From contig NZ_CP109479.1 in NCBI RefSeq assembly GCF_036227485.1, forward strand, positions 6,448,001-6,512,000: a DNA stretch of 64,000 bases, given 5' to 3'. Positions 1 through 64,000 of the stretch are shown here, in pieces. This DNA comes from Streptomyces sp. NBC_01451. Lineage in GTDB: Bacteria; Actinomycetota; Actinomycetes; Streptomycetales; Streptomycetaceae. Positions within the stretch are counted from its first letter, which is position 1. Each line of letters begins with the position of its first letter. A program made the position numbers and the translations under genes. Under the pieces are notes generated by a model that worked only from the letters and a program-made list of their open reading frames with translations, was not told the origin of the DNA and did no database searches.

Positions 1-426
1 CCGCAGGCGGACCTGCTGGACGGGGTACAGCAGGTCCGCCTGCGGCTGCTGGAACGCACCGCGAACGGACACGAGGCGCCGCGTGACGTGTCGGCGTGGG
101 CGGCGGTCGTCGCCTCCAACCTCGCCATGGACTGGCACCGGGCCAAGCGCCGCCAGGAACGGCTGGGGGAGCGGCTCGCCTCCCTGCGCCAGCCGGTGGC
201 CCACCCTTCCGGCGAGGAGACGAGCCTGCTCTCCCTGGCCGTCGCCCGGGGACTCGACGACCTGCCCGACCCCCAGCGCCAGGTGGTGGTCCTGCGTTTC
301 TACGCCGACCTGCCGGTACGCGGGATCGCCGAGGAGCTGGGCATCCCGGAAGGCACGGTCAAGAGCAGGCTGCACACGGCGGTACGGGCACTGCGCGCCC
401 GCCTGCACGAGGACGAGGTGGTGTGA
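1..426 (+). CDS. RNA polymerase sigma factor, ECF/SigE-like, 5'-truncated by window edge
   Basis: The reading frame is open from base 1, so the N-terminus lies outside the window; about 141 codons remain. The visible part covers the end of sigma region 2 (VASNLAMDWHRAKRRQ) and a full region 4 helix-turn-helix (LPDPQRQVVVLRFYADLP, then IAEELGIPEGTVKSRLHTA), the promoter -35 binding part of group 4 sigma factors. It would direct RNA polymerase to a small regulon. The stop is followed after one base by the ATG of a membrane protein, the arrangement typical of a sigma/anti-sigma pair. The family is clear; the regulon is unknown. Confidence 0.85.
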   Translation, partial: PQADLLDGVQQVRLRLLERTANGHEAPRDVSAWAAVVASNLAMDWHRAKRRQERLGERLASLRQPVAHPSGEETSLLSLAVARGLDDLPDPQRQVVVLRFYADLPVRGIAEELGIPEGTVKSRLHTAVRALRARLHEDEVV

Positions 427-427
427 C

Positions 428-1204
428 ATGGCCGCCGAACACGACGGCGTGGACGCGTTGATGGCCGCGCTGACGGACGATCCGCTGCCCGAAGAGGCCC
501 TCACGGACGCCGACTTCATGGCCGAGCACTGGTCGGCTGCGGCCGATGTGGCGCTGCTGCGCGAGCAGTTGGGGCTCATCGGGGGCGCCCTGGCGGCGCA
601 GGAACGCACGTCGGCGGAATCGGAGGCGGTGCGAAAGCCTGTGCGCGAGTCGACGCGGAAGCCGGTCCGCGTCCCGCTGCGGGAACGGCCGTACTGGCGT
701 CCGCTGCGCGCTCTCGCCCTCGGTGTAGCCGCCGTGACCGTCGTGGGGACCGCGTTCACGGGGGCGGTGTGGCTCGTCTCGCAGGCCGGGAAGGGGGTCG
801 ACTCGGCGACTTCCTCGGCGGCCGACTCGAAGAGTGACGGCGGCGAGGGCGGAAAGGACGTGTCCGGCTCGGGCGCCCTGACCAGCCCGGGACACCTCGC
901 CTGTGCCCGCCTGGTCGTCGAGGGCACGGTCACCGCCGTCGACCCCGGACCCGGTGCCGATCAGGACCGGGTCACCTTGCGCGTGACCCGGTACTACAAG
1001 CCGGACAAGGGCCCGGCCGAGGTGACGTTCGTGATGGACCAGGAGGCGGACCCCCGGCCGACCGTGGGCGACCACGCCCTGATCGCCATCCCGACGGGTG
1101 CCGCCTCCCCCGACACCTGGACCGTCGACGCGAAGGAGATCGCCGCGGAACGGGCCGGGATCACGGACGCGCTCCCCGAATCACGCACCCGGCCGTGCGA
1201 GTGA
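428..1204 (+). CDS. Single-pass membrane protein, possible anti-sigma factor
   Basis: 258 residues, starting one base after the sigma-factor stop; the longer upstream frame is only a shadow of the sigma gene. It has an acidic N-terminal cytoplasmic part (about residues 1-90), a membrane helix at about residues 98-118 (ALALGVAAVTVVGTAFTGAV), a Ser/Gly/Asp-rich linker and a small extracytoplasmic domain that ends with Cys. I see no clear HxxxCxxC zinc anti-sigma motif. The role as anti-sigma factor for the preceding sigma protein is inferred from translational coupling and topology. It could instead be a simple membrane partner of unknown function. Confidence 0.75.
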   Translation: MAAEHDGVDALMAALTDDPLPEEALTDADFMAEHWSAAADVALLREQLGLIGGALAAQERTSAESEAVRKPVRESTRKPVRVPLRERPYWRPLRALALGVAAVTVVGTAFTGAVWLVSQAGKGVDSATSSAADSKSDGGEGGKDVSGSGALTSPGHLACARLVVEGTVTAVDPGPGADQDRVTLRVTRYYKPDKGPAEVTFVMDQEADPRPTVGDHALIAIPTGAASPDTWTVDAKEIAAERAGITDALPESRTRPCE

Positions 1205-1236
1205 ACCGCGAGTCGGACAACGGGTGAACGGCAAAG

Positions 1237-1273
1237 GGGCGGGCGTCCGGTACCAGGTACCGGACGCCCGCCC
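1237..1273. terminator. Bidirectional hairpin terminator
   Basis: Perfect 18-bp inverted repeat (1237-1254 with 1256-1273) with almost no spacer. It lies between the convergent membrane-protein gene and the S8 protease gene. There is no long T-run, as is usual in Streptomyces. Confidence 0.7.
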
Positions 1274-1290
1274 TGTGGTCGTGCCTACCG

Positions 1291-4200
1291 CTACGGCGTG
1301 ACCTTCTCGATCTTCACGTTGCCGATACCGGCGACCGTGCCGTGCGCGTTCACCAGGGACACCTGGCCGAAGAACTCACGGCCCGCCGGCGCGACCGCCG
1401 AGGCGACGATGTTGCCGGAGACGGTCGCCGAGGCGCCCGTGCCGAGCTTCACCGGGGCGTCGGAGACCTGGATGGAGCCCAGGGCGGACGAGTAGAAGAC
1501 GTCCTGGTAGTCGTAGGCCGTCGAGCCGGCCGGGACCGCGTAGCCGATGACCTCGACGGTGTACGTGCCGGCGGCGGGCGAGGCGATGGAGACCGCCTCC
1601 TCCGAGTCTCCGTCGGCGGAGGTGCCGACCGCGGTGCCGGCCGCGTTGTACACGACCAGGTCGAGGTCGGCGGCCGTGTCGGAGACGTTGCCGATGGCGA
1701 CGTCCAGGGACGCGGCGCCCGCGGGCACCTCGACCGTGGTCGTCTGGGTCTCGCCCTCGGCGATGGTCGGACGGGCGTTCAGCGCGGAGCCGAGCGGACC
1801 GCCGGCCAGCTTGCCGTCGACCGCGGCGAGGTTGTTCGTCACCTTCCAGGAGGCGGCGATCGGCGTGCCGACCTTGGCCTCGGGAACGGTCACGACGTCC
1901 GGGTCGAAGGTCGCGCCCAGGACGGTGGCGTCCAGCTTGTACGGGTTGTCGAGCAGCGGCGACGTACGGCGCGACTCGACCTCGACCTCCCAGACACCCG
2001 GCTGCGGGTTCGGGTACGAACGCACGTCGGGCGCGCAGCCGTTGGTGTTCGGGTAGTTGCTGTAGCAGTACGGAGTGCCCGTGTCCTCGACGGCGACACC
2101 GTACGGGTGGATCGAGATGAACCGGGTCTGGCTGGTGGCGGCCAGTCCGCTGATCGCGACCTCAAGGGTCTTGGCGCCCTCGGGCACGGTCAGGAAGTAG
2201 GACTGGGTGCTGTTGCGCTGCACCGAGTTCGACGCGGAGAACGTGTACTTGACCGGCGTCGACACCACGACCGTGGTGAGGATCTGCTTGTCGATGCCCT
2301 CGGTCTTCGGGTCGTCCACCTCGAGGATCGCGCTCTTGATACCGGCCGTGGCCGACTTCGCGGCGACCTTGACGGTGACCGGCTTGTTCAGCTCCAGCTT
2401 GACCTCGTCGGAGCCGACGATCTTGAAGGTGTCACCGGCGTTGTTCTCGAAGTGCAGCTCGTGCCGGACCGGCTTGGCGGGCCCGGACGTACGCGTCACG
2501 GTGATCTCGTACGACTTCTTGACGCCGGCCTTGAGGCCGCCCTCGCGGTCGTACAGGCCGGTGCCGAAGCCCGGGGTCTTCAGCGCGAAGTCGATCGCGG
2601 TGTCGACCGGGGCCTTGACCGTGTAGTCGTGGGCGGTGGCGCCGGCCTTGATGGCCTTCCACGCGTCCACGATGTTGATGAGGCCCGCGCCCTCTTCGTA
2701 CGCCTGGGTGTCCTTGATGTGGTCGGCGTTCGAGACCAGGGCCGTGCGGAGGTCGGCCGGGGTGAGGGCGATGCCCTTCTCCTTGGCGGCCGACAGCAGC
2801 AGCGCCGAGGCGCCGGCGGCCTGCGGGGACGCCATCGAGGTGCCCTGGAGCATCGAGTAGCCGGCCGGGAGGGTGTAGCCCGCCTGGGCGACCGGGGAGC
2901 CGGGCAGCCAGGTCTGCGTGGTGTTGATCGCGGCGCCGGGCGCGGTGATCGTCGGCGTGAAGCCGCCGTCCTCACGCGGGCCGCGCGAGGAGAACGGCAT
3001 CATCGCGTACTTCTTCGACACGATCGAGCCGTAGTTGGACGCCCAGGTCTCCTTGGAGATGGACGCGCCGACCGAGATGACCTTGTCGGCCAGACCGGGG
3101 TCACCGATCGTGTTGGCACCGGGGCCGGAGTTGCCGGCCGAGATCACGAGCTGGACGCCGTACGTGTCGATCAGACGCGTGTACAGCTCGGCGCGCGCGT
3201 TGTTGCCGTCGTTCAGGGCCGGGAGGCCGCCGATCGACATGTTGACGATGTCGACGCCACGGTTGACGACGAGGTCGATCATGCCCTCGGTCAGCGCGAC
3301 GTTGGTGCAGCCCGCGGCGAAGAGGCAGGCGCGGGACGACACGAGCTTCGCGCCGGGCGCGGCACCGTTCATCTTGCCGCCGAACAGGCTGTTCGCCGCG
3401 GTGATACCGGCGACGTGGGTGCCGTGCTCGGACGAGATGATGCCGATGTTCGCGTAGTCGGCCTTCGCGCCGGCCGCGTTGTAGACGACGTCCTTGCGGA
3501 CCTCGACGACGAACGGGATGCGCTCGGCGACCTCGGTCGCCGGGTTGTCCGTGCCGAAGTAGCCGACCTGGTAGCCGTCCTTGTAGGCCTTCATCGGCGT
3601 GTCGTCGGTGAAGTCGTGGTTGTCGTTCACGTCGACGGTGACCGTGCCGGCGGCGGCGTTGTACAGCACGCCCCAGACGTCGGTCTTGTCGCCGTCGCGG
3701 TTGACGTCACCGGCCTCGTCGCCACCGGCGGTGACGGCCTCGGAGAAGTAGCTGAACTTGTAGTCGCCGACCGGCGCCGTGAAGTTCTCGGTGCCCTGGC
3801 TGGTTGTGGTGATGGCGAAGGCCGGACCGGCGACCGCCCTCGTCTGCCGCAGCCAGCTGCCGTCGCCGTCGGAGACCGGGTCGGTGGCCGTCACCCAGTC
3901 GACGATCTTGCGCTCGCCGGTGGTGGTCTTCTGCAGCGCGGGGTGCGCCAGGTCGATACCGGAGTCGAGGATGCCGATGGTGATGCCGCGGCCGTCCGCC
4001 TTCGGGTTCTTCTTCACGAAGTCGACGGCGCCCGTCTCGAAGGACGGGTTGTACGGGTTCTCGGCGGGCGTGTTCTTGTCGGGCGCCGCGTAGGTCTTGG
4101 TCTTGGCGGCACTCGCCTGGGGGGCGGAGGCGGTGTCGGCACTCGGCGTCGGGTCGTCCAGCGGGATGTCCTGTCGCAGGTCGATCCCGTGCACGGAGGA

Positions 4201-4605
4201 GAGCTTGGCGGCGGCGGCGATGGCCGCGTCGGCCTTCGCGGTCGGGACGCTGGCGCGGACGTAGCCGACCTTGTCGAAGGTCCGGCCGACGATGCCGCCC
4301 TGGACCGCGTCCAGCTGCGAGGCGACCTGCTCGGTCTGGCCCGGCGCGGTGGCGATCATCATCGTGACGGTCTTGTCGCCGTCGGCCTTGGCCTCGGAGA
4401 GAAGTTCGGCGTCGTCGGAACCGAGCTTGTCGTGTGCCGACTTGACGGCGCCGTCGGCCGGGGCCGCGTCCGTCGCCGAGTCCGCGGAGAAGGCCATGGG
4501 TATGGGCCCTGCCGCGGAGAGCGCGGCCACCAGTCCGGCGGCGACGGCTATGCGCGCCACACGTCTCGCGCCCGAGATCGGTTCGCGCTGAGGGGTGAGG
4601 GTCAT
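1291..4605 (-). CDS. Secreted S8 (subtilisin-like) serine peptidase, large multidomain
   Basis: 1104 residues from the ATG at 4605. The AAGGG at 4613-4617 (read on the minus strand) is well spaced for this ATG and abuts the in-frame ATG at 4611, so 4605 is preferred. There is a signal peptide at about residues 12-40 and an I9-like propeptide region. The catalytic triad is Asp214 (GILDSGID), His394 (HGTHVAG) and Ser590 (GTSMASP). The Asp-His distance of 180 residues is long: an Asp-rich insert (DVNDNHDFTDD) that may bind calcium sits between them. The C-terminal ~500 residues look like beta-sandwich/pre-peptidase domains. It is probably an extracellular protease for nutrient acquisition or development. 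The substrate is unknown. Confidence 0.9.
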   Translation of the reverse strand: MTLTPQREPISGARRVARIAVAAGLVAALSAAGPIPMAFSADSATDAAPADGAVKSAHDKLGSDDAELLSEAKADGDKTVTMMIATAPGQTEQVASQLDAVQGGIVGRTFDKVGYVRASVPTAKADAAIAAAAKLSSVHGIDLRQDIPLDDPTPSADTASAPQASAAKTKTYAAPDKNTPAENPYNPSFETGAVDFVKKNPKADGRGITIGILDSGIDLAHPALQKTTTGERKIVDWVTATDPVSDGDGSWLRQTRAVAGPAFAITTTSQGTENFTAPVGDYKFSYFSEAVTAGGDEAGDVNRDGDKTDVWGVLYNAAAGTVTVDVNDNHDFTDDTPMKAYKDGYQVGYFGTDNPATEVAERIPFVVEVRKDVVYNAAGAKADYANIGIISSEHGTHVAGITAANSLFGGKMNGAAPGAKLVSSRACLFAAGCTNVALTEGMIDLVVNRGVDIVNMSIGGLPALNDGNNARAELYTRLIDTYGVQLVISAGNSGPGANTIGDPGLADKVISVGASISKETWASNYGSIVSKKYAMMPFSSRGPREDGGFTPTITAPGAAINTTQTWLPGSPVAQAGYTLPAGYSMLQGTSMASPQAAGASALLLSAAKEKGIALTPADLRTALVSNADHIKDTQAYEEGAGLINIVDAWKAIKAGATAHDYTVKAPVDTAIDFALKTPGFGTGLYDREGGLKAGVKKSYEITVTRTSGPAKPVRHELHFENNAGDTFKIVGSDEVKLELNKPVTVKVAAKSATAGIKSAILEVDDPKTEGIDKQILTTVVVSTPVKYTFSASNSVQRNSTQSYFLTVPEGAKTLEVAISGLAATSQTRFISIHPYGVAVEDTGTPYCYSNYPNTNGCAPDVRSYPNPQPGVWEVEVESRRTSPLLDNPYKLDATVLGATFDPDVVTVPEAKVGTPIAASWKVTNNLAAVDGKLAGGPLGSALNARPTIAEGETQTTTVEVPAGAASLDVAIGNVSDTAADLDLVVYNAAGTAVGTSADGDSEEAVSIASPAAGTYTVEVIGYAVPAGSTAYDYQDVFYSSALGSIQVSDAPVKLGTGASATVSGNIVASAVAPAGREFFGQVSLVNAHGTVAGIGNVKIEKVTP

Positions 4606-4893
4606 CGGCATCCCTTGTAGGTAAAGGAGCGTGCTTTGAGCGGCCGAGTTGATCGACCTTGGCCAATAGCGTCCGGAATACGACCGCCGGACGATCACAT
4701 AGCTTTACCTAAAGGGCGGATGTTTGGGGATGGTTGACCGAAAGTATATAAACGAGTGGGGAAAACCCGCGATGCGCTTTGGCTGGATGAAGTCCGAATC
4801 ACGGTGTTTCATACTCGGCGTCCCGCATCGCACCAGGCGTCGTCCGCGGACAATCCACCTGAACATTCCCGCCCCGCGCGCTAACGTCCCCGT

Positions 4894-5361
4894 ATGCGCA
4901 AGACGCTGCGGGTCGCCGCGTACGCCGTCGTCGTCCGTGACGGACAGATCCTGCTCGCCCGCAGCCCCGCCGACGGGGGCGGCCACGAATGGGTGCTGCC
5001 GGGTGGCGGCATGGAGCACGGCGAGGACCCGTACGACACGGTCCGCCGCGAGCTCATGGAGGAGACCGGCTACCGCATCGACGTGACGGGCCTCCTGGGC
5101 ATCGACTCCGTCCGCCACACCTTCCCGAACCGCCGACGGCGGCGCCCGGTGGACCACCAGGGACTGCGGCTGGTCTACGAGGGCCTGGTCACCGGCGGCG
5201 AACTGCGCCCGGAGACGAACGGCTCCACGGACCTGGCCGCCTGGCACGACCTGGGCGCGGTCTCCGGGCTGCGGAAGGTGCGGATGGTGGACGTCGGCCT
5301 TGAACTGTGGCTGGAACGTCCGGCCACGGGGCGGGCGGCGAAGGCCGCCGGTGAGGGGTAG
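4894..5361 (+). CDS. NUDIX hydrolase
   Basis: 155 residues. The NUDIX box is complete: GGMEHGE, seven residues, then RELMEETGY, matching Gx5Ex7REUxEExGU. The family hydrolyses nucleoside diphosphates linked to another moiety, using Mg2+ bound by the Glu residues. The substrate cannot be told from sequence; a basic loop (NRRRRRP) after the box is unusual. It is divergent from the protease gene, with 288 bp between their starts, which holds the upstream region of both and no other gene that I can see. Confidence 0.85.
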   Translation: MRKTLRVAAYAVVVRDGQILLARSPADGGGHEWVLPGGGMEHGEDPYDTVRRELMEETGYRIDVTGLLGIDSVRHTFPNRRRRRPVDHQGLRLVYEGLVTGGELRPETNGSTDLAAWHDLGAVSGLRKVRMVDVGLELWLERPATGRAAKAAGEG

Positions 5362-5512
5362 GCGGTGAGCGCCGGGCGCTGACCGTACTGAGGTCCGGTG
5401 CCGGGGTCTGTCGTCCCCGCGTCGTCCGTCTGCCGGATCACGTCCCCTTCTGGGATGCTGAAGTGCAGAGCGAAGTCAACTGCGAGCACTGCCATCGCCG
5501 AGGGGGACGGCC

Positions 5513-5938
5513 ATGGACTGGACGACATCCATCACGTACGGCGCGCTGGGTGGCCTCGTCGTCGAGGTCGTTGTCCTCTACGGACGGATCGCGACGTGGC
5601 AGGCGGCGCGGCACCGCGCCCTGTCGAGGAACAAGGCCAGGGGCGAACTCCCCGGGCTCGACAAGTATGTCGACGTTCCCTCCGACGCCTTGGCCGCCCT
5701 GACCCGGCTGTCGCTCGGCGCGGGCGCCGGCTGGATCTTCGCCCCGCAGCTGACGGGAGGACTGGCGGCGGTCGCCGTGGGGGCGTCGGCCCCGGCACTG
5801 CTGCGGCAGCTTGGCAGTGGGCGGAGCCTCCAGGCGGTGATCGGTGGCGGCGGCCCCGGGCCGTCCGGTCCCGGCGGCGGGGATCCGGCCGCCGTACCGG
5901 ACGGGGTGTCCGGCGGGGCGGAGGTGATCGAGTCGTGA
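5513..5938 (+). CDS. Conserved hypothetical protein with hydrophobic segments
   Basis: 141 residues, with a good GAGGGGGA ribosome site just upstream. Residues about 5-27 form a hydrophobic N-terminal helix and about 66-95 are Gly/Ala-rich hydrophobic, so it is probably membrane associated. The tail is Gly/Pro-rich. It resembles small Streptomyces proteins encoded next to regulators, but I recognise no named family. Its TGA overlaps the GTG of the next gene, so the two are translationally coupled and probably work together. Confidence 0.65.
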   Translation: MDWTTSITYGALGGLVVEVVVLYGRIATWQAARHRALSRNKARGELPGLDKYVDVPSDALAALTRLSLGAGAGWIFAPQLTGGLAAVAVGASAPALLRQLGSGRSLQAVIGGGGPGPSGPGGGDPAAVPDGVSGGAEVIES

Positions 5939-6834
5939 GCAGGCTCGCCCAGCGCTACTGGGCGTCGCTGACGGACGCGGGCACCGGAGAGCCGGCGCCC
6001 CTCACCGACAGGGGCCGGCGCAAGGACGTGGCGCTGTGGCGCAGGTACCTCGCCTCCTTGCTCGACTTCGAACTGACGGAACCGGAAGAGGCGCCGGCAC
6101 GGACCGGGGCGGGCCAGGAGCGAGCGGGCGCCGCGGACCGGTACACACCGGGGCCAACGGTGTACTACACGCTCGACCGGACGGTCGACGTCGCGGGCGC
6201 CGAACCGCCAAGCGTGTTCAGTCGGCGGCCGATGGTACGGATGGGCCTTGCCGCCGCAGTCGTCCTCGGTACGGGCTTCGGCGTCTCGGTCGTGCTGGCG
6301 GGGCACAGGACCGAGAACACTCCGATCGTCATCGAGGCGTCGCCGTCGCCCACGGTGAACAGAGACGCGGTCGTGGAGGACGGAGAGTACGCGTGGGTCC
6401 CGCCCAAGGGCTGGCGGCGGGATGTGAAGACGGGCACCGAAGTGCACTACACCTCCCCGGACGGCAAACAGGAGGTGATGGCCAAATCGGCCCCGGCCCG
6501 TGGCGACCTGATGGAGACATGGAAAGAGTCGGAGGCCAACGCCCGGCAGGGCGAGCACTACAAGCGGATCCTTCTGGAGGAGGCGATGTTCCGGGGGTAT
6601 CCGTCGATCGTCTGGGAGTACACCTTCACGCTCGGAGGTGAGCCATGGCACGCCCTGCTCCTCGGTTTCAACGCCGGCGGGAAGTCGTACCAGATCTCCA
6701 CCTGGTACCAGTCCGCCGTGGAGAAGCGGGCGCTGCGGACGTACATGGCCGTGAGGGCGAGCTTCATCGCGATCGTGCCGGCCGAGACGGCGTCGGCGAC
6801 AGGACGGCCGTCGAGCTCACCGACCCCCCGGTGA
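5935..6834 (+). CDS. Membrane protein with C-terminal extracytoplasmic domain shared with the kinase at 25938
   Basis: 299 residues from a GTG that overlaps the previous stop (GTGA). Layout: a cytoplasmic N-terminal part (about 1-102), one membrane helix (about 103-122), a short Thr/Ser/Pro linker, and a domain at about 151-277. That domain aligns without gaps, at about 65% identity by hand count (83 of 127), to the last 127 residues of the receptor Ser/Thr kinase encoded at 25938-28034. Common motifs are PKGWRRDVKTG, EVHYTSPDG, VWEYTFTL and GKSYQISTWY. The N-terminal half (QRYWASLTDAGTGEPAPLTD) has no kinase motif. It is presumably a sensor or ligand-binding partner; the function is unknown. 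Confidence 0.8.
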   Translation: MSRLAQRYWASLTDAGTGEPAPLTDRGRRKDVALWRRYLASLLDFELTEPEEAPARTGAGQERAGAADRYTPGPTVYYTLDRTVDVAGAEPPSVFSRRPMVRMGLAAAVVLGTGFGVSVVLAGHRTENTPIVIEASPSPTVNRDAVVEDGEYAWVPPKGWRRDVKTGTEVHYTSPDGKQEVMAKSAPARGDLMETWKESEANARQGEHYKRILLEEAMFRGYPSIVWEYTFTLGGEPWHALLLGFNAGGKSYQISTWYQSAVEKRALRTYMAVRASFIAIVPAETASATGRPSSSPTPR

Positions 6835-7069
6835 ACAGCCTTCGTACCCCGGAAGATGAACGCGGAGTGACCGACTCCGGGCCGTTCGCCGTGCGGTCGT
6901 GAACGGGCGAGGTGGCCCAAGATCCACGTACGGAGATCGGCGTCGCGCGTTGCTGCCTCGTTCACGCACAGGTCATCCCCGGTGCCAAGCATCCAGAGTG
7001 AGCGGGACGTTCGCGACTGCGACCGCCCGTGACCACTTCCGACGCGTTCGCACTCGGGGAGACCGCGCC

Positions 7070-8842
7070 ATGTCGCGCACACGCTCTGTCGCCGCCGGCC
7101 CCACCCCGGCGGTCAATCGACGTACGGTACTCGCCGCGGCCGGGGCGGTGTCCGTCTCGGCGGGCCTCGGCTACGCGCTGCGGCCCAGTGACAGCCAGGC
7201 CGCCACAGTGGCCGAAGCCGCAGCAGCCGGGGGCCCGGTGGCCGTGTCCCGGCAGGCGGGGCCGGCCGCGCTCGCCCCGTCCGTCCGGGGCACCACGCTC
7301 GACACCGTCTCCGCACCCCTCGGCGCGGGCGGCTACCGGCGCCTCGGCGACGGCCCGGCCTGGCAGCGGGTCGTACGGAGCGAACTCGCCGAACCCCGCT
7401 CCGGCCGTGCCGCCCGCCGGACCACCATGGCGGCCTTCGTCCAGTTCACGGACCTGCACCTGACCGACGTACAGCACCCGCTGCGCCTGGAGTACATGCG
7501 CTCCGCCGACCGGCACGCCTGGCGCCCGCACGAGGCGCTGTCGGTGCAGGGCGCGACCTCGCTGGTCGAGCGGATCAACGCCCTGCGCGGAGCACCCGTC
7601 ACCGGCTCCCCGCTGCACTTCGTGATGACCACCGGCGACAACACGGACAACAACGCGCACTCCGAGCTGGAGTGGTTCATGAAGGTGATGAGCGGCGGAC
7701 GCGTGACGCCGAACACCGGGGACCCGCGCCACTACGAGGGCGTCCAGAACAGCGGCCTCCCGCTCTACTGGCAGCCGGACTCCGCCACCCGCGACGCCGA
7801 CAAGCAGCACGGCTTCCCGCACATCGAGGGCTTCCTCGCGGCGGCGATCCGGGAGGTGCGCAGCCCCGGCCTCAACCTGCCCTGGTACTCGACGGTCGGC
7901 AACCACGACTCCCTCCCGCTCGGCTGCTACGCCTCCCACAGCGACCCCTTCCTCACCGACTTCGCGGTCGGCGGCAAGAAGCTGATGGATCTGCCGACGG
8001 CGCGCAGCAAGGCGCTCCAGGACCAGATCAGAAGCTCCGACGACCCGAAGGGCATCCGGTTCCGCGAGCTGATCCAGGCCCACGCGCGCGACCTGCGCTC
8101 GGTGACCCCGGACGAGAGCCGGGCCCCGTTCACCCGGGCCGACTATCTGAAGGCGCACCTGGACCCGGCGTACGCGGGAGTGGGTCCGGTGGGCCACGGC
8201 TACTCGTCGGCGAACCTGGACGCGGGGACCCAGTACTACACCTTCCGCATCTCGGACGACGTCGTCGGCATCAGCATCGACACCACCGACCCGGGCGGCC
8301 ACTACCAGGGTTCGATCGGCGCGGCCCAACTGCGCTGGCTGCACCGGACGTTGGAGGAGCACGCGAAGGCGGGCTCGTACGCCGTCGTCTTCAGTCACCA
8401 CACCAGCGAGTCGATGACCAACGCCCACCGCGACCCGGCCCGCCCGGACGAGCAGCGCTACGGCGGCGCGGACGTCGTGGCCCTTCTCGCCAGCCACCGC
8501 AACGTCCTGGCCTGGGTGAACGGCCACATCCACCGCAACGTCATCAAGGCGCACGCGGCCCCGGACGACCGCTCGTTCTGGGAGATCTCCACGGCGTCGC
8601 ACATCGACTTCCCCCAACTGGCCCGTGTCATCGAGCTGGTGGACAACAAGGACGGCACGGTCTCGCTGTTCACGACGATGGTGGAGTCGGCGGCGCCCCA
8701 CCGGACGGACTACGCGGACCTGTCGCAGACGGGCCTGGCGGCGCTGTACCGGGAGTTGTCGTTCAACGCGCCGGGAGCGCGGATGGATCTGTCGGGGGAC
8801 GCGGGGGACCGGAACGTGGAGCTGGTGCTGAAGAAGGGCTGA
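7070..8842 (+). CDS. Tat-exported metallophosphoesterase (TIGR03767-like)
   Basis: 590 residues. I chose the ATG at 7070 because of the GGGGAGA site about 7 bases upstream and because it puts a twin-arginine signal (NRRTVLAAAG) near the N-terminus. Calcineurin-like phosphoesterase motifs appear in order: FTDLHLTDV, TTGDNTDNN, VGNHDS, FSHHTS and GHIHRN. These residues bind the two metal ions. The length and the long inserts fit the actinobacterial family TIGR03767 of secreted phosphoesterases. It likely acts outside the membrane after folding in the cytoplasm. The substrate is unknown. Confidence 0.85.
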   Translation: MSRTRSVAAGPTPAVNRRTVLAAAGAVSVSAGLGYALRPSDSQAATVAEAAAAGGPVAVSRQAGPAALAPSVRGTTLDTVSAPLGAGGYRRLGDGPAWQRVVRSELAEPRSGRAARRTTMAAFVQFTDLHLTDVQHPLRLEYMRSADRHAWRPHEALSVQGATSLVERINALRGAPVTGSPLHFVMTTGDNTDNNAHSELEWFMKVMSGGRVTPNTGDPRHYEGVQNSGLPLYWQPDSATRDADKQHGFPHIEGFLAAAIREVRSPGLNLPWYSTVGNHDSLPLGCYASHSDPFLTDFAVGGKKLMDLPTARSKALQDQIRSSDDPKGIRFRELIQAHARDLRSVTPDESRAPFTRADYLKAHLDPAYAGVGPVGHGYSSANLDAGTQYYTFRISDDVVGISIDTTDPGGHYQGSIGAAQLRWLHRTLEEHAKAGSYAVVFSHHTSESMTNAHRDPARPDEQRYGGADVVALLASHRNVLAWVNGHIHRNVIKAHAAPDDRSFWEISTASHIDFPQLARVIELVDNKDGTVSLFTTMVESAAPHRTDYADLSQTGLAALYRELSFNAPGARMDLSGDAGDRNVELVLKKG

Positions 8843-8915
8843 CGGCACGCGCTGAAGGCATCCGCCGAGGTCGGTTCCGGGTTCGGGGTGCGGGTTCAGA
8901 GTTCGGAGTGCGGGT

Positions 8916-9163
8916 TCAGGGGATGAGGATGATCTTGCCCAGGCTGGTGCGGCCGGAGGACTCCGCCGGTTCCATGGCCGCGGCGGCCTCGCTCAGCGGG
9001 AAGCGGGCGGCGATCCTCGCGGTGAGGACGCCGTCGCGCGGCAGGCGGAAGACGTGGGTGAGGTCAGTGCGCATCCGGGTCCGGAACGCCTCACGCCTGG
9101 CCGAGCCGGGCTTTCCGGCACCCGCCCGGACGTCGTAGAAGCTCGCGTGCCTGCCGGTGGGCA
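8916..9163 (-). pseudogene. C-terminal remnant of a zinc-binding alcohol dehydrogenase/quinone oxidoreductase
   Basis: Reading leftward to the TGA at 8916-8918, the frame gives about 80 residues typical of the end of MDR-family oxidoreductases: GRHASFYDVRAG, then DLTHVFRLPRDGVLTA, ARFPLSEAAAAM and GKIILIP at the end. The GroES-like domain and the Rossmann nucleotide site that should precede it are missing. Just beyond, the sequence becomes the tail of a TetR gene on the other strand. No start codon or ribosome site fits. The exact 5' boundary (about 9150-9180) is approximate. Confidence 0.75.
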
Positions 9164-9397
9164 GGTGGTTCCGGCGACCGGACCCTGGACGGGCAACTGC
9201 GGCAGTGGGCCCGCTCGCAGGGGCGGCCGGACATCACACCCGGCGTCGCCCGCGCCGCCCTGCTGATCTGGTCGCGGGTCCACGGGATCGTGAGCCTCGA
9301 ACTCACCGGCATGTTCGACAGTCATTCCCAGGAGACACAGCGGTTGATCGAGCTGGAGATCGACAGTGCCGTCCGGTCCCTGGCGGGGGAAGGCTGA
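9164..9397 (+). pseudogene. C-terminal remnant of a TetR-family regulator
   Basis: Frame 2 up to the TGA at 9395-9397 encodes about 70 residues resembling the ligand-binding C-terminal domain of WHG-type TetR regulators: GQLRQWARSQGRPD, GVARAALLIWSRVHGIVSLE and LIELEIDSAV. The N-terminal helix-turn-helix domain is absent. The left end abuts the oxidoreductase remnant on the opposite strand. An intact TetR/oxidoreductase pair would be divergent, so a single deletion removed both N-terminal halves and the shared promoter. Confidence 0.7.
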
Positions 9398-9528
9398 GAA
9401 ACGCCCAACCATCCCGCCCCTGTCAACCTCCGGCCCACGCGACGTGTCACTTCTCCCGACCGCCGTTCGGCGAGGACGCGCCGACGGTCATGTACAACCG
9501 GTTCAGGACCGGAACAAGGGGGAACGGC

Positions 9529-10692
9529 ATGTCAGTCAACACAGGGCCGGTCGGCAGGAGGCTGCTGGGGACGGCCGCGGCGATCGCCGTAGCGGCGGGC
9601 GCGTTCGCGGCGCCCGCCGTGGCGGCACCGGCCGAACGGGGTGGCGGTCACGCGGCCACCCGCGACGCCATGAACGCCGCCGTCAGGGACGGCGTACCCG
9701 GCGTGGCCCTTCAGGCCAAGGACCGGCACGGCGTCTGGAAGGCGACCGCAGGAGTCGGCAACCGCAAGACCAAGCAGCCGCGCAGCGCCGACGACAACTT
9801 CCGGGCCGGCAGCATCACGAAGACCTTCATCGCTACCGTCCTGCTCCAACTGGAGGCCGAGGGGCGGGTGTCGCTCGACGACACCGTCGACAAGTGGCTG
9901 CCCGGAGTCGTCCGCGGCAACGGCCACGACGGACGGAGCATCACCCTCCGCCAGCTCCTCAACCACACCAGCGGCATCTTCAGCTACACCGACGACGAGC
10001 GCCTCCAGAGCGAGGTCTTCCTCCCGGAGGGCTTCTTCAAGAACCGGTACCGCACCTGGACGCCGGACGAGATCGTCGGGATCGCCATGGGCCACCGGCC
10101 CGAGTTCGCGCCGGGCACCGCCTGGGGATACTCCAACACCAACTACACGCTCGCCGGCATGGTCATCGAGAAGGTGACCGGCGACTCGTACGGCGACGAG
10201 GTCCGGCGGCGCGTCATCGAGCCGCTCGGGCTGCACGGGACGTACATGCCCGGCACGGACCCCACCGTTCCCCGGCCCAGCAGCCGCGCCTACTCGCAGC
10301 TCGCCGAGAACACCACCGGCAGGATCTACGACGTCACCGAGCTGAACCCCTCGGTGGCGAACTCCGCAGGCGAGATCGTCTCCAACGCCGGTGACCTGAA
10401 CCGCTTCTACTCGGCACTGCTGCGCGGCAGGGTCCTGCCCGCCGAGCAGCTCGCCGAGATGAGGACGACCGTCGCCGCCGAGGCGGTGGACGGGCGCTAC
10501 GGGCTCGGGCTGATCGAGAACAAGCTGAGCTGCGGGGTCACCGTCTGGGGCCACAGCGGTGGCATCCACGGTTCCAGCTCGGTGGCGGTCACCACGGCCG
10601 ACGGCCGGCACTCCCTCGCCTTCAACTTCAACGGCGACTGGAGCGGCGACCCGGTGAGGGTCGTCGAGGCGGAGTACTGCGGGACCAAGTAG
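9529..10692 (+). CDS. Secreted serine hydrolase, class C beta-lactamase/D-Ala-D-Ala carboxypeptidase fold
   Basis: 387 residues from the ATG at 9529, which has AAGGGGG about 6 bases upstream; the in-frame ATG at 9490 lacks such a site. There is a signal peptide (RRLLGTAAAIAVAAGAFA) with cleavage near APAVAAPA. Active-site motifs: SITK (Ser95/Lys98), YSN (Tyr201) and HSG (His342). This is the S12/beta-lactamase-related layout, so it probably acts on D-Ala-D-Ala peptides or esters outside the cell. A strong hairpin follows the stop. Confidence 0.88.
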   Translation: MSVNTGPVGRRLLGTAAAIAVAAGAFAAPAVAAPAERGGGHAATRDAMNAAVRDGVPGVALQAKDRHGVWKATAGVGNRKTKQPRSADDNFRAGSITKTFIATVLLQLEAEGRVSLDDTVDKWLPGVVRGNGHDGRSITLRQLLNHTSGIFSYTDDERLQSEVFLPEGFFKNRYRTWTPDEIVGIAMGHRPEFAPGTAWGYSNTNYTLAGMVIEKVTGDSYGDEVRRRVIEPLGLHGTYMPGTDPTVPRPSSRAYSQLAENTTGRIYDVTELNPSVANSAGEIVSNAGDLNRFYSALLRGRVLPAEQLAEMRTTVAAEAVDGRYGLGLIENKLSCGVTVWGHSGGIHGSSSVAVTTADGRHSLAFNFNGDWSGDPVRVVEAEYCGTK

Positions 10693-10721
10693 GGACGCGC
10701 AAGGAAGACGACACAGGACAT

Positions 10722-10757
10722 GAGGAGGGGCCCCCGGTTTCCCGGGGGCCCCTCCTC
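10722..10757. terminator. Hairpin terminator between convergent genes
   Basis: Perfect 16-bp stem (10722-10737 with 10742-10757) and a TTTC loop, between the serine hydrolase stop and the stop of the AbiEi/nuclease-like gene on the other strand. Confidence 0.75.
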
Positions 10758-10785
10758 TCCCCTCCTGGTACCGCCCGGTCCGTCA

Positions 10786-11856
10786 CTACCTGGGCAGAAC
10801 CACGACATACGCCGCCGGCTCGCGGTCCCCCGACGCCATCAGAGCCGTGCGTACGACAGTTGCCTGCTGCTCGATCGCCTCGCGCAGCTTGCGCGGCGTG
10901 ATGTGGACGACCGTGATGCCCAGCCGCTCAAGATGCTCGCGCTTGCGGGCGTACTCCGACCAGAGCGCGTCGTCCTCCTGCCGGTGACCCGGGAGCGGGG
11001 TGCGCGTGTCCAGCTCCACCGCCACCGCCTGGTCGGGCCAGTAGGCGTCGAGGCCGCCGAGGTGCGGGCCGCCGGGCAGACGCAGATCGACGTTCCAGAC
11101 CGGGTCCGGGAGACCGTACTCGCGCACCATCCGGTACAGCCGGTCCTCGGCGATGGCCCGTCCCTCGGCGAGCAGGGAGTCGACGGCGTCCACGACATGC
11201 GGGCGGCTCAGCAGCCTGCCCTGGTTCAACTCCCTTACCACCGAGGCCGGTTCACAGTGACCGCCGCGCACCGCGTCGGTCAGCAGCCGACGTACGGCGC
11301 CCGCGTCCGTGAGCGCGGCCACCGCGTCGGCGAGGGCACGCGCGACCGGCGCGACCGGCAGTCCGTCGATCAGCTCGGGCGTGGGCAGCGACGAGGAGCG
11401 CACGATGCGGACGCAGCCCGTGGAGCGCAGCCGGCGCAGCCGGGGGACCAGGACATCGAAGGTGTCGAGGGACAGCAGCGGCGGCGCGGACGAGAAACCG
11501 TGCAGGGCGAGCGCGGCGAGGCCGGTGATCATCGCCTCGGCGTAGACCGGACGGCCGCGCTCCCGGTACGGCTCCTCGGAGTCGGGCTGGGCCGGAATCC
11601 CCGTCGCCGTCCGCTCCTTCGCCGCGTACTGAAGTACCGCGTGCAGCCGCTCCTCGCTGGTGGGCGGGCCCGGGTGCAGCAGGAACACACCCGGCAGGAT
11701 CTGCTGCCAGGGTCCACCGGGCCGGCACTGCTCGTTCGCCTCGGCGGGCGTGACACCGTTCGCCCGCAACTGCGCGGCGGTCAGTACCCGGCGCTGTACG
11801 TGCGACAGGTGGCGGAGGGGGCGGGTGCTCGGGGAGAGCGGGGTGTTGTGGGTCAT
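10786..11856 (-). CDS. AbiEi-antitoxin-like N-terminus with VSR/DUF559-like nuclease-fold C-terminus
   Basis: 356 residues. The N-terminal ~60 residues (LSHVQRRVLTAAQLRANGV, then PGGPWQQILPGVFLLHPGPP) look like the winged-helix AbiEi-type domain that reads type IV toxin-antitoxin promoters. The C-terminal ~100 residues (GGLDAYWPDQAVAVELDTR, YARKREHLERLGITVVHITP) match the DUF559/VSR-like endonuclease fold, with an acidic D...E core. Such proteins are common in actinobacteria and mostly unstudied. No AbiEii toxin gene lies beside it. I cannot say whether it is a defence, housekeeping or regulatory protein. Confidence 0.65.
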   Translation of the reverse strand: MTHNTPLSPSTRPLRHLSHVQRRVLTAAQLRANGVTPAEANEQCRPGGPWQQILPGVFLLHPGPPTSEERLHAVLQYAAKERTATGIPAQPDSEEPYRERGRPVYAEAMITGLAALALHGFSSAPPLLSLDTFDVLVPRLRRLRSTGCVRIVRSSSLPTPELIDGLPVAPVARALADAVAALTDAGAVRRLLTDAVRGGHCEPASVVRELNQGRLLSRPHVVDAVDSLLAEGRAIAEDRLYRMVREYGLPDPVWNVDLRLPGGPHLGGLDAYWPDQAVAVELDTRTPLPGHRQEDDALWSEYARKREHLERLGITVVHITPRKLREAIEQQATVVRTALMASGDREPAAYVVVLPR

Positions 11857-12040
11857 GACTCCGGCTTTCCCGTGTCTGATCCGTCCCCTAACCGCTGTTA
11901 CACGCCCGTCGACAATTCAGGACAAGCTCGCCCTAAAGTGCAAGCGTTCGAGTGCCGAAGGGCGCTGGTCCCTCCGGGGGTTACGGGGGTGAGTGACCGG
12001 GTTCGGTAACGGTGGGTCGGCGGGGGTGATGGGGCAGTGG

Positions 12041-12185
12041 GTGCGGGTCCGGTGGGGGCTGGTCGCGCAGTTCCCCGCGCCCCTGAAAAGCAGGGGCTGC
12101 GTCCCATGCTTTTCAGGGGCGCAGAGCCGGGTCTTTGTCTTTGGGGCGCGGGGAACTGCGCGAGAAGCCCCCACCGGACCCGCAC
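12041..12185. repeat. Composite nested palindrome (largest copy of a dispersed intergenic repeat)
   Basis: Outer arms 12041-12083 and 12143-12185 are 43 bp each and complementary with two mismatches. Inside, 12080-12092 pairs with 12107-12119 (13 bp perfect). The outer arm contains GTTCCCCGCGCCCC, the core shared with shorter copies near 36957, 44489 and 53720. It lies downstream of pepN and upstream of the AbiEi/nuclease-like gene, both on the minus strand, so it could terminate pepN transcripts. Confidence 0.8.
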
Positions 12186-12199
12186 CCGACAACGCACCC

Positions 12200-14791
12200 C
12201 TACCGCGCCGCCGCCCCGTCGCACGTCTGTGCCCGCAGGGCCCGGGCCAGGTCGTCCCGGGCCTCCAGGACCAGGCGTCGCAGGGCCGGCGCCGCGTCCG
12301 CGTGGCCGGCCAGCCAGACGTCCGTCGCAGCCAGGGTCTCCGGTGAGTCCTGGAGGGACGGGAACAGGCCGGATACGACGTCCATCCCGATCTGGATCGA
12401 GCGGTCGGCCCACGTCCGCTCGATCACCGCGAAGTACTTCTCCGCGTACGGCGCGAGAAGGTCCCGCTGCGAGCCCTGTACGAAGCCCGAGATGGTGGCC
12501 TCGACAAGGGCGTTGGACAGCGCGTCCGACTCGACGACCTGGGCCCACGCCTGCGCCTTGACGGCGGCCGAGGGGCGGGCGGCGAGGCAGCGGACCTGGT
12601 GGCGCTTGCCGGACGCAGTGTCGTCGCGGGCGAGTTCGGCGGCGAGCGTCTTCTCGTCGGCGACACCGTGCGAGGTGAGCGGTTCCAGGAACGCCCACCG
12701 CAGCTCCTGGTCGACGTCGAGGCCGTCGATCTTCGCCGTGCCCTCCAACAGCCCCTGGAGCAGCTGGAGATCGGCCTCGCTCGACGCCACGGCCGCGAGG
12801 AAGCGGGCCCACGTCAGCTGGTGCTGGCTGCCGGGTTCGGCGAGCCGCAGTTCCGTCAACGCGCCCTCGGCGAGGAGGCGTTCGCCGGTCGCCCGCCAGT
12901 CGGGGGCCGTGTAGTGGGTGAGCGCCGAGTTGGCCCAGGCGTGCAGCATCTGGAGCACACCGATGTCCGACTCGCGCCCCGCGAACCGCAGTACCAGGTC
13001 GACGAAGTCCCGGGCCGGCATCAGCGCGTCCCGCGTCAGGTTCCACAGCGCGGACCAGCACAGGGCGCGGGCGAGCGGGTCGGTGATGTCACCGAGGTGC
13101 GCCCGCAGCGTCGCCAACGAGCCTTCGTCGAACCGGATCTTGCAGTACGTCAGGTCGTCGTCGTTGACGAGAACGAGGTCGGGGGCCTCGCTTCCGACCA
13201 GCTCGCCGACCACGGTGCGCGGCCCGTCGACGTCGACCTCGGCACGCGCGTACCGCTCCAACGCCCCGTCCACCGAACGCCGGTAGAGGCCGACGGCCAC
13301 CCGGTGGGGCCGCAGCTCGGGGTGCGACTCGGCGGCCTCCTGGATCACGGCCAGCTCGGTGATCAGTCCGTCCGCGCTCAACAGCACCGCGGGGGTGAGG
13401 GAGTTGACCCCGGCGGTCTGCAGCCAGGCCCGCGACCAGGAGGCCATGTCCCGCCCGCTGGTCTCCTCCAGCACGGACAGCAGATCGCCGAGGCGCGTGT
13501 TGCCGTACGCGTGCCGCTTGAAGTACCGCCGCGCGCCTTCGAGGAACGCGTCCGGCCCCACGTAGGCGACGAGCTGCTTGAGTACGGAGGCGCCCTTGGC
13601 GTAGGTGATGCCGTCGAAGTTGAGCTTGGCGTCCTCCAGGTCGCGGATGTCGGCCGTGACGGGGTGCGTGGAGGGAAGCTGGTCGGCGCGGTAGGCCCAG
13701 GCCTTGCGGTTGTTGGCGAAGGTGACCCAGCCGCTGGTGAAGCGGGTCGCCTCGACGAGCGAGAAGGAGCCCATGAAGTCGGCGAAGGACTCCTTGAGCC
13801 ACAGGTCGTCCCACCACTCCATGGTGACGAGGTCGCCGAACCACATGTGGGCCATCTCGTGCAGGACGACGTTCGCCCGCCGCTCGTACGCGGCCTGCGT
13901 CACCTTGCCCCGGAAGATGAACTCCTCGCGGAAGGTGACGAGCCCCGGGTTCTCCATCGCGCCGAGGTTGTACTCGGGCACGAAGGCCTGGTCGTACTTC
14001 CCGAAGGGGTACGGGTAGTCGAAGTGGTCGTGGAAGAAGTCCAGCCCCTGCTTGGTGACGAGGAAGACGTCGTCGGAGTCGAAGTAGGGGGCGAGACCCT
14101 TGCGGCACATGGCGCCGAGCGGGATGTCGAGGGTCGTGCCGTCGGCGAACGTCCGGGAGTACGAGTCGGTGACGTAGTGGTACGGCCCCGCGAGGATGGT
14201 CGTGATGTAGGTGGAGATCGGCTTGGTCTCGGCGAACCGCCACACACCGTCGACGAGTTCCCCGGCCCCGTTGCTCCACGCGACCCACTCCTCCGGCGCC
14301 CGCACCTCGAACCGGAAGGGAGCCTTCAGGTCGGGCTGCTCGAAGTTGGCGAAGACGCGGCGGGAGTCGGCGGGCTCGTACTGCGTGTACAGGTACACCT
14401 CGCCGTCCTCGGGGTCGACGAAGCGGTGCAGGCCCTCGCCGGTCCGGGAGTAGGCGCACTGGGCGTCGACGACCAGCTCGTTGTCCGCGGCGAGATCCTC
14501 CAGCAGGATGCGCGTGCCGTCGAAGACGGCCCCCGGATCGAGATCCCGGCCGTTGAGGGAGACGGCGGTCACACTCGGCGCGATCAGATCCGCGAAACTG
14601 GCGGCACCGGGCTCGGCACACCGGAACCGGACAGTGGTCACGGACCGGAAGGTCCGAGCCCCGCCCGCATCGCTCCCGCCGACCGGGTCTCCCAGGGCGG
14701 ACCGCACGTCGAGGAACACCTCGTACCCGTCGACGGACAGCAGGGCCGCCCGCTCCCGGGCCTCGTCGCGGGACAGATTCTCACCGGGCAC
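12200..14791 (-). CDS. pepN: Aminopeptidase N (M1 family)
   Basis: 863 residues, with a GTG start at 14791 preceded by GAGGGAG. It removes N-terminal residues from peptides in the cytoplasm. M1 hallmarks: the exopeptidase motif GAMEN, then the zinc site HEMAHMWFGDLVT followed by the third ligand Glu in LWLKESFADF. The N-terminal part is the beta-sandwich domain, and the C-terminal ERAP1-like helical domain is complete. The length matches Streptomyces PepN. It is divergent from the DsbA-like gene, with about 150 bp between starts. Confidence 0.95.
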   Translation of the reverse strand: MPGENLSRDEARERAALLSVDGYEVFLDVRSALGDPVGGSDAGGARTFRSVTTVRFRCAEPGAASFADLIAPSVTAVSLNGRDLDPGAVFDGTRILLEDLAADNELVVDAQCAYSRTGEGLHRFVDPEDGEVYLYTQYEPADSRRVFANFEQPDLKAPFRFEVRAPEEWVAWSNGAGELVDGVWRFAETKPISTYITTILAGPYHYVTDSYSRTFADGTTLDIPLGAMCRKGLAPYFDSDDVFLVTKQGLDFFHDHFDYPYPFGKYDQAFVPEYNLGAMENPGLVTFREEFIFRGKVTQAAYERRANVVLHEMAHMWFGDLVTMEWWDDLWLKESFADFMGSFSLVEATRFTSGWVTFANNRKAWAYRADQLPSTHPVTADIRDLEDAKLNFDGITYAKGASVLKQLVAYVGPDAFLEGARRYFKRHAYGNTRLGDLLSVLEETSGRDMASWSRAWLQTAGVNSLTPAVLLSADGLITELAVIQEAAESHPELRPHRVAVGLYRRSVDGALERYARAEVDVDGPRTVVGELVGSEAPDLVLVNDDDLTYCKIRFDEGSLATLRAHLGDITDPLARALCWSALWNLTRDALMPARDFVDLVLRFAGRESDIGVLQMLHAWANSALTHYTAPDWRATGERLLAEGALTELRLAEPGSQHQLTWARFLAAVASSEADLQLLQGLLEGTAKIDGLDVDQELRWAFLEPLTSHGVADEKTLAAELARDDTASGKRHQVRCLAARPSAAVKAQAWAQVVESDALSNALVEATISGFVQGSQRDLLAPYAEKYFAVIERTWADRSIQIGMDVVSGLFPSLQDSPETLAATDVWLAGHADAAPALRRLVLEARDDLARALRAQTCDGAAAR

Positions 14792-14938
14792 GGAACACTC
14801 CCTCGATTGTCATCAGCTGGCATCAGTACGGCCGACCAGCACCGATCCTGCCACGCACGACCGACCCCGGGCACCCGGGAATGCAACGGCGGCGGGGATA
14901 CGTTCCCTGTTGAAAGCACATCTTTCTCTAGGAGACCC

Positions 14939-15595
14939 ATGTCCGAGACGAGCTCGACCAAGACCCCCGTCGACTTCTGGTTCGACCCGCTCTGTCCCTG
15001 GGCCTGGATGACTTCCCGGTGGGTCCTGGAGGTCGAGAAGGTCCGTGACATAGAGGTCCGCTGGCACATCATGAGCCTGGCGGTGCTCAACGAGGACAAA
15101 CTGGACGAGCTGCCCGAGGAGTACCGCGAGATGCTCGCGGTGAAAGCCTGGCAGCCGGTGAAGGTCGTGACGGCGGTCTGGCAGAAGCACGGCGCCGACG
15201 TCCTCGGCCCCTTCTACACGGCCCTGGGCACGCGCATCCACAACAACGGCGAGGGCCCGACCCTCGACGCGATCGCCGGCGCCCTGGCCGACGTCGGCCT
15301 GCCCGCCGACCTGATCGACTACGCCGAGCAGAAGGACTTCGAGTTCGACGCCGAGCTGCGCGCCTCCCACAAGGAGGGCATCACCAAGGTCGGCCAGGAC
15401 GTCGGCACCCCCGTGATCGCGGTCCCCGGCGCCGACGGCGAGCAGATCGCCTTCTTCGGCCCGGTCGTCACCCCGGCCCCGAAGGGCGAGGAGGCCGCCA
15501 AGCTGTGGGACGGCACCCTTCTGGTCGCCTCGGTCCCCGGCTTCTACGAGATCAAGCGCTCCCGGACGGCCGGCCCGGACTTCAGCAACCTCTGA
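14939..15595 (+). CDS. DsbA-fold protein, mycothiol-dependent nitroreductase (Rv2466c/Mrx2) family, CPWA active site
   Basis: 218 residues from the ATG at 14939 (AGGAGA upstream). The thioredoxin-like start FWFDPLCPW and the remainder (WMTSRWVLEVEKVRD, VGQDVGTPVIAVPG) closely resemble M. tuberculosis Rv2466c, an oxidoreductase that works with mycothiol. In Rv2466c the active site is Cys19-Pro-Trp-Cys22. Here codon 22 is GCC, giving CPWA: the nucleophilic Cys is kept and the resolving Cys is lost. It may use a monothiol mechanism. It is near the superoxide dismutase gene, consistent with an oxidative-stress setting. Confidence 0.85.
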   Translation: MSETSSTKTPVDFWFDPLCPWAWMTSRWVLEVEKVRDIEVRWHIMSLAVLNEDKLDELPEEYREMLAVKAWQPVKVVTAVWQKHGADVLGPFYTALGTRIHNNGEGPTLDAIAGALADVGLPADLIDYAEQKDFEFDAELRASHKEGITKVGQDVGTPVIAVPGADGEQIAFFGPVVTPAPKGEEAAKLWDGTLLVASVPGFYEIKRSRTAGPDFSNL

Positions 15596-15632
15596 GCCTC
15601 CTTCCCCCGGCTCCGCCCCGACCATCAGCACA

Positions 15633-15667
15633 CAGGCCTCCGCGAGTTCCTCGTTCGCGGGGGCCTG
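15633..15667. terminator. Hairpin terminator after the DsbA-like gene
   Basis: 13-bp stem (15633-15645 with 15655-15667) containing a single T-G pair, 38 bases past the stop. Confidence 0.6.
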
Positions 15668-15769
15668 CGTGCTGTCCGGCCCCGCGGGTAAAGCGTGAGT
15701 CTCCGGTCGGTAAAGTCCGCTCATTGCCGAGTGCCCTGGTCAGGGCATGTGGGGGAGGGGCGGGGCGGG

Positions 15770-16291
15770 ATGAGTGGCGGCGCGGTGGGCGACGGTTCCT
15801 GGCAGATCGGCGAGACGGAGGGCGGGCAGCTGGCGGCACGCTGGTGGAAGTGGGCGCTCTCGGCTCCCGACGCCCGCAGTCCGGTGAAGGACACCACAGG
15901 TGAGCACGCCGGCTGGAAGCAGCCCGCCGACCTCTGGTTCCTTGCCGGAACCTACGGCGGTCGCGTCACCCGGCGCTGCGAGGTGCCGGCCGGACAACCC
16001 CTGTTCTTCCCGGTGATCAACATCCACCACAGCCTCATGTACTCGAAGGAACCGCTCACCCTGCCGGTCAAGGAGGCCTCCGCCTTCCTCAACGGCGGTC
16101 CGCTGCCCCTGCGGGAGTTCGTTTCCCCCGTGTTCCGGGTCGGGCTGCTGCGGCACCTCGCCTGGGGCATCTGGGGCGGCATCGCCCCGCTGGTCCCCGG
16201 CCAGTACGCGCTGGAGATCAAGGGCAGCGCGCACAACGGATTCTGGGTCGACACGACGTACCACCTCACCGTCGTGGACCACGTGGCATGA
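15770..16291 (+). CDS. Conserved hypothetical protein, Trp-rich, beta-sandwich-like
   Basis: 173 residues from the ATG at 15770 behind a purine-rich GGGGGAGGGG stretch; an earlier in-frame GTG at 15695 is less likely. Visible motifs are ARWWKWALSAP, DLWFLAGTYGG, RRCEVPAGQPLFFPVINI and GQYALEIKGSAHNGFWVDT. This pattern (W-rich start, FLAGT, CxVPAGxxLFFP) recurs in bacterial secreted proteins of unknown role, but no clear signal peptide is seen here. It stands alone between two hairpins. I do not recognise a function. Confidence 0.65.
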   Translation: MSGGAVGDGSWQIGETEGGQLAARWWKWALSAPDARSPVKDTTGEHAGWKQPADLWFLAGTYGGRVTRRCEVPAGQPLFFPVINIHHSLMYSKEPLTLPVKEASAFLNGGPLPLREFVSPVFRVGLLRHLAWGIWGGIAPLVPGQYALEIKGSAHNGFWVDTTYHLTVVDHVA

Positions 16292-16295
16292 CGTG

Positions 16296-16334
16296 GGGCG
16301 GCCCCCGCGAGTCATGTCCTCGCGGGGGCCGCCC
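16296..16334. terminator. Hairpin terminator
   Basis: 15-bp perfect stem (16296-16310 with 16320-16334) with a 9-base loop, directly after the hypothetical gene and convergent with sodF. Confidence 0.7.
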
Positions 16335-16421
16335 GTCACTCCGCCTGCCGTCGCATCGGTGAGAAGACGATCACGAGGCAGGACGCTTCACGGCAGCCGG
16401 CACGGTCGGCGAAGACTGCCC

Positions 16422-16453
16422 AGGGCACTCAGGGCACTCAGGGCACTCAGGGC
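16422..16453. repeat. 9-bp tandem repeat running into the sodF stop codon
   Basis: Three exact copies of AGGGCACTC (16422-16430, 16431-16439, 16440-16448) plus five bases of a fourth. The third copy contains the TGA of sodF (complement of 16447-16449), so copy-number change can alter what follows the stop but not the protein. Confidence 0.8.
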
Positions 16454-17088
16454 GCCAACAGCAGTACATCCGTACGGGACTTGGCGGCCTCGTAGCGCTT
16501 CGCCACGTCCTGCCAGTTGACGACGGCCCACATCGCGTCGATGAAGTCGACCTTCTGGTTCCGGTACTGGAGATAGAAGGCGTGCTCCCAGGCGTCGAAG
16601 ACCAGGATCGGGGTGGAGCCCTGGCCGGCGTTGCCCTGGTGGTCGTAGACCTGCTCGACGATCAGCCGTCCGCTGAGCGGCTCGTACGCGAGGACGCCCC
16701 AGCCCGAACCCTGGGTCGTGGCCGCCGCCTTGGTCAGCTGCGCCTTGAAGCCCGCGAACGAACCGAAGGACTCGGCGATCGCGTCCGCCAGCTCACCGAC
16801 GCCGTCGGCGGCCAGCGGCTCACCGCCGCCCTCGCCCGTCATGTTGTGCCAGTAGATGCTGTGCAGGATGTGGCCGGAGAGATGAAAGGCGAGGCTCTTC
16901 TCCAGGCCGTTGACCGACCCCCACGACTCCTTGTCGCGCGCCTCCGCGAGCTGCTCCAGCGTGTCGTTGGCGCCCTTCACGTACGCCGCGTGGTGCTTGT
17001 CGTGGTGCAGCTCGATGATCTCGGGGCTGATCACGGGCGCGAGCGCGGAGTAGTCGTACGGCAGCTCAGGGAGCGTGTAGACGGGCAT
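16447..17088 (-). CDS. sodF: Superoxide dismutase, Fe(Zn) type
   Basis: 213 residues. The start [18 protein letters not shown] at 17088 is canonical and has GAGGGGA upstream; the longer frame to 17133 is not needed. Metal ligands are visible in [24 protein letters not shown] and [11 protein letters not shown]. It converts superoxide to O2 and H2O2 in the cytoplasm. In Streptomyces this gene is expressed when nickel is scarce and is repressed by Ni-bound Nur, while the Ni enzyme SodN takes over. A Nur-like box lies 23 bases upstream of the start. Confidence 0.95.
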
Positions 17089-17110
17089 GCGGGGTCCCCT
17101 CGACCTCTTA

Positions 17111-17127
17111 TTGCACATTTCTTGCAA
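17111..17127. promoter_or_regulatory. Putative Nur (nickel-responsive Fur-family) box of sodF
   Basis: TTGCAC-N5-TTGCAA, matching the tTGCaa-N5-ttGCAA form that I recall for Streptomyces Nur targets at all but one position. It is placed between the presumed promoter and the sodF start, where binding would block transcription. The consensus is from memory. Confidence 0.55.
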
Positions 17128-17149
17128 CTGCACGGTAGCAACAAAAAGA

Positions 17150-17172
17150 CCCTCGTGTGCGTCACACGAGGG
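17150..17172 (-). terminator. Rho-independent terminator of the sulfonate operon
   Basis: 10-bp perfect stem (17150-17159 with 17163-17172). On the minus strand it is followed by a run of five T (complement of 17144-17148). It separates the dioxygenase gene from the sodF promoter. Confidence 0.75.
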
Positions 17173-17223
17173 CCTTTTCCGACCGGGGGAGAGGGGGGAG
17201 GGGGACGGGGGAGAGGGTGCGGT

Positions 17224-18120
17224 CTACTCGGCGACGGACGTGTAGTGCGAGGCGTCCCCGGCGATCGAGTAGCTCTCCTTGCCCTCGATGCCGACCGGGA
17301 TGTCACCGGCGACGGTCACCCGGTGCAGGCGGCGCGGCAGGCCGTGGTAGTTGTCCACGGCGTAGTGCTGGGTGATGCGGTTGTCGAAGAGGACGAGCTG
17401 GTTCGGTGACCAGCGGTGGCGCAGGATGTTCTCCGGGCGGGTGACGTACGCCTGGAGCAGGTCCAGGATCTTGCGGGACTCGGTGACGGACAGGCCGACG
17501 ATCCGCTGCGCGAACCCGCCGATGAACAGCCCGCGTTCGCCGGTCAGCGGGTGGACACGGACGACCGGGTGGGCCGTGCGGAACGTGATGGACGTGAACT
17601 GGGCGCGCTGGGCGGCCTGTTCCTCGTTCAGTGCCTCGTCCGGCACCGCGTAGTCGTAGTCGTTGGTGTGCTCGGCCCACAGGTTGTCGGCCAACTGCCG
17701 CAGGGGCTCCGGCAGATCACGGTAGGCGGCGGCCGAGCTGGCGATCAGCGTCTCGCCGCCGTAGGGCGGGACCGTGATGCTGCGCAGGGTGCTGGCCTGC
17801 GGCGGGTTGAGGACGAAGGTGACGTCCGTGTGCCAGTGGTTGGCGGCGCGGCCCCGCTCGCTGTCGACGGGCAGGACGTTCGCGGCGCCGTCGACGGACG
17901 GCACGGTCGGGTGGGCGGTGGTCAGTTCGCCGAAGTGGCGGACGAAGGCCTGCTGGCCCTCGTCGTCGAGGTTCACGTCGTCGAAGACCAGGGCCTTGTG
18001 GACGTTGAGGGCTTCGCGGAGGGCGGCGACCTGCTCCTCGTCGAGGGGCTTGGAGATGTCCACGCCGGATACGCGGGCGCCGATGTTCGCGGTGACCTTC
18101 TGGATTTCGATGCCGGACAT
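17224..18120 (-). CDS. TauD/TfdA-family Fe(II)/2-oxoglutarate dioxygenase (alkylsulfonate or alkylsulfate)
   Basis: 298 residues from the ATG at 18120 (GAGAGGAA upstream). The iron site HxD is at His97/Asp99 (NHWHTDV). The distal His lies in RITQHYAVDNY and the 2-oxoglutarate Arg in RRLHRVTV. The family hydroxylates the carbon bearing a sulfo group so that sulfite or sulfate is released. It is the last gene of the sulfonate operon, 23 bases after the flavin monooxygenase. The exact substrate (taurine, alkylsulfonate or alkyl sulfate ester) is not determinable. Confidence 0.88.
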   Translation of the reverse strand: MSGIEIQKVTANIGARVSGVDISKPLDEEQVAALREALNVHKALVFDDVNLDDEGQQAFVRHFGELTTAHPTVPSVDGAANVLPVDSERGRAANHWHTDVTFVLNPPQASTLRSITVPPYGGETLIASSAAAYRDLPEPLRQLADNLWAEHTNDYDYAVPDEALNEEQAAQRAQFTSITFRTAHPVVRVHPLTGERGLFIGGFAQRIVGLSVTESRKILDLLQAYVTRPENILRHRWSPNQLVLFDNRITQHYAVDNYHGLPRRLHRVTVAGDIPVGIEGKESYSIAGDASHYTSVAE

Positions 18121-18143
18121 GTGCGGGTTCCTCTCAGGGTTCG

Positions 18144-19490
18144 TCAGACGAGGGCGGGGGTCGGTGTGCTGCTGACGTACTGGTTCGCGGGGCGCGGGAG
18201 GCCGTATCTCTCGCGCAGGGTCTGGCGCGGCCCGTACTCCTCGCGGAGCAGACCGCGGGCGCGGAGGATCGGGACGACGTGGTCGACGAAGGCTTCGAGA
18301 CCGGACGGCAGGACCGCGGGCATGATGTTGAAGCCGTCGGCGGCACCCCGGGTGAACCAGGTCCCGATCTCGTCGGCGACCTGCTCGGGCGTGCCGGCGA
18401 AGGTGAGGTGCCCGCGCCCGCCGCCGAGCCGCCCGATGAGCTGCCGGACGGTCAGACGCTCGCGCCGGGCCAGCTCGACGACGAGCGTGTAGCGGCTCTT
18501 GGCGCCCTCGATCGCGCTCTCGGGCGGCAGATCGGTCGGCAGCCGGGCGTCCAGCTCCAGTGTCCCGGCGGGGAGTTTCAGCAGGTTCTCCAGGTTGCCC
18601 ACGCCGTGCGCGTACACGATGTGGTCCTCCAGGACCTGCTCGTTCGCCAGCGCCTCGGCCTCCGTGGAGCCGAGCACCGGGACGATGCCGGGCAGCACCT
18701 TGATGTGGTCGGGGTCGCGACCGCCCGCCGCCGTACGGGACTTGAGGTCGGCGTAGAAGGCCTGCGCGTCCTCGATGGTCTGCTGGGCGGTGAACACGGC
18801 TTCCGCGTACCGGGCCGCGAACGCCTTGCCGTCCTCGCTCGACCCCGCCTGCACCAGTACCGGGTAACCCTGGGGCGAACGCGGCACGTTGAGGGCGCCC
18901 TCGACGCTGAAGTACGTCCCCTGGTGCCGGGGCGGATGGACCTTCGCGTCGTCGCCCCAGACGCCGGCCGCCTTGTCGGCGACGATCGCGTCGTCCTCCC
19001 AGCTGTCCCAGAGCTTGAGTGCCACGTCGAGGAACTCGCCGGCCCGGGCGTACCGCTGGGCGTGGGCGGGCTCCGCGTCGAGACCGAAGTTGCGGGCGGC
19101 CTCGGCACCGGCCGTGGTGACGATGTTCCAGCCCGCCCGGCCCCCGCTGATGATGTCGAGCGAGGCGAACCTGCGGGCCAGGTTGTAGGGGGAGTTGTAG
19201 GAGGTGGACGCGGTGGCGATCAGACCGATGTGCGTGGTCGCCGTAGCGAGGGCCGTCAGCAGGGTGAGCGGCTCCAGGGCACCCGCGGGACGCTGCGCGA
19301 CACTGCCCCACAACTGAGGGCTGTCGGCCAGGAACAGCGAGTCGAAGGTGCCTCGCTCCGCGATCCGGGCCAGCCGCACATAGTGGTCCAGCTCGACATG
19401 GGCGTACGGGTCACTCTCCGGGAGCCGCCACGATGCCTCGTGGTGTCCGGTGGTCATGAGGAAGGCGTTGAGGTGGAGCTGGCGGGTCAT
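18144..19490 (-). CDS. LLM-class flavin-dependent monooxygenase (NtaA/SnaA/DszA family)
   Basis: 448 residues. N-terminal MTRQLHLNAFLMTTGHHEAS, with the TIM-barrel motifs FDSLFLADSPQLW, TSYNSPYNLARRFASLD and SGGRAGWNIVTT, is characteristic of the FMNH2-dependent NtaA/DszA/SnaA group rather than of SsuD itself. Partners supply reduced FMN. In this operon it most likely oxidises an organosulfur compound after uptake. No flavin reductase gene is adjacent. It is separated from the ABC ATPase gene by 157 bp holding a dispersed repeat. Confidence 0.88.
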   Translation of the reverse strand: MTRQLHLNAFLMTTGHHEASWRLPESDPYAHVELDHYVRLARIAERGTFDSLFLADSPQLWGSVAQRPAGALEPLTLLTALATATTHIGLIATASTSYNSPYNLARRFASLDIISGGRAGWNIVTTAGAEAARNFGLDAEPAHAQRYARAGEFLDVALKLWDSWEDDAIVADKAAGVWGDDAKVHPPRHQGTYFSVEGALNVPRSPQGYPVLVQAGSSEDGKAFAARYAEAVFTAQQTIEDAQAFYADLKSRTAAGGRDPDHIKVLPGIVPVLGSTEAEALANEQVLEDHIVYAHGVGNLENLLKLPAGTLELDARLPTDLPPESAIEGAKSRYTLVVELARRERLTVRQLIGRLGGGRGHLTFAGTPEQVADEIGTWFTRGAADGFNIMPAVLPSGLEAFVDHVVPILRARGLLREEYGPRQTLRERYGLPRPANQYVSSTPTPALV

Positions 19491-19537
19491 GGGTGTCGTG
19501 TTCCTTTGCTCTGGACAGGCGCTGGCTCGGGCACCCC

Positions 19538-19605
19538 CAGCCCGTCCGGCGTTTGAGGACGAGGCCGTTCAGGCCGACAGCGGGGGTCTGGGGGCGCAGC
19601 CCCCA
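19538..19605. repeat. Two dispersed Streptomyces intergenic repeats side by side
   Basis: 19538-19566 holds CCGTCCGGCGTTTGAG plus flanks, also present at 30330-30358. 19582-19605 holds GGGGGTCTGGGGGCGCAGCC and its complement tail, a short palindrome with a cousin near 37034-37056. Both lie in the 157-bp gap between the ATPase and monooxygenase genes of the sulfonate operon. Confidence 0.7.
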
Positions 19606-19647
19606 AGGACGGGACGGGGTAGGGGCGGCGGGGCGGGACAAGGACGC

Positions 19648-20361
19648 TCACCGGACGTCCGACGTCACCCCCAGGGCACCCAGCAACACCTCTCGGTACT
19701 CTTCCCGCGGCCGTTCGTGATCGACGACCAGGTCGACCCGGATCCGCCCCTCTTCCAGCACCAGCACCCGATCCGCCAGCACGATCGCCTCATCCACGTC
19801 ATGCGTGACCAGCAGCACCGACGGCTGATGCCTCCGCCACAACTCCCGAAGCAGCGCGTGCATCTTGATGCGCGTCAGCGCGTCCAGCGCCCCGAACGGC
19901 TCGTCGGCCAGCAGCAGTTCGGGCTCACGCACCAACGACCGCGCCAGCGCCGCCCGTTGTGCCTCCCCGCCGGACAGCTCGCTGGGCCAGGCACGTTCCC
20001 GCCCCTTCAGGCCCACCTCCGCGAGAGCCTCCCGGCCCTTGGCGGCAGCCTCCTTGCCGTCCGTCCCCAGCAGTACGTTGTCCAGCACCCGCCGCCACGG
20101 CAGCAGCCGCGAGTCCTGGAAGACCACCGACACCCGCTCGGGCGCGGTGAGTCGGCCACTTCCCTCGACCTCGTGATCGAGGCCCGCGACCGCCCGCAGC
20201 AAGGTGCTCTTGCCGGAGCCGCTGTGTCCGAGCAGGGCCGTGAACTGCCCGGCCGGGATGTCGAGGTCGATGCCGTCGAGGACCTTGCGCCCGCCGAACG
20301 ACCGTGTCAGGCCCCGGAGCCGGACGGCGGACCGGGTCAGTTGCTCAGTGTGCGTCGCCAT
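19648..20361 (-). CDS. ssuB: Sulfonate ABC transporter ATP-binding protein
   Basis: 237 residues. Walker A GHSGSGKST, Q-loop in VVFQDSRLLPWRRV, signature LSGGEAQRAALARS, Walker B LLLADEP and switch His in LLVTHDVDEA are all present. The LLPW Q-loop context is typical of SsuB/TauB importers. The ATG at 20361 lies inside the permease gene (25-base overlap). It energises the permease encoded just before it. Confidence 0.9.
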   Translation of the reverse strand: MATHTEQLTRSAVRLRGLTRSFGGRKVLDGIDLDIPAGQFTALLGHSGSGKSTLLRAVAGLDHEVEGSGRLTAPERVSVVFQDSRLLPWRRVLDNVLLGTDGKEAAAKGREALAEVGLKGRERAWPSELSGGEAQRAALARSLVREPELLLADEPFGALDALTRIKMHALLRELWRRHQPSVLLVTHDVDEAIVLADRVLVLEEGRIRVDLVVDHERPREEYREVLLGALGVTSDVR

Positions 20362-21236
20362 GACAGCACCCTCCGTTCGATGAGACGGACCGCGCTGTCG
20401 GACGCCAGGCCGAAGATTCCGTAGACGACCAGGCCGACGAGGATGACGTCGCTCTGGCCGTAGTTCTGGGCCTGGAACATCATGTAGCCGAGTCCGCTGG
20501 TGGCGTTGATCTGTTCCAGGACGACCAGCCCCAGCCAGGAGCCGGTCACGCCGAGCCGGAGTCCCACGAAGAATCCGGGCAGCGCGCCGGGCACGACGAT
20601 CTGCCGGACGAACTGGAACCTCGACAGCCCCTGCACCTCGGCGAGTTCGACGAAGCGGCTGTCGATGCCGGACAGCGCGGCATGCGTGTTGAGGTAGATC
20701 GGGATGTAGACGACGATGGCGATGATCGCGACCTTGAACGTCTCGCCGATGCCCAGCCAGAGGATGAACAGCGGGATCAGCCCCAGGGCCGGGATCGCCC
20801 GGTTGAGCTGGACCGTCCCGTCGATCAGTGCCTCGCCGACCCTGCTGAGCCCGGCGGCCAGGGCGAGGAGGACACCGCCGACCAGCCCGATCGCGAAGCC
20901 GGATGCGGCCCGCCGCAGCGAGGTCAGGATGTCGTTCGGCAGGGTCCCGTCGGTCCACAGATGGGCGCCCGTCCTGAGCACGGTCCAGGGCGCCGGGATC
21001 GCGGCCGGGTCGAGTTGTCCGGCGGCGGAGGCGGCGGCCCACAGGGCGAGGACGAGGGCCGGGCCGACGAGCGGAGCGGCGGGCAGCCGCCTGCCGGGGG
21101 AGAGCCGGCGCCGCCTGCGGACCTGGGAGCCGGTCTCCTCGGTGGCCGCGACGGATTCGACGGACGCGGTGGTCTCGGGGACGGCACCGGCACCGGCGTC
21201 CGCGGCGGTGGCGGCGTTCGCGGTCACCGCGGTCAC
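20337..21236 (-). CDS. ssuC: Sulfonate ABC transporter permease
   Basis: 299 residues from a GTG at 21236 that overlaps the stop of the binding-protein gene (GTGA). It has a ~60-residue hydrophilic start, then six or so membrane helices. The EAA-like loop is at ELAEVQGLSRFQFVRQIVVPGALPG (central part), and ends WLGLVVLEQINATSGLGYMM are typical of SsuC/TauC. A second in-frame GTG at 21227 is possible. Membrane partner of the ATPase. Confidence 0.9.
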   Translation of the reverse strand: MTAVTANAATAADAGAGAVPETTASVESVAATEETGSQVRRRRRLSPGRRLPAAPLVGPALVLALWAAASAAGQLDPAAIPAPWTVLRTGAHLWTDGTLPNDILTSLRRAASGFAIGLVGGVLLALAAGLSRVGEALIDGTVQLNRAIPALGLIPLFILWLGIGETFKVAIIAIVVYIPIYLNTHAALSGIDSRFVELAEVQGLSRFQFVRQIVVPGALPGFFVGLRLGVTGSWLGLVVLEQINATSGLGYMMFQAQNYGQSDVILVGLVVYGIFGLASDSAVRLIERRVLSWRRTLSN

Positions 21237-22300
21237 CGCCGGTACTCCGCAGCCACGGACTTCGCCGCGATGCCCTCGAAGCGGTGGTCGAAGAGCGAGC
21301 TCACGTCGAACTTCTTCACGAAGCCGCCCTCCGCGAGCAGATCGGCGGTCTCCTGCTCCCACCTGATCGCCTCGGCCCAACTCGGCTGGAACAGCGGCTT
21401 GTTGGCGAGCCTGGTGATCGCCTGCGCCTGGGGGAGAGTCAGGTTCTGCGTCTTGACGTAGAACTCCTCGTTCCAGGTGTCGGGGTTCTCGTACGTCCAC
21501 ACCAGACCCTTGGCCCAGTACGGGATGTACGCGGCGATCGCGGCTGCCTTCGCGGAGTCGTTCAGCACGGAGACCGGCGCCCACAGCAGGTTGAGCAGGT
21601 CGACCACGTCCGTGTCGATGCTGCGGGCACCCTTGGCGGCGTACTGCTGGAGATACGCGGGCGCCTGACTGATGGCGAGCGGCGCGACGTCCACCTGGCC
21701 CGACTGAAGGGCGGTGAAGAACTGGTTGCTGGTCAGCGGGACGAGCTCGACCTCGTCGTACGCGAGCCCGGCCTTCTGGAGCGCCCGCAGGAGTACGACG
21801 CCCTGGGCCTGCCCCTGTGAGAAGGCGAGTTTCCTGCCCTTGAAGTCCGCGACCGACCGGATGTCGCTGCCGGGCTTGGTGGCGAAGAGATAGTTCGGCC
21901 TGCGGGTGACGTTGATCGCGACGATCTTCGCGTCGAAGCCCTGGAAATGCGCCTGGATCGGCGGAATTCCCGCATTGTTGGCCAGGTCGAGGGAGCCCGA
22001 GCGGAAGGCGTTGATGACATCGGGGCCGGCGGATATGTTCTCCCAGCTCGACACCTTGAAGGGCAGCTCGCCCAACTTTGCGAATTTGAACTGGAGTTGC
22101 TGGGTGCCCGAATAGGAGGAGATCTTCAGGCTCGTACCGGCCGGGACCCTGTCGGCGAGCGGGGCGGTCGAGGCGCCCTTCGATTCAGCGGCGGCACTGC
22201 TGTTCGCGCAGCCGCTCAACCCGGCGACACCGGCCGCGGCGCCTAGCAGGGAGGTGAGGAAGAGCCGTCGGTCGACACCCGGCAGGGGAGATGAAGGCAT
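21233..22300 (-). CDS. ssuA: Sulfonate ABC transporter substrate-binding lipoprotein
   Basis: 355 residues from the ATG at 22300 (GGAG seven bases upstream). The start carries a twin-arginine-like signal (DRRLFLTSLLGAAAG) and a lipobox LSGC, so the mature protein is a lipid-anchored receptor. The body (GTSLKISSYSGTQQLQFKFA, AFRSGSLDLANNAGIPP, VALSQAPAY-like part) fits the NMT1/SsuA fold that captures aliphatic sulfonates. First structural gene of the leftward operon, 181 bases after a Cys-rich leader ORF. Confidence 0.88.
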   Translation of the reverse strand: MPSSPLPGVDRRLFLTSLLGAAAGVAGLSGCANSSAAAESKGASTAPLADRVPAGTSLKISSYSGTQQLQFKFAKLGELPFKVSSWENISAGPDVINAFRSGSLDLANNAGIPPIQAHFQGFDAKIVAINVTRRPNYLFATKPGSDIRSVADFKGRKLAFSQGQAQGVVLLRALQKAGLAYDEVELVPLTSNQFFTALQSGQVDVAPLAISQAPAYLQQYAAKGARSIDTDVVDLLNLLWAPVSVLNDSAKAAAIAAYIPYWAKGLVWTYENPDTWNEEFYVKTQNLTLPQAQAITRLANKPLFQPSWAEAIRWEQETADLLAEGGFVKKFDVSSLFDHRFEGIAAKSVAAEYRR

Positions 22301-22449
22301 GGGAGGACTCCGTGAGTTGGGAAGGCAGGACCGCATGCGGAATTCGAGGCACGAGGAGGCCCGGAAACCGGGATTCACGCAGGGGGGAGCAGTGGGCGCG
22401 GAAAGCACAGAGAGTGCGGAATGCGCGGAGAGAAATGAGCGCTTCACAC

Positions 22450-22489
22450 GTGGCAACGTGTCAGCAACAGTGGCGACGTGTCAGCAACA
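22450..22489. repeat. 20-bp tandem duplication at the end of the leader ORF
   Basis: 22450-22469 and 22470-22489 are adjacent 20-bp copies differing at one base. On the minus strand each copy begins TGTTGCTGA (Cys-Cys-stop). Because 20 is not a multiple of three, the two Cys-Cys-stop strings are in different frames. The copy nearer the leader ends that ORF. Confidence 0.85.
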
Positions 22490-22540
22490 GAGGGTGCGAC
22501 AGCTCACGAAAGGGCTCATGAGCAGGATGTTCCCGGCCAT
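22481..22540 (-). CDS. Putative cysteine-rich leader peptide of the sulfonate operon
   Basis: 19 residues, MAGNILLMSPFVSCRTLCC, from an ATG with AGGGAC seven bases upstream; three of its last six residues are Cys, at a CRTLCC end. It lies between the ROK regulator stop and ssuA. Short Cys-ended ORFs upstream of sulfur-assimilation genes are known in actinobacteria, where ribosome stalling at Cys codons reports cysteine supply. I infer the same here; there is no direct proof of translation. Confidence 0.5.
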   Translation of the reverse strand: MAGNILLMSPFVSCRTLCC

Positions 22541-22573
22541 GCCTGGTCCCTGTCAATATTCGGAGTTTCTGAA

Positions 22574-23812
22574 TTAAATAGCCTGAGGTGAGGCGGCCAG
22601 CGGATCCCGGTACAGCACATCGAGCGCCACCGAACCGCCCGCCACCGCGAGAACCGAATCCGGGAAACTCGTCGGCACGACAGAGGCCGCACGTTCGGCG
22701 CCGACCCCTTCGCGCAGCGCCGCGAGGCAGTCCTCCCGGTGGATGACGCCGACCTCGGTCACGACCACCGTCTCCGGATTCAGCACGTCGAGCAGCAGGC
22801 GCGTGGCCCGCCCCACGGCACTCGCCCGCCGCACCAGCAGCCCCACGGCAGCCTGGTCGCCCCCGGCCGCCGCCGCGACCACCCGGAGGGAATCCGTGGT
22901 CTCGACGACGCCCGCTTCCCGCGCCCTCCTGCACAGCGTCCGTTCGCTCAACTCGGCCTGAAGGCAGCCCGTACGCCCGCAGTCGCAGGCCTCCGTGCCG
23001 CCCGGCACCGGCAGATGGGCGATGGCGCCGGCCTGGGAGCGCGGCCCGTGGTGCACCTCGTCGTTGGTCGCGAACGCCGCGTCGACGACGTTGCCGACGA
23101 ACAGATGCAGCACACTCCCGCTGCCCCGCGCGGGCCCGAACAGCCGCTCCGCGTTGACCAACGCCCGTGCGTGGCCGTCCACATGGACCGGCAGCCCGGT
23201 ACGGGCGCGGAGCACGTCCCGCACCGGCACGTCCCGCCAGCCCAGCATCGGGTGCTCGACGACGGTCCCGGACTCCCGGTCCACCCAGCCGCCGACGGCC
23301 ACGCCGACACCGAGCGCCCGGCGGCCGGGGGATCCCTCCAGCAGCGCCCCCAGCCCTTCGGCGGCCCGCGCCAGCACCCACCCCGGGTCGGTGTGCTCGT
23401 GCGCCAGCTCACGCCGGGACACCACCCGGCCGCGCAGATCCAGCAGCGCGACCGTCGTGAACGACACGGCCACATGCACGCCGGCGACCACGAACCGCGA
23501 GGAGTCCAGGTCGACGGGCACATGCGGACGTCCCACGCCGTTCGACCGCCGGGGCGCGGACTCCTCGCGGATCAGGCCGAGTTCGGCGAACCGGGCGCAG
23601 TAGTCCGTCACCGACGCCGGTGACAGCCCGGTCAGCCGGGCGATGGTGCTGCGCGCCACGGGCCCGTGCTCCAGCACGGACCGCAGGACGACACTCGCGC
23701 TCGTCCTGCGCCGGTCGGAATCGGCGGCACGGGGCACGCGGGACGCGGCGGGGCGAGAAGGGGAGGTACGGGAGAAGGGGGAGGCAAGGGTGGGTGCCGC
23801 GGCACGGGGCAT
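22574..23812 (-). CDS. ROK-family transcriptional regulator
   Basis: 412 residues from the ATG at 23812, which has GAGG nine bases upstream; the ATG at 23821 abuts that site. An N-terminal winged helix (LEHGPVARSTIARLTGLSPA) binds DNA, and the rest is the ROK sugar-kinase-like fold with the zinc motif CDCGRTGCLQAE. The ATP/sugar site looks partly degenerate. It is transcribed in the same direction as the sulfonate genes, so it could regulate them, but ROK proteins usually sense sugars. The link is only positional. Confidence 0.85.
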   Translation of the reverse strand: MPRAAAPTLASPFSRTSPSRPAASRVPRAADSDRRRTSASVVLRSVLEHGPVARSTIARLTGLSPASVTDYCARFAELGLIREESAPRRSNGVGRPHVPVDLDSSRFVVAGVHVAVSFTTVALLDLRGRVVSRRELAHEHTDPGWVLARAAEGLGALLEGSPGRRALGVGVAVGGWVDRESGTVVEHPMLGWRDVPVRDVLRARTGLPVHVDGHARALVNAERLFGPARGSGSVLHLFVGNVVDAAFATNDEVHHGPRSQAGAIAHLPVPGGTEACDCGRTGCLQAELSERTLCRRAREAGVVETTDSLRVVAAAAGGDQAAVGLLVRRASAVGRATRLLLDVLNPETVVVTEVGVIHREDCLAALREGVGAERAASVVPTSFPDSVLAVAGGSVALDVLYRDPLAASPQAI

Positions 23813-24376
23813 GGCGATCATCCTCGGGGAACTGGTCCGACACTGCGCCGTCTCATGAGGACTCGGGGGCCGGTGGAGGCTCGGGGAGTCCTGTGGAGCG
23901 AGGCGCGCCGGAGCCGCCTCACCCGGGGCGGCGACAGGTGGCCGTGCCCACGCGTCGCAGGTCGACATAGCGACGCGACGAGAAGTACCGGGACTGGGCG
24001 ACCATGCGCTCGAAGCTAGCAAAACGGGCCGACCCTGCACAGACGGCGACCGACGGGCGAGACGGCACGCGTCCGCGCCGACGTCGGGCCGGGGCCGAGC
24101 CGGAGCGGGGCCCCCTCCGGAACGGGGCCGGGGGGCGCGCAGGCCTACGCGCGGCATTGGCGGAACCCTACAGAACGCGCCCGCCGCGCCTCCGTAGCCC
24201 ACACCACCCCACCTCAGTGACCGGCGTCACGCCGTACCGGGTGTAACCCCCACCTTTTGTCCGGAGCCCACCAAGCCGTCGCCGTCCCCTTTGTCGAGCG
24301 CCTACGGTGATCGGTCCGAGGGTGCCGGGATAGCGTCACAAGGTCCCCTGCCGCCCACCGTCCCAGCGGAGTCCCC
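23813..24376. other. 564-bp intergenic region between divergent ROK and bioY genes
   Basis: It holds the promoters of both genes. I see no tRNA, no convincing ORF (the short frames have Arg/Pro-rich shadow composition) and no strong hairpin. A relatively AT-richer patch just before bioY (about 24250-24310) is the likeliest bioY promoter area; no biotin-repressor-type operator was recognised. Confidence 0.5.
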
Positions 24377-24955
24377 ATGGCAACCGCCGTCGCCCCCTCC
24401 CGCCCCGGCAAGGTCCTCGCCGACCTGCTCCCGGCCTCCCGCGTCCGGGACGCCGCGCTCGTGCTCGGCGGTGCCGGACTCGTCGGGATCGCCGCCCAGA
24501 TCGCCGTCCCCGTGCCCGGCTCGCCGGTACCGGTGACCGGGCAGACCTTCGCCGCGCTCCTCGTCGGCACCGCACTCGGCGCGGGCCGCGGCCTCGCCGC
24601 CCTCGTCGTGTACGCCCTGGCCGGGCTCGCGGGCGTGCCGTGGTTCGCGGAGGGCGGCTCGGGCACGTCGGTGTCCTTCGGCTACATCCTCGGCATGCTG
24701 CTCGCGTCCGCCGCCGTGGGCGCGCTGGCCCGCCGCGGCGCCGACCGCTCCATGCTGCGGACGGCGGGCACGATGCTCCTCGGCGAGGCGATCATCTACG
24801 CGATCGGCGTCCCGTACCTCGCTCTGGCGGCCGGTATGAGCGCGAGCGCGGCGATCGCCGCCGGCCTCACGCCGTTCCTGATCGGCGACGCCCTGAAGGC
24901 GGCCCTGGCGATGGGCGTACTGCCGACGGCCTGGAAGCTCGTCGACAAGGACTGA
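24377..24955 (+). CDS. bioY: Biotin transporter BioY (ECF S-component)
   Basis: 192 residues with about six membrane helices. Typical BioY motifs: PVPGSPVPVTGQTFAALLVG, YALAGLAGVPWFAEG, and the C-terminal FLIGDALKAALA. BioY binds biotin and works alone or with an ECF energising module (BioM/BioN). No such module lies beside it here, so it is either solitary or uses a distant shared module. A 23-bp hairpin follows. Confidence 0.92.
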   Translation: MATAVAPSRPGKVLADLLPASRVRDAALVLGGAGLVGIAAQIAVPVPGSPVPVTGQTFAALLVGTALGAGRGLAALVVYALAGLAGVPWFAEGGSGTSVSFGYILGMLLASAAVGALARRGADRSMLRTAGTMLLGEAIIYAIGVPYLALAAGMSASAAIAAGLTPFLIGDALKAALAMGVLPTAWKLVDKD

Positions 24956-24986
24956 TCCGGGGGCCGTCGTTGACGAACGGCTTCGC

Positions 24987-25033
24987 GGCGAAGGGGAGGG
25001 AGAGGCGGATTCCGCCTCTCCCTCCCCTTCGCC
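24987..25033. terminator. Strong bidirectional hairpin terminator
   Basis: Perfect 23-bp arms (24987-25009 with 25011-25033) around a single base, between convergent bioY and the LPRTG gene. Confidence 0.8.
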
Positions 25034-25056
25034 ATTCACCGATGGGCGCTCGGAGA

Positions 25057-25779
25057 TCAGCCCTGCGGCTGCCCGGGCCGCCGCTGCGTCCACCACATGC
25101 CCGCCGCCCCGGCGGACAGCAGCGCCGCGCCGACGGCGCCGAGGGGGAGCAGATCGCGCGCGGGGCCGGTCCTCGGCAGTTCCCCGCCGCCGGGTGCCAC
25201 CGGCTTGTTGTCGGTGCCGAGCAGCAGCGGGGTGGCCGGGGCGTTCGGTGACGGGTTGTTCGTACCGAACGGGACCGGGCCCTGCTGCCAGAACGTCTTC
25301 GAGCCGTCGGCCGTCTGGACGGGCAGACAGATCTTGCCGGTCTTGCCCAGATCGAACGTCGCGTCGACGTCGTACGACTTCGACTTACCGGCGGCGAGAT
25401 TGCCGACGGCGCAGTTGAAACCGCTGTTCGAACCTTCCGGAAGATCCCCTTCGGCAATCTCCGAACAGCCCTGAACGTTCTTGACCGTCATACCGTCGAA
25501 TCCGACGACCAAAAGCCTGATGTCGCCGCTGTCCTTGCTCCCCTCGTTCTTTACCGTGGCGGTAAGCGCCGTTTCTTTCGAACTGTTGTCGACCGAGATG
25601 CTCTCGGGCAACTGCGTGGTCAACTTGACGCCCGTCGGCGCCGCGTCGACGGCCTTTCCTCCCTTGCTGCTTCCGGGCCCCTGGTCATCCGCGCTGGCGG
25701 TGAAGGAAAGGATCATCACGGCAGAGAAAGATGCCGTGAGCAGCGATCCCGCGATGACCGTCGTGCGACCAGAACTCAT
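25057..25779 (-). CDS. Secreted cell-surface protein with C-terminal LPRTG sortase signal
   Basis: 240 residues from the ATG at 25779 (AAGGGGGA upstream). It has a signal peptide at about 5-30, then a ~150-residue beta-rich domain (ETALTATVKNEGSKDSGDI, GCSEIAEGDLPEG) that looks like a DUF11/CARDB-type extracellular fold with two Cys around 105-125. The C-terminus is ELPRTG, a hydrophobic helix and a WWTQRRP tail: a cell-wall sorting signal. Streptomyces class E sortases usually prefer LAxTG, so LPRTG is less common. It is divergent from the receptor kinase gene. Confidence 0.8.
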   Translation of the reverse strand: MSSGRTTVIAGSLLTASFSAVMILSFTASADDQGPGSSKGGKAVDAAPTGVKLTTQLPESISVDNSSKETALTATVKNEGSKDSGDIRLLVVGFDGMTVKNVQGCSEIAEGDLPEGSNSGFNCAVGNLAAGKSKSYDVDATFDLGKTGKICLPVQTADGSKTFWQQGPVPFGTNNPSPNAPATPLLLGTDNKPVAPGGGELPRTGPARDLLPLGAVGAALLSAGAAGMWWTQRRPGQPQG

Positions 25780-25937
25780 GTTCGTCCCCCTTGGATCCCC
25801 CTGGACTGCGCCTGAATTCGCAGTCCATGAAGAGGTACCACAAGATTTCCCGCCACTATGCTGGTACTGCACGAAGTGTGACCATTGTGGTTCTGGTGGG
25901 GCGTGCGTTGAGGGGGTGCAGGGGATTGCGGGGGAAT

Positions 25938-28034
25938 ATGGGCGGCGGTGCTCCAGGTCTGCTGGTGGCGGGCCGATATCGGCTGGTCGAAAGCATCGGA
26001 CAGGGGGGAATGGGGCGGGTGTGGCGGGCCACCGACGAAATGCTCGACCGGCCGGTGGCCATCAAGGAAATGCGGATCGACGGACTCGACGCGGAGGACA
26101 CCCGCACCCGGCGCGAACGCACCCTCCGCGAGGCCAAGGCGACGGCCCGGATCGACCACCCGAACGTCGTGCGCGTGTACGACGTCGTGGACGAGGGCGA
26201 GCGGCTGTGGATCGTCATGGAACTGGTCGTCGGCCGCTCCCTCGAACAACTCCTCGTCGAGGACGGCCCGTTGGGCCCGGGTGACACGGCCCGCCTCGGC
26301 CTCGGGCTGGTCTCCGCGCTGCGCCAGGTGCACGCGGGGGGCGTACTGCACCGCGACATCAAACCGGGCAACGTCCTCGTGGAACGACGCGACGGACGGG
26401 TCGTCCTCACCGACTTCGGAATCGCCGCCATCCAGGACGCGAAGGCCCTCACGATGGTCGGGATGCTCGTCGGCTCCCCCGACTACATGGCACCGGAGCG
26501 CGTGTCGGGCCGGCAGCAGGGACCGCCGTCCGACGTGTGGTCCCTCGGCGCGACACTCTGCGCGGCGCTGGGAGGCCGCTCCCCGTTCTCCCGCGAAGCG
26601 ACCCTGGCGACCCTGCACGCGGTCCTGTACGAGGACCCCGAACTCCCTCCCTCGGCAGGCCCGTTGCACGACGTCCTGGCCGCCCTCCTGGAGAAGGAAC
26701 CGTCGGCCAGGCCCGCACTGGAGGACGTGGAACAGGCACTGCGGCCGGTGGCGTTCCCGACGCCGGCCCCCGAACTGGAACAGGAACAGGAGGAGGCGGA
26801 AGGGGAGGGGGATGGGGATGGGAAGCTGGAGCCGGAGCCGGAGACGGCTCCCCCGATTCCCGTACAGCCGTACGAGGACGCACCGACGCCCGCGTACCTG
26901 GACGCGTCCCTCGTACGAGCCGCGCGACGGCCCCCCGAGCGGCCACCGGAGGAACTGGCAGCCCCCTCGGAACCGGAGCGGGAGGGGCAGGACCCCGAGT
27001 CCCAGACGCCGACGCCGACGCCGACTTCGACTCCGACGGACGCGGTGCCCGCCGCACGTACGACAGCCACCCCGGTCCTGGGAACCCAGTCCCCCGAGGC
27101 CTCCAACGCCTCCACGGAAGTGCCCTCCGAGATACGGTCCGAGGTCGGTTCGGCGGGCCCCGCCGGAACACGCAGGGCCGGGGTCTCACTGGTCCGGGCC
27201 CAGGTCAACGCGCAGGCGCAGGCGCACGCCCAGGCGGTGACGGAGAGGCGACCGGGTCCACGGCACGCGGCCGCTCTCCCGACGGCCACGAGGACAGCGG
27301 TACCAACGGGAACGCCGCCCGGTGAACTGCCGGGCCCCGGAGTCCCGTCCGGCCCCGAGCGAGGCCGTGACCGGAGCCGGGGTCGCCGCCGTACGGTCAT
27401 GGTGGCCGCGGGTGTGGTCACCGCGGGGGCACTGATCGGGATGATCCTGGCGGCGACGGCAGGATCCCCGGACGACAAGAACACGGCGACGCCCGGATCA
27501 TCGCGCCCGGCCTCGGCATCGTCCTCATCGGCGACCCCGGCCCCGCAGTCCGGCACGCCCACCCCCGACTCCCCCCAGCCCACGGTCGAGGGCACCTCCC
27601 GCCCGCGCAGTCTGCCGCCGGGCGCGCACGAGGAGGCGGGCGGATACGCGTGGGCGACACCCAAGGGCTGGCGCCGGGACGTGAAGACGGGTGCCGAGGT
27701 GCACTACACGTCCCCCGACGGCAGGCAGGAGATCCTCGCCAAGTCCTCCCTCGCACGCGGCGAGTTGCTGGGGACCTGGGAGGAGTCGGAGCGCAACGCC
27801 CGGCAGGGCCAGGACTACACGAAGATCAGCCTTGCGGAGACGACGTTCCAGGATCACCCGGCGGTCGTCTGGGAGTACACCTTCACCCTGGACGGCACCC
27901 ACTGGCACGCCAGACTGCTCGGCTTCGACGTGGAGGGGAAGTCGTACCAGATCAGCACCTGGTACCACCAGGAGATCGAGGAGCAGGCGGTGCGGACCTA
28001 CGAACGGGTCAGGGAGTCGTTCACGGTGCTGTGA
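25938..28034 (+). CDS. Receptor-type Ser/Thr protein kinase (PknB-like) with unique extracytoplasmic domain
   Basis: 698 residues from the ATG at 25938. The kinase domain spans about 12-275: Gly loop IGQGGMGRVW, VAIKEM Lys, HRDIKPGN catalytic loop, TDFGIA and YMAPER. A Pro/Glu-rich linker (about 280-480) follows, then a membrane helix at about 487-508, a Ser/Thr/Pro stalk and a C-terminal domain at 569-695. No PASTA repeats are present. The C-terminal domain is shared with the protein at 5935-6834 (about 65% identity). It presumably senses an outside signal and phosphorylates cytoplasmic targets. The ligand is unknown. Confidence 0.92.
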   Translation: MGGGAPGLLVAGRYRLVESIGQGGMGRVWRATDEMLDRPVAIKEMRIDGLDAEDTRTRRERTLREAKATARIDHPNVVRVYDVVDEGERLWIVMELVVGRSLEQLLVEDGPLGPGDTARLGLGLVSALRQVHAGGVLHRDIKPGNVLVERRDGRVVLTDFGIAAIQDAKALTMVGMLVGSPDYMAPERVSGRQQGPPSDVWSLGATLCAALGGRSPFSREATLATLHAVLYEDPELPPSAGPLHDVLAALLEKEPSARPALEDVEQALRPVAFPTPAPELEQEQEEAEGEGDGDGKLEPEPETAPPIPVQPYEDAPTPAYLDASLVRAARRPPERPPEELAAPSEPEREGQDPESQTPTPTPTSTPTDAVPAARTTATPVLGTQSPEASNASTEVPSEIRSEVGSAGPAGTRRAGVSLVRAQVNAQAQAHAQAVTERRPGPRHAAALPTATRTAVPTGTPPGELPGPGVPSGPERGRDRSRGRRRTVMVAAGVVTAGALIGMILAATAGSPDDKNTATPGSSRPASASSSSATPAPQSGTPTPDSPQPTVEGTSRPRSLPPGAHEEAGGYAWATPKGWRRDVKTGAEVHYTSPDGRQEILAKSSLARGELLGTWEESERNARQGQDYTKISLAETTFQDHPAVVWEYTFTLDGTHWHARLLGFDVEGKSYQISTWYHQEIEEQAVRTYERVRESFTVL

Positions 28035-28048
28035 ACGACTCCCTGACC
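28007..28048. terminator. Hairpin terminator overlapping the kinase stop codon
   Basis: 18-bp perfect arms (28007-28024 with 28031-28048). The left arm is coding sequence of the kinase and its TGA (28032-28034) sits in the right arm. It also faces the convergent permease stop at 28068. Confidence 0.65.
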
Positions 28049-28067
28049 ACGGGGACCACTTGGGTTG

Positions 28068-29537
28068 CTAACCGACCTTGACGACGTCGCCGTCATCGGC
28101 GACGTCCGAGGCCGGATCGCCGGAAGCGACGACGACGGTCCCGCGCCCGGTCCTCTGCCGGACGACGGCGATGGCGAGCACAACGGCCGCCACCAGCAGC
28201 GAAAGCAGCACGGTCTCGCGTCCGTCGTGCTCGGTGTCGGTGAGCATGTAGCCGAGGACGAAGACGATGAGAGCGGCGGTCGCCCAGGTCAGGTACGGGT
28301 ACAGCCACATCTTCACGACGAGCTTCTCCGGGGACTCGCGCTCGATGATCTTCCGCATGCGCAGCTGCGAGAAGCAGATGACCAGCCAGACGAACAGGGC
28401 GACGGCGCCGGAGGAGTTGACGAGGAAGAGGAAGACCGAGTCGGGGAACTTGTAGTTGAAGAAGACGGCGACGAAGCCGAAGACGACCGAGGCGACGATC
28501 GCCGCGAGCGGTACGCCACGGGACGTGGTCCGCGCGAAGGCCCTGGGCGCGTCACCGCGCTGCCCGAGCGAGAAGGCCATGCGGGAGGCCGTGTAGAGCC
28601 CGGAGTTGAGGCAGGACAGCACCGAGGTCAGCACGATGAAGTTCATGATCTGACCGGCGTGCGCGATACCCAGGGAGTCGAGGGCGGCGACGTACGAGCC
28701 CTTCTCCTTGATCGAGGGGTCGTTCCACGGCAGCAGCGTGACGACGACGAAGATCGACCCGAGATAGAAGACGGCGACACGCCAGATGATGCTGTTGGTG
28801 GACTTGGTGACGGCCCGCTGCGGGTCCTCGGACTCACCGGCGGCCAGCGTGGCGATCTCGCTGCCCATGAAGGAGAAGACGACGAGCAGTACACCGGTGA
28901 GGATGGCGCCGGGCCCGTTGGGCAGGAACCCGCCGGAGTCGGTGAGGTTGGAGAGCCCGGCCTTGTCACTGTCGACGCCGGGAAGCACGCCGAACACGGC
29001 AAGCCCACCAATGATGACGAAGGCGCTGATGGCGACGACCTTGATACCGGCGAACCAGAACTCGAACTCGCCGTAGGAGCCGACGGAGACGAGGTTGGTG
29101 GCGGTCAGCACGACCATCACGATGAGCGCCCAGGCCCACTGCGGTACGGCGGGGACCCACCCTTCGAGAATGGTGGCGCCGGCGGTCGCCTCCACGGCGA
29201 GCACCACGACCCAGAAGAACCAGTACAGCCAGCCGATGGAGAACCCGGCCCAGCGCCCGAGCGCCCGGTCGGCGTGCGCGGAGAACGAGCCGGAGGTCGG
29301 GTTGGCGGCGGACATCTCGCCGAGCATCCGCATCACCAGCACGACGAGCGTGCCGACGAGCGCGTACGAGAGAAGGATGCCCGGCCCGGCGGTCTGGATC
29401 CCGGAGCTGGACCCGACGAAGAGTCCGGCCCCGATGACACCGCCGATGGCGATCATCGAGAGATGCCGGTTCTTGAGCCCGGCCTGGAGACCGGAGTGCG
29501 GGGGAGCGGGCGGGGAGGAGCTCGGCTGCGAGGCCAT
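28068..29537 (-). CDS. APC-superfamily amino-acid permease (AAT/GabP-like)
   Basis: 489 residues, twelve predicted helices. The N-terminal signature GLKNRHLSMIAIGGVIGAGLFVGSS (in part) and EMSAANPTSGSFSAHADRALG are typical of the AAT family, which includes GABA, Phe and Lys permeases and imports amino acids with protons. The substrate cannot be assigned. It is a single gene, divergent from rpiB, with 211 bp between starts. Confidence 0.88.
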   Translation of the reverse strand: MASQPSSSPPAPPHSGLQAGLKNRHLSMIAIGGVIGAGLFVGSSSGIQTAGPGILLSYALVGTLVVLVMRMLGEMSAANPTSGSFSAHADRALGRWAGFSIGWLYWFFWVVVLAVEATAGATILEGWVPAVPQWAWALIVMVVLTATNLVSVGSYGEFEFWFAGIKVVAISAFVIIGGLAVFGVLPGVDSDKAGLSNLTDSGGFLPNGPGAILTGVLLVVFSFMGSEIATLAAGESEDPQRAVTKSTNSIIWRVAVFYLGSIFVVVTLLPWNDPSIKEKGSYVAALDSLGIAHAGQIMNFIVLTSVLSCLNSGLYTASRMAFSLGQRGDAPRAFARTTSRGVPLAAIVASVVFGFVAVFFNYKFPDSVFLFLVNSSGAVALFVWLVICFSQLRMRKIIERESPEKLVVKMWLYPYLTWATAALIVFVLGYMLTDTEHDGRETVLLSLLVAAVVLAIAVVRQRTGRGTVVVASGDPASDVADDGDVVKVG

Positions 29538-29748
29538 GGGGGAATTCCTTTGCGCCGGGTGAACGGGTGTGCGCGCCGGTGGGGACGGCGTAAACAGTCG
29601 GTCCAGTGAATCGGAGGCAAAGGGATTCTTGAACCTTTGAATCCAGATTGTTACTTGAGGTTTTCTTGAGGTTTCGCGGTGTTGCCACTGCTTTTCGCGA
29701 TCAGCCCCCGACTCTGCTTCCCTGAAACAGCCGTGTCACACTCATCCC

Positions 29749-30234
29749 ATGCGCGTGTATCTCGGCTCCGACCATGCGGGCTTCGAACTCAAGAACCACC
29801 TCGTCGAGTGGCTCAGGGAGGCCGGCCACGACCCCGTGGACTGCGGCCCCCACATCTACGACGCCCTCGACGACTACCCGCCCTTCTGCCTCCGCGCCGC
29901 GGAGCGCACGGCGGCCGACCCGGACGCCCTCGGCATCGTCATCGGCGGCTCCGGCAACGGCGAGCAGATCGCGGCGAACAAGGTGAAGGGTGTGCGCGCG
30001 GCGCTGGCCTGGAGCGAGGAGACCGCGTCGCTGGGCCGCCAGCACAACAACGCCAACGTGGTGGCGGTGGGCGCCCGCATGCACACGCAGGACGAGGCGA
30101 CGAAGTTCGTGGAGACCTTCCTGGCGACCCCGTTCTCGGAGGACCCCCGCCACATCCGCCGCATCGACATGCTGACGGCGTACGAGACGACGGGCGACCT
30201 TCCGGAGATCCCGGCGCACCACCCGCAGGGGTAA
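29749..30234 (+). CDS. rpiB: Ribose-5-phosphate isomerase B
   Basis: 161 residues starting MRVYLGSDHAGFELK, the hallmark of RpiB. The anion-hole loop GGSGNGEQIAANKVKG and the HNNANVVAVGAR stretch are present. It interconverts ribose-5-phosphate and ribulose-5-phosphate in the pentose phosphate pathway. As in other actinobacteria, it carries Ser/Gly in the GGSGNG loop in place of the catalytic Cys of E. coli RpiB. It lies upstream of the Nei gene. Confidence 0.95.
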   Translation: MRVYLGSDHAGFELKNHLVEWLREAGHDPVDCGPHIYDALDDYPPFCLRAAERTAADPDALGIVIGGSGNGEQIAANKVKGVRAALAWSEETASLGRQHNNANVVAVGARMHTQDEATKFVETFLATPFSEDPRHIRRIDMLTAYETTGDLPEIPAHHPQG

Positions 30235-30329
30235 CGGCGGCGGGTGTGTCGGATGGCCGGATGATCCGAGGCTGCGAGGCCGGGACGCCCGTCCCGGCCG
30301 GAATCTCCATCACCGCCGGCCCGCTTCCC

Positions 30330-30358
30330 GGCCCGTCCGGCGTTTGAGGGCGAGGCCC
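30330..30358. repeat. Dispersed intergenic repeat, second copy
   Basis: GCCCGTCCGGCGTTTGAG followed by a GCGAGGCC tail, differing by one base from 19538-19566. Located between rpiB and the Nei gene. Confidence 0.65.
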
Positions 30359-30429
30359 GCCTCTCGACCGACCCGGACGGGCAGGCGGGTGGGCGGCGGG
30401 TGGGCAGAAACACGAAAGGACGCCGCACC

Positions 30430-31239
30430 GTGCCGGAAGGGCACACGATCCATCGTCTCGCCCAGGACTACGCCGCCCGCTTCGTCGGCGAACCCGCTCA
30501 TGTGACCAGCCCCCAGGGCAAGTTCAGCGACTCGGCCGCCCTGATCGACCGCGCGCCCCTCAACGCCGCCGACGCCCACGGCAAGCACCTCTTCCTCCGC
30601 TTCCGTGAAGCCGACTGGGTCCACATCCACCTCGGCCTCTTCGGCAAGGTCAACTTCGGCGACGCCCCCGCCCCGCCCCCCACGGACACGGTCCGCCTCC
30701 GACTCGCCAACAGCACCTCGTACGTGGATCTCCGGGGCCCCACCACCTGCGCCCTCATCACGGACACCGAGAAGCAGGCGATACACGACCGCCTGGGCCC
30801 CGACCCCCTCCGCCCGGACGCCGACCACCGGGCCGCCTACGCCCGCATCAGCCGCAGTCGTACGACCGTCGCCGCCCTCCTCATGGACCAGAAGGTCATC
30901 GCGGGCGTGGGCAACGTCTACCGCGCCGAGGTCCTCTTCCGGCACGGCATCGACCCGTACCGCCCCGGCAGGGACATCACACCCGCCGAGTGGGACGCGC
31001 TCTGGAGCGACCTGGTCGCCCTCATGCGTGAGGGTGTGCGCAACAACCGCATCGACACCGTCCGCCCGGAACACACCCCGGAGGCGATGGGCCGCCCGCC
31101 GCGCGTCGACGACCACGGCGGCGAGGTCTACGTCTACCGCAGGGCTGACCTGCCCTGCCACCTCTGTGGCGGCGAGATCCGCACCGCCGACCTCGCCGCC
31201 CGCAACCTCTTCTGGTGCCCCACCTGCCAACACGGGTGA
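30430..31239 (+). CDS. Fpg/Nei-family DNA glycosylase/AP lyase (Nei2-like)
   Basis: 269 residues from the GTG at 30430, chosen because it exposes the invariant Pro2-Glu3 (PEGHTIHR) and has AAAGGAC upstream; the frame extends further but that would bury the nucleophile. Pro2 attacks damaged bases and Glu3 assists. Lys in DAHGKHLFLRF, the H2TH helices and the C-terminal zinc finger (CHLCGG...CPTC) complete the fold. Start MPEGHTIHR fits the actinobacterial Nei2 type that excises oxidised pyrimidines. Confidence 0.93.
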   Translation: MPEGHTIHRLAQDYAARFVGEPAHVTSPQGKFSDSAALIDRAPLNAADAHGKHLFLRFREADWVHIHLGLFGKVNFGDAPAPPPTDTVRLRLANSTSYVDLRGPTTCALITDTEKQAIHDRLGPDPLRPDADHRAAYARISRSRTTVAALLMDQKVIAGVGNVYRAEVLFRHGIDPYRPGRDITPAEWDALWSDLVALMREGVRNNRIDTVRPEHTPEAMGRPPRVDDHGGEVYVYRRADLPCHLCGGEIRTADLAARNLFWCPTCQHG

Positions 31240-31243
31240 AGGA

Positions 31244-31267
31244 CCGGGCCCCGGCACCGGGGCCCGG
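31244..31267. terminator. Hairpin terminator between convergent genes
   Basis: 11-bp perfect stem (31244-31254 with 31257-31267) with a two-base centre, between the Nei stop and the stop of the acetyltransferase on the other strand. Confidence 0.65.
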
Positions 31268-31270
31268 GGC

Positions 31271-32521
31271 TCAGAACCCGTGGGGCAGCCAGGGCTCCAC
31301 GACCGACCCGAACGCCACCGAGGCCTCGGCCAGCGCCCCCTGTCTGACCTCCCGCACCCGCCCGGCGGCAGCCAGCCCGGCCAACGGCACACCGCCCAGA
31401 TAGGAGGCCCCCAACTCCCGTACGGACAAAGCGAGATCGGCCGCATCCTCCGTGCGCCGGCACACGGCCCCCTTGGTGTCGCCCGTCAGCCGCCACCGCC
31501 CGGAGTTCCACGGACAGAACGCGTCCTCGACGTCGAACACGACGTCCACCGGCGCCTGATACGTCCGCGCCTCCAGCGCGGCCCCCACGTCCACCAGGCG
31601 TACGTACAGCGCGTCACGCCTGCGCAGCCCGCACCGGCGGATGTCCGACACCATGTGATGCCACGGCTCCTCGACGGGCCGCCCGCGACCGACGATCTTC
31701 GACGTCAGGTCGATGTCGAACAGGAACCGCCACAACGCGCCCTGCGAATCGGGATCGAGCGCCTCCACGTCCTCGACGACAACCGAGCTGTTGGCCCCGG
31801 TGACGTCCCAGTCGGGCTTGACCCGGAACCGGGCGAACCCCACGACATCCCCGTCCCGCTCGGCGACAACGCACTGCAACGGCGACGCCCCGCCCCGCTC
31901 GCCCTCGGGATCGAGCACCATGACCGGCGCCCAGCCGGGCATCCGCGCCAGCATCCCGGGCCGCTCGGGCACCCGCCGCGCGTACACCGCCTCGCAGACG
32001 TCGAGAGCTTCGGCCGGTACGGCGTACCGCAGCCGTACGTCATCGGCGCCGGCCGGCAGCTCCAGCCGTACCCGCGTCGTGTCGATCTCGAAGGCCAGGG
32101 AGTGGGTGGCGAGCCCGTACCCGAACCGTCCGTAGATGGCGGGCTCGGACGCCGTGAGCACGGCCAGCGGCTCGCCCCAGCTCCGTACGTCGTCCAGCTG
32201 CCGGCGCATCATCGACGTGAGCACCCCGCGCCTGCGGTGGGTGCCCGCGACGCCGACCATCGTGACGCCCGCCGCCTGTACGGAGGCGCCACCCGGTACC
32301 GTTACCCGGAAGGTGAAGGCACCCGCACTGCCCACACACGCGTCACCGTCCCAGGCGCCCACGAAACGGTCGTACTCGGTGAGTGATTTCCACAACTCCC
32401 GCTCCTCGGCGGACTCCGGCATTCCGCCGAAGGCGCGGAGCAGGTTGTCGTACCACTGATCCCAGTCGTCGGGCCGAAGTGCCCGCACGTCGGTCGCGGC
32501 GGAGGTCCTGGAGGTCGTCAT
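31271..32521 (-). CDS. GNAT acetyltransferase of the Eis family
   Basis: 416 residues. The first GNAT domain carries the acetyl-CoA loop GVAGTHRRRGVLTSMM and the tail of SEPAIYGRFGYGLA; a second degenerate GNAT domain and a C-terminal SCP-like domain follow, which is the Eis layout. The last residue is Phe (LPHGF), and in Eis the terminal Phe carboxylate serves as the catalytic base. Eis acetylates many amines, including aminoglycosides. The substrate here is unknown. It is divergent from the PP2C gene. Confidence 0.88.
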   Translation of the reverse strand: MTTSRTSAATDVRALRPDDWDQWYDNLLRAFGGMPESAEERELWKSLTEYDRFVGAWDGDACVGSAGAFTFRVTVPGGASVQAAGVTMVGVAGTHRRRGVLTSMMRRQLDDVRSWGEPLAVLTASEPAIYGRFGYGLATHSLAFEIDTTRVRLELPAGADDVRLRYAVPAEALDVCEAVYARRVPERPGMLARMPGWAPVMVLDPEGERGGASPLQCVVAERDGDVVGFARFRVKPDWDVTGANSSVVVEDVEALDPDSQGALWRFLFDIDLTSKIVGRGRPVEEPWHHMVSDIRRCGLRRRDALYVRLVDVGAALEARTYQAPVDVVFDVEDAFCPWNSGRWRLTGDTKGAVCRRTEDAADLALSVRELGASYLGGVPLAGLAAAGRVREVRQGALAEASVAFGSVVEPWLPHGF

Positions 32522-32683
32522 AGACCATGACTACCAGGGCAATGCGGGACGAGCGAGGGAATTTCTCCCTCGGGGCCTCGGACCGGCCCTCGGTGGGTTT
32601 CACTGTGAAGTTGAAGCTCGGACGGGGGACAAGTGGGACCTCCCGTGCCAAGCAGCTGGTCCGATGGATAGGGTCCCGAACTA

Positions 32684-33862
32684 ATGGCAGCAGGACGAGA
32701 GCGGCGCGCGGAGGCCGAGACGTTCACGGCCCGGTTGAAGAAGCAGGCTCACCGGGTCCGCACCGGCCTGCGCAGATCCGCCGTGGACTACTTCCGGGGC
32801 GACGGTTCGGACTGGATCGCGCTCGCGGGTCTGTTCATCACCATCCCGGTCATCGCGGCCATGACCCTCGCCAACTCGGTGTGGTGTTCGCCCGCCCTGC
32901 TGGTCCTTCCGATCGTCGCCGGCGGCCTCCTGCTGCGCCCGGCCAGCCTGCTGGGCCTGTACGCGGCGGCGGCGACGGCACTGATCGTGGAGTCCGTGAA
33001 GCTGGGCCCGTACACGGAGGGCCCCTCCCGGGTCACCCCCGGTGTGGTCCTCGTCGTGGCGGCCTGCGGATTCTTCGGCCTCCTCATCGCGCAGTTCCGC
33101 AGCCGCGTAGGCGTCCCCTGGCGACGCGGCGGCACGATGCTGTTCGACCTGCGTGAACGCATCCGGGTCCAGAGCAAGCTGCCGCAGCTGCCCCAGGGCT
33201 GGCACCGGGAGATGGCGCTGCGCCCGGCGGGCGGCCAGTCGTTCTCGGGCGACTTCGTGGTGGCGGCCCGCACGAACGGGGGCCGCACGATGGAGGTCGT
33301 CCTGACGGACGTCTCGGGCAAGGGCATGGACGCGGGCTCCCGCGCCCTGCTCCTCTCGGGTGCCTTCGGAGGCCTCCTCGGCTCCCTGCCGCCGCACGCC
33401 TTCCTCCCGGCGGCGAACGGCTATCTCCTCCGCCAGGACTGGGACGAGGGCTTCGCGACCTCGATCCACCTCGTCCTGGACCTCGACTCCGGCGACTACG
33501 AACTCTTCTCGGCCGGCCACCCACCGGGCCTGCAACTCAGCGCGGGCACCGGCCGCTGGGAGGAAAAGGCCGCGGAGGGACCGCTGTTGGGCGTGTACGA
33601 CGGTGCCCAGTTCGACCCCGTGAAGGGATCGCTGCGTCCGGGGGACGTCCTGATGCTGTTCACGGACGGCCTGGTCGAGACGTCCGAGCGGGACATCGTC
33701 GAGGGCATCGACCGCCTGACGGGCGAGGCCGACCGCTACGTCGCCGGCGGCTTCCACGGCGCTGCCTGGCACCTCATCGAGGCGGTCGCCAAGGACGTCA
33801 ACGACGACAGAGCCCTCCTCCTGGTCTGCCGAGAGGGCCCCACGGCCCAGGCGACGATCTGA
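32684..33862 (+). CDS. Membrane-bound PP2C/SpoIIE-type Ser phosphatase
   Basis: 392 residues. The N-terminal ~45 residues are basic and cytoplasmic, then about four membrane helices to residue ~145, then a SpoIIE-type phosphatase domain with GDFVVAAR, VLTDVSGKGMDAG, FSAGHPPGL and LFTDGLVE as metal-binding motifs. Such proteins dephosphorylate anti-anti-sigma factors in partner-switching pathways. No STAS or anti-sigma kinase gene is adjacent, so the partner is not known. Confidence 0.88.
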   Translation: MAAGRERRAEAETFTARLKKQAHRVRTGLRRSAVDYFRGDGSDWIALAGLFITIPVIAAMTLANSVWCSPALLVLPIVAGGLLLRPASLLGLYAAAATALIVESVKLGPYTEGPSRVTPGVVLVVAACGFFGLLIAQFRSRVGVPWRRGGTMLFDLRERIRVQSKLPQLPQGWHREMALRPAGGQSFSGDFVVAARTNGGRTMEVVLTDVSGKGMDAGSRALLLSGAFGGLLGSLPPHAFLPAANGYLLRQDWDEGFATSIHLVLDLDSGDYELFSAGHPPGLQLSAGTGRWEEKAAEGPLLGVYDGAQFDPVKGSLRPGDVLMLFTDGLVETSERDIVEGIDRLTGEADRYVAGGFHGAAWHLIEAVAKDVNDDRALLLVCREGPTAQATI

Positions 33863-33924
33863 CCCGCACCGCGCCCCGCCCATGTCCCTCGCGGACGAGC
33901 CCCGTTGCCCCCCACACTGACCGA

Positions 33925-34443
33925 ATGACCCCAAACCCACAGAACCCGCAGAACCCACAGAACGCATCGAGCGCACAGAACCCACAGGACCCCCAAGCGC
34001 TCCCAACACCCCTCACCCTGGCGGAAGTAGAGGCCGCGGCCCGGGCCGCACACGCCACGCAGACGGACAAGGCGGGCCGCCCCTACGCGGAGCACCTCCA
34101 GGCCGTCGCAGAGGGCGTACGCGCGCGTGGGGGCGACGACGAGCAGATCGCCGCGGCCTGGCTGCACGACGCCGTGGAGGACGACGCGCTGCCCGAACCC
34201 TGGCTGGAGGAAGCCGCGTTGTCCCGCCGTACGAAGGACATCGTGCTGGCCGTCACCAAGCGCGCGGGCGAGGCCCCCGAGGCGTACGCCCGGCGCATCC
34301 TCGGAACCCCCGGCGCGCTCCTGGTCAAGGAGGCGGACCTGGCGCACAACGCGGACCCGGCCCGCCTGGCGGCACTGGACACCCCGACCCGCACCCGCCT
34401 GATCGCGAAGTACGCCAGAATGCGCGCACTGTTGGGCCTTTAG
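33925..34443 (+). CDS. HD-domain phosphohydrolase, SpoT/MESH1-like
   Basis: 172 residues. After a low-complexity Pro-Gln-Asn N-terminus (about 1-30, repeated PQN), the HD core shows YAEHLQAV, WLHDAVEDD and VKEADLAHN, the pattern of the RelA/SpoT hydrolase domain and the stand-alone ppGpp hydrolase MESH1. It may degrade ppGpp or a related nucleotide; this is inference from the motif set. The start is uncertain because of the repetitive beginning. Confidence 0.75.
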   Translation: MTPNPQNPQNPQNASSAQNPQDPQALPTPLTLAEVEAAARAAHATQTDKAGRPYAEHLQAVAEGVRARGGDDEQIAAAWLHDAVEDDALPEPWLEEAALSRRTKDIVLAVTKRAGEAPEAYARRILGTPGALLVKEADLAHNADPARLAALDTPTRTRLIAKYARMRALLGL

Positions 34444-34639
34444 AGTCGTAAATGTCGCACTAATTGCACACAAAGAACATATTTCCGTGCCCTTGGTTTG
34501 TCTGTGCGGACAAATCGGTCCCGTGGGGCCGATGATGCGTCACCGGCCGCATACGGTGGCCCCGTTGGTGGCACGATGGATCTGGCGGGGGTGCGAGGGA
34601 ACGCATCCCTGGGCCGGTAGAGCGGACCGACCATAGGGT

Positions 34640-34843
34640 GTGATCAGTGTGGCCATTTCGTTGTCAGTGGTGCTGATGTTGGGAATCATCCTGGTGGTGC
34701 TGATTCGCGGAGGCACGATCAAGGCGGGCCCTGCGGTCGTCGCCATCCTCTTCGGCTTCTTCCTCGCCTCGACCGGCATGGCGGACGACATCCAACGCTT
34801 CCTGAACTCGATAGCCGACACGATCAACGAGATCCAGTTCTGA
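34640..34843 (+). CDS. Small two-helix membrane protein
   Basis: 67 residues from the GTG at 34640, or 64 from the GTG at 34649, which has AGGG about ten bases upstream. There are two hydrophobic helices (ISLSVVLMLGIILVVLI and AGPAVVAILFGFFLASTG) and a short polar tail. It has good codon bias and a hairpin after it. Conserved-looking but without a recognised family. Confidence 0.65.
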   Translation: MISVAISLSVVLMLGIILVVLIRGGTIKAGPAVVAILFGFFLASTGMADDIQRFLNSIADTINEIQF

Positions 34844-34889
34844 CCCCGGTGGCAGACCGCGCGGTCCGGCCGCCGTGGGAAAACGCGAC

Positions 34890-34915
34890 CGGCCCGGTTC
34901 CGAGGAACCGGGCCG
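34890..34915. terminator. Hairpin terminator
   Basis: 12-bp perfect stem (34890-34901 with 34904-34915), between the small membrane protein gene and the convergent tRNA-Gly. Confidence 0.65.
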
Positions 34916-34927
34916 ACGGCTGGAGAG

Positions 34928-34998
34928 AGCGGGCGACGGGAATCGAACCCGCGTAGCTAGTTTGGAAGACTAGGGCTCTACCATTGAGCTACGCCCGC
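34928..34998 (-). tRNA. tRNA-Gly (anticodon TCC)
   Basis: 71-nt cloverleaf on the minus strand: 7-bp acceptor GCGGGCG/CGCCCGC, D arm TAGCTCAATGGTAGA, anticodon loop CTTCCAA and T arm GGGTTCGATTCCC. CCA is not encoded. Discriminator base is T. Confidence 0.95.
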
Positions 34999-35139
34999 AC
35001 GCGTGCGCCGCAGGTCAACATGACCGCGGCACAGAAACCATCGTAGCGGTTCGGGACCCCTCGACGCACACCCGGTTTCCGCTACTGAAATGCGGCAACG
35101 CCGTCGCCTGTGGGCATGTACCCTACGTGTCGCACCAGA

Positions 35140-35216
35140 CGGGGTGTGGCGCAGCTTGGTAGCGCGTCCGCTTTGGGAGCGGAAGGCCGTGGGTTCAAAT
35201 CCCGCCACCCCGACCA
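35140..35216 (+). tRNA. tRNA-Pro (anticodon TGG)
   Basis: 77 nt including an encoded CCA at 35214-35216. Acceptor CGGGGTG/CACCCCG, D arm GGCGCAGCTTGGTAGCGC, anticodon loop TTTGGGA and T arm GGGTTCAAATCCC. It lies directly upstream of tig. Confidence 0.95.
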
Positions 35217-35257
35217 TCGTGCCGGACCACCGGCAGGATCATCTTCAAGATCACCTT

Positions 35258-35286
35258 TTGGGGCGTGTACCGCCTGCGGCTAGTAT
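35258..35286 (+). promoter_or_regulatory. Candidate vegetative promoter of tig
   Basis: TTGGGG at 35258-35263, a 17-base spacer and TAGTAT at 35281-35286 resemble HrdB-type -35/-10 elements. A start near 35293 would give a leader of about 150 bases. Confidence 0.5.
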
Positions 35287-35445
35287 GCAAACTGCGCGCC
35301 CGTGTGTCTGCGTTGTTAACGTCCCTCAAGGGCCGCGAATCCGCTGAGGCTCTGCCGCGTCCGGCACTGGACAGTCGCCGGCACAGGACAATCAGCAGAA
35401 CCTTCGGTAGAACCCCAAGAAGTCAGCCCCCAAGGAGACCGAACC

Positions 35446-36858
35446 GTGAAGAGCGCCGTGGAGACCCTGAACCCGACCCGGGTTCGGCTCAGCATCGAGG
35501 TGCCCTTCGAGGAGCTCAAGGACAGCCTCGACGCGGCGTACAAGAAGATCAACCAGCAGGTCACGGTGAAGGGCTTCCGGAAGGGCAAGATCCCGGCCCG
35601 CATCATCGACCAGCGGTTCGGCCGCGGTGCGGTTCTGGAGGAGGCGGTCAACGACGCGCTCCCGAAGTTCTACACCGACGCGGTCAACGAGGCCGAGCTC
35701 AACGTCCTGGGCCAGCCCGAGGTCGACATCACGGAGTTGAAGGACGGCGAGACGCTGAACTTCACCGCCGAGGTCGACGTCCGCCCGACCATCGAGATCC
35801 CGGACTACTCCGGCATCGAGGTCGAGGTCGACGCGATCGAGGTCACCGAGGAGGACATCGACAAGTCGGTCGAGCAGCTCCGTGAGCGCTTCGCCGCCAC
35901 CTCCCCGGTCGAGCGTGCCGCCGAGGACGGCGACGTCGTGACGCTGGACCTGGAGGCCAAGGTCGACGGCGAGGTGCTGGAGGACGGCGTCGCGAGCGGC
36001 GTCTCCTACACCATCGGCTCCGGCGAGCTGCTCGAAGGCGTCGACGCCGCCGTCACGGGCCTGGAGGCCGGTGGCGAGGCCACCTTCACCTCCGAGCTCA
36101 AGGGCGGCTCGGCGGCCGGCAAGGAGGCCGAGGTCACCGTCAAGGTCACCCAGGTCGCCGCCCGCGAACTCCCGGCCCTGGACGACGAGTTCGCCCAGCT
36201 CGCCTCCGAGTTCGACACCCTGGAGGAGCTGCGCGCGGACAGCCGCAAGCGCCTCGAGAACATGAAGCAGTACGACCAGGCCACGCAGGCCCAGGAGCGC
36301 GTCCTGGAGAAGCTGCTGGAGCTCGTCGAGGTGCCCGTCCCCGAGAAGCTTCTCGAGGACGAGATCAACACCCGTAAGCACAACCTGGAGCACCACCAGC
36401 TCGGTCAGATGGGCCTCGACCTCGAGAAGTACCTCGAGATCCAGGGCAAGACGGCCGAGGAGTTCGACACCGAGACCAAGGAAGCCGCGGTCAAGGGCAT
36501 CAAGACCCAGTTCGTCCTCGACGAGCTGGTCAACAAGGAGAAGCTGAACGTCAACCAGGAGGAGCTCACCGAGCACCTCATGCGGCGCGCGGCCTCCTCC
36601 GGCATGTCCCCCGACCAGTTCGCCCAGGCGGTCGTCGAGGGCGGCCAGGTCCCGATGCTGGTCGGCGAGGTCGCCCGCGGCAAGGCCCTCGCGGTCGTCG
36701 TGGAGGCCGCCACGGTCAAGGACACCAACGGCGAGATCATCGACCTCGACGACGAGGAAGAGGACGAGACCACGGAGACGGCCGAGGCCGCCACCGAGGA
36801 GACCCCGGCCGCCGAGGCCGAGGCCGCCGAAGCCCCGGAGGAGAAGCCCGAGGCCTGA
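35446..36858 (+). CDS. tig: Trigger factor (ribosome-associated chaperone/PPIase)
   Basis: 470 residues from a GTG. The N-terminal ribosome-binding domain has the signature [10 protein letters not shown]; the FKBP-type PPIase domain (about 160-245) and helical C-terminal arms follow, and the end is an acidic Glu/Ala-rich tail, usual in Streptomyces. It binds nascent chains at the ribosome exit. It sits just upstream of clpP1P2-clpX, the classic tig-clp arrangement. A TTCG-loop hairpin follows. Confidence 0.96.
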
Positions 36859-36889
36859 AAACCCCGGCACCTCTGAAACACCCATAAGG

Positions 36890-36922
36890 CGGGCCCCCGG
36901 GACTTCGGTCCCCGGGGGCCCG
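36890..36922. terminator. Terminator of tig
   Basis: 14-bp GC stem with one bulged C (36890-36903 with 36908-36922) and a TTCG tetraloop. Confidence 0.8.
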
Positions 36923-36944
36923 TTGCCGTCCGCGCCCACGGGGA

Positions 36945-37056
36945 CGCGCCCCATAGGGGCGCGGGGAACTGCGCGACAAGCCACGACGGACCAGCACCCG
37001 ACCACTCCCGGCGGAGCCACGGCGAGAGGCGGCAGGGGGCCCGGGGCGCAGCCCCG
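36945..37056. repeat. Two dispersed palindromic repeats in the tig-clpP1 gap
   Basis: 36945-36963 is an 8-bp hairpin that leads into GCGGGGAACTGCGCGACAAG, the same core as near 12143, 44489 and (reversed) 53720. 37034-37056 holds CCCGGGGCGCAGCCCC, a cousin of 19582-19605. The rest of the 441-bp tig-clpP1 gap holds the tig terminator, the ClgR-like box and the clpP1 leader, with no convincing gene. Confidence 0.7.
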
Positions 37057-37127
37057 CGACGCTCACCACAACCCCGGCCCCGACGCAGTCGACCCCCGCT
37101 GGAAACCCTGCTCAACCCAGCGGAGCG

Positions 37128-37145
37128 CATGCGCTCACAGCGAAC
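37128..37145. promoter_or_regulatory. Candidate ClgR operator upstream of clpP1
   Basis: The minus strand reads GTTCGCTGTGAGCG (complement of 37132-37145), matching the GTTCGC-N5-GCG form I recall for the actinobacterial protease activator ClgR. It lies about 155 bases before the clpP1 start. The consensus is from memory. Confidence 0.5.
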
Positions 37146-37299
37146 AGTTCCTTTCCCGGGATTCCCCGGAGGGACCCGCGCGTTAGGGTCCATGAATACG
37201 AGGGCAGGGGAGTCCCCGAAAACGGCCGGACAGCCCCACGCCCCGGCAGAACACGTGAGACGGCCCGGCGCCGTCGTAATACGAGCAGGTGGATACGAC

Positions 37300-37920
37300 G
37301 TGACGAATCTGATGCCTTCCGCCGCCGGCGAGCCTTCCATCGGCGGTGGCCTCGGCGACCAGGTCTACAACCGGCTGCTCAACGAGCGGATCATCTTCCT
37401 CGGCCAGCCGGTCGACGACGACATCGCGAACAAGATCACCGCGCAGCTGCTGCTCCTCGCCGCCGCTGACCCGGACAAGGACATCAACCTCTACATCAAC
37501 AGCCCGGGCGGTTCGATCACGGCCGGCATGGCGATCTACGACACCATGCAGTTCATCAAGAACGACGTGATGACCATCGCCATGGGTCTCGCGGCGTCCA
37601 TGGGCCAGTTCCTGCTCAGCGCCGGTACGCCCGGCAAGCGCTTCGCCCTGCCGAACGCCGAGATCCTGATCCACCAGCCCTCCGCGGGCCTCGCGGGTTC
37701 GGCCTCGGACATCAAGATCCACGCCGAGCGGCTGCTGCACACCAAGAAGCGCATGGCCGAGCTCACCTCGCAGCACACGGGCCAGACCGTCGAGCAGGTC
37801 ACCCGGGACTCGGACCGCGACCGCTGGTTCGACCCCGAGGAGGCCAAGGCGTACGGCCTCATCGACGACGTCATCGCCACGGCCGCAGGCATCCCGGGCG
37901 GCGGCGGCACAGGGGTGTAA
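37300..37920 (+). CDS. clpP1: ATP-dependent Clp protease proteolytic subunit 1
   Basis: 206 residues from the GTG at 37300 (AGGTGGA upstream), giving the usual start [10 protein letters not shown]. An in-frame ATG at 37192 would add 36 unlikely residues. Triad: Ser100 (GLAASMGQ), His125 (LIHQP) and Asp174 (DRDRW). ClpP1 assembles with ClpP2 into the barrel that degrades proteins fed by ClpX or ClpC. It is followed 49 bases later by clpP2. ClgR control is suggested by the upstream box. Confidence 0.94.
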
Positions 37921-37969
37921 GGCCCCCAACGCCCTCCAGCCCCCGCCTAAGCCCCTTTCAGGAGACACC

Positions 37970-38668
37970 GTGAACGACTTCCCCGGCAGCGGCCTCTACG
38001 ACCGTACAAGGGCCGCCCAGGCCGCCCAGGCGGAGTACACCGGCCCCGCCGCCGAATCCCGCTACGTCATCCCGCGCTTCGTCGAGCGCACCTCGCAGGG
38101 CGTGCGCGAGTACGACCCGTACGCGAAGCTCTTCGAGGAGCGCGTGATCTTCCTCGGCGTGCAGATCGACGACGCCTCCGCCAACGACGTCATGGCGCAG
38201 CTGCTGTGCCTGGAGTCGATGGACCCCGACCGGGACATCTCGGTCTACATCAACAGCCCCGGTGGCTCGTTCACGGCCCTCACGGCCATTTACGACACGA
38301 TGCAGTTCGTGAAGCCGGACGTCCAGACGGTCTGCATGGGCCAGGCGGCCTCCGCCGCCGCGATCCTCCTCGCGGCCGGTACGCCGGGCAAGCGCATGGC
38401 GCTGCCCAACGCGCGCGTGCTGATCCACCAGCCGTACAGCGAGACCGGCCGCGGGCAGGTCTCCGACCTGGAGATCGCGGCCAACGAGATCCTCCGGATG
38501 CGTGCCCAGCTGGAGGACATGCTGGCCAGGCACTCCACCACGCCGATCGAGAAGATCCGCGAGGACATCGAGCGCGACAAGATCCTCACGGCCGAGGACG
38601 CGCTGGCCTACGGCCTGATCGACCAGATCATTTCCACTCGGAAAATGAACAACGCCAGCGTCCGCTGA
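37970..38668 (+). CDS. clpP2: ATP-dependent Clp protease proteolytic subunit 2
   Basis: 232 residues from a GTG. Triad: Ser128 (GQAASAAA), His153 (LIHQP) and Asp203 (ERDKI). The long N-terminal extension (about 1-50) compared with ClpP1 is usual for actinobacterial ClpP2 and may be trimmed. Partner of ClpP1, with which it forms the mixed two-ring protease. Confidence 0.95.
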
Positions 38669-38851
38669 CGTACTGGTGGACGCAGAAGCTGTGGCGTCTG
38701 CCGCCCCTTGGCACGGTTTGACTCGGAGCACGACAAAGTGAACCGCGCCAAGGGGGGCCCGAACGAGGGGCCCGGCAAGGTACCGTCGGACATAAGGCAG
38801 CACCAGGAGTCGCTGGACCTAGGCGTCTCCCAGGCGAAGGGGAAGCACACC

Positions 38852-40138
38852 GTGGCACGCATCGGTGACGGCGGCGATCTGCTCAAGTGCTCGTTCTGTG
38901 GCAAGAGCCAGAAGCAGGTCAAAAAGCTCATCGCAGGCCCCGGTGTGTACATCTGCGACGAGTGCATCGATCTCTGCAACGAGATCATCGAGGAAGAACT
39001 CGCGGAGACGAGTGAGGTCAGGTGGGAGGAACTCCCCAAGCCTCGCGAGATCTACGAGTTCCTCGAGGGGTACGTAGTCGGTCAGGAGTCGGCCAAGAAG
39101 GCCCTGTCCGTCGCGGTGTACAACCACTACAAGCGGGTCCAGGCCGGTGAGAACAGCGGCGGTCAAAGCCGTGAGGACGCCATCGAGTTGGCGAAGTCGA
39201 ACATCCTCCTGCTGGGCCCCACGGGCTCGGGCAAGACCCTCCTCGCGCAGACACTGGCGCGCATGCTGAACGTCCCGTTCGCCATCGCCGACGCGACGGC
39301 GCTGACGGAGGCGGGGTATGTCGGCGAGGACGTCGAGAACATCCTGTTGAAGCTGATCCAGGCGGCGGACTACGACGTCAAGAAGGCCGAAACCGGAATC
39401 ATCTACATCGACGAGATCGACAAGGTCGCGCGGAAGAGTGAAAACCCGTCGATCACGCGTGACGTGTCCGGCGAGGGCGTCCAGCAGGCTCTGCTGAAGA
39501 TCCTCGAAGGCACGACGGCCTCGGTCCCGCCGCAGGGCGGACGCAAGCACCCGCACCAGGAGTTCATCCAGATCGACACGACGAACGTCCTGTTCATCGT
39601 GGGTGGTGCCTTCGCCGGCCTGGAGAAGCTCATCGAGTCGAGGGCGGGCGCCAAGGGCATCGGCTTCGGCGCGACGATCCGCTCCAAGCGCGAGATGGAG
39701 AACAAGGACCAGTTCGAGGCGGTCATGCCCGAGGACCTGGTGAAGTTCGGGATGATCCCGGAGTTCATCGGCCGCCTCCCCGTGATCACCTCGGTCCACA
39801 ACCTGGACCGCAAGGCGCTCCTGCAGATCCTGGTGGAGCCGCGCAACGCCCTCGTCAAGCAGTACCAGCGCCTCTTCGAACTCGACGGTGTGGAGCTGGA
39901 CTTCGAGCGCGAGGCCCTGGAGGCCATCGCCGACCAGGCGATCCTGCGCCAGACCGGCGCCCGTGGCCTGCGCGCCATCATGGAGGAGGTCCTCCAGGCG
40001 GTGATGTACGAGGTCCCGTCCCGCAAGGACGTGGCCCGGGTCGTCATCACGGCGGACGTCGTCCTGTCGAACGTGAACCCGACCCTGATCCCGAGGGACG
40101 CGCGCGGGCGCGGCCCGGGGGAGCAGAAGACGGCATAG
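38852..40138 (+). CDS. clpX: ATP-dependent Clp protease ATPase subunit ClpX
   Basis: 428 residues from the GTG at 38852 (AAGGGGAA upstream), the usual start [12 protein letters not shown]. The zinc domain has Cys13, Cys16, Cys35 and Cys38. The AAA+ core shows [17 protein letters not shown], an arginine-finger region and the ClpP-binding IGF loop in AKGIGFGA. It unfolds substrates and passes them into ClpP1P2. The clpP2-clpX gap is 183 bp and could hold its own promoter. Confidence 0.96.
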
Positions 40139-40153
40139 ACGGTTCTGGTACCT

Positions 40154-40197
40154 CACACAGGGGGCGCCCGGCGATATCGCCGGGCGCCCCCTGTGTG
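40154..40197. terminator. Terminator of clpX
   Basis: Perfect 22-bp palindrome (40154-40175 with 40176-40197) followed by a T-rich tract. Confidence 0.8.
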
Positions 40198-40224
40198 CTT
40201 GTTTCCTTGTTTCCTTGTTTCCTT
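40198..40224. repeat. 8-bp tandem repeat
   Basis: Three copies of CTTGTTTC (40198-40221) plus CTT, an unusual T-rich tract in this GC-rich sequence, immediately after the clpX hairpin. Confidence 0.75.
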
Positions 40225-40323
40225 CGTGTCCTGAGGCCGGGGCCGGTCGGTCCGTGATGTTGTGGACCAACAGCATCGGCCGCCTCTCCGAGGGGCTGGT
40301 GCCAGTGGAACGGGGCTCCAGTA

Positions 40324-40602
40324 ATGAAGACGAAGCGCGTCCTGGCGACGATGGGTGTTGTCGTGGCGGCGGGGATCGTGCCGCTCACCACGGCTTCACC
40401 GGCCTCGGCCACGGTCGTCCAGTGCGTCGGCGTGGTCCACGGTTACGGATACGTCGTCGGCCCGAAGGTGACAACCGCTTGTACGTACAAGCCGCTGCCC
40501 AACCCACTGGGATCGGATTTTCCGAATCCGACCTGCGTGACCATGCTCGTCCAGCTGGGAATCACGAGCAGCAGGGCGAACACGGCCTGTTCCTGGGCCT
40601 GA
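40324..40602 (+). CDS. Small secreted Cys-containing protein
   Basis: 92 residues: a signal peptide with basic MKTKR and hydrophobic core, likely cleaved after SPASA, then about 63 residues with four Cys (CVGVV, ACTYK, TCVTM, ACSWA), which could form two disulfide bonds. No family recognised. It stands alone between clpX and a convergent membrane protein gene. Confidence 0.65.
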   Translation: MKTKRVLATMGVVVAAGIVPLTTASPASATVVQCVGVVHGYGYVVGPKVTTACTYKPLPNPLGSDFPNPTCVTMLVQLGITSSRANTACSWA

Positions 40603-40655
40603 CGCCCGACGTCTGATGTCTGGAACCCGACGGGTTACCGCTGTGACGGTGGTGG

Positions 40656-41657
40656 CTACGCCTTGACGCGGACGTCGTTGCGGATCTTGGCCGCCAGGGA
40701 GGCGGTGTCGTCGATCGACCCGCCGCCGCTGATGAGTTCGGCGTAGCTGAAGGCCGTGACCACGGCGACGGTGCTGTGGTCGCCCCAGATGCACATCGGC
40801 ATCTTGAGGGTCTTCGCGGTGTCCGTGGCCGACGTGTCGTTGTTCGTGATCTCGGCCACCTGGCACTTCATGATGCCGTTGGAGAAACCGGTCGGCGTCA
40901 CCTGTTCCGGGCTGCCGATCATCTTCCCGGTCGTGTCGTCGCCGCTCTGGTTCTTCTCGGACTCGGTCTTCAGCTTGGCGAACATGGCGTCGACGACGGC
41001 CTCCGGGTCGTCGATGGTGCCGTAAGCACCGCTGAAGGACAGGTTCTTCACGGTCAGGCCCGATCCCTGCTCATAGCCCGCGCTGACGTCCTTCGGGTTC
41101 TGCACGCCCCACTTCTCGAAGTCCGCCTTGTCCTCGGAGGTCATCCCGTCCGAGGCATCGGCGCCGTCCGACTTCTTGTACGTGTCGTCGACCACGGTCG
41201 CCGGCGTCGTCAGCTTGTGCGCGCCGTCGTCGGCGATGTCGGAGCCGCTGCCCGAACCGCCGCCCAGCACGAAGTACGCCCCCACGGCGATGGCGGCCAC
41301 GGCGGCCACCGCCCCGAGGATGATCCCCGTCTTCTTCCTGCCCCCGCTCGGCGCCGGCGGCTGCGGAACCCCGTAAGGGGCCTGGCCGTACGGCGGCTGC
41401 TGGCCGTACGGGTTGGGGGCACCCTGTGGGGCCTGCTGCGGATAGCCGTAACCGGGCTGCGGGGGAGCCTGCTGCGGATAGCCGTAGCCCGGCTGCGGAG
41501 GCGCCTGCTGGGGGTAGCCGTAACCCGGCTGGGGAGCCGTCGGAGGGGCCTGGGGTACCTGGGGCGGCTGGCCGTAGGGACCCGGCTGGGCCGGCTGCCC
41601 GTACGGTCCGGGCTGCTGGGGCGGTCCGCCGTACGGGCCCGGCTGGTTGTGGCTCAT
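40656..41657 (-). CDS. Pro/Gly/Tyr-repeat membrane-anchored protein
   Basis: 333 residues from the ATG at 41657 (AGGGGAA upstream). Residues 1-105 are rich in Pro, Gly, Tyr and Gln, including three exact 12-residue repeats (QPGYGYPQQAPP type, 43-78). There is a membrane helix at about 110-131, then a Gly/Ser linker and an extracytoplasmic domain (about 145-333) with one Cys pair (KCQVAEI, MCIWGD). Such PGY-rich heads are common in Streptomyces membrane proteins. The outer domain recalls secreted DUF-type actinobacterial proteins; function unknown. Confidence 0.75.
   Translation of the reverse strand: MSHNQPGPYGGPPQQPGPYGQPAQPGPYGQPPQVPQAPPTAPQPGYGYPQQAPPQPGYGYPQQAPPQPGYGYPQQAPQGAPNPYGQQPPYGQAPYGVPQPPAPSGGRKKTGIILGAVAAVAAIAVGAYFVLGGGSGSGSDIADDGAHKLTTPATVVDDTYKKSDGADASDGMTSEDKADFEKWGVQNPKDVSAGYEQGSGLTVKNLSFSGAYGTIDDPEAVVDAMFAKLKTESEKNQSGDDTTGKMIGSPEQVTPTGFSNGIMKCQVAEITNNDTSATDTAKTLKMPMCIWGDHSTVAVVTAFSYAELISGGGSIDDTASLAAKIRNDVRVKA
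41424..41531. repeat. 36-bp in-frame tandem repeat (3 copies)
   Basis: Three tandem units encode QPGYGYPQQAPP (last copy ends APQ) in the Pro/Tyr-rich protein. Recombination in this stretch would change the protein by 12 residues at a time. Confidence 0.75.
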
Positions 41658-41793
41658 CTCTGGGTTCCCCTCCAGATGCTTATGTGTTCCTGACATCCTC
41701 GCGCAGGCCAGGAGTCCGAGTTGCCCCCGGTGTCCCACCGTTACGAAAGAAACGTGTTTCGGGACAGGGTCGTGACGCCTCTAAACTGACCGG

Positions 41794-44424
41794 GTGACCG
41801 AGAACGCTCAGCAGCAGCCAACAGCGCCCATCACCGAACTGCCGACCCAGTACGCGCCGGCCGAGGTAGAGGGGAAGCTGTACGAGCGCTGGGTGGACCG
41901 GGGTTACTTCGCCGCCGACGCGAAGAGCGACAAGCCCGCCTACACCATCGTCATCCCGCCGCCGAACGTCACGGGCTCCCTCCACCTGGGCCACGCCTTC
42001 CAGCACACGCTCATGGACGCCCTCACCCGCCGCAAGCGCATGCAGGGCTTCGAGTCGCTGTGGCTCCCCGGCATGGACCACGCCGGCATCGCCACCCAGA
42101 ACAAGGTCGAGCAGCAGCTTGCCGAGGAGGGCAAGTCGCGGCACGACCTGGGGCGCGAGGAGTTCGTCGAGCGGGTCTGGCAGTGGAAGGAGGAGTACGG
42201 CGGCAAGATCCTTGGGCAGATGCGGCGCCTGGGAGATGGCGTCGACTGGTCGCGCGAGCGGTTCACCATGGACGAGGGACTGTCCAAGGCGGTCCAGACG
42301 ATCTTCAAGAAGCTCTACGACGACGGCCTCATCTACCGTGCCGAGCGCATCATCAACTGGTGTCCGCGCTGTCTGACGGCGATCTCCGACATCGAGGTGG
42401 AGTACCAGGAGGACGCGGGCGAGCTCGTCTCGATCAGGTACGGCGAGGGCGAGGACAGCCTGGTCGTCGCCACCACCCGCGCCGAGACGATGCTCGGTGA
42501 CACCGCCGTCGCCGTCCACCCCGACGACGAGCGCTACAAGCACCTCGTCGGCAAGCAGATCAAGCTGCCGCTGACGGACCGTTCCATCCCGGTCGTCGCC
42601 GACACGCATGTCGACCCGGAGTTCGGCACGGGTGCCGTCAAGGTGACCCCGGCCCACGACCCGAACGACTTCGCCATCGGGCAGCGCCACAACCTGCCCA
42701 ACATGACGATCATGGACGAGCACGGTGTGATCACCGTCCACGGCCCGTTCCTCGGCCTGGACCGCTTCGAGGCCCGCTCCGCCGTCGTCGGCGCGCTGCG
42801 CGGACAGGGCAGGATCGTCGCCGAGAAGCGCCCGTACACGCACTCCGTCGGGCACTGCTCGCGCTGCTCCACCACCGTCGAGCCGCGCCTGTCCCTCCAG
42901 TGGTGGGTCAAGGTCGAGACGCTGGCCAAGGCCGCCGGTGACGCGGTCCGCGACGGCCGGGTCTCGATCCACCCCGAGGAGATGGCCAAGCGCTACTTCG
43001 ACTGGGTCGACAACCTCAACGACTGGTGCATCTCACGCCAGTTGTGGTGGGGCCACCGCATCCCGGTCTGGTACGGCCCGGACGGCGAGGTCGTCTGCGT
43101 CGGACCCGACGAGGAGCCTCCGGGCACCGAGGCCGAGGGCTGGAAGCAGGACACCGACGTCCTCGACACCTGGTTCTCCTCCGGCCTGTGGCCGTTCTCC
43201 ACCCTCGGCTGGCCCGAACAGACCCCGGACCTGGAGAAGTTCTACTCGACCGACGTCCTGCTCACCGGCCACGACATCATCTTCTTCTGGGTCGCCCGGA
43301 TGATGATGTTCGGCCTGTACGCCATGGACGGCGAGGCCCCGTTCAAGACCATCGCGCTGACCGGCCTGGTCCGCGACGAGCGCGGCAAGAAGATGTCGAA
43401 GTCCTTCGGCAACGTCGTCGACCCGCTGGACTGGATGGACAAGTACGGCTCCGACGCCGTCCGCTTCACCCTGGCCAAGGGCGCCAACCCCGGCACCGAC
43501 GTCCCGATCGGCGAGGACTGGGTCCAGGCGTCCAGCAAGTTCGCCAACAAGATCTGGAACGCCACCCGCTTCGCGCTGATGAACGGCGCCACCATCGAGG
43601 GTGAGCTCCCGGCCGCCGAGCGACTGACGGCGACCGACCGCTGGATCCTCTCCCGACTGAACAAGACGGTCGCGCAGGTCGACGCGTACTACGACGACTT
43701 CCAGTTCGCGAAGCTCAGCGACACGCTCTACCACTTCGCGTGGGACGAGGTCTTCGACTGGTACGTGGAGCTGTCGAAGACGACCTTCTTCGCGGGCGGC
43801 GAGCAGGCCAGGGTCTCCGGCCGGGTCCTCGGCGAGGTCATCGACGTCATGCTGCGGCTGCTCCACCCGGTCATCCCCTTCGTCACCGAGACGCTGTGGA
43901 CGACGCTGACCGGCCGTGAGTCCCTCGTCATCGCCGAGTGGCCGAGGGACAGCGGCTTCCGCGACGAGGCGGCCGAGACCGAGATCGGCACGGTCCAGGC
44001 TGTCGTCACCGAGGTCCGCCGCTTCCGCAAGGAGCAGGGCCTCCAGGACGGCCAGAAGGTCCCCGCCCGACTCACCCTCGACGGCACCGCGCTGGCCGCG
44101 CACGAGGCGGCCATCCGCCAGCTGCTGCGCCTCCAGCCGGAGGAGGACGGCTTCCACGCCACCGCGACCCTCCCGGTCGCCGGCGCCACGGTCGCCCTCG
44201 ACCTCTCCGGCACGATCGACGTCGAGGCGGAGCGCAAGCGCCTCGCGAAGGACCTGGCGGCGGCGCAGAAGGAACGGCAGCAGGCCGAGGCCAAGCTCGG
44301 CAACGAGGCGTTCCTGGCGAAGGCCCCGGACAACGTGGTCGACAAGATCCGGGGCCGCCTCACCAAGGCGGACGAGGACATCGCCCGCATCCAGGCCCAG
44401 CTGGACGGCCTGCCGCAGGTGTAG
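41794..44424 (+). CDS. valS: Valyl-tRNA synthetase
   Basis: 876 residues from a GTG. Class I signatures: [13 protein letters not shown] (HIGH motif) and KKMSKSFGN (KMSKS). The editing CP1 domain, the anticodon-binding domain and a C-terminal coiled coil ([17 protein letters not shown]) are present. It charges tRNA-Val and clears mischarged Thr. It is the first gene of a valS-folC-DUF4233-ndk series. No T-box leader is seen upstream. Confidence 0.97.
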
Positions 44425-44441
44425 GGAGTCCGTAGGGTGCG

Positions 44442-44475
44442 CAGGCCCCCGGGAACTTTGATCCCCGGGGGCCTG
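44442..44475. terminator. Terminator of valS
   Basis: 12-bp perfect stem (44442-44453 with 44464-44475) with a 10-base loop. Confidence 0.75.
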
Positions 44476-44477
44476 TT

Positions 44478-44521
44478 CGCGCCCGAAAGGGGCGCGGGGA
44501 ACTGCGCGACAAGCCACAACG
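44478..44521. repeat. Dispersed palindromic repeat copy
   Basis: A 7-bp hairpin (44478-44484 with 44490-44496) followed by GGGGAACTGCGCGACAAGCC, the same core as at 12143 and 36957. Confidence 0.7.
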
Positions 44522-44597
44522 AATCCGCACTCGCCGAACAAGCCCCACCACCCCACTCCGTAGGCACCCTGTCAGCCCCCGTCCGTAGACTGACCCC

Positions 44598-46088
44598 GTG
44601 AGCGACACCGACCCCTTCGACGACATCATCGACGCCGAGACCGACCGCGACCCCGACCTCGCGGTCATCGAGGCCGGCAGCCGCACCCTCCGTACCGCGG
44701 GCGGAGCCGCACCCGCATCCGCCGAGGTGCCGACCCGACCCCAGGACCCCGAGGTCGACAGGGCGCTGCGCGCGGTGGAGGCGGATCTCGCCACGCGCTG
44801 GGGCGAGACCAAGCTGGAGCCGTCCGTCAGCCGTATCGCCGCGCTGATGGACGTGCTGGGGGAACCGCAGCGCGCGTACCCGTCGATCCACATCACCGGC
44901 ACCAACGGCAAGACGTCCACCGCCCGCATGATCGAGACCCTCCTCGGTGCCTTCGACCTGCGCACCGGGCGGTACACCTCACCGCACGTCCAGTCGATCA
45001 CCGAGCGGATCACTCTCGACGGGGCGCCGATCTCCGCCGAGCGCTTCGTGGAGACGTACGACGACATCAAGGCGTACGTCGAGATGGTCGACGCCCAGCA
45101 GGAGTTCCGGCTCTCCTTCTTCGAGGTCCTGACCGGTATGGCGTACGCCGCCTTCGCCGACGCCCCGGTCGACGTGGCCGTCGTCGAGGTCGGGATGGGG
45201 GGCAGCTGGGACGCCACCAACGTGATCGACGCCGATGTGGCCGTCGTGACGCCCATCGATCTCGACCACACCGACCGGCTCGGCGGCACGACCGGTGAGA
45301 TCGCCGTCGAGAAGGGCGGCATCATCAAGCAGGACGCGACCGTCATCCTCGCCCAGCAGCCGGTCGACGCGGCCCAGGTGCTGCTGAAGAAGGCCGTCGA
45401 GGTGGACGCCACGGTGGCCAGGGAGGGCCTGGAGTTCGGGGTCGTGAGCAGGCAGGTCGCCGTGGGCGGCCAGATGGTGACGCTGCGCGGGCTCGGCGGG
45501 GAGTACGAGGAGATCTTCCTGCCGCTGCACGGCGGCTACCAGGCCCACAACGCGGCCGTCGCCCTCGCCGCTGTCGAGGCGTTCTTCGGCATCGGCACCC
45601 AGCGGCCCGAACCCCTCGACATCGACACCGTGCGCAAGGCGTTCGCCGCGGTGACGTCCCCGGGGCGGCTGGAGGTCGTACGCCGCTCTCCCACCGTCGT
45701 ACTCGACGCCGCGCACAATCCGGCGGGCGCACGGGCCACCGCCGAGGCCGTGGGCGAGGCCTTCGACTTCAGCCGGCTCATCGGCCTGGTCGGGGCGAGC
45801 GCTGACAAGAACGTACGCGGGGTGCTGGAGGCCTTCGAGCCGGTCTTCGCCGAGGTCGTGATCACGCAGAACTCCAGCCATCGCGCGATGGACGCCGACG
45901 AACTGGCCGCCATCGCCGTCGAGGTCTTCGGCGACGACCGGGTCCAGGTCGAGCCGCGCCTCGACGACGCCCTGGAGGCCGCCATCACCCTCGCCGAGGA
46001 GGACGGGGAGTTCTCCGGCGGCGGGGTGCTCGTCACCGGCTCCGTCATCACCGTCGGCGAGGCCCGACTGCTCCTGGGGAGGGGCTGA
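44598..46088 (+). CDS. folC: Bifunctional dihydrofolate synthase/folylpolyglutamate synthase
   Basis: 496 residues from a GTG. A ~60-residue acidic N-terminal extension precedes the Mur-ligase-like core. P-loop ITGTNGKTSTARMIE, the omega-loop region GRYTSPHVQSITERI, GMGGSWDATNV and the C-terminal domain with DAAHNPAGA are typical. It adds Glu to dihydropteroate and to folates. The next gene (DUF4233) starts six bases after the stop. Confidence 0.95.
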   Translation: MSDTDPFDDIIDAETDRDPDLAVIEAGSRTLRTAGGAAPASAEVPTRPQDPEVDRALRAVEADLATRWGETKLEPSVSRIAALMDVLGEPQRAYPSIHITGTNGKTSTARMIETLLGAFDLRTGRYTSPHVQSITERITLDGAPISAERFVETYDDIKAYVEMVDAQQEFRLSFFEVLTGMAYAAFADAPVDVAVVEVGMGGSWDATNVIDADVAVVTPIDLDHTDRLGGTTGEIAVEKGGIIKQDATVILAQQPVDAAQVLLKKAVEVDATVAREGLEFGVVSRQVAVGGQMVTLRGLGGEYEEIFLPLHGGYQAHNAAVALAAVEAFFGIGTQRPEPLDIDTVRKAFAAVTSPGRLEVVRRSPTVVLDAAHNPAGARATAEAVGEAFDFSRLIGLVGASADKNVRGVLEAFEPVFAEVVITQNSSHRAMDADELAAIAVEVFGDDRVQVEPRLDDALEAAITLAEEDGEFSGGGVLVTGSVITVGEARLLLGRG

Positions 46089-46094
46089 CCTGCC

Positions 46095-46460
46095 GTGCGT
46101 ACCCTCTGTGCTTCGACCCTGATCGGCGAGGTCTTCCTGATCGGCTTCGCCGGTCTCGTCGCCATGAAAGACCCCGACCTGGCCATGTCGACCGTGTGGA
46201 CGGTCAGCGGCGTCGCCATGCTGCTGTGCGTGCTGCTCTGCGGTGTGATCACCCGGCCCGGCGGGGTGCAGCTCGGCTGGGCCCTGCAGATCGTGCTCAT
46301 CGCGTCCGGCTTCATCGTGCCGACCATGTTCTTCATGGGCGCGATGTTCGCCGCCCTGTGGTGGGCGTCCGTGCACTACGGGCGGAAGATCGACGAGGCG
46401 AAGGCCCGTTTCGCCGCGCAGACCCGGTCGACGACCGGTACCAGTCCTGACGCTGCGTGA
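46095..46460 (+). CDS. DUF4233 membrane protein
   Basis: 121 residues with about four membrane helices (LIGEVFLIGFAGLVAM, VSGVAMLLCVLLCGV, WALQIVLIASGFIVP, FFMGAMFAALWW). In actinobacteria DUF4233 genes follow folC directly, as here. No biochemical role is known to me. Confidence 0.88.
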   Translation: MRTLCASTLIGEVFLIGFAGLVAMKDPDLAMSTVWTVSGVAMLLCVLLCGVITRPGGVQLGWALQIVLIASGFIVPTMFFMGAMFAALWWASVHYGRKIDEAKARFAAQTRSTTGTSPDAA

Positions 46461-46527
46461 CACCCGCTCGGACCGGCCCTGTAGCCTCTGACAACCGCAC
46501 ACACGTGACCCGAATGGAGCCACCCTC

Positions 46528-46941
46528 GTGACTCAGCGCACCCTCGTCCTCCTCAAGCCCGACGCCGTCCGTCGCGGCCTGACCGGCGAGATCATCGGCC
46601 GGATCGAGCGCAAGGCCGGCTGGCGGATCACCGCGCTGGAGCTGCGCACGCTGGACCAGGACACGCTGGAGCAGCACTACGGCGAGCACAAGGGCAAGCC
46701 CTTCTACGAGCCCCTCGTCGAGTTCATGGCCTCCGGCCCCGTCGTCGCGCTCGTCGTCGAGGGCGACCGGGTCATCGAGGGTGTGCGGGCGCTCGCCGGA
46801 CCCACCGACCCCATCGCCGCCGCCCCCGGTTCCATCCGCGGCGACTTCGGCGTGATCGTGCGCGAGAACCTCATCCACGCCTCCGACTCCGAGGAGTCCG
46901 CGGAGCGCGAGCTGAAGATCTTCTTCCCCGGCCGCGGCTGA
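46528..46941 (+). CDS. ndk: Nucleoside diphosphate kinase
   Basis: 137 residues from a GTG. TLVLLKPDAVRRGL is the family start, and the phosphorylated His lies in the NLIHASDS motif. It transfers phosphate among NTPs and NDPs. The length is standard for bacterial Ndk. Confidence 0.96.
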   Translation: MTQRTLVLLKPDAVRRGLTGEIIGRIERKAGWRITALELRTLDQDTLEQHYGEHKGKPFYEPLVEFMASGPVVALVVEGDRVIEGVRALAGPTDPIAAAPGSIRGDFGVIVRENLIHASDSEESAERELKIFFPGRG

Positions 46942-47287
46942 TCCGTCCCGGACACCGGCGTACAGTCGGTGAAATTCTTGCGCAGTTTCTGTTCGCGCCC
47001 CTGCTGAGGAACCGTCACCTCACCCGGATGCCTGACCTGGGACGGCCGTCGAAAACCGGCCGTCCTCCGGCATATGCGTGCCGATCGGGGGAACGCCTAC
47101 CCCCGAACGCCCGTCTCCAGAAGCGAGACGGCACATCGCATGCTGACAATGGCGAAGACCCTCGCGTGGTGTTCGTGCAGGCGCGACTACGATGTAAGCC
47201 TGACAAGCCTTCACGTCACCGCACCAACTTCGCCGCCCCAAAGCAGAGCCATCACACGCTTCACTTGGGAAGGCCAGACGAATCCTG
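46942..47287. other. 346-bp region between ndk and mreB
   Basis: It holds a 9-bp hairpin (47040-47048 with 47057-47065), which may end ndk transcripts, and the mreB promoter region. In S. coelicolor the mre cluster is known to have several promoters; I could not place one confidently. The short frames here have shadow-like composition and overlap the mreB start. Confidence 0.5.
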
Positions 47288-48319
47288 ATGGGGAACTCAA
47301 TGTCGTTCATCGGCCGTGACATGGCTGTCGACCTCGGGACCGCCAACACGCTGGTGTACGTCAGGGGTCGCGGGATCGTACTCAACGAGCCGTCCGTCGT
47401 CGCGATCAACACCAACACCGGTGGCATTCTCGCGGTCGGATCGGAAGCGAAGAAGATGATCGGTAGGACGCCCGGCAACATCGTTGCCGTGCGTCCGCTC
47501 AGGGACGGCGTCATCGCCGACTTCGAGATCACCGAGCGGATGCTCCGCTACTTCATTCTGAAGATTCACAAGCGGCGGTATCTCGCCCGTCCCCGTGTCG
47601 TCGTCTGTGTGCCCTCGGGCATCACGGGCGTCGAGCGCCGCGCCGTCATCGAGGCCTCGTCCCAGGCCGGCGCGCGCCAGGTGCACATCATCGAGGAGCC
47701 CATGGCCGCGGCCATCGGTTCCGGCCTGCCGGTCCACGAGGCCACGGGCAACATGGTGGTGGACATCGGCGGCGGCACCACGGAGGTCGCGGTCATCTCC
47801 CTCGGCGGCATCGTCACCGCCCAGTCCATCCGCGTCGCGGGTGACGAGCTGGACAGTTCGATCATCCAGCACATCAAGAAGGAGTACTCCCTTCTGCTGG
47901 GCGAGCGGACTGCCGAACAGATCAAGATCACGATCGGTTCGGCGTACGACCTCGACAACGACGAACACACCGAAATCCGCGGCCGGGACCTTGTCTCCGG
48001 GCTGCCCAAGACCGTCGTGATCTCCGCGGCCGAAGTGCGCAAGGCGATCGAAGAGCCGGTGAACGCGATCGTCGACGCCGTGAAGACCACCCTCGACAAG
48101 TGCCCGCCCGAGCTGTCCGGCGACATCATGGACCGCGGAATCGTTCTGACCGGCGGTGGGGCCCTGCTCCGCGGGCTCGACGAACGGCTGCGCCGTGAGA
48201 CCGGCATGCCCATCCACATCGCCGAGGACCCGCTGGACAGTGTGGTGCTCGGCTCCGGCAAGTGTGTGGAGGAGTTCGAGGCGCTCCAGCAGGTGCTGGA
48301 CGCGCAGCCGCGCAGATGA
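47288..48319 (+). CDS. mreB: Rod-shape/spore-wall actin MreB
   Basis: 343 residues starting [20 protein letters not shown]. Actin-fold phosphate loops [11 protein letters not shown] and [11 protein letters not shown], and the adenosine loop TGGGALLRG, are present. MreB forms membrane-associated filaments; in Streptomyces it acts mainly in spore-wall assembly. First gene of the mreBCD-pbp2-rodA cluster. Confidence 0.97.
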
Positions 48320-48464
48320 CGTAACTCTTCGATTCCGCCGTACGAGACGATCTCCTCTCGTGCGGCGGATCGTTGGTATAGAGGCATAAGCTCCCGAGAA
48401 CAACGCATCTGCCCCAACTCTTCCGCCCCGAAAAAACTCTATTGAGGAAGGCACGCCGCCGCAC

Positions 48465-49409
48465 GTGAGGGACACACGAGAGAGCCGGCTGCTCCTGGTG
48501 CTGCTGATCGCCATCGCGTTCGCGCTGATCACGGTGGACATCCGTGGCGGGGAGGACTCACCGGTCGACGGTGCCCGGCAGGCCGCGGCAACCGTCTTCG
48601 GCCCGGTCGAGGACGGGGTGGCCACCGTGGTCGACCCGGTCGGCGACGCGGTCTCCGCCGTACGCGACTCCGGTGACCGGCACGACCGGCTCGCCACGCT
48701 GGAGAAGGAGAACGCGGCGCTCAAGGCCCGTCTCGGCAGCGACGACCGCAACCGCAGCCGGCTCAGCCAGCTCGACAAGATGCTGAAGTCGGCCGGTGCC
48801 GGGCAGTACGGCATCAAGGGCGCCGAGGTCATCGCCATAGGAGCGGCCCAGGGCTTCTCCTGGACGGTCACCATCGACATCGGCGCCAACGACGGCGTCA
48901 AGCGCGACATGACCGTCCTGAACGGCGACGGACTCGTCGGCCGCGTCACCACCGTCGGCCCCGGCACCTCGACCGTGCTGCTCGCCAACGACCCCGACTT
49001 CACCGTCGGCACGCGGATGGAGGGCAGCGACGAACTGGGCTTCGCCTCCGGGCAGGGCGACCGGCCGCTGCGCGTCCAGCTCCTCAACGGCAAGGCCAAG
49101 GTGAGCAAGGGCGACCGGCTCGTCACCTTCGGCTCGCAGGCCGACAAGCCGTTCGTGCCCGGCGTACCCGTCGGTTTCGTGTCCCGGGTCGACCCCTCGG
49201 GCGGCGACCTGACCCGCACGATCTACGTCACGCCGTTCGTCGGCTTCACCAAGCTCGACATCGTCGGTGTCGTCGTCGAGGCCCCGCGCACCGACCCGCG
49301 CGACACCGTCCTCCCGGCCAGGCCGAGGCCGACCCCCACGCCGACGGTCACCGTGACGGTGACACCGTCCGCGTCCGCGGCCGACGGCCAGTTCCAGCAA
49401 GAGCAGTAG
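48465..49409 (+). CDS. mreC: Cell shape protein MreC
   Basis: 314 residues from a GTG. A membrane helix at about 7-25 (LLLVLLIAIAFALITV), a coiled coil at about 65-105 and a beta-rich extracytoplasmic domain (WTVTIDIGANDGVKRDMTV, GLVGRVTTVGPGTSTV) follow the MreC pattern. The tail is Thr/Pro-rich. It links MreB to wall synthases in the membrane. Confidence 0.95.
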   Translation: MRDTRESRLLLVLLIAIAFALITVDIRGGEDSPVDGARQAAATVFGPVEDGVATVVDPVGDAVSAVRDSGDRHDRLATLEKENAALKARLGSDDRNRSRLSQLDKMLKSAGAGQYGIKGAEVIAIGAAQGFSWTVTIDIGANDGVKRDMTVLNGDGLVGRVTTVGPGTSTVLLANDPDFTVGTRMEGSDELGFASGQGDRPLRVQLLNGKAKVSKGDRLVTFGSQADKPFVPGVPVGFVSRVDPSGGDLTRTIYVTPFVGFTKLDIVGVVVEAPRTDPRDTVLPARPRPTPTPTVTVTVTPSASAADGQFQQEQ

Positions 49410-49424
49410 GAGCTGAACTCCCCC

Positions 49425-50096
49425 ATGCGTTTCAACCGGATGCTCCTCTCCACCACCCTGGTGATCGTCGCCATGGTGATCCAGGTGAGCGTCCTCGCCC
49501 GCCTCCACCTCCCGGGCGCCGTCCCCGACCTGCTGCTGCTGACCGTCCTCGGCCTCGCCCTGGTGTACGGCCATGTCGGCGGCGCCCTCGTCGGTTTCGG
49601 CGCCGGACTCCTCGCCGACCTCGCCCCGCCCGCCGACCACGCGGCCGGCCGCTACGCCCTCGTGCTGTGCGTCGTCGGCTATCTGGCCGGCCTGGTCAAG
49701 CCCGAGAACGGCAGACTCAAGTCGGCCACCGGCCCGATGGTCGTCGTGGTCGCCGCCGCCGTCGGCACGACCCTGCTGTACGCCGGTGTCGGAGCCCTCG
49801 TCGGCGACACCGCCGCCCGCCATGTCGGCCTCAGCAGCCTGTTGTTCACGGCCGCGCTGTACGACCTGCTGCTCGCGCCCTTCGTGGTCCCCGGCATCAT
49901 GTTCCTGGCCCGCAGAGCGGAGAACGACCCGCTCGCCGAGGCCAACTCCTCATCCAAGAAGGCCGACATCTCCTCGGGCTGGCTCGCCTCCGGCACCGGC
50001 CTGCGCATCGGCAGCCAGCGCGGCGGCCTGAAGATGAGGGCGGTCCGCTCGAAGGCCGCCCGCGCCGGCCGCATCAAGGGGGTCAAGCGCCTGTGA
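49425..50096 (+). CDS. mreD: Cell shape protein MreD
   Basis: 223 residues, 15 bases after mreC. About five membrane helices (TLVIVAMVIQVSVLA, LLLLTVLGLALVYGHVGG, and others), followed by a basic C-terminal tail (KMRAVRSKAARAGRIKGVK). MreD is the third membrane partner of the complex. Confidence 0.92.
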   Translation: MRFNRMLLSTTLVIVAMVIQVSVLARLHLPGAVPDLLLLTVLGLALVYGHVGGALVGFGAGLLADLAPPADHAAGRYALVLCVVGYLAGLVKPENGRLKSATGPMVVVVAAAVGTTLLYAGVGALVGDTAARHVGLSSLLFTAALYDLLLAPFVVPGIMFLARRAENDPLAEANSSSKKADISSGWLASGTGLRIGSQRGGLKMRAVRSKAARAGRIKGVKRL

Positions 50097-50206
50097 CCGC
50101 GCATCAGCAGAGGACCCCCGAAAGCGACGCTCACAGCTCGACCGTGTACTCGTATGCCTCATACGTCCGTGTCCCGCACGCGTACTGAGAGGCGGAGGCA
50201 GCACCA

Positions 50207-52465
50207 GTGACCAACATTCCCGAGACCGGCCGGACGCCACGCGTCCAGATCCGTCTCGTCGTCATCCAGATCCTCGTCCTCTCCCTCCTCGGCACCCTCG
50301 GGGGTCGCCTGTGGTACCTCCAGATCCGCGAGGGGGACGCGTACGCCAAGGAGGCGTCCGGCAACCATGTGCAGCAGGTCGTGCAGCCCGCCGTACGCGG
50401 GTCGATCCTCGACGCGCGCGGGGTGCCGATCGCGGACAACGAGACGCGCCTCGTCGTCTCCGCCTCCCGCACCGAGCTGCTGAAGATGAGGGACGACGGT
50501 GACGCCGTCCTCACCAAGCTCGCCGGGGTCCTGGGCATGAAGGCCAAGGACGTCAAGGACAAGGTCCGGCTGTGCGACGCCAAGACGCCGCAGCCCTGCT
50601 GGAACGGCTCGCCGTACCAGCCCATCCCCATCACCGACGAGGCCACCGCCCGCCAGGCCCTCCAGATCCGCGAGCGCTCCGAGGACTTCCCCGGCATCAC
50701 CGCCGAGCCCGAGGCCGTACGCCGCTACGCGAGCCCCGGCGGGTCCAACACCGCCCAGGTCCTCGGCTACCTCTCCCCGGTCACCGACGAGGAGATCACC
50801 AAGGCGCAGGACACCGACTCGCCGTACCTGCGCTCCGACCAGGTCGGCCGGTCCGGTCTTGAGCGGGAGTACGACAAGGAACTGCGCGGCAAGGCCGGCG
50901 TCACCCGCTACGAGGTCGACAACCTCGGCCGCGTCATCGGCACCGCCGAGGCGGACCCCGCCCAGTCCGGCTCCAACCTCGTCACCAGCATCGACGCCCG
51001 GGTCCAGCGGGTCGCCGAGTACGAGCTGAACAACGCGATGAAGGAAGCCCGCAAGGAGTACGACGACAACACCAGCGAGAACTACAAGGCCGACGCGGGC
51101 GCGGTCGTCGTCATGGAGGCCAAGACCGGCCGGGTCGTCGCCATGGCGTCCAACCCGACCTACGACCCGAACGCCTGGGTCGGCGGCATCTCCGCCAAGG
51201 ACTACGCCAAGCTGACCGGCAAGAACTCCAACTACCCGCTGCTCAACCGGGCGATCCAGGGCCAGGCGGCCCCCGGCTCGATCTTCAAGGTGATCTCCAC
51301 CTCGGCCGCCGTCGACGCGGGCTACCCCTTCGACGGGAACTACGACTGCTCCAGCTCGTACTCGATCGGCGGCCAGGTCTTCAAGAACTACGAGTCCAAG
51401 GGGTACGGCCCGATCAGCCTCGGCCGCGCCATCGAGGTCTCCTGCGACACCGTCTTCTACCGCATCGCCCACGACGAGTGGGTCAAGGACGGCGGCCTGA
51501 AGCCGAAGAAGAACGCCGGCAACTGGTTCTACAAGACCGCCCACCAGTTCGGCCTCGGCGCCGTGACCGGCATCGACCTCCCCAACGAGGTCGCCGGCCG
51601 CGTCCCCGACCGCAAGTGGAAGCAGGACTACTGGAAGGCCAACAAGGCCTCCTGGTGCAAGTACGGCAAGAAGGGCGGCACGTACGCCCAGCAGATCGCG
51701 TACGAGAACTGCCTCGAAGGCAACCTGATGCGCGCCGGTGACTCCGTCAACTACTCGATCGGCCAGGGCGACATCCTCGTCACGCCGATACAGATGGCGA
51801 CGATCTACTCGGCGATCTCCAACGGCGGCACCCTCTACGACCCGACGGTCGGCAAGGCGATCGTCAGCGCCGACGGCAAGTCCGTGCAGGCCATCGCGCC
51901 CAAGTCGCACGGCAAGCTGCCGATCACCAAGGCGACCCTGAAGGACATAGACGGTGCCCTTGAGGGAGTCGTCACCCGCGGTTCGGCGGCCTGGCGGTTC
52001 GGCGGCTGGCCGCAGGACAAGATCCCGATGCACGCCAAGACGGGCACGGCCGAGGTCTACGGCAAGCAGACCACCTCGTGGTTCGCGACGTACACCAAGG
52101 ACTACACGATCGTCATGACGATCTCCCAGGGTGGTACGGGCTCCGGAGCCTCCGGACCGGCCGTCCGCAAGATATACGAGGCTCTGTACGGCGTCTCCAA
52201 GGACGGCAAGATCGACAACCGGAAGGCGCTGCTCCCCACCCCGCAGAAGAGCCTGCCGAAGGTCGAGCCGGACGGCTCGATCGACGCCCCGAAGATCAAG
52301 CCGTACGTCCCGGAGGCGGAGGCCACCGAGGAGGCGCTCGCCCTCGCGGGCGGACAGCTCCCGCCGGCCACGGTCGCCTCCGAACGGACGGGCACCAACC
52401 GGGCCCGTCGCAGGCGCGGGCGGAGTGCGCGCTCTGCGCGGAGTACGCGGAGGACGATCTCATGA
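50207..52465 (+). CDS. mrdA: Penicillin-binding protein 2 (transpeptidase, class B)
   Basis: 752 residues from a GTG. Membrane helix at about 17-37, a PBP dimerisation domain, and the transpeptidase with Ser358-Ile-Phe-Lys (SIFK), SCD (EVSCDTVFY) and Lys611-Thr-Gly. It cross-links peptidoglycan with the RodA partner. The extreme C-terminus is strongly basic (RARRRRGRSARSARSTRR), which is unusual for the outer end of a PBP2. Its TGA overlaps the rodA ATG (ATGA). Confidence 0.95.
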   Translation: MTNIPETGRTPRVQIRLVVIQILVLSLLGTLGGRLWYLQIREGDAYAKEASGNHVQQVVQPAVRGSILDARGVPIADNETRLVVSASRTELLKMRDDGDAVLTKLAGVLGMKAKDVKDKVRLCDAKTPQPCWNGSPYQPIPITDEATARQALQIRERSEDFPGITAEPEAVRRYASPGGSNTAQVLGYLSPVTDEEITKAQDTDSPYLRSDQVGRSGLEREYDKELRGKAGVTRYEVDNLGRVIGTAEADPAQSGSNLVTSIDARVQRVAEYELNNAMKEARKEYDDNTSENYKADAGAVVVMEAKTGRVVAMASNPTYDPNAWVGGISAKDYAKLTGKNSNYPLLNRAIQGQAAPGSIFKVISTSAAVDAGYPFDGNYDCSSSYSIGGQVFKNYESKGYGPISLGRAIEVSCDTVFYRIAHDEWVKDGGLKPKKNAGNWFYKTAHQFGLGAVTGIDLPNEVAGRVPDRKWKQDYWKANKASWCKYGKKGGTYAQQIAYENCLEGNLMRAGDSVNYSIGQGDILVTPIQMATIYSAISNGGTLYDPTVGKAIVSADGKSVQAIAPKSHGKLPITKATLKDIDGALEGVVTRGSAAWRFGGWPQDKIPMHAKTGTAEVYGKQTTSWFATYTKDYTIVMTISQGGTGSGASGPAVRKIYEALYGVSKDGKIDNRKALLPTPQKSLPKVEPDGSIDAPKIKPYVPEAEATEEALALAGGQLPPATVASERTGTNRARRRRGRSARSARSTRRTIS

Positions 52466-53661
52466 CCGGCGCGAACACCTTCTCCGTCTCCGGCTACGGA
52501 CCCGAACGCTCGTCCATGTCCCGGCTGCTGGCCCGCGACTCGCTGGCCCGCAGGCTGGACTGGCCGATACTGCTGTCCGCGCTCGCGCTGTCCTTCATGG
52601 GCGCGATCCTGGTCTACTCGGCGACCCGCAACCGCACCGAGATCAACCAGGGCGACCAGTACTACTTCCTGATCCGGCACCTCATGAACACCGGCATCGG
52701 GTTCTGCCTGATGATCGGCACGGTCTGGCTCGGCCACCGCAACCTGCGCAACGCCGTGCCGATCCTGTACGGCCTCTCGGTCTTCCTGATCCTCATGGTG
52801 CTGACCCCGCTCGGCGCGACCGTCAACGGCGCCCACGCGTGGATCGTGCTCGGCGGCGGCTTCTCGCTCCAGCCCTCGGAGTTCGTGAAGATCACGATCA
52901 TCCTGGGCATGGCGATGCTGCTGGCCGCCCGGGTCGACGCGGGCGACAAGCTCTACCCCGACCACCGCACGGTCCTCCAGGCACTGGGCCTGGCCACCGT
53001 GCCGATGATGATCGTCATGCTGATGCCCGACCTCGGGTCGGTCATGGTCATGGTCATCATCGTGCTCGGCGTGCTGCTCGCCTCCGGCGCCTCCAACCGC
53101 TGGGTCTTCGGCCTGCTCGGCACGGGCGCCCTCGGCGCGGTCCTCATCTGGCAGCTGGGCGTCCTGGACGAGTACCAGATCAACCGCTTCGCCGCCTTCG
53201 CCAACCCCGAGCTCGACCCGTCCGGCGTCGGCTACAACACCAACCAGGCGCGGATCGCGATCGGTTCCGGCGGCCTCACGGGCACCGGCCTCTTCCACGG
53301 CTCCCAGACCACGGGCCAGTTCGTCCCGGAGCAGCAGACCGACTTCGTGTTCACGGTCGCGGGGGAGGAGCTGGGCTTCGTCGGCGCCGGCCTGATCATC
53401 GTGCTCCTGGGCGTGGTCCTGTGGCGCGCCTGCCGCATCGCCCGCGAGACGACCGAGCTGTACGGCACGATCGTCGCCGCCGGGATCATCGCGTGGTTCG
53501 CCTTCCAGGCGTTCGAGAACATCGGGATGACCCTGGGGATCATGCCGGTCGCCGGGCTGCCACTGCCCTTCGTCTCCTACGGAGGATCGTCGATGTTCGC
53601 CGTGTGGGTGGCAGTGGGGCTGTTGCAGTCGATCAGGGTGCAGCGCCCGATGTCGGCGTAG
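52462..53661 (+). CDS. rodA: SEDS glycosyltransferase RodA (Sfr of S. coelicolor)
   Basis: 399 residues from the ATG at 52462 overlapping the PBP2 stop. About ten membrane helices. SEDS motifs: GAHAWIVLGGGFSLQPSEF, MPDLGSVMV, and PVAGLPLPFVSYGGSSM near the end. It polymerises lipid II together with PBP2. Last gene of the cluster. Confidence 0.95.
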   Translation: MTGANTFSVSGYGPERSSMSRLLARDSLARRLDWPILLSALALSFMGAILVYSATRNRTEINQGDQYYFLIRHLMNTGIGFCLMIGTVWLGHRNLRNAVPILYGLSVFLILMVLTPLGATVNGAHAWIVLGGGFSLQPSEFVKITIILGMAMLLAARVDAGDKLYPDHRTVLQALGLATVPMMIVMLMPDLGSVMVMVIIVLGVLLASGASNRWVFGLLGTGALGAVLIWQLGVLDEYQINRFAAFANPELDPSGVGYNTNQARIAIGSGGLTGTGLFHGSQTTGQFVPEQQTDFVFTVAGEELGFVGAGLIIVLLGVVLWRACRIARETTELYGTIVAAGIIAWFAFQAFENIGMTLGIMPVAGLPLPFVSYGGSSMFAVWVAVGLLQSIRVQRPMSA

Positions 53662-53711
53662 GCGCTCCGGTGGAGGGGCGGCGCGGTGTCGTGGGTCCGC
53701 CGCGGCGCCGT

Positions 53712-53750
53712 CGTGGCTGGTCGCGCGGTTCCCCACGCCCCTTTCGGGGC
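53712..53750. repeat. Dispersed palindromic repeat copy, reversed orientation
   Basis: GGCTGGTCGCGCGGTTCCCC followed by ACGCCCCTTTCGGGGC, the reverse-orientation form of the core at 12143, 36957 and 44489. It lies between rodA and the CYTH/CHAD gene. Confidence 0.65.
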
Positions 53751-53804
53751 TGTAGCGCGGTCCTGGGGCTGCCCTCGCCGCCGAATCGTGACTAGATTCG
53801 ATCC

Positions 53805-55307
53805 ATGGCGGACACAAAGCGGGAAATCGAGCGAAAGTACGAATCCGACGACAGCGGGCTGCCCGACCTGACGGGCGTCGCCGTCGTCGCGGACGTCATC
53901 GACAAGGGCACCGCCGAACTGGACGCGACCTACTACGACACCTCGGACCTTCGGCTGGCCTCGGCCTCGATCACCCTGCGCCGCCGCACCGGCGGCTCCG
54001 ACGCCGGCTGGCACCTGAAACTCCCGGTCTCCCCGGGGATCCGGGACGAGATCCAGGTACCGCTCTCCGACACCGTCCCCGACGAACTGACCGGCCTGGT
54101 CCGCGCCCGGATCCGCGAGGGCCGCCTCGTGCCCGTGGTGCGGCTGCGCTCCACACGTGACCTGCGCGACCTCGTCGACTCCGACGGCCGGCAGCTCGCC
54201 GAGGTCAGCGTGGACAGCGTACGGGCGGACCGTCTGTTCGGCGGTCGGGGCACCGCCCAGTGGACCGAGATCGAGGTCGAGCTCGCCGACGGCGGAAACC
54301 CCGCCATCCTGGACAAGGTGGAGAAGCGCCTGCGCAAGGCGGGCGTACGGCCGTCGAAGTCCACCTCGAAGCTGGCCCGGGCGCTGGCGGAGACCAAGGG
54401 CGGACAGCCGCGCCCGAAGGACGAACCCGCCGAGCCCGTCACCGCGGGCGACCACGTCCTGGCCTACGTCCGCGCCCAGCGGGACGCCATCCTCGACCTC
54501 GACCCGGCCGTGCGCCAGGACGCCGAGGAGTCCGTGCACGACATGAGGGTCGCCACGCGCCGTCTGCGCAGCACCTTCAAGACGTTCCGCACGGTCCTCG
54601 ACCGCAAGGTCACCGACCCGGTCGGCGACGAGCTGAAGTGGCTCGCCGGCGAGCTGGGCGTGGGCCGCGACCACGAGGTACTGGCCGAACAACTGGGCGA
54701 GGCCCTCGGCGAACTGCCCCCCGCCCTCGTCCACGGTCCCGTCCGTGAGCGGCTGGGTACCTGGTCCGAGGCCGGGCACGGAGGATCGCGCCGCCGACTG
54801 CTCGGTGTGCTGGACTCCGAGCGCTATCTGACGCTCCTCGACACCCTGGACGCCGTGGTCGCCGAGCCGCCGGTGCTCAAGGCGGCGGCGAAGAAACCGG
54901 AAAAGGTGCTCGCCGAGGCCGTACGGAAGGACTTCGCGAAGGTGTCCGCGCTGGTCGAGGAGGCCATGGAGCAGCCGTCCGGCGCCGACCGCGACCTCGG
55001 GCTGCACGAGACCCGCAAGAAGGCCAAGCGCACCCGCTACGCGGCCGAGACGGCGGCCCCCGCCCTCGGCGTCCCGGCCAGGACCCTCACCCGGTCGATG
55101 AAGTCCCTTCAGGGACTGCTCGGCGACCACCAGGACAGCGTCATGGTCCGCGCCACCCTGGGCGAGCTGTCCGCCGTGGCGCACGCGGCGGGGGAGGACA
55201 CCTTCACGTACGGGCTGCTGTACGGGCGCGAGGAGCGCCGGGCCGAGAGGGTGGAGGAGACGCTGCCGGAGGAGTGGAAGACGATCAAGGGCTCGACGGA
55301 GGTCTAG
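53805..55307 (+). CDS. CYTH and CHAD domain protein
   Basis: 500 residues. The N-terminal CYTH domain (about 1-210) has the triphosphate-binding ExExK signature (REIERKYE), and the C-terminal CHAD domain (about 215-490) is helical with His/Arg pairs (ESVHDMRVATRRLRST, LHETRKKAKRTRYAAE). CYTH proteins act on triphosphates and CHAD domains bind polyphosphate, so the protein may act on inorganic polyphosphate. Substrate not proven by sequence. Confidence 0.92.
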   Translation: MADTKREIERKYESDDSGLPDLTGVAVVADVIDKGTAELDATYYDTSDLRLASASITLRRRTGGSDAGWHLKLPVSPGIRDEIQVPLSDTVPDELTGLVRARIREGRLVPVVRLRSTRDLRDLVDSDGRQLAEVSVDSVRADRLFGGRGTAQWTEIEVELADGGNPAILDKVEKRLRKAGVRPSKSTSKLARALAETKGGQPRPKDEPAEPVTAGDHVLAYVRAQRDAILDLDPAVRQDAEESVHDMRVATRRLRSTFKTFRTVLDRKVTDPVGDELKWLAGELGVGRDHEVLAEQLGEALGELPPALVHGPVRERLGTWSEAGHGGSRRRLLGVLDSERYLTLLDTLDAVVAEPPVLKAAAKKPEKVLAEAVRKDFAKVSALVEEAMEQPSGADRDLGLHETRKKAKRTRYAAETAAPALGVPARTLTRSMKSLQGLLGDHQDSVMVRATLGELSAVAHAAGEDTFTYGLLYGREERRAERVEETLPEEWKTIKGSTEV

Positions 55308-55418
55308 CGGTTCGGCGCCGGTGCGGCGCCGGTTTTCCGGCGGGCGGGGGGAGTCCGCCAGGCGGGTTACGCTTGGTGGTCATCCCCCGTCAGCTCAGCT
55401 CACGAAGGTAACGCCGCG

Positions 55419-57341
<1,923 letters not shown>

Positions 57342-57357
57342 TGGCCTGAGATGCCGC

Positions 57358-57398
57358 AAGGGGTGTCCGGTGGGTCGACGACCCTTCGGACACCCCTT
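57358..57398. terminator. Terminator of the radical SAM gene
   Basis: Outer 12-bp stem (57358-57369 with 57387-57398) and inner 5-bp stem (57372-57376 with 57380-57384), followed by TT. Confidence 0.75.
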
Positions 57399-57410
57399 TG
57401 CGTGGGGTCG

Positions 57411-58286
<876 letters not shown>

Positions 58287-58515
58287 CGGTGTGCTCCTTG
58301 TGTCGATGTGCCTTGACTTGCCTCGACCGGTTCGGGAGGTCCCGAACACGAGGGGGAGCTTTACCTGAGTGCGATGCGTGGAGCCGCAATACGGGCGGAA
58401 AGTCGTGCGTTTATCAACGTATAGGACTAATTGGTGGGTTCGGATGGGTTACCCGCGTGCGACGCCTTGCGCGTGTACGAATATGGACGTATGCGGCGCA
58501 TGCCACATTGACGCC

Positions 58516-59673
58516 GTGAAAAAGCAGACCCTCTGCCTCTGCATGATCGTCAAGAACGAAGCGCGGGTGATCGAACGCTGCCTGGGCTCCGTACGGCACC
58601 TCATCGACCACTGGGTCATCTGCGACACCGGTTCCACGGACGGCACGCAGGACCTGATCCGCAGAACGCTCGACGGCATCCCGGGCGAACTCCACGAGGA
58701 ACCCTGGGTCGACTTCGGGCACAACCGGACCGGCAACATCCAGCGCGCCCGCGGCAAGGCCGACTACCTCCTCACCCTCGACGCCGACCACGTCATGCGC
58801 CAGGACGCTCCGCTGCCCCGTCTGACGGCGACGTCGTACATGCTGCGCTACGACACCCCCGGCACCCAGCACCGTTTCAAGCACCTCATGCGGGGCGACC
58901 GCGTGTGGCGCTACGAAGGGGTCACCCACGAGTACCCGTGCACGGACGAGTCGGACGGGCCCGACGTCCAGGAGAACCTGGACGCGCTCGTCATCGAGGA
59001 CCACGCCGACGGCGGCTGCCGGAGCGACAAGTTCGAACGCGACGCGCGCCTGCTGCGCGGCGAACTCGAACGCGACCCCGCCAACACCCGCACCGTCTTC
59101 TACCTCGCCAACACCGAACGCGACCTGGGGCACGCCGAGGAGGCGATCGCCCTGTACGAGCGGCGGGCGGCGATGGGCGGCTGGCCCGAGGAGGTCTACT
59201 GCTCGCTGCTGGAGGCCGGTCTCCTCAGGGCGGAGCGGACCGACGACTGGCCGGGCGCGATGGACGCGTTCTCCCGCGCCTGGGACGCCCGGCCGGGGCG
59301 CCTCGAAGCGTGTTACGAGCTTGCCTCACGCCTGCGCGTGAAGGGCCGCTACCGCACCGCGCACGCCCTCCTCGGCGGCGTCGTCGGCGCTCCGGAACCG
59401 GACGACCTGCTGTTCACCAAGTCCTGGGTGTACGAGTGGGGTCTGCTCTTCGAGTACTCCATCACCGCCTACTGGGTGGGCGACTACGACGCTTCGATCG
59501 AGGCGTGCGACAAGCTGCTGGCCAGGCCGGACCTGCCCGAGCCGATCCGCCGCCAGACCGTGCTCAACCGGGGGTTCGCGGTCGGGCAGACCGTCCCCGC
59601 CGCGGTGCCCGGGCCGTCCGGTGGCCGTCATGGGCGGGAGCAGACCACCGTGACGAGGGTGAACGAGGCGTAG
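58516..59673 (+). CDS. Family 2 glycosyltransferase with TPR-like C-terminus
   Basis: 385 residues from the GTG at 58516. The GT-A fold start LCMIVKNEARVIERCL, VICDTGSTDGTQDL and LTLDADHVM (DxD-like metal site) are typical of GT2 enzymes. The second half has repeated helices (YLANTERDLGHAEEAIALYE) of TPR type. Donor and acceptor are unknown. It overlaps the convergent methyltransferase gene by 46 bp and is divergent from the collagen-like gene. Confidence 0.85.
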   Translation: MKKQTLCLCMIVKNEARVIERCLGSVRHLIDHWVICDTGSTDGTQDLIRRTLDGIPGELHEEPWVDFGHNRTGNIQRARGKADYLLTLDADHVMRQDAPLPRLTATSYMLRYDTPGTQHRFKHLMRGDRVWRYEGVTHEYPCTDESDGPDVQENLDALVIEDHADGGCRSDKFERDARLLRGELERDPANTRTVFYLANTERDLGHAEEAIALYERRAAMGGWPEEVYCSLLEAGLLRAERTDDWPGAMDAFSRAWDARPGRLEACYELASRLRVKGRYRTAHALLGGVVGAPEPDDLLFTKSWVYEWGLLFEYSITAYWVGDYDASIEACDKLLARPDLPEPIRRQTVLNRGFAVGQTVPAAVPGPSGGRHGREQTTVTRVNEA

Positions 59674-60404
59674 AAGGGCCCGTGGGCGAGGTCGGTGAAC
59701 CAGGCCTCGCCCCGAGCCCGGTCGATGTGGCCCTCCGCGATGGCCTGCTGCATGTTCCGGCCCAGCCCCAGGGTGTGGTCGCCGTCCGCGAAGTCGGTGA
59801 AGACCGGGGTGTTGGCGACCGTCGTCCCCACGCGGAAGCCCGCCCGGACCGCCAGACGGGCGAGGCGGCGGCCGACGGTGGCGTGGCGGACCACTTTCTC
59901 GCTGGTGTAGCGGGTGAACGCGCGGCTCGTCTTCAGGTCCTCCGCGTCCACCGCCAGCGTGTCCCAGTCGGGCTCCGCCAGCGCGACGAGGGCACCGGGA
60001 CGGGTGGCGGCGTGGAGCTGGGACAGCACCTCCTCGGGGGACCGCACATGCATCAGAACCCGGTCGATCTTGGCGCGGTCCGCCGTCCCGGGGCCGACGG
60101 GCAGCGCGTGCGCGTCCGCCTCCCGGATCTCCACCGTGCCCAGGGCGGCGGTGCGTTCGCGGGCGGTCGCCAGCATCGCCGGGTCCTGGTCCACGCCGAT
60201 CACCCGGCCGCCCGCGCCGACCCGTTCCGCGAGGGCCGGCAGGTCGGTGCCCGGGCCGCAGCCCACGTCGAGGACCGTGTGGCCGGGGCGGAGGTCCAGC
60301 AGGTCGAGCAGCTGTTGCTTGTACGCCCGACCTGCGTCCTTGGACGCGGCGCGCAGCATGTAGGACGCCTGGTCGGGCCTGGGTGCACCGAGAGTCTTCG
60401 ACAT
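59628..60404 (-). CDS. SAM-dependent class I methyltransferase
   Basis: 258 residues. Motif I VLDVGCGPGTDLPALAERV, motif II acidic VIGVDQDP, and the later VALAEPDWDTL are typical of UbiE/Methyltransf_11 enzymes. Substrate unknown. Its 3' end overlaps the 3' end of the glycosyltransferase gene on the other strand. Confidence 0.85.
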   Translation of the reverse strand: MSKTLGAPRPDQASYMLRAASKDAGRAYKQQLLDLLDLRPGHTVLDVGCGPGTDLPALAERVGAGGRVIGVDQDPAMLATARERTAALGTVEIREADAHALPVGPGTADRAKIDRVLMHVRSPEEVLSQLHAATRPGALVALAEPDWDTLAVDAEDLKTSRAFTRYTSEKVVRHATVGRRLARLAVRAGFRVGTTVANTPVFTDFADGDHTLGLGRNMQQAIAEGHIDRARGEAWFTDLAHGPFYASFTLVTVVCSRP

Positions 60405-60445
60405 GGGCGTCAGTCAAGCAGCCGGGTGCCCGGTGCCAGGTGGGT

Positions 60446-61846
60446 TCAGCTGGGCCGCAGTCGGCAGGTGTGCGTGAGGAGGTTGCCCAACAGGCCTTCC
60501 GTGTCACCGGACTTGTAGGCCCGCGCCAGGCCGCCGAGGCCGCCGTTGTCCCTGTCGTGCCGGAGGTGGAGGGACAGGGCCGGGCTGTTGATCCGGGCGT
60601 CGGCGGTGGGGAGTTGCAGGGGGAAGGTCGCCTGGAGGTGCCAGGCCCGCGACGCGCTCGCGTGGGCTTCCGCGCTCTCGCCGTTCAGGTGCAGGCGCGC
60701 CCGGCCGTCCTCCGGGGAGACGGTCAGGGACATCGGGATGTCTCCCTCCGGGGTGCTGATCGAGCCCCGCCAGTGGGGCGTCGGGAGGCGGAGCGGGCGT
60801 ACGGGGTCGGCGGCGAAAGGGTTGATCGACTCGGAGGTGAAGCCGGGGACGAGCGTTTCGAGGACGCGACGGGTGATCGTGTCGCGGGCCGCCTTGTCGG
60901 TGCTGTTGGTCAGGACCGACACCGACAGGTGCTGCTCGGGGACGGTCACGACGATCGCCGCCGCTCCGCCCATGCCGCCCCCGTGGCTCTGCACCAGGGG
61001 ACCGGCACCGCGCGACAGGCACCAGCCGAGCCCGTATCCGAGGCCTGGGCCGACCGGGATCGCCTCGCGGACGGCCGCCGCGGTCTCCGGTTTCAGCAGA
61101 CGGTCGTACGACTGGGCGAAGAGCGCCAGTTGGGCGGCGGTGGCCCAGCCCAGGGTCGCGCCGGGGTGACTGGTGTCGCAGTACGGCGGGTAGGCGCGGC
61201 CGTCGGCCGTGTAGCGCGTCGCCCGGGGAGCCGGGCCGGGGTGGGAGGGGCCCAGGTGGAGGGCGGTGAGACCCAGGGGATCGAACACGTGCTCGCGTAC
61301 GAAGTCCGCGAGCCCCCGGCCCGTCGCCGCTTCCAGCAGGTGGCCCAGGGCCCGGTAGCCGAGGTTGGCGTACTCGAAGGCGGTGCCCGGCGGGCGGCGC
61401 AGTACCGCGTACGGGGTCGCGTCGATCCGTTCGCCCCGCTCGCCCTGTTCGCCGTCCTCGGAGTCGGCGTAGTGGAAGTCGTAGTGGGCGCCGAAGCCGC
61501 CCCGGTGCTGGAGAAGTTGACGGACGGTCGGGGCCGGCCATCCATGGTCGTCCGGCACGGGTGCGGGTGCGGGTACAGGTGCGGGGGCGTCCAGGTCGAG
61601 CAGCCCCGCGTCGGCCGCGACGCAGATCGCCGTCGCCGTCATGGGTTTGGTGATCGAGGCCAGGGCGTAGGCCGTCTCAGGGGTGGCGGGCCGGGCGGAG
61701 GCGACGTCCACGAGGCCGTACGCCTCGGCCAGGACCACTTCGCCGTGATCGACGACGGCCACCGAGACGGACGGGCAGTCGTGCTCGGTGAGGGCCGAAG
61801 CGCAGTACTCGGCCAGCCCGTTGAGCCCGTTCGGTGCATGCGGCAT
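60446..61846 (-). CDS. Serine hydrolase of the beta-lactamase/S12 family
   Basis: 466 residues without an obvious signal peptide. Motifs: SITK, FEYANLGY (YxN) and SHGGGMGG. A C-terminal beta domain (LRLPTPHWRGSISTPEGDI) follows, as in many cytosolic S12 family esterases/peptidases. Substrate unknown. It lies 42 bases before the methyltransferase gene in the same direction and may form an operon with it. Confidence 0.85.
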   Translation of the reverse strand: MPHAPNGLNGLAEYCASALTEHDCPSVSVAVVDHGEVVLAEAYGLVDVASARPATPETAYALASITKPMTATAICVAADAGLLDLDAPAPVPAPAPVPDDHGWPAPTVRQLLQHRGGFGAHYDFHYADSEDGEQGERGERIDATPYAVLRRPPGTAFEYANLGYRALGHLLEAATGRGLADFVREHVFDPLGLTALHLGPSHPGPAPRATRYTADGRAYPPYCDTSHPGATLGWATAAQLALFAQSYDRLLKPETAAAVREAIPVGPGLGYGLGWCLSRGAGPLVQSHGGGMGGAAAIVVTVPEQHLSVSVLTNSTDKAARDTITRRVLETLVPGFTSESINPFAADPVRPLRLPTPHWRGSISTPEGDIPMSLTVSPEDGRARLHLNGESAEAHASASRAWHLQATFPLQLPTADARINSPALSLHLRHDRDNGGLGGLARAYKSGDTEGLLGNLLTHTCRLRPS

Positions 61847-61956
61847 CCATGGATTCTGGCAGGACTCAGGTCGGAGGTTTACGGCCGGTGTCCCTCGTCC
61901 TGATCACTTTTCGGGTACACCGCATCCGGACGGGGGGCTCGCGCGTCTATGTCGGT

Positions 61957-63093
61957 ATGGATCTGGAGAAACCGGCCGCCGAGGCACGGCAGCCCGAGCG
62001 GCAGCCCGAAGGGTGCCTCGTCGTTGCGATTCGCCTTCCTGTGCGAATCGTCGTGCTTGTGCTGGTCGTGCCGGTGCGCATGGTGTGGGACGGGCTCGTC
62101 GCCGGCTGGCGCCTCCTGACGGACGCGGTGCTGCGGCCCCTCGGGCGGGCGCTGGCCTGGGTCGCGCGCGCCGTCCTCGTCTGGCCGTTCGTCGGGCTGT
62201 GGCGGTATGTCGTCGTGCCCCTGGGCAAGGCGCTCGGATGGCTCGGGAACGTGCTCGTCGTCGTACCGCTGGTGTGGCTCTTCCGGCATGTGCTGACGCC
62301 TCTCGGCCAGGGGATCCTCTGGGTGTTCCGGGGGATCGGCGCCGGGCTGGGGTGGCTCTACGCGCGCGTGCTCACGCCTGCCGGACACGGGGCGCTGTGG
62401 GCACTCAGGGGGCTCGGGGCGGCGATCGCCGCCGTCGGGACCGGCGTGTACGGCGTCACCGTGTGGCTCGTGCGGTACCTGGTCGTGGTACCCGCGCGGT
62501 GGCTGTACGAGTGGGTCCTCACGCCGGTCGGGAAGGCGATCGCCTGGTGTGTCCAGGGGCTCGCGTGGCTCGTGGCCATGGGGGTCACCGGGATCGGGTT
62601 CGTCCTCCACTGGGTGCTGCGCCTGCTCCTCGTGCTGCCCGCGCTCGCGCTGTGGCGCTGGGTCCTGGTGCCCGTGGGACGCGTCCTCGCCGTGATCGGG
62701 CGCGAGGTCGCCACCGCACTCGGGCACGCCTGGCGCATCGCCGGGCACATCTCCCTCACCGTCGGACGATTCCTGGGGACCCTCTTCCGGTGGGTCTTCG
62801 TGGAGCCCGTGCGCTGGGCGTACCGGACCGTGCTGACGCCCGTCGGACACTTCGTCCGGGACGCCGTACTGCGGCCCGCCGCCGAGGCCGCGCGCAGTGT
62901 GGGACGGGTCACCCGGCAGACGCTGGCCGCGGCGCGCGACTCGGCACGACAGGCACGGGCCGACTTCCGCCGGATGCTCTTCGGGGAGACCCGCGCGGAG
63001 CAGCCGAAGGCGGTCCCGGTGCCCCGGCGGGAACCAGGAAGCGCCGACGGACGTACTCTTGGTAGCAGTACGACCGCACTCACGAAGGACTGA
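61957..63093 (+). CDS. Internally repetitive hydrophobic protein of unknown function
   Basis: 378 residues from the ATG at 61957; the frame is open further upstream but overlaps the divergent hydrolase gene. From about residue 20 to 300 it repeats a unit of roughly 25-30 residues centred on VLxPxGxxxxW: VLRPLGRALAW, VVVPLGKALGW, VLTPLGQGILW, VLTPAGHGALW, VLTPVGKAIAW, VLVPVGRVLAV and VLTPVGHFVRD. The segments between are Val/Leu/Trp/Arg-rich and could span or lie on the membrane. A basic, Ala/Arg-rich tail follows. I know of no function. Confidence 0.7.
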   Translation: MDLEKPAAEARQPERQPEGCLVVAIRLPVRIVVLVLVVPVRMVWDGLVAGWRLLTDAVLRPLGRALAWVARAVLVWPFVGLWRYVVVPLGKALGWLGNVLVVVPLVWLFRHVLTPLGQGILWVFRGIGAGLGWLYARVLTPAGHGALWALRGLGAAIAAVGTGVYGVTVWLVRYLVVVPARWLYEWVLTPVGKAIAWCVQGLAWLVAMGVTGIGFVLHWVLRLLLVLPALALWRWVLVPVGRVLAVIGREVATALGHAWRIAGHISLTVGRFLGTLFRWVFVEPVRWAYRTVLTPVGHFVRDAVLRPAAEAARSVGRVTRQTLAAARDSARQARADFRRMLFGETRAEQPKAVPVPRREPGSADGRTLGSSTTALTKD

Positions 63094-63141
63094 GCGACAC
63101 TGGGCAAGCGACAGCCCGAAGGCCCGCCGCCCGCACCCGCG

Positions 63142-63954
63142 GTGCAGCGCATCCGACTGCGCTACACCAAGCGTGGCCGCCTCCGGTTCACCAGCCACCG
63201 TGATTTCCAGCGCGCTTTCGAGCGTGCGCTGCGCCGCGCCGAGGTGCCGATGGCCTACTCGGCGGGGTTCACGCCGCATCCGAAGGTGTCGTACGCCAAT
63301 GCCGCAGCCACCGGCACGGGCAGTGAGGCCGAGTACCTGGAGATCGCGCTCACCGAAGCGCGCGATCCCGACAAGCTGCGCGAGCTGCTCGACGAGTCGC
63401 TGCCCACCGGGCTCGACATCGTCGACGCGGTCGAGGCCCGGACCTCCGGGCTCGCCGACCGGCTCACGGCTTCCGTGTGGGAGCTGCGGCTGGAGGGTGT
63501 GGCGCCCGAGGACGCGCGCCGCGCCGTCGACATCTTCAACGCCGCCGAGACCGTCGAGGTCCAGCGCCTCGCCAAGAACGGCATGAGAACCTTCGATGCC
63601 CGAGGTCCGGTCGAGGGCCTTGAGGCATTCGAAGCAGGTGTTGAAGCAGGCGTCGGGACAAATGGTGAGACGTACAGTCCCCAGCCTGATAGGCCGACCG
63701 ACCAGCCTTGTGCGATACTGCGGCTGGTTGTTCGGCACGTGACGCCTGCTGTTCGACCCGACGACGTTCTGTCCGGTCTTCGCGCCGTGGCCGACCTGGC
63801 GCCGCCGGTCCCCGTAGGGGTGACCAGGCTGGCGCAGGGGCTGTTCGATGAAGAGACCGGCACGGTGACCGACCCGCTCGCGCCCGACCGCGAGGCAGCG
63901 GTGGCCCTCTCCATGGCCACTTCGACTGCCGCCGCGTCGCAGGCGCCGGCGTAA
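63142..63954 (+). CDS. TIGR03936-family (DUF2344) radical SAM-associated protein
   Basis: 270 residues from the GTG at 63142. A CTG at 63100 with AAGGA ten bases upstream may be the real start, adding 14 residues; the GTG has no near ribosome site. Motifs: LRFTSHRDFQRAFERALRRA, GFTPHPKVSYANA and RLVVRHVTPAVRPDDVL are typical. It is the partner of the TIGR03960 radical SAM protein encoded at 55419. A ribonuclease E gene usually follows, beyond the window. Confidence 0.88.
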   Translation: MQRIRLRYTKRGRLRFTSHRDFQRAFERALRRAEVPMAYSAGFTPHPKVSYANAAATGTGSEAEYLEIALTEARDPDKLRELLDESLPTGLDIVDAVEARTSGLADRLTASVWELRLEGVAPEDARRAVDIFNAAETVEVQRLAKNGMRTFDARGPVEGLEAFEAGVEAGVGTNGETYSPQPDRPTDQPCAILRLVVRHVTPAVRPDDVLSGLRAVADLAPPVPVGVTRLAQGLFDEETGTVTDPLAPDREAAVALSMATSTAAASQAPA

Positions 63955-64000
63955 GGAAGGTCCCGCGAAGGGACGCACGTCGTAGCGCCGCCCTCGGACT

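Follow-up and report, generated by a model that had tools for sequence, protein, structure and literature searches.

The window analysed here is a 64,000-nucleotide stretch of the genome of Streptomyces sp. NBC_01451. Its minus strand encodes an ssu-like operon, in the order ROK regulator, ssuA, ABC ATPase, monooxygenase and TauD-type dioxygenase. The monooxygenase is of the FMN-dependent NtaA/DmoA type, and a permease between ssuA and the ATPase was recognised by eye only, the Pfam scan of that stretch giving nothing. Located between the ROK gene and ssuA are a cysteine-rich ORF and a 20-bp tandem repeat (Table 1). A previous, sequence-only reading of this region had described a 19-codon ORF ending CRTLCC-stop, with its last codons in the repeat, and had proposed a cysteine-responsive attenuator that was duplicated and possibly rearranged. 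The Cys-rich frame ending CRTLCC-TGA at 22481 (minus strand) is indeed present, and so is the tandem unit, whose copies are identical at 19 of 20 positions and each open with TGT TGC TGA. An Rfam search of the window gave three matches, one sRNA and two tRNAs, none of them at the leader; a sodF sRNA match (77 bits) lies at 16296–16386 on the minus strand. No match was obtained in a plasmid search.

Table 1. Features of the ssuA leader region and the adjoining genes (positions in the window)
Feature	Position	Strand	Basis and remarks
ssuA-like sulfonate-binding protein, 355 aa	21236..22300	-	NCBIfam SsuA_fam, 104.5 bits (below the cut-off of 163.5); Pfam NMT1
Predicted hairpin GCT.ACACGT-TGCC-ACGTGT..AGC (tentative)	22441..22465	-	Single-sequence fold
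Repeat copy 2, TGTTGCTGACACGTTGCCAC	22450..22469	-	Sequence, single fold; the predicted hairpin downstream has its 5' strand here
Repeat copy 1, TGTTGCTGACACGTCGCCAC	22470..22489	-	Sequence; contains the leader's Cys-Cys-stop
Short leader ORF of 12 codons (MSPFVSCRTLCC) and a TGA stop, probably leaderless	22481..22519	-	Sequence, codon conservation
-10 box GAACAT	22527..22532	-	18-nt spacer; 7 nt to ATG
-35 box TTGACA	22551..22556	-	Present in 42 of 43 core-bearing loci (absent from L027); 30–31 nt from ATG
Conserved palindromic block TATTTAATTCAGAAACTCCGAAT	22558..22580	-	Alignment of 113 distinct rows; abuts the -35 box
ROK family regulator	22574..23812	-	Pfam ROK, 7.8e-31; ATG 23812 taken as its start, GAGG lying 9 nt before it
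Second leader ORF MVAQSRYFSSRRYVDLRRVGTATCRRPG plus stop, canonical-type Cys, upstream of ROK, probably leaderless	23919..24005	-	-10 box TAGCTT at 24018–24013, 7 nt to ATG

The ATG at 22519 is located 7 nt past the -10 box and 31 nt past TTGACA, and at this spacing the mRNA probably begins at the ATG. The leader mRNA is thus probably leaderless, with its transcription start at or next to ATG 22519. The -10 box has A as its second base and T as its last base each in 55 of 59 distinct short leaders (8–15 codons). It was not called by a generic sigma-70 scan, which found no sigma-70 consensus promoter in the window.

Promoter and start codon were compared among relatives through a core sequence, CTGTCGCACCCTCTGTTGCTGACACG, a locus being counted when at least 20 of 26 positions matched. 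This core is present in 43 of 47 close ssuA orthologue loci (73–100% identity), and the nearest in-frame ATG of these 43 follows TTGACA at 31 nt in 38 and at 30 nt in two; in L030 and L034 the in-frame ATG at 31 nt lies upstream of the nearest one. Leader and promoter were found in 45 of the 47 loci (42 short and three long forms). L027 has kept the ORF, lacks the -35 box and has a leader ending CR; L022, with a core score of 18, holds only a degenerate relic; and L050, L052 and L053 score 14–15 yet possess the long form. In a count that was not selected on the ORF, TTGACA occurs in 101 of 108 distinct core sequences. In all 101 the ATG is in frame with Cys-Cys-stop despite differing leader lengths, its distance from TTGACA being 31 nt in 94 and 30 nt in 7, and since both spacing and frame are kept, ATG 22519 is taken as the conserved start. 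The remaining seven are without TTGACA within 80 nt, and five of them are long leaders.

The start of the 19-codon ORF proposed previously, ATG 22540–22538, falls in the promoter spacer between the -35 and -10 boxes and is therefore probably not transcribed, nor was any convincing ribosome site found for it. The longer ORF was rejected on this ground. Its start is partly conserved. Across 74 distinct 12-codon relatives (window included) the codon at 22540 is ATG in 46, GTG in 8, TTG in 1 and a non-start in 19, and it is ATG in 48 of the 101 core sequences that have a -35 box. An upstream in-frame start is thus present in 55 of the 74 twelve-codon rows, so that conservation alone leaves the longer ORF possible.

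Among the 59 short leaders, codon -3 (TGT), the Arg codon (CGC) and the stop (TGA) are each invariant. Codon -7 is TGT in 57, TGC in one and TTT in one (Cys in 58), and codon -2 is TGC in 55, TGT in two and CGC in two (Cys in 57), while the residue at codon -4 varies (L, H, F, S). Conserved Cys codons thus cluster at the end of the ORF, as in the leaderless polyCys attenuators of the mycobacterial type. The comparison of ssuA upstream regions across Streptomyces, suggested along with the earlier proposal, accordingly found Cys codons and ORF conserved in many.

A covariance model built from 39 relatives, with the window excluded, matched positions 22556–22427 at a score of 106 bits (E 1.6e-29 for a search of the window). 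When run over the whole genome the same model had this as its sole match at E ≤ 1e-3 (E 2.5e-27). Conservation of the leader exceeds chance. In a search that was not selected by ssuA, the model matched 83 of 295 genomes of the genus at E ≤ 1e-3, the other 212 giving no match. Seven of the 83 matches were rejected as chance, namely six that are near-identical to one another and without ssuA in the fetched stretch, plus that in G296. We opened 66 of the remaining 76, and 65 of these precede ssuA, 46 of them being already known through ssuA. The exception is G093 (L103), where a leader, MSPLTSCRTLCC, stands directly before tauD; ssuA was not found there, and ROK only as a 65-aa stretch of 58% identity. 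In this locus the leader has thus been retained although a different gene now follows it. Taking all 154 locus rows together, which are not all distinct and many of which were found through ssuA, ssuA lies at most 900 nt behind the leader in 149 and tauD follows in one, while four end too early to tell. The leader is thus found upstream of a gene of sulfur metabolism. In an order-wide draw the model matched 59 of 197 genomes at E ≤ 1e-5, all within one of six genera. By motif, no leader was found in about 900 nt upstream of 18 ssuA paralogue loci (53–58% identity), the motif matches in two of them (L112 and L115) being judged chance by eye.

Our search of an open-licence library found no paper on the Streptomyces ssuA leader. 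The part of the Streptomyces lividans reannotation drawn on here gives eight leader peptides, none of them for cysteine (PMC8079986).

With the same promoter and spacing, the leaders of relatives range from 8 to 52 codons. The longer forms include MSSSRVQVPLTKCRVVDLMRVARTLCC (followed by its stop), a 35-codon form (L212) and forms of 50–52 codons; most end RIGRTLCC-stop, and one long leader ends CH. A LTKCRVVDLMRV-type motif is found in frame in longer versions. The previously suggested likeness to Streptomyces sulfur-gene leaders holds in substance through this motif and through the leader on the ROK side; it does not hold through the string LLLTRRH, to which it had been attributed. Leaders of 27, 27 and 35 aa scored 14.6, 20.9 and 20.4 bits against NF042933 (leader_Ms5788A), with E-values of 0.019, 2.1e-4 and 3e-4. 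These longer homologues thus resemble the family weakly, at scores far under its cut-off of 45 bits. A 51-codon leader gave no NCBIfam match, and the 12-aa peptide of the window lies under the 20-aa minimum of the profile scan and hence outside NF042933 scoring. Two of three Micromonosporaceae relatives of ssuA (about 50% identity) have leaders as well, MYRSQRLIRRRFLDFQRVCSCTC and MHRSQRLIQRRFVDYQRVCSSAC, each followed by a stop, with 25.3 and 24.3 bits against NF042936 (cut-off 45). In SsuA trees most long leaders are nested among short ones. At least three switches to or from the long form are needed in one tree, from which 8 of 59 named loci were omitted and to which 7 earlier loci were added, and two in another. 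The leader region may have recombined.

Leaderless polycysteine short ORFs of mycobacteria were reportedly described by Canestrari et al. in 2020. The ssuA leader shares several traits with them as they are presented in parts of three sources: it is probably leaderless, its Cys codons cluster near the end, and it is the first ORF before a sulfur operon (PMC9031893, PMC9094748, PMC4633059). It differs in being shorter (8–15 codons for the short forms, against 21–27 positions in the NCBIfam models) and in ending mostly in Cys-Cys-stop. The short leader also lacks the longer motif, and its cysteine response is putative. Judged from their sequences, the short leaders resemble a pared-down member of this known leader group, and the ssuA leader is probably one of the known leaderless Cys-leader attenuators in reduced form.

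The genome of the strain itself encodes nine further leaders over the cut-off of NF042934, cis_reg_atten (L160–L168). According to Pfam, the genes behind them encode ThiS and PALP, luciferase-like monooxygenase (two), cysteine dioxygenase, sulfite/nitrite reductase, transport permease, GST C-terminal domain, rhodanese and flavin reductase, which mostly fits sulfur metabolism. Among 14 control genomes, matches to NF042934 occurred in 10 at E ≤ 10 and matches to NF042933 in six, none of them over the cut-offs. The ssuA leader of the window differs from NF042934 in lacking, by eye, an HVDL-type motif. It is linked to this family by the over-cut-off leaders before sulfur-related genes in the same genome and by the near-threshold leader before ROK.

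The ORF is, in our view, likely to be a leaderless gene for a Cys-rich leader peptide by which the ssu operon is attenuated in response to cysteine. This is the best-supported reading, since the alignments show that the ORF is conserved with its frame, Cys codons and stop, and that the spacing of its promoter and its location ahead of ssuA are conserved too; to this extent the earlier proposal of an attenuator stands. We infer that transcription would begin at or next to ATG 22519, with ribosomes loading on the 5' end. With ample Cys-tRNA, MSPFVSCRTLCC would be read fast and the ribosomes would leave, and the downstream RNA would fold in a way that leaves ssuA poorly expressed. When Cys-tRNA is short, ribosomes would stall on Cys-Cys before the stop, the RNA would fold otherwise and ssuA would be expressed. 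Such control could act either on transcription termination or at the ribosome site of ssuA. According to the part of a review drawn on here, M. smegmatis has leaderless contiguous-Cys sORFs that could control downstream translation by attenuation (PMC9031893). The idea that a stalled ribosome changes the downstream fold is an analogy with this mycobacterial system, which the same part describes as translation control. This would mean, if true, that about 8 codons can suffice for an amino-acid attenuator, which is under the 20-aa minimum of the profile scans used.

The RNA fold itself received no covariation support from comparison. Shuffles matched the pairing observed in relatives, being as high in 122 of 500 cases for cells paired and in 410 of 500 for the covariation score, and RNAalifold found two-sided change in none of 11 pairs. 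Helix P1, within the ORF, says nothing, since five of its six pairs never vary; P2 and P3 showed no covariation above shuffles. Folding z-scores were weak, with means of -0.95 over the ORF plus 75 nt, -0.35 over stop +3 to +45 and -0.90 over stop +45 to +110. A simple scan of window positions 22200–22700 found no intrinsic terminator such as a trp-type transcription attenuator would have between leader and gene.

The 20-bp duplication is common to six loci (the window, L180, L181, L182, L184 and L198), and these cluster together on the SsuA tree at a modest support of 87/73. It is a lineage-specific modification. Single folds of several single-copy relatives have one copy serving both as the end of the ORF and as the 5' strand of the hairpin. 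Fixed in one related group, the duplication may therefore set the Cys-Cys-stop, in copy 1, apart from the predicted hairpin that follows, whose 5' strand lies in copy 2, and so separate stall site and hairpin. A different duplication, of 13 bp, is present at the same place in L023 and L088, and L039 and L043 have other short repeats after the stop.

The conserved block might instead be a binding site in DNA or RNA, either an operator or a structured RNA, to which the ORF is incidental. This would suit the Arg codon and the stop, both more constant than coding needs, and their invariance in all 59 leaders does make a constraint at the nucleotide level possible; another conserved DNA element, a palindrome, is also located on the same promoter. 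We nevertheless find it unlikely, because the ATG spacing is fixed and the frame kept in every core sequence with a -35 box whatever the leader length, because the residue at codon -4 changes while the Cys codons stay, and because the longer homologues resemble leader peptides. That the peptide is a functional small protein, binding metal or thiols for example, appears very unlikely. Short homologues do keep two or three Cys, whereas their length goes down to 8 codons in 10 of the 59 and their N-termini are variable, and the near-constant position within 900 nt of ssuA suits a cis element.

The sequence-only reading had also seen a second Cys-Cys-stop in another frame, preceded by LLLTRRH, and from it a duplicated and rearranged attenuator. 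The string LLLTRRHCC-stop is real and the duplication behind it is kept in six loci, but its frame has no likely start. Moreover, LLLTR occurs out of frame in single-copy relatives too, as the conserved letters CTCTGTTGCTGACACG are read that way, and among the listed relatives a second TGTTGCTGA right after the first is found only where the 20 bp are doubled. The LLLTRRH frame was rejected as a second leader and is an overlap artefact. A rearranged attenuator with this second frame is thus hardly credible, and of that proposal only the duplication survives beside the attenuator formed by the conserved leader.

Within the palindromic block, ATTCAGAAACTCSGAAT is nearly invariant among the 113 distinct rows. 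It occurs as one exact copy each in genomes G000, G056 and G155, none of which has a copy with one or two mismatches, and as one copy with two mismatches in G103. Among 160 ssuA loci, a few genomes contributing more than one, 148 gave a ROK match, and these have the site with at most two mismatches in 143 cases and with three in five. In six loci with more than 900 nt upstream and no ROK match (three Streptomyces and three Micromonosporaceae) the site is absent (6–8 mismatches); the other six of the 160 were left unclassed. This co-occurrence suggests that the palindrome is probably the operator of the adjacent ROK regulator. SsuR and CysR of Corynebacterium glutamicum are ROK-type sulfur regulators with the half-site TGAAtnnAAt near the -35, according to the part of the study drawn on here (PMC2580772). 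The two systems are alike in having a ROK protein tied to ssu genes and an inverted-repeat site near the -35, and the half-site of the window, ATTTAATTCA, fits the reverse of TGAAtnnAAt as given there. The window differs in that its site touches the -35, and binding to it is putative.

The second leader, upstream of the ROK gene, scored 23.7–25.3 bits against NF042934, just below the cut-off of 27. Homologues of it were found upstream in the loci of 39 of 40 relatives, and in the sole miss (L057) the stretch begins just 1168 bases before the ssuA leader. We give roughly even odds to a wider reading, in which two cysteine sensors are stacked in one operon: a canonical-type leader before ROK, and a stripped-down leader, of 8–12 codons in most of the species covered, before the transporter, at a promoter that would bear the ROK operator. 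The length variants (8 to 52 codons), together with the 20-bp duplication that would move the hairpin 20 nt past the stall site, would then form a natural mutagenesis series for a minimal Cys attenuator, making the minimal stall element directly testable. If true, a Streptomyces sulfur operon would be wired by a regulator protein as well as by ribosome-sensed cysteine, twice in the same operon. In L022 and L027 (genomes G013 and G125) ROK has been lost; a ROK-type leader now adjoins ssuA there, and of the short leader a relic is left.
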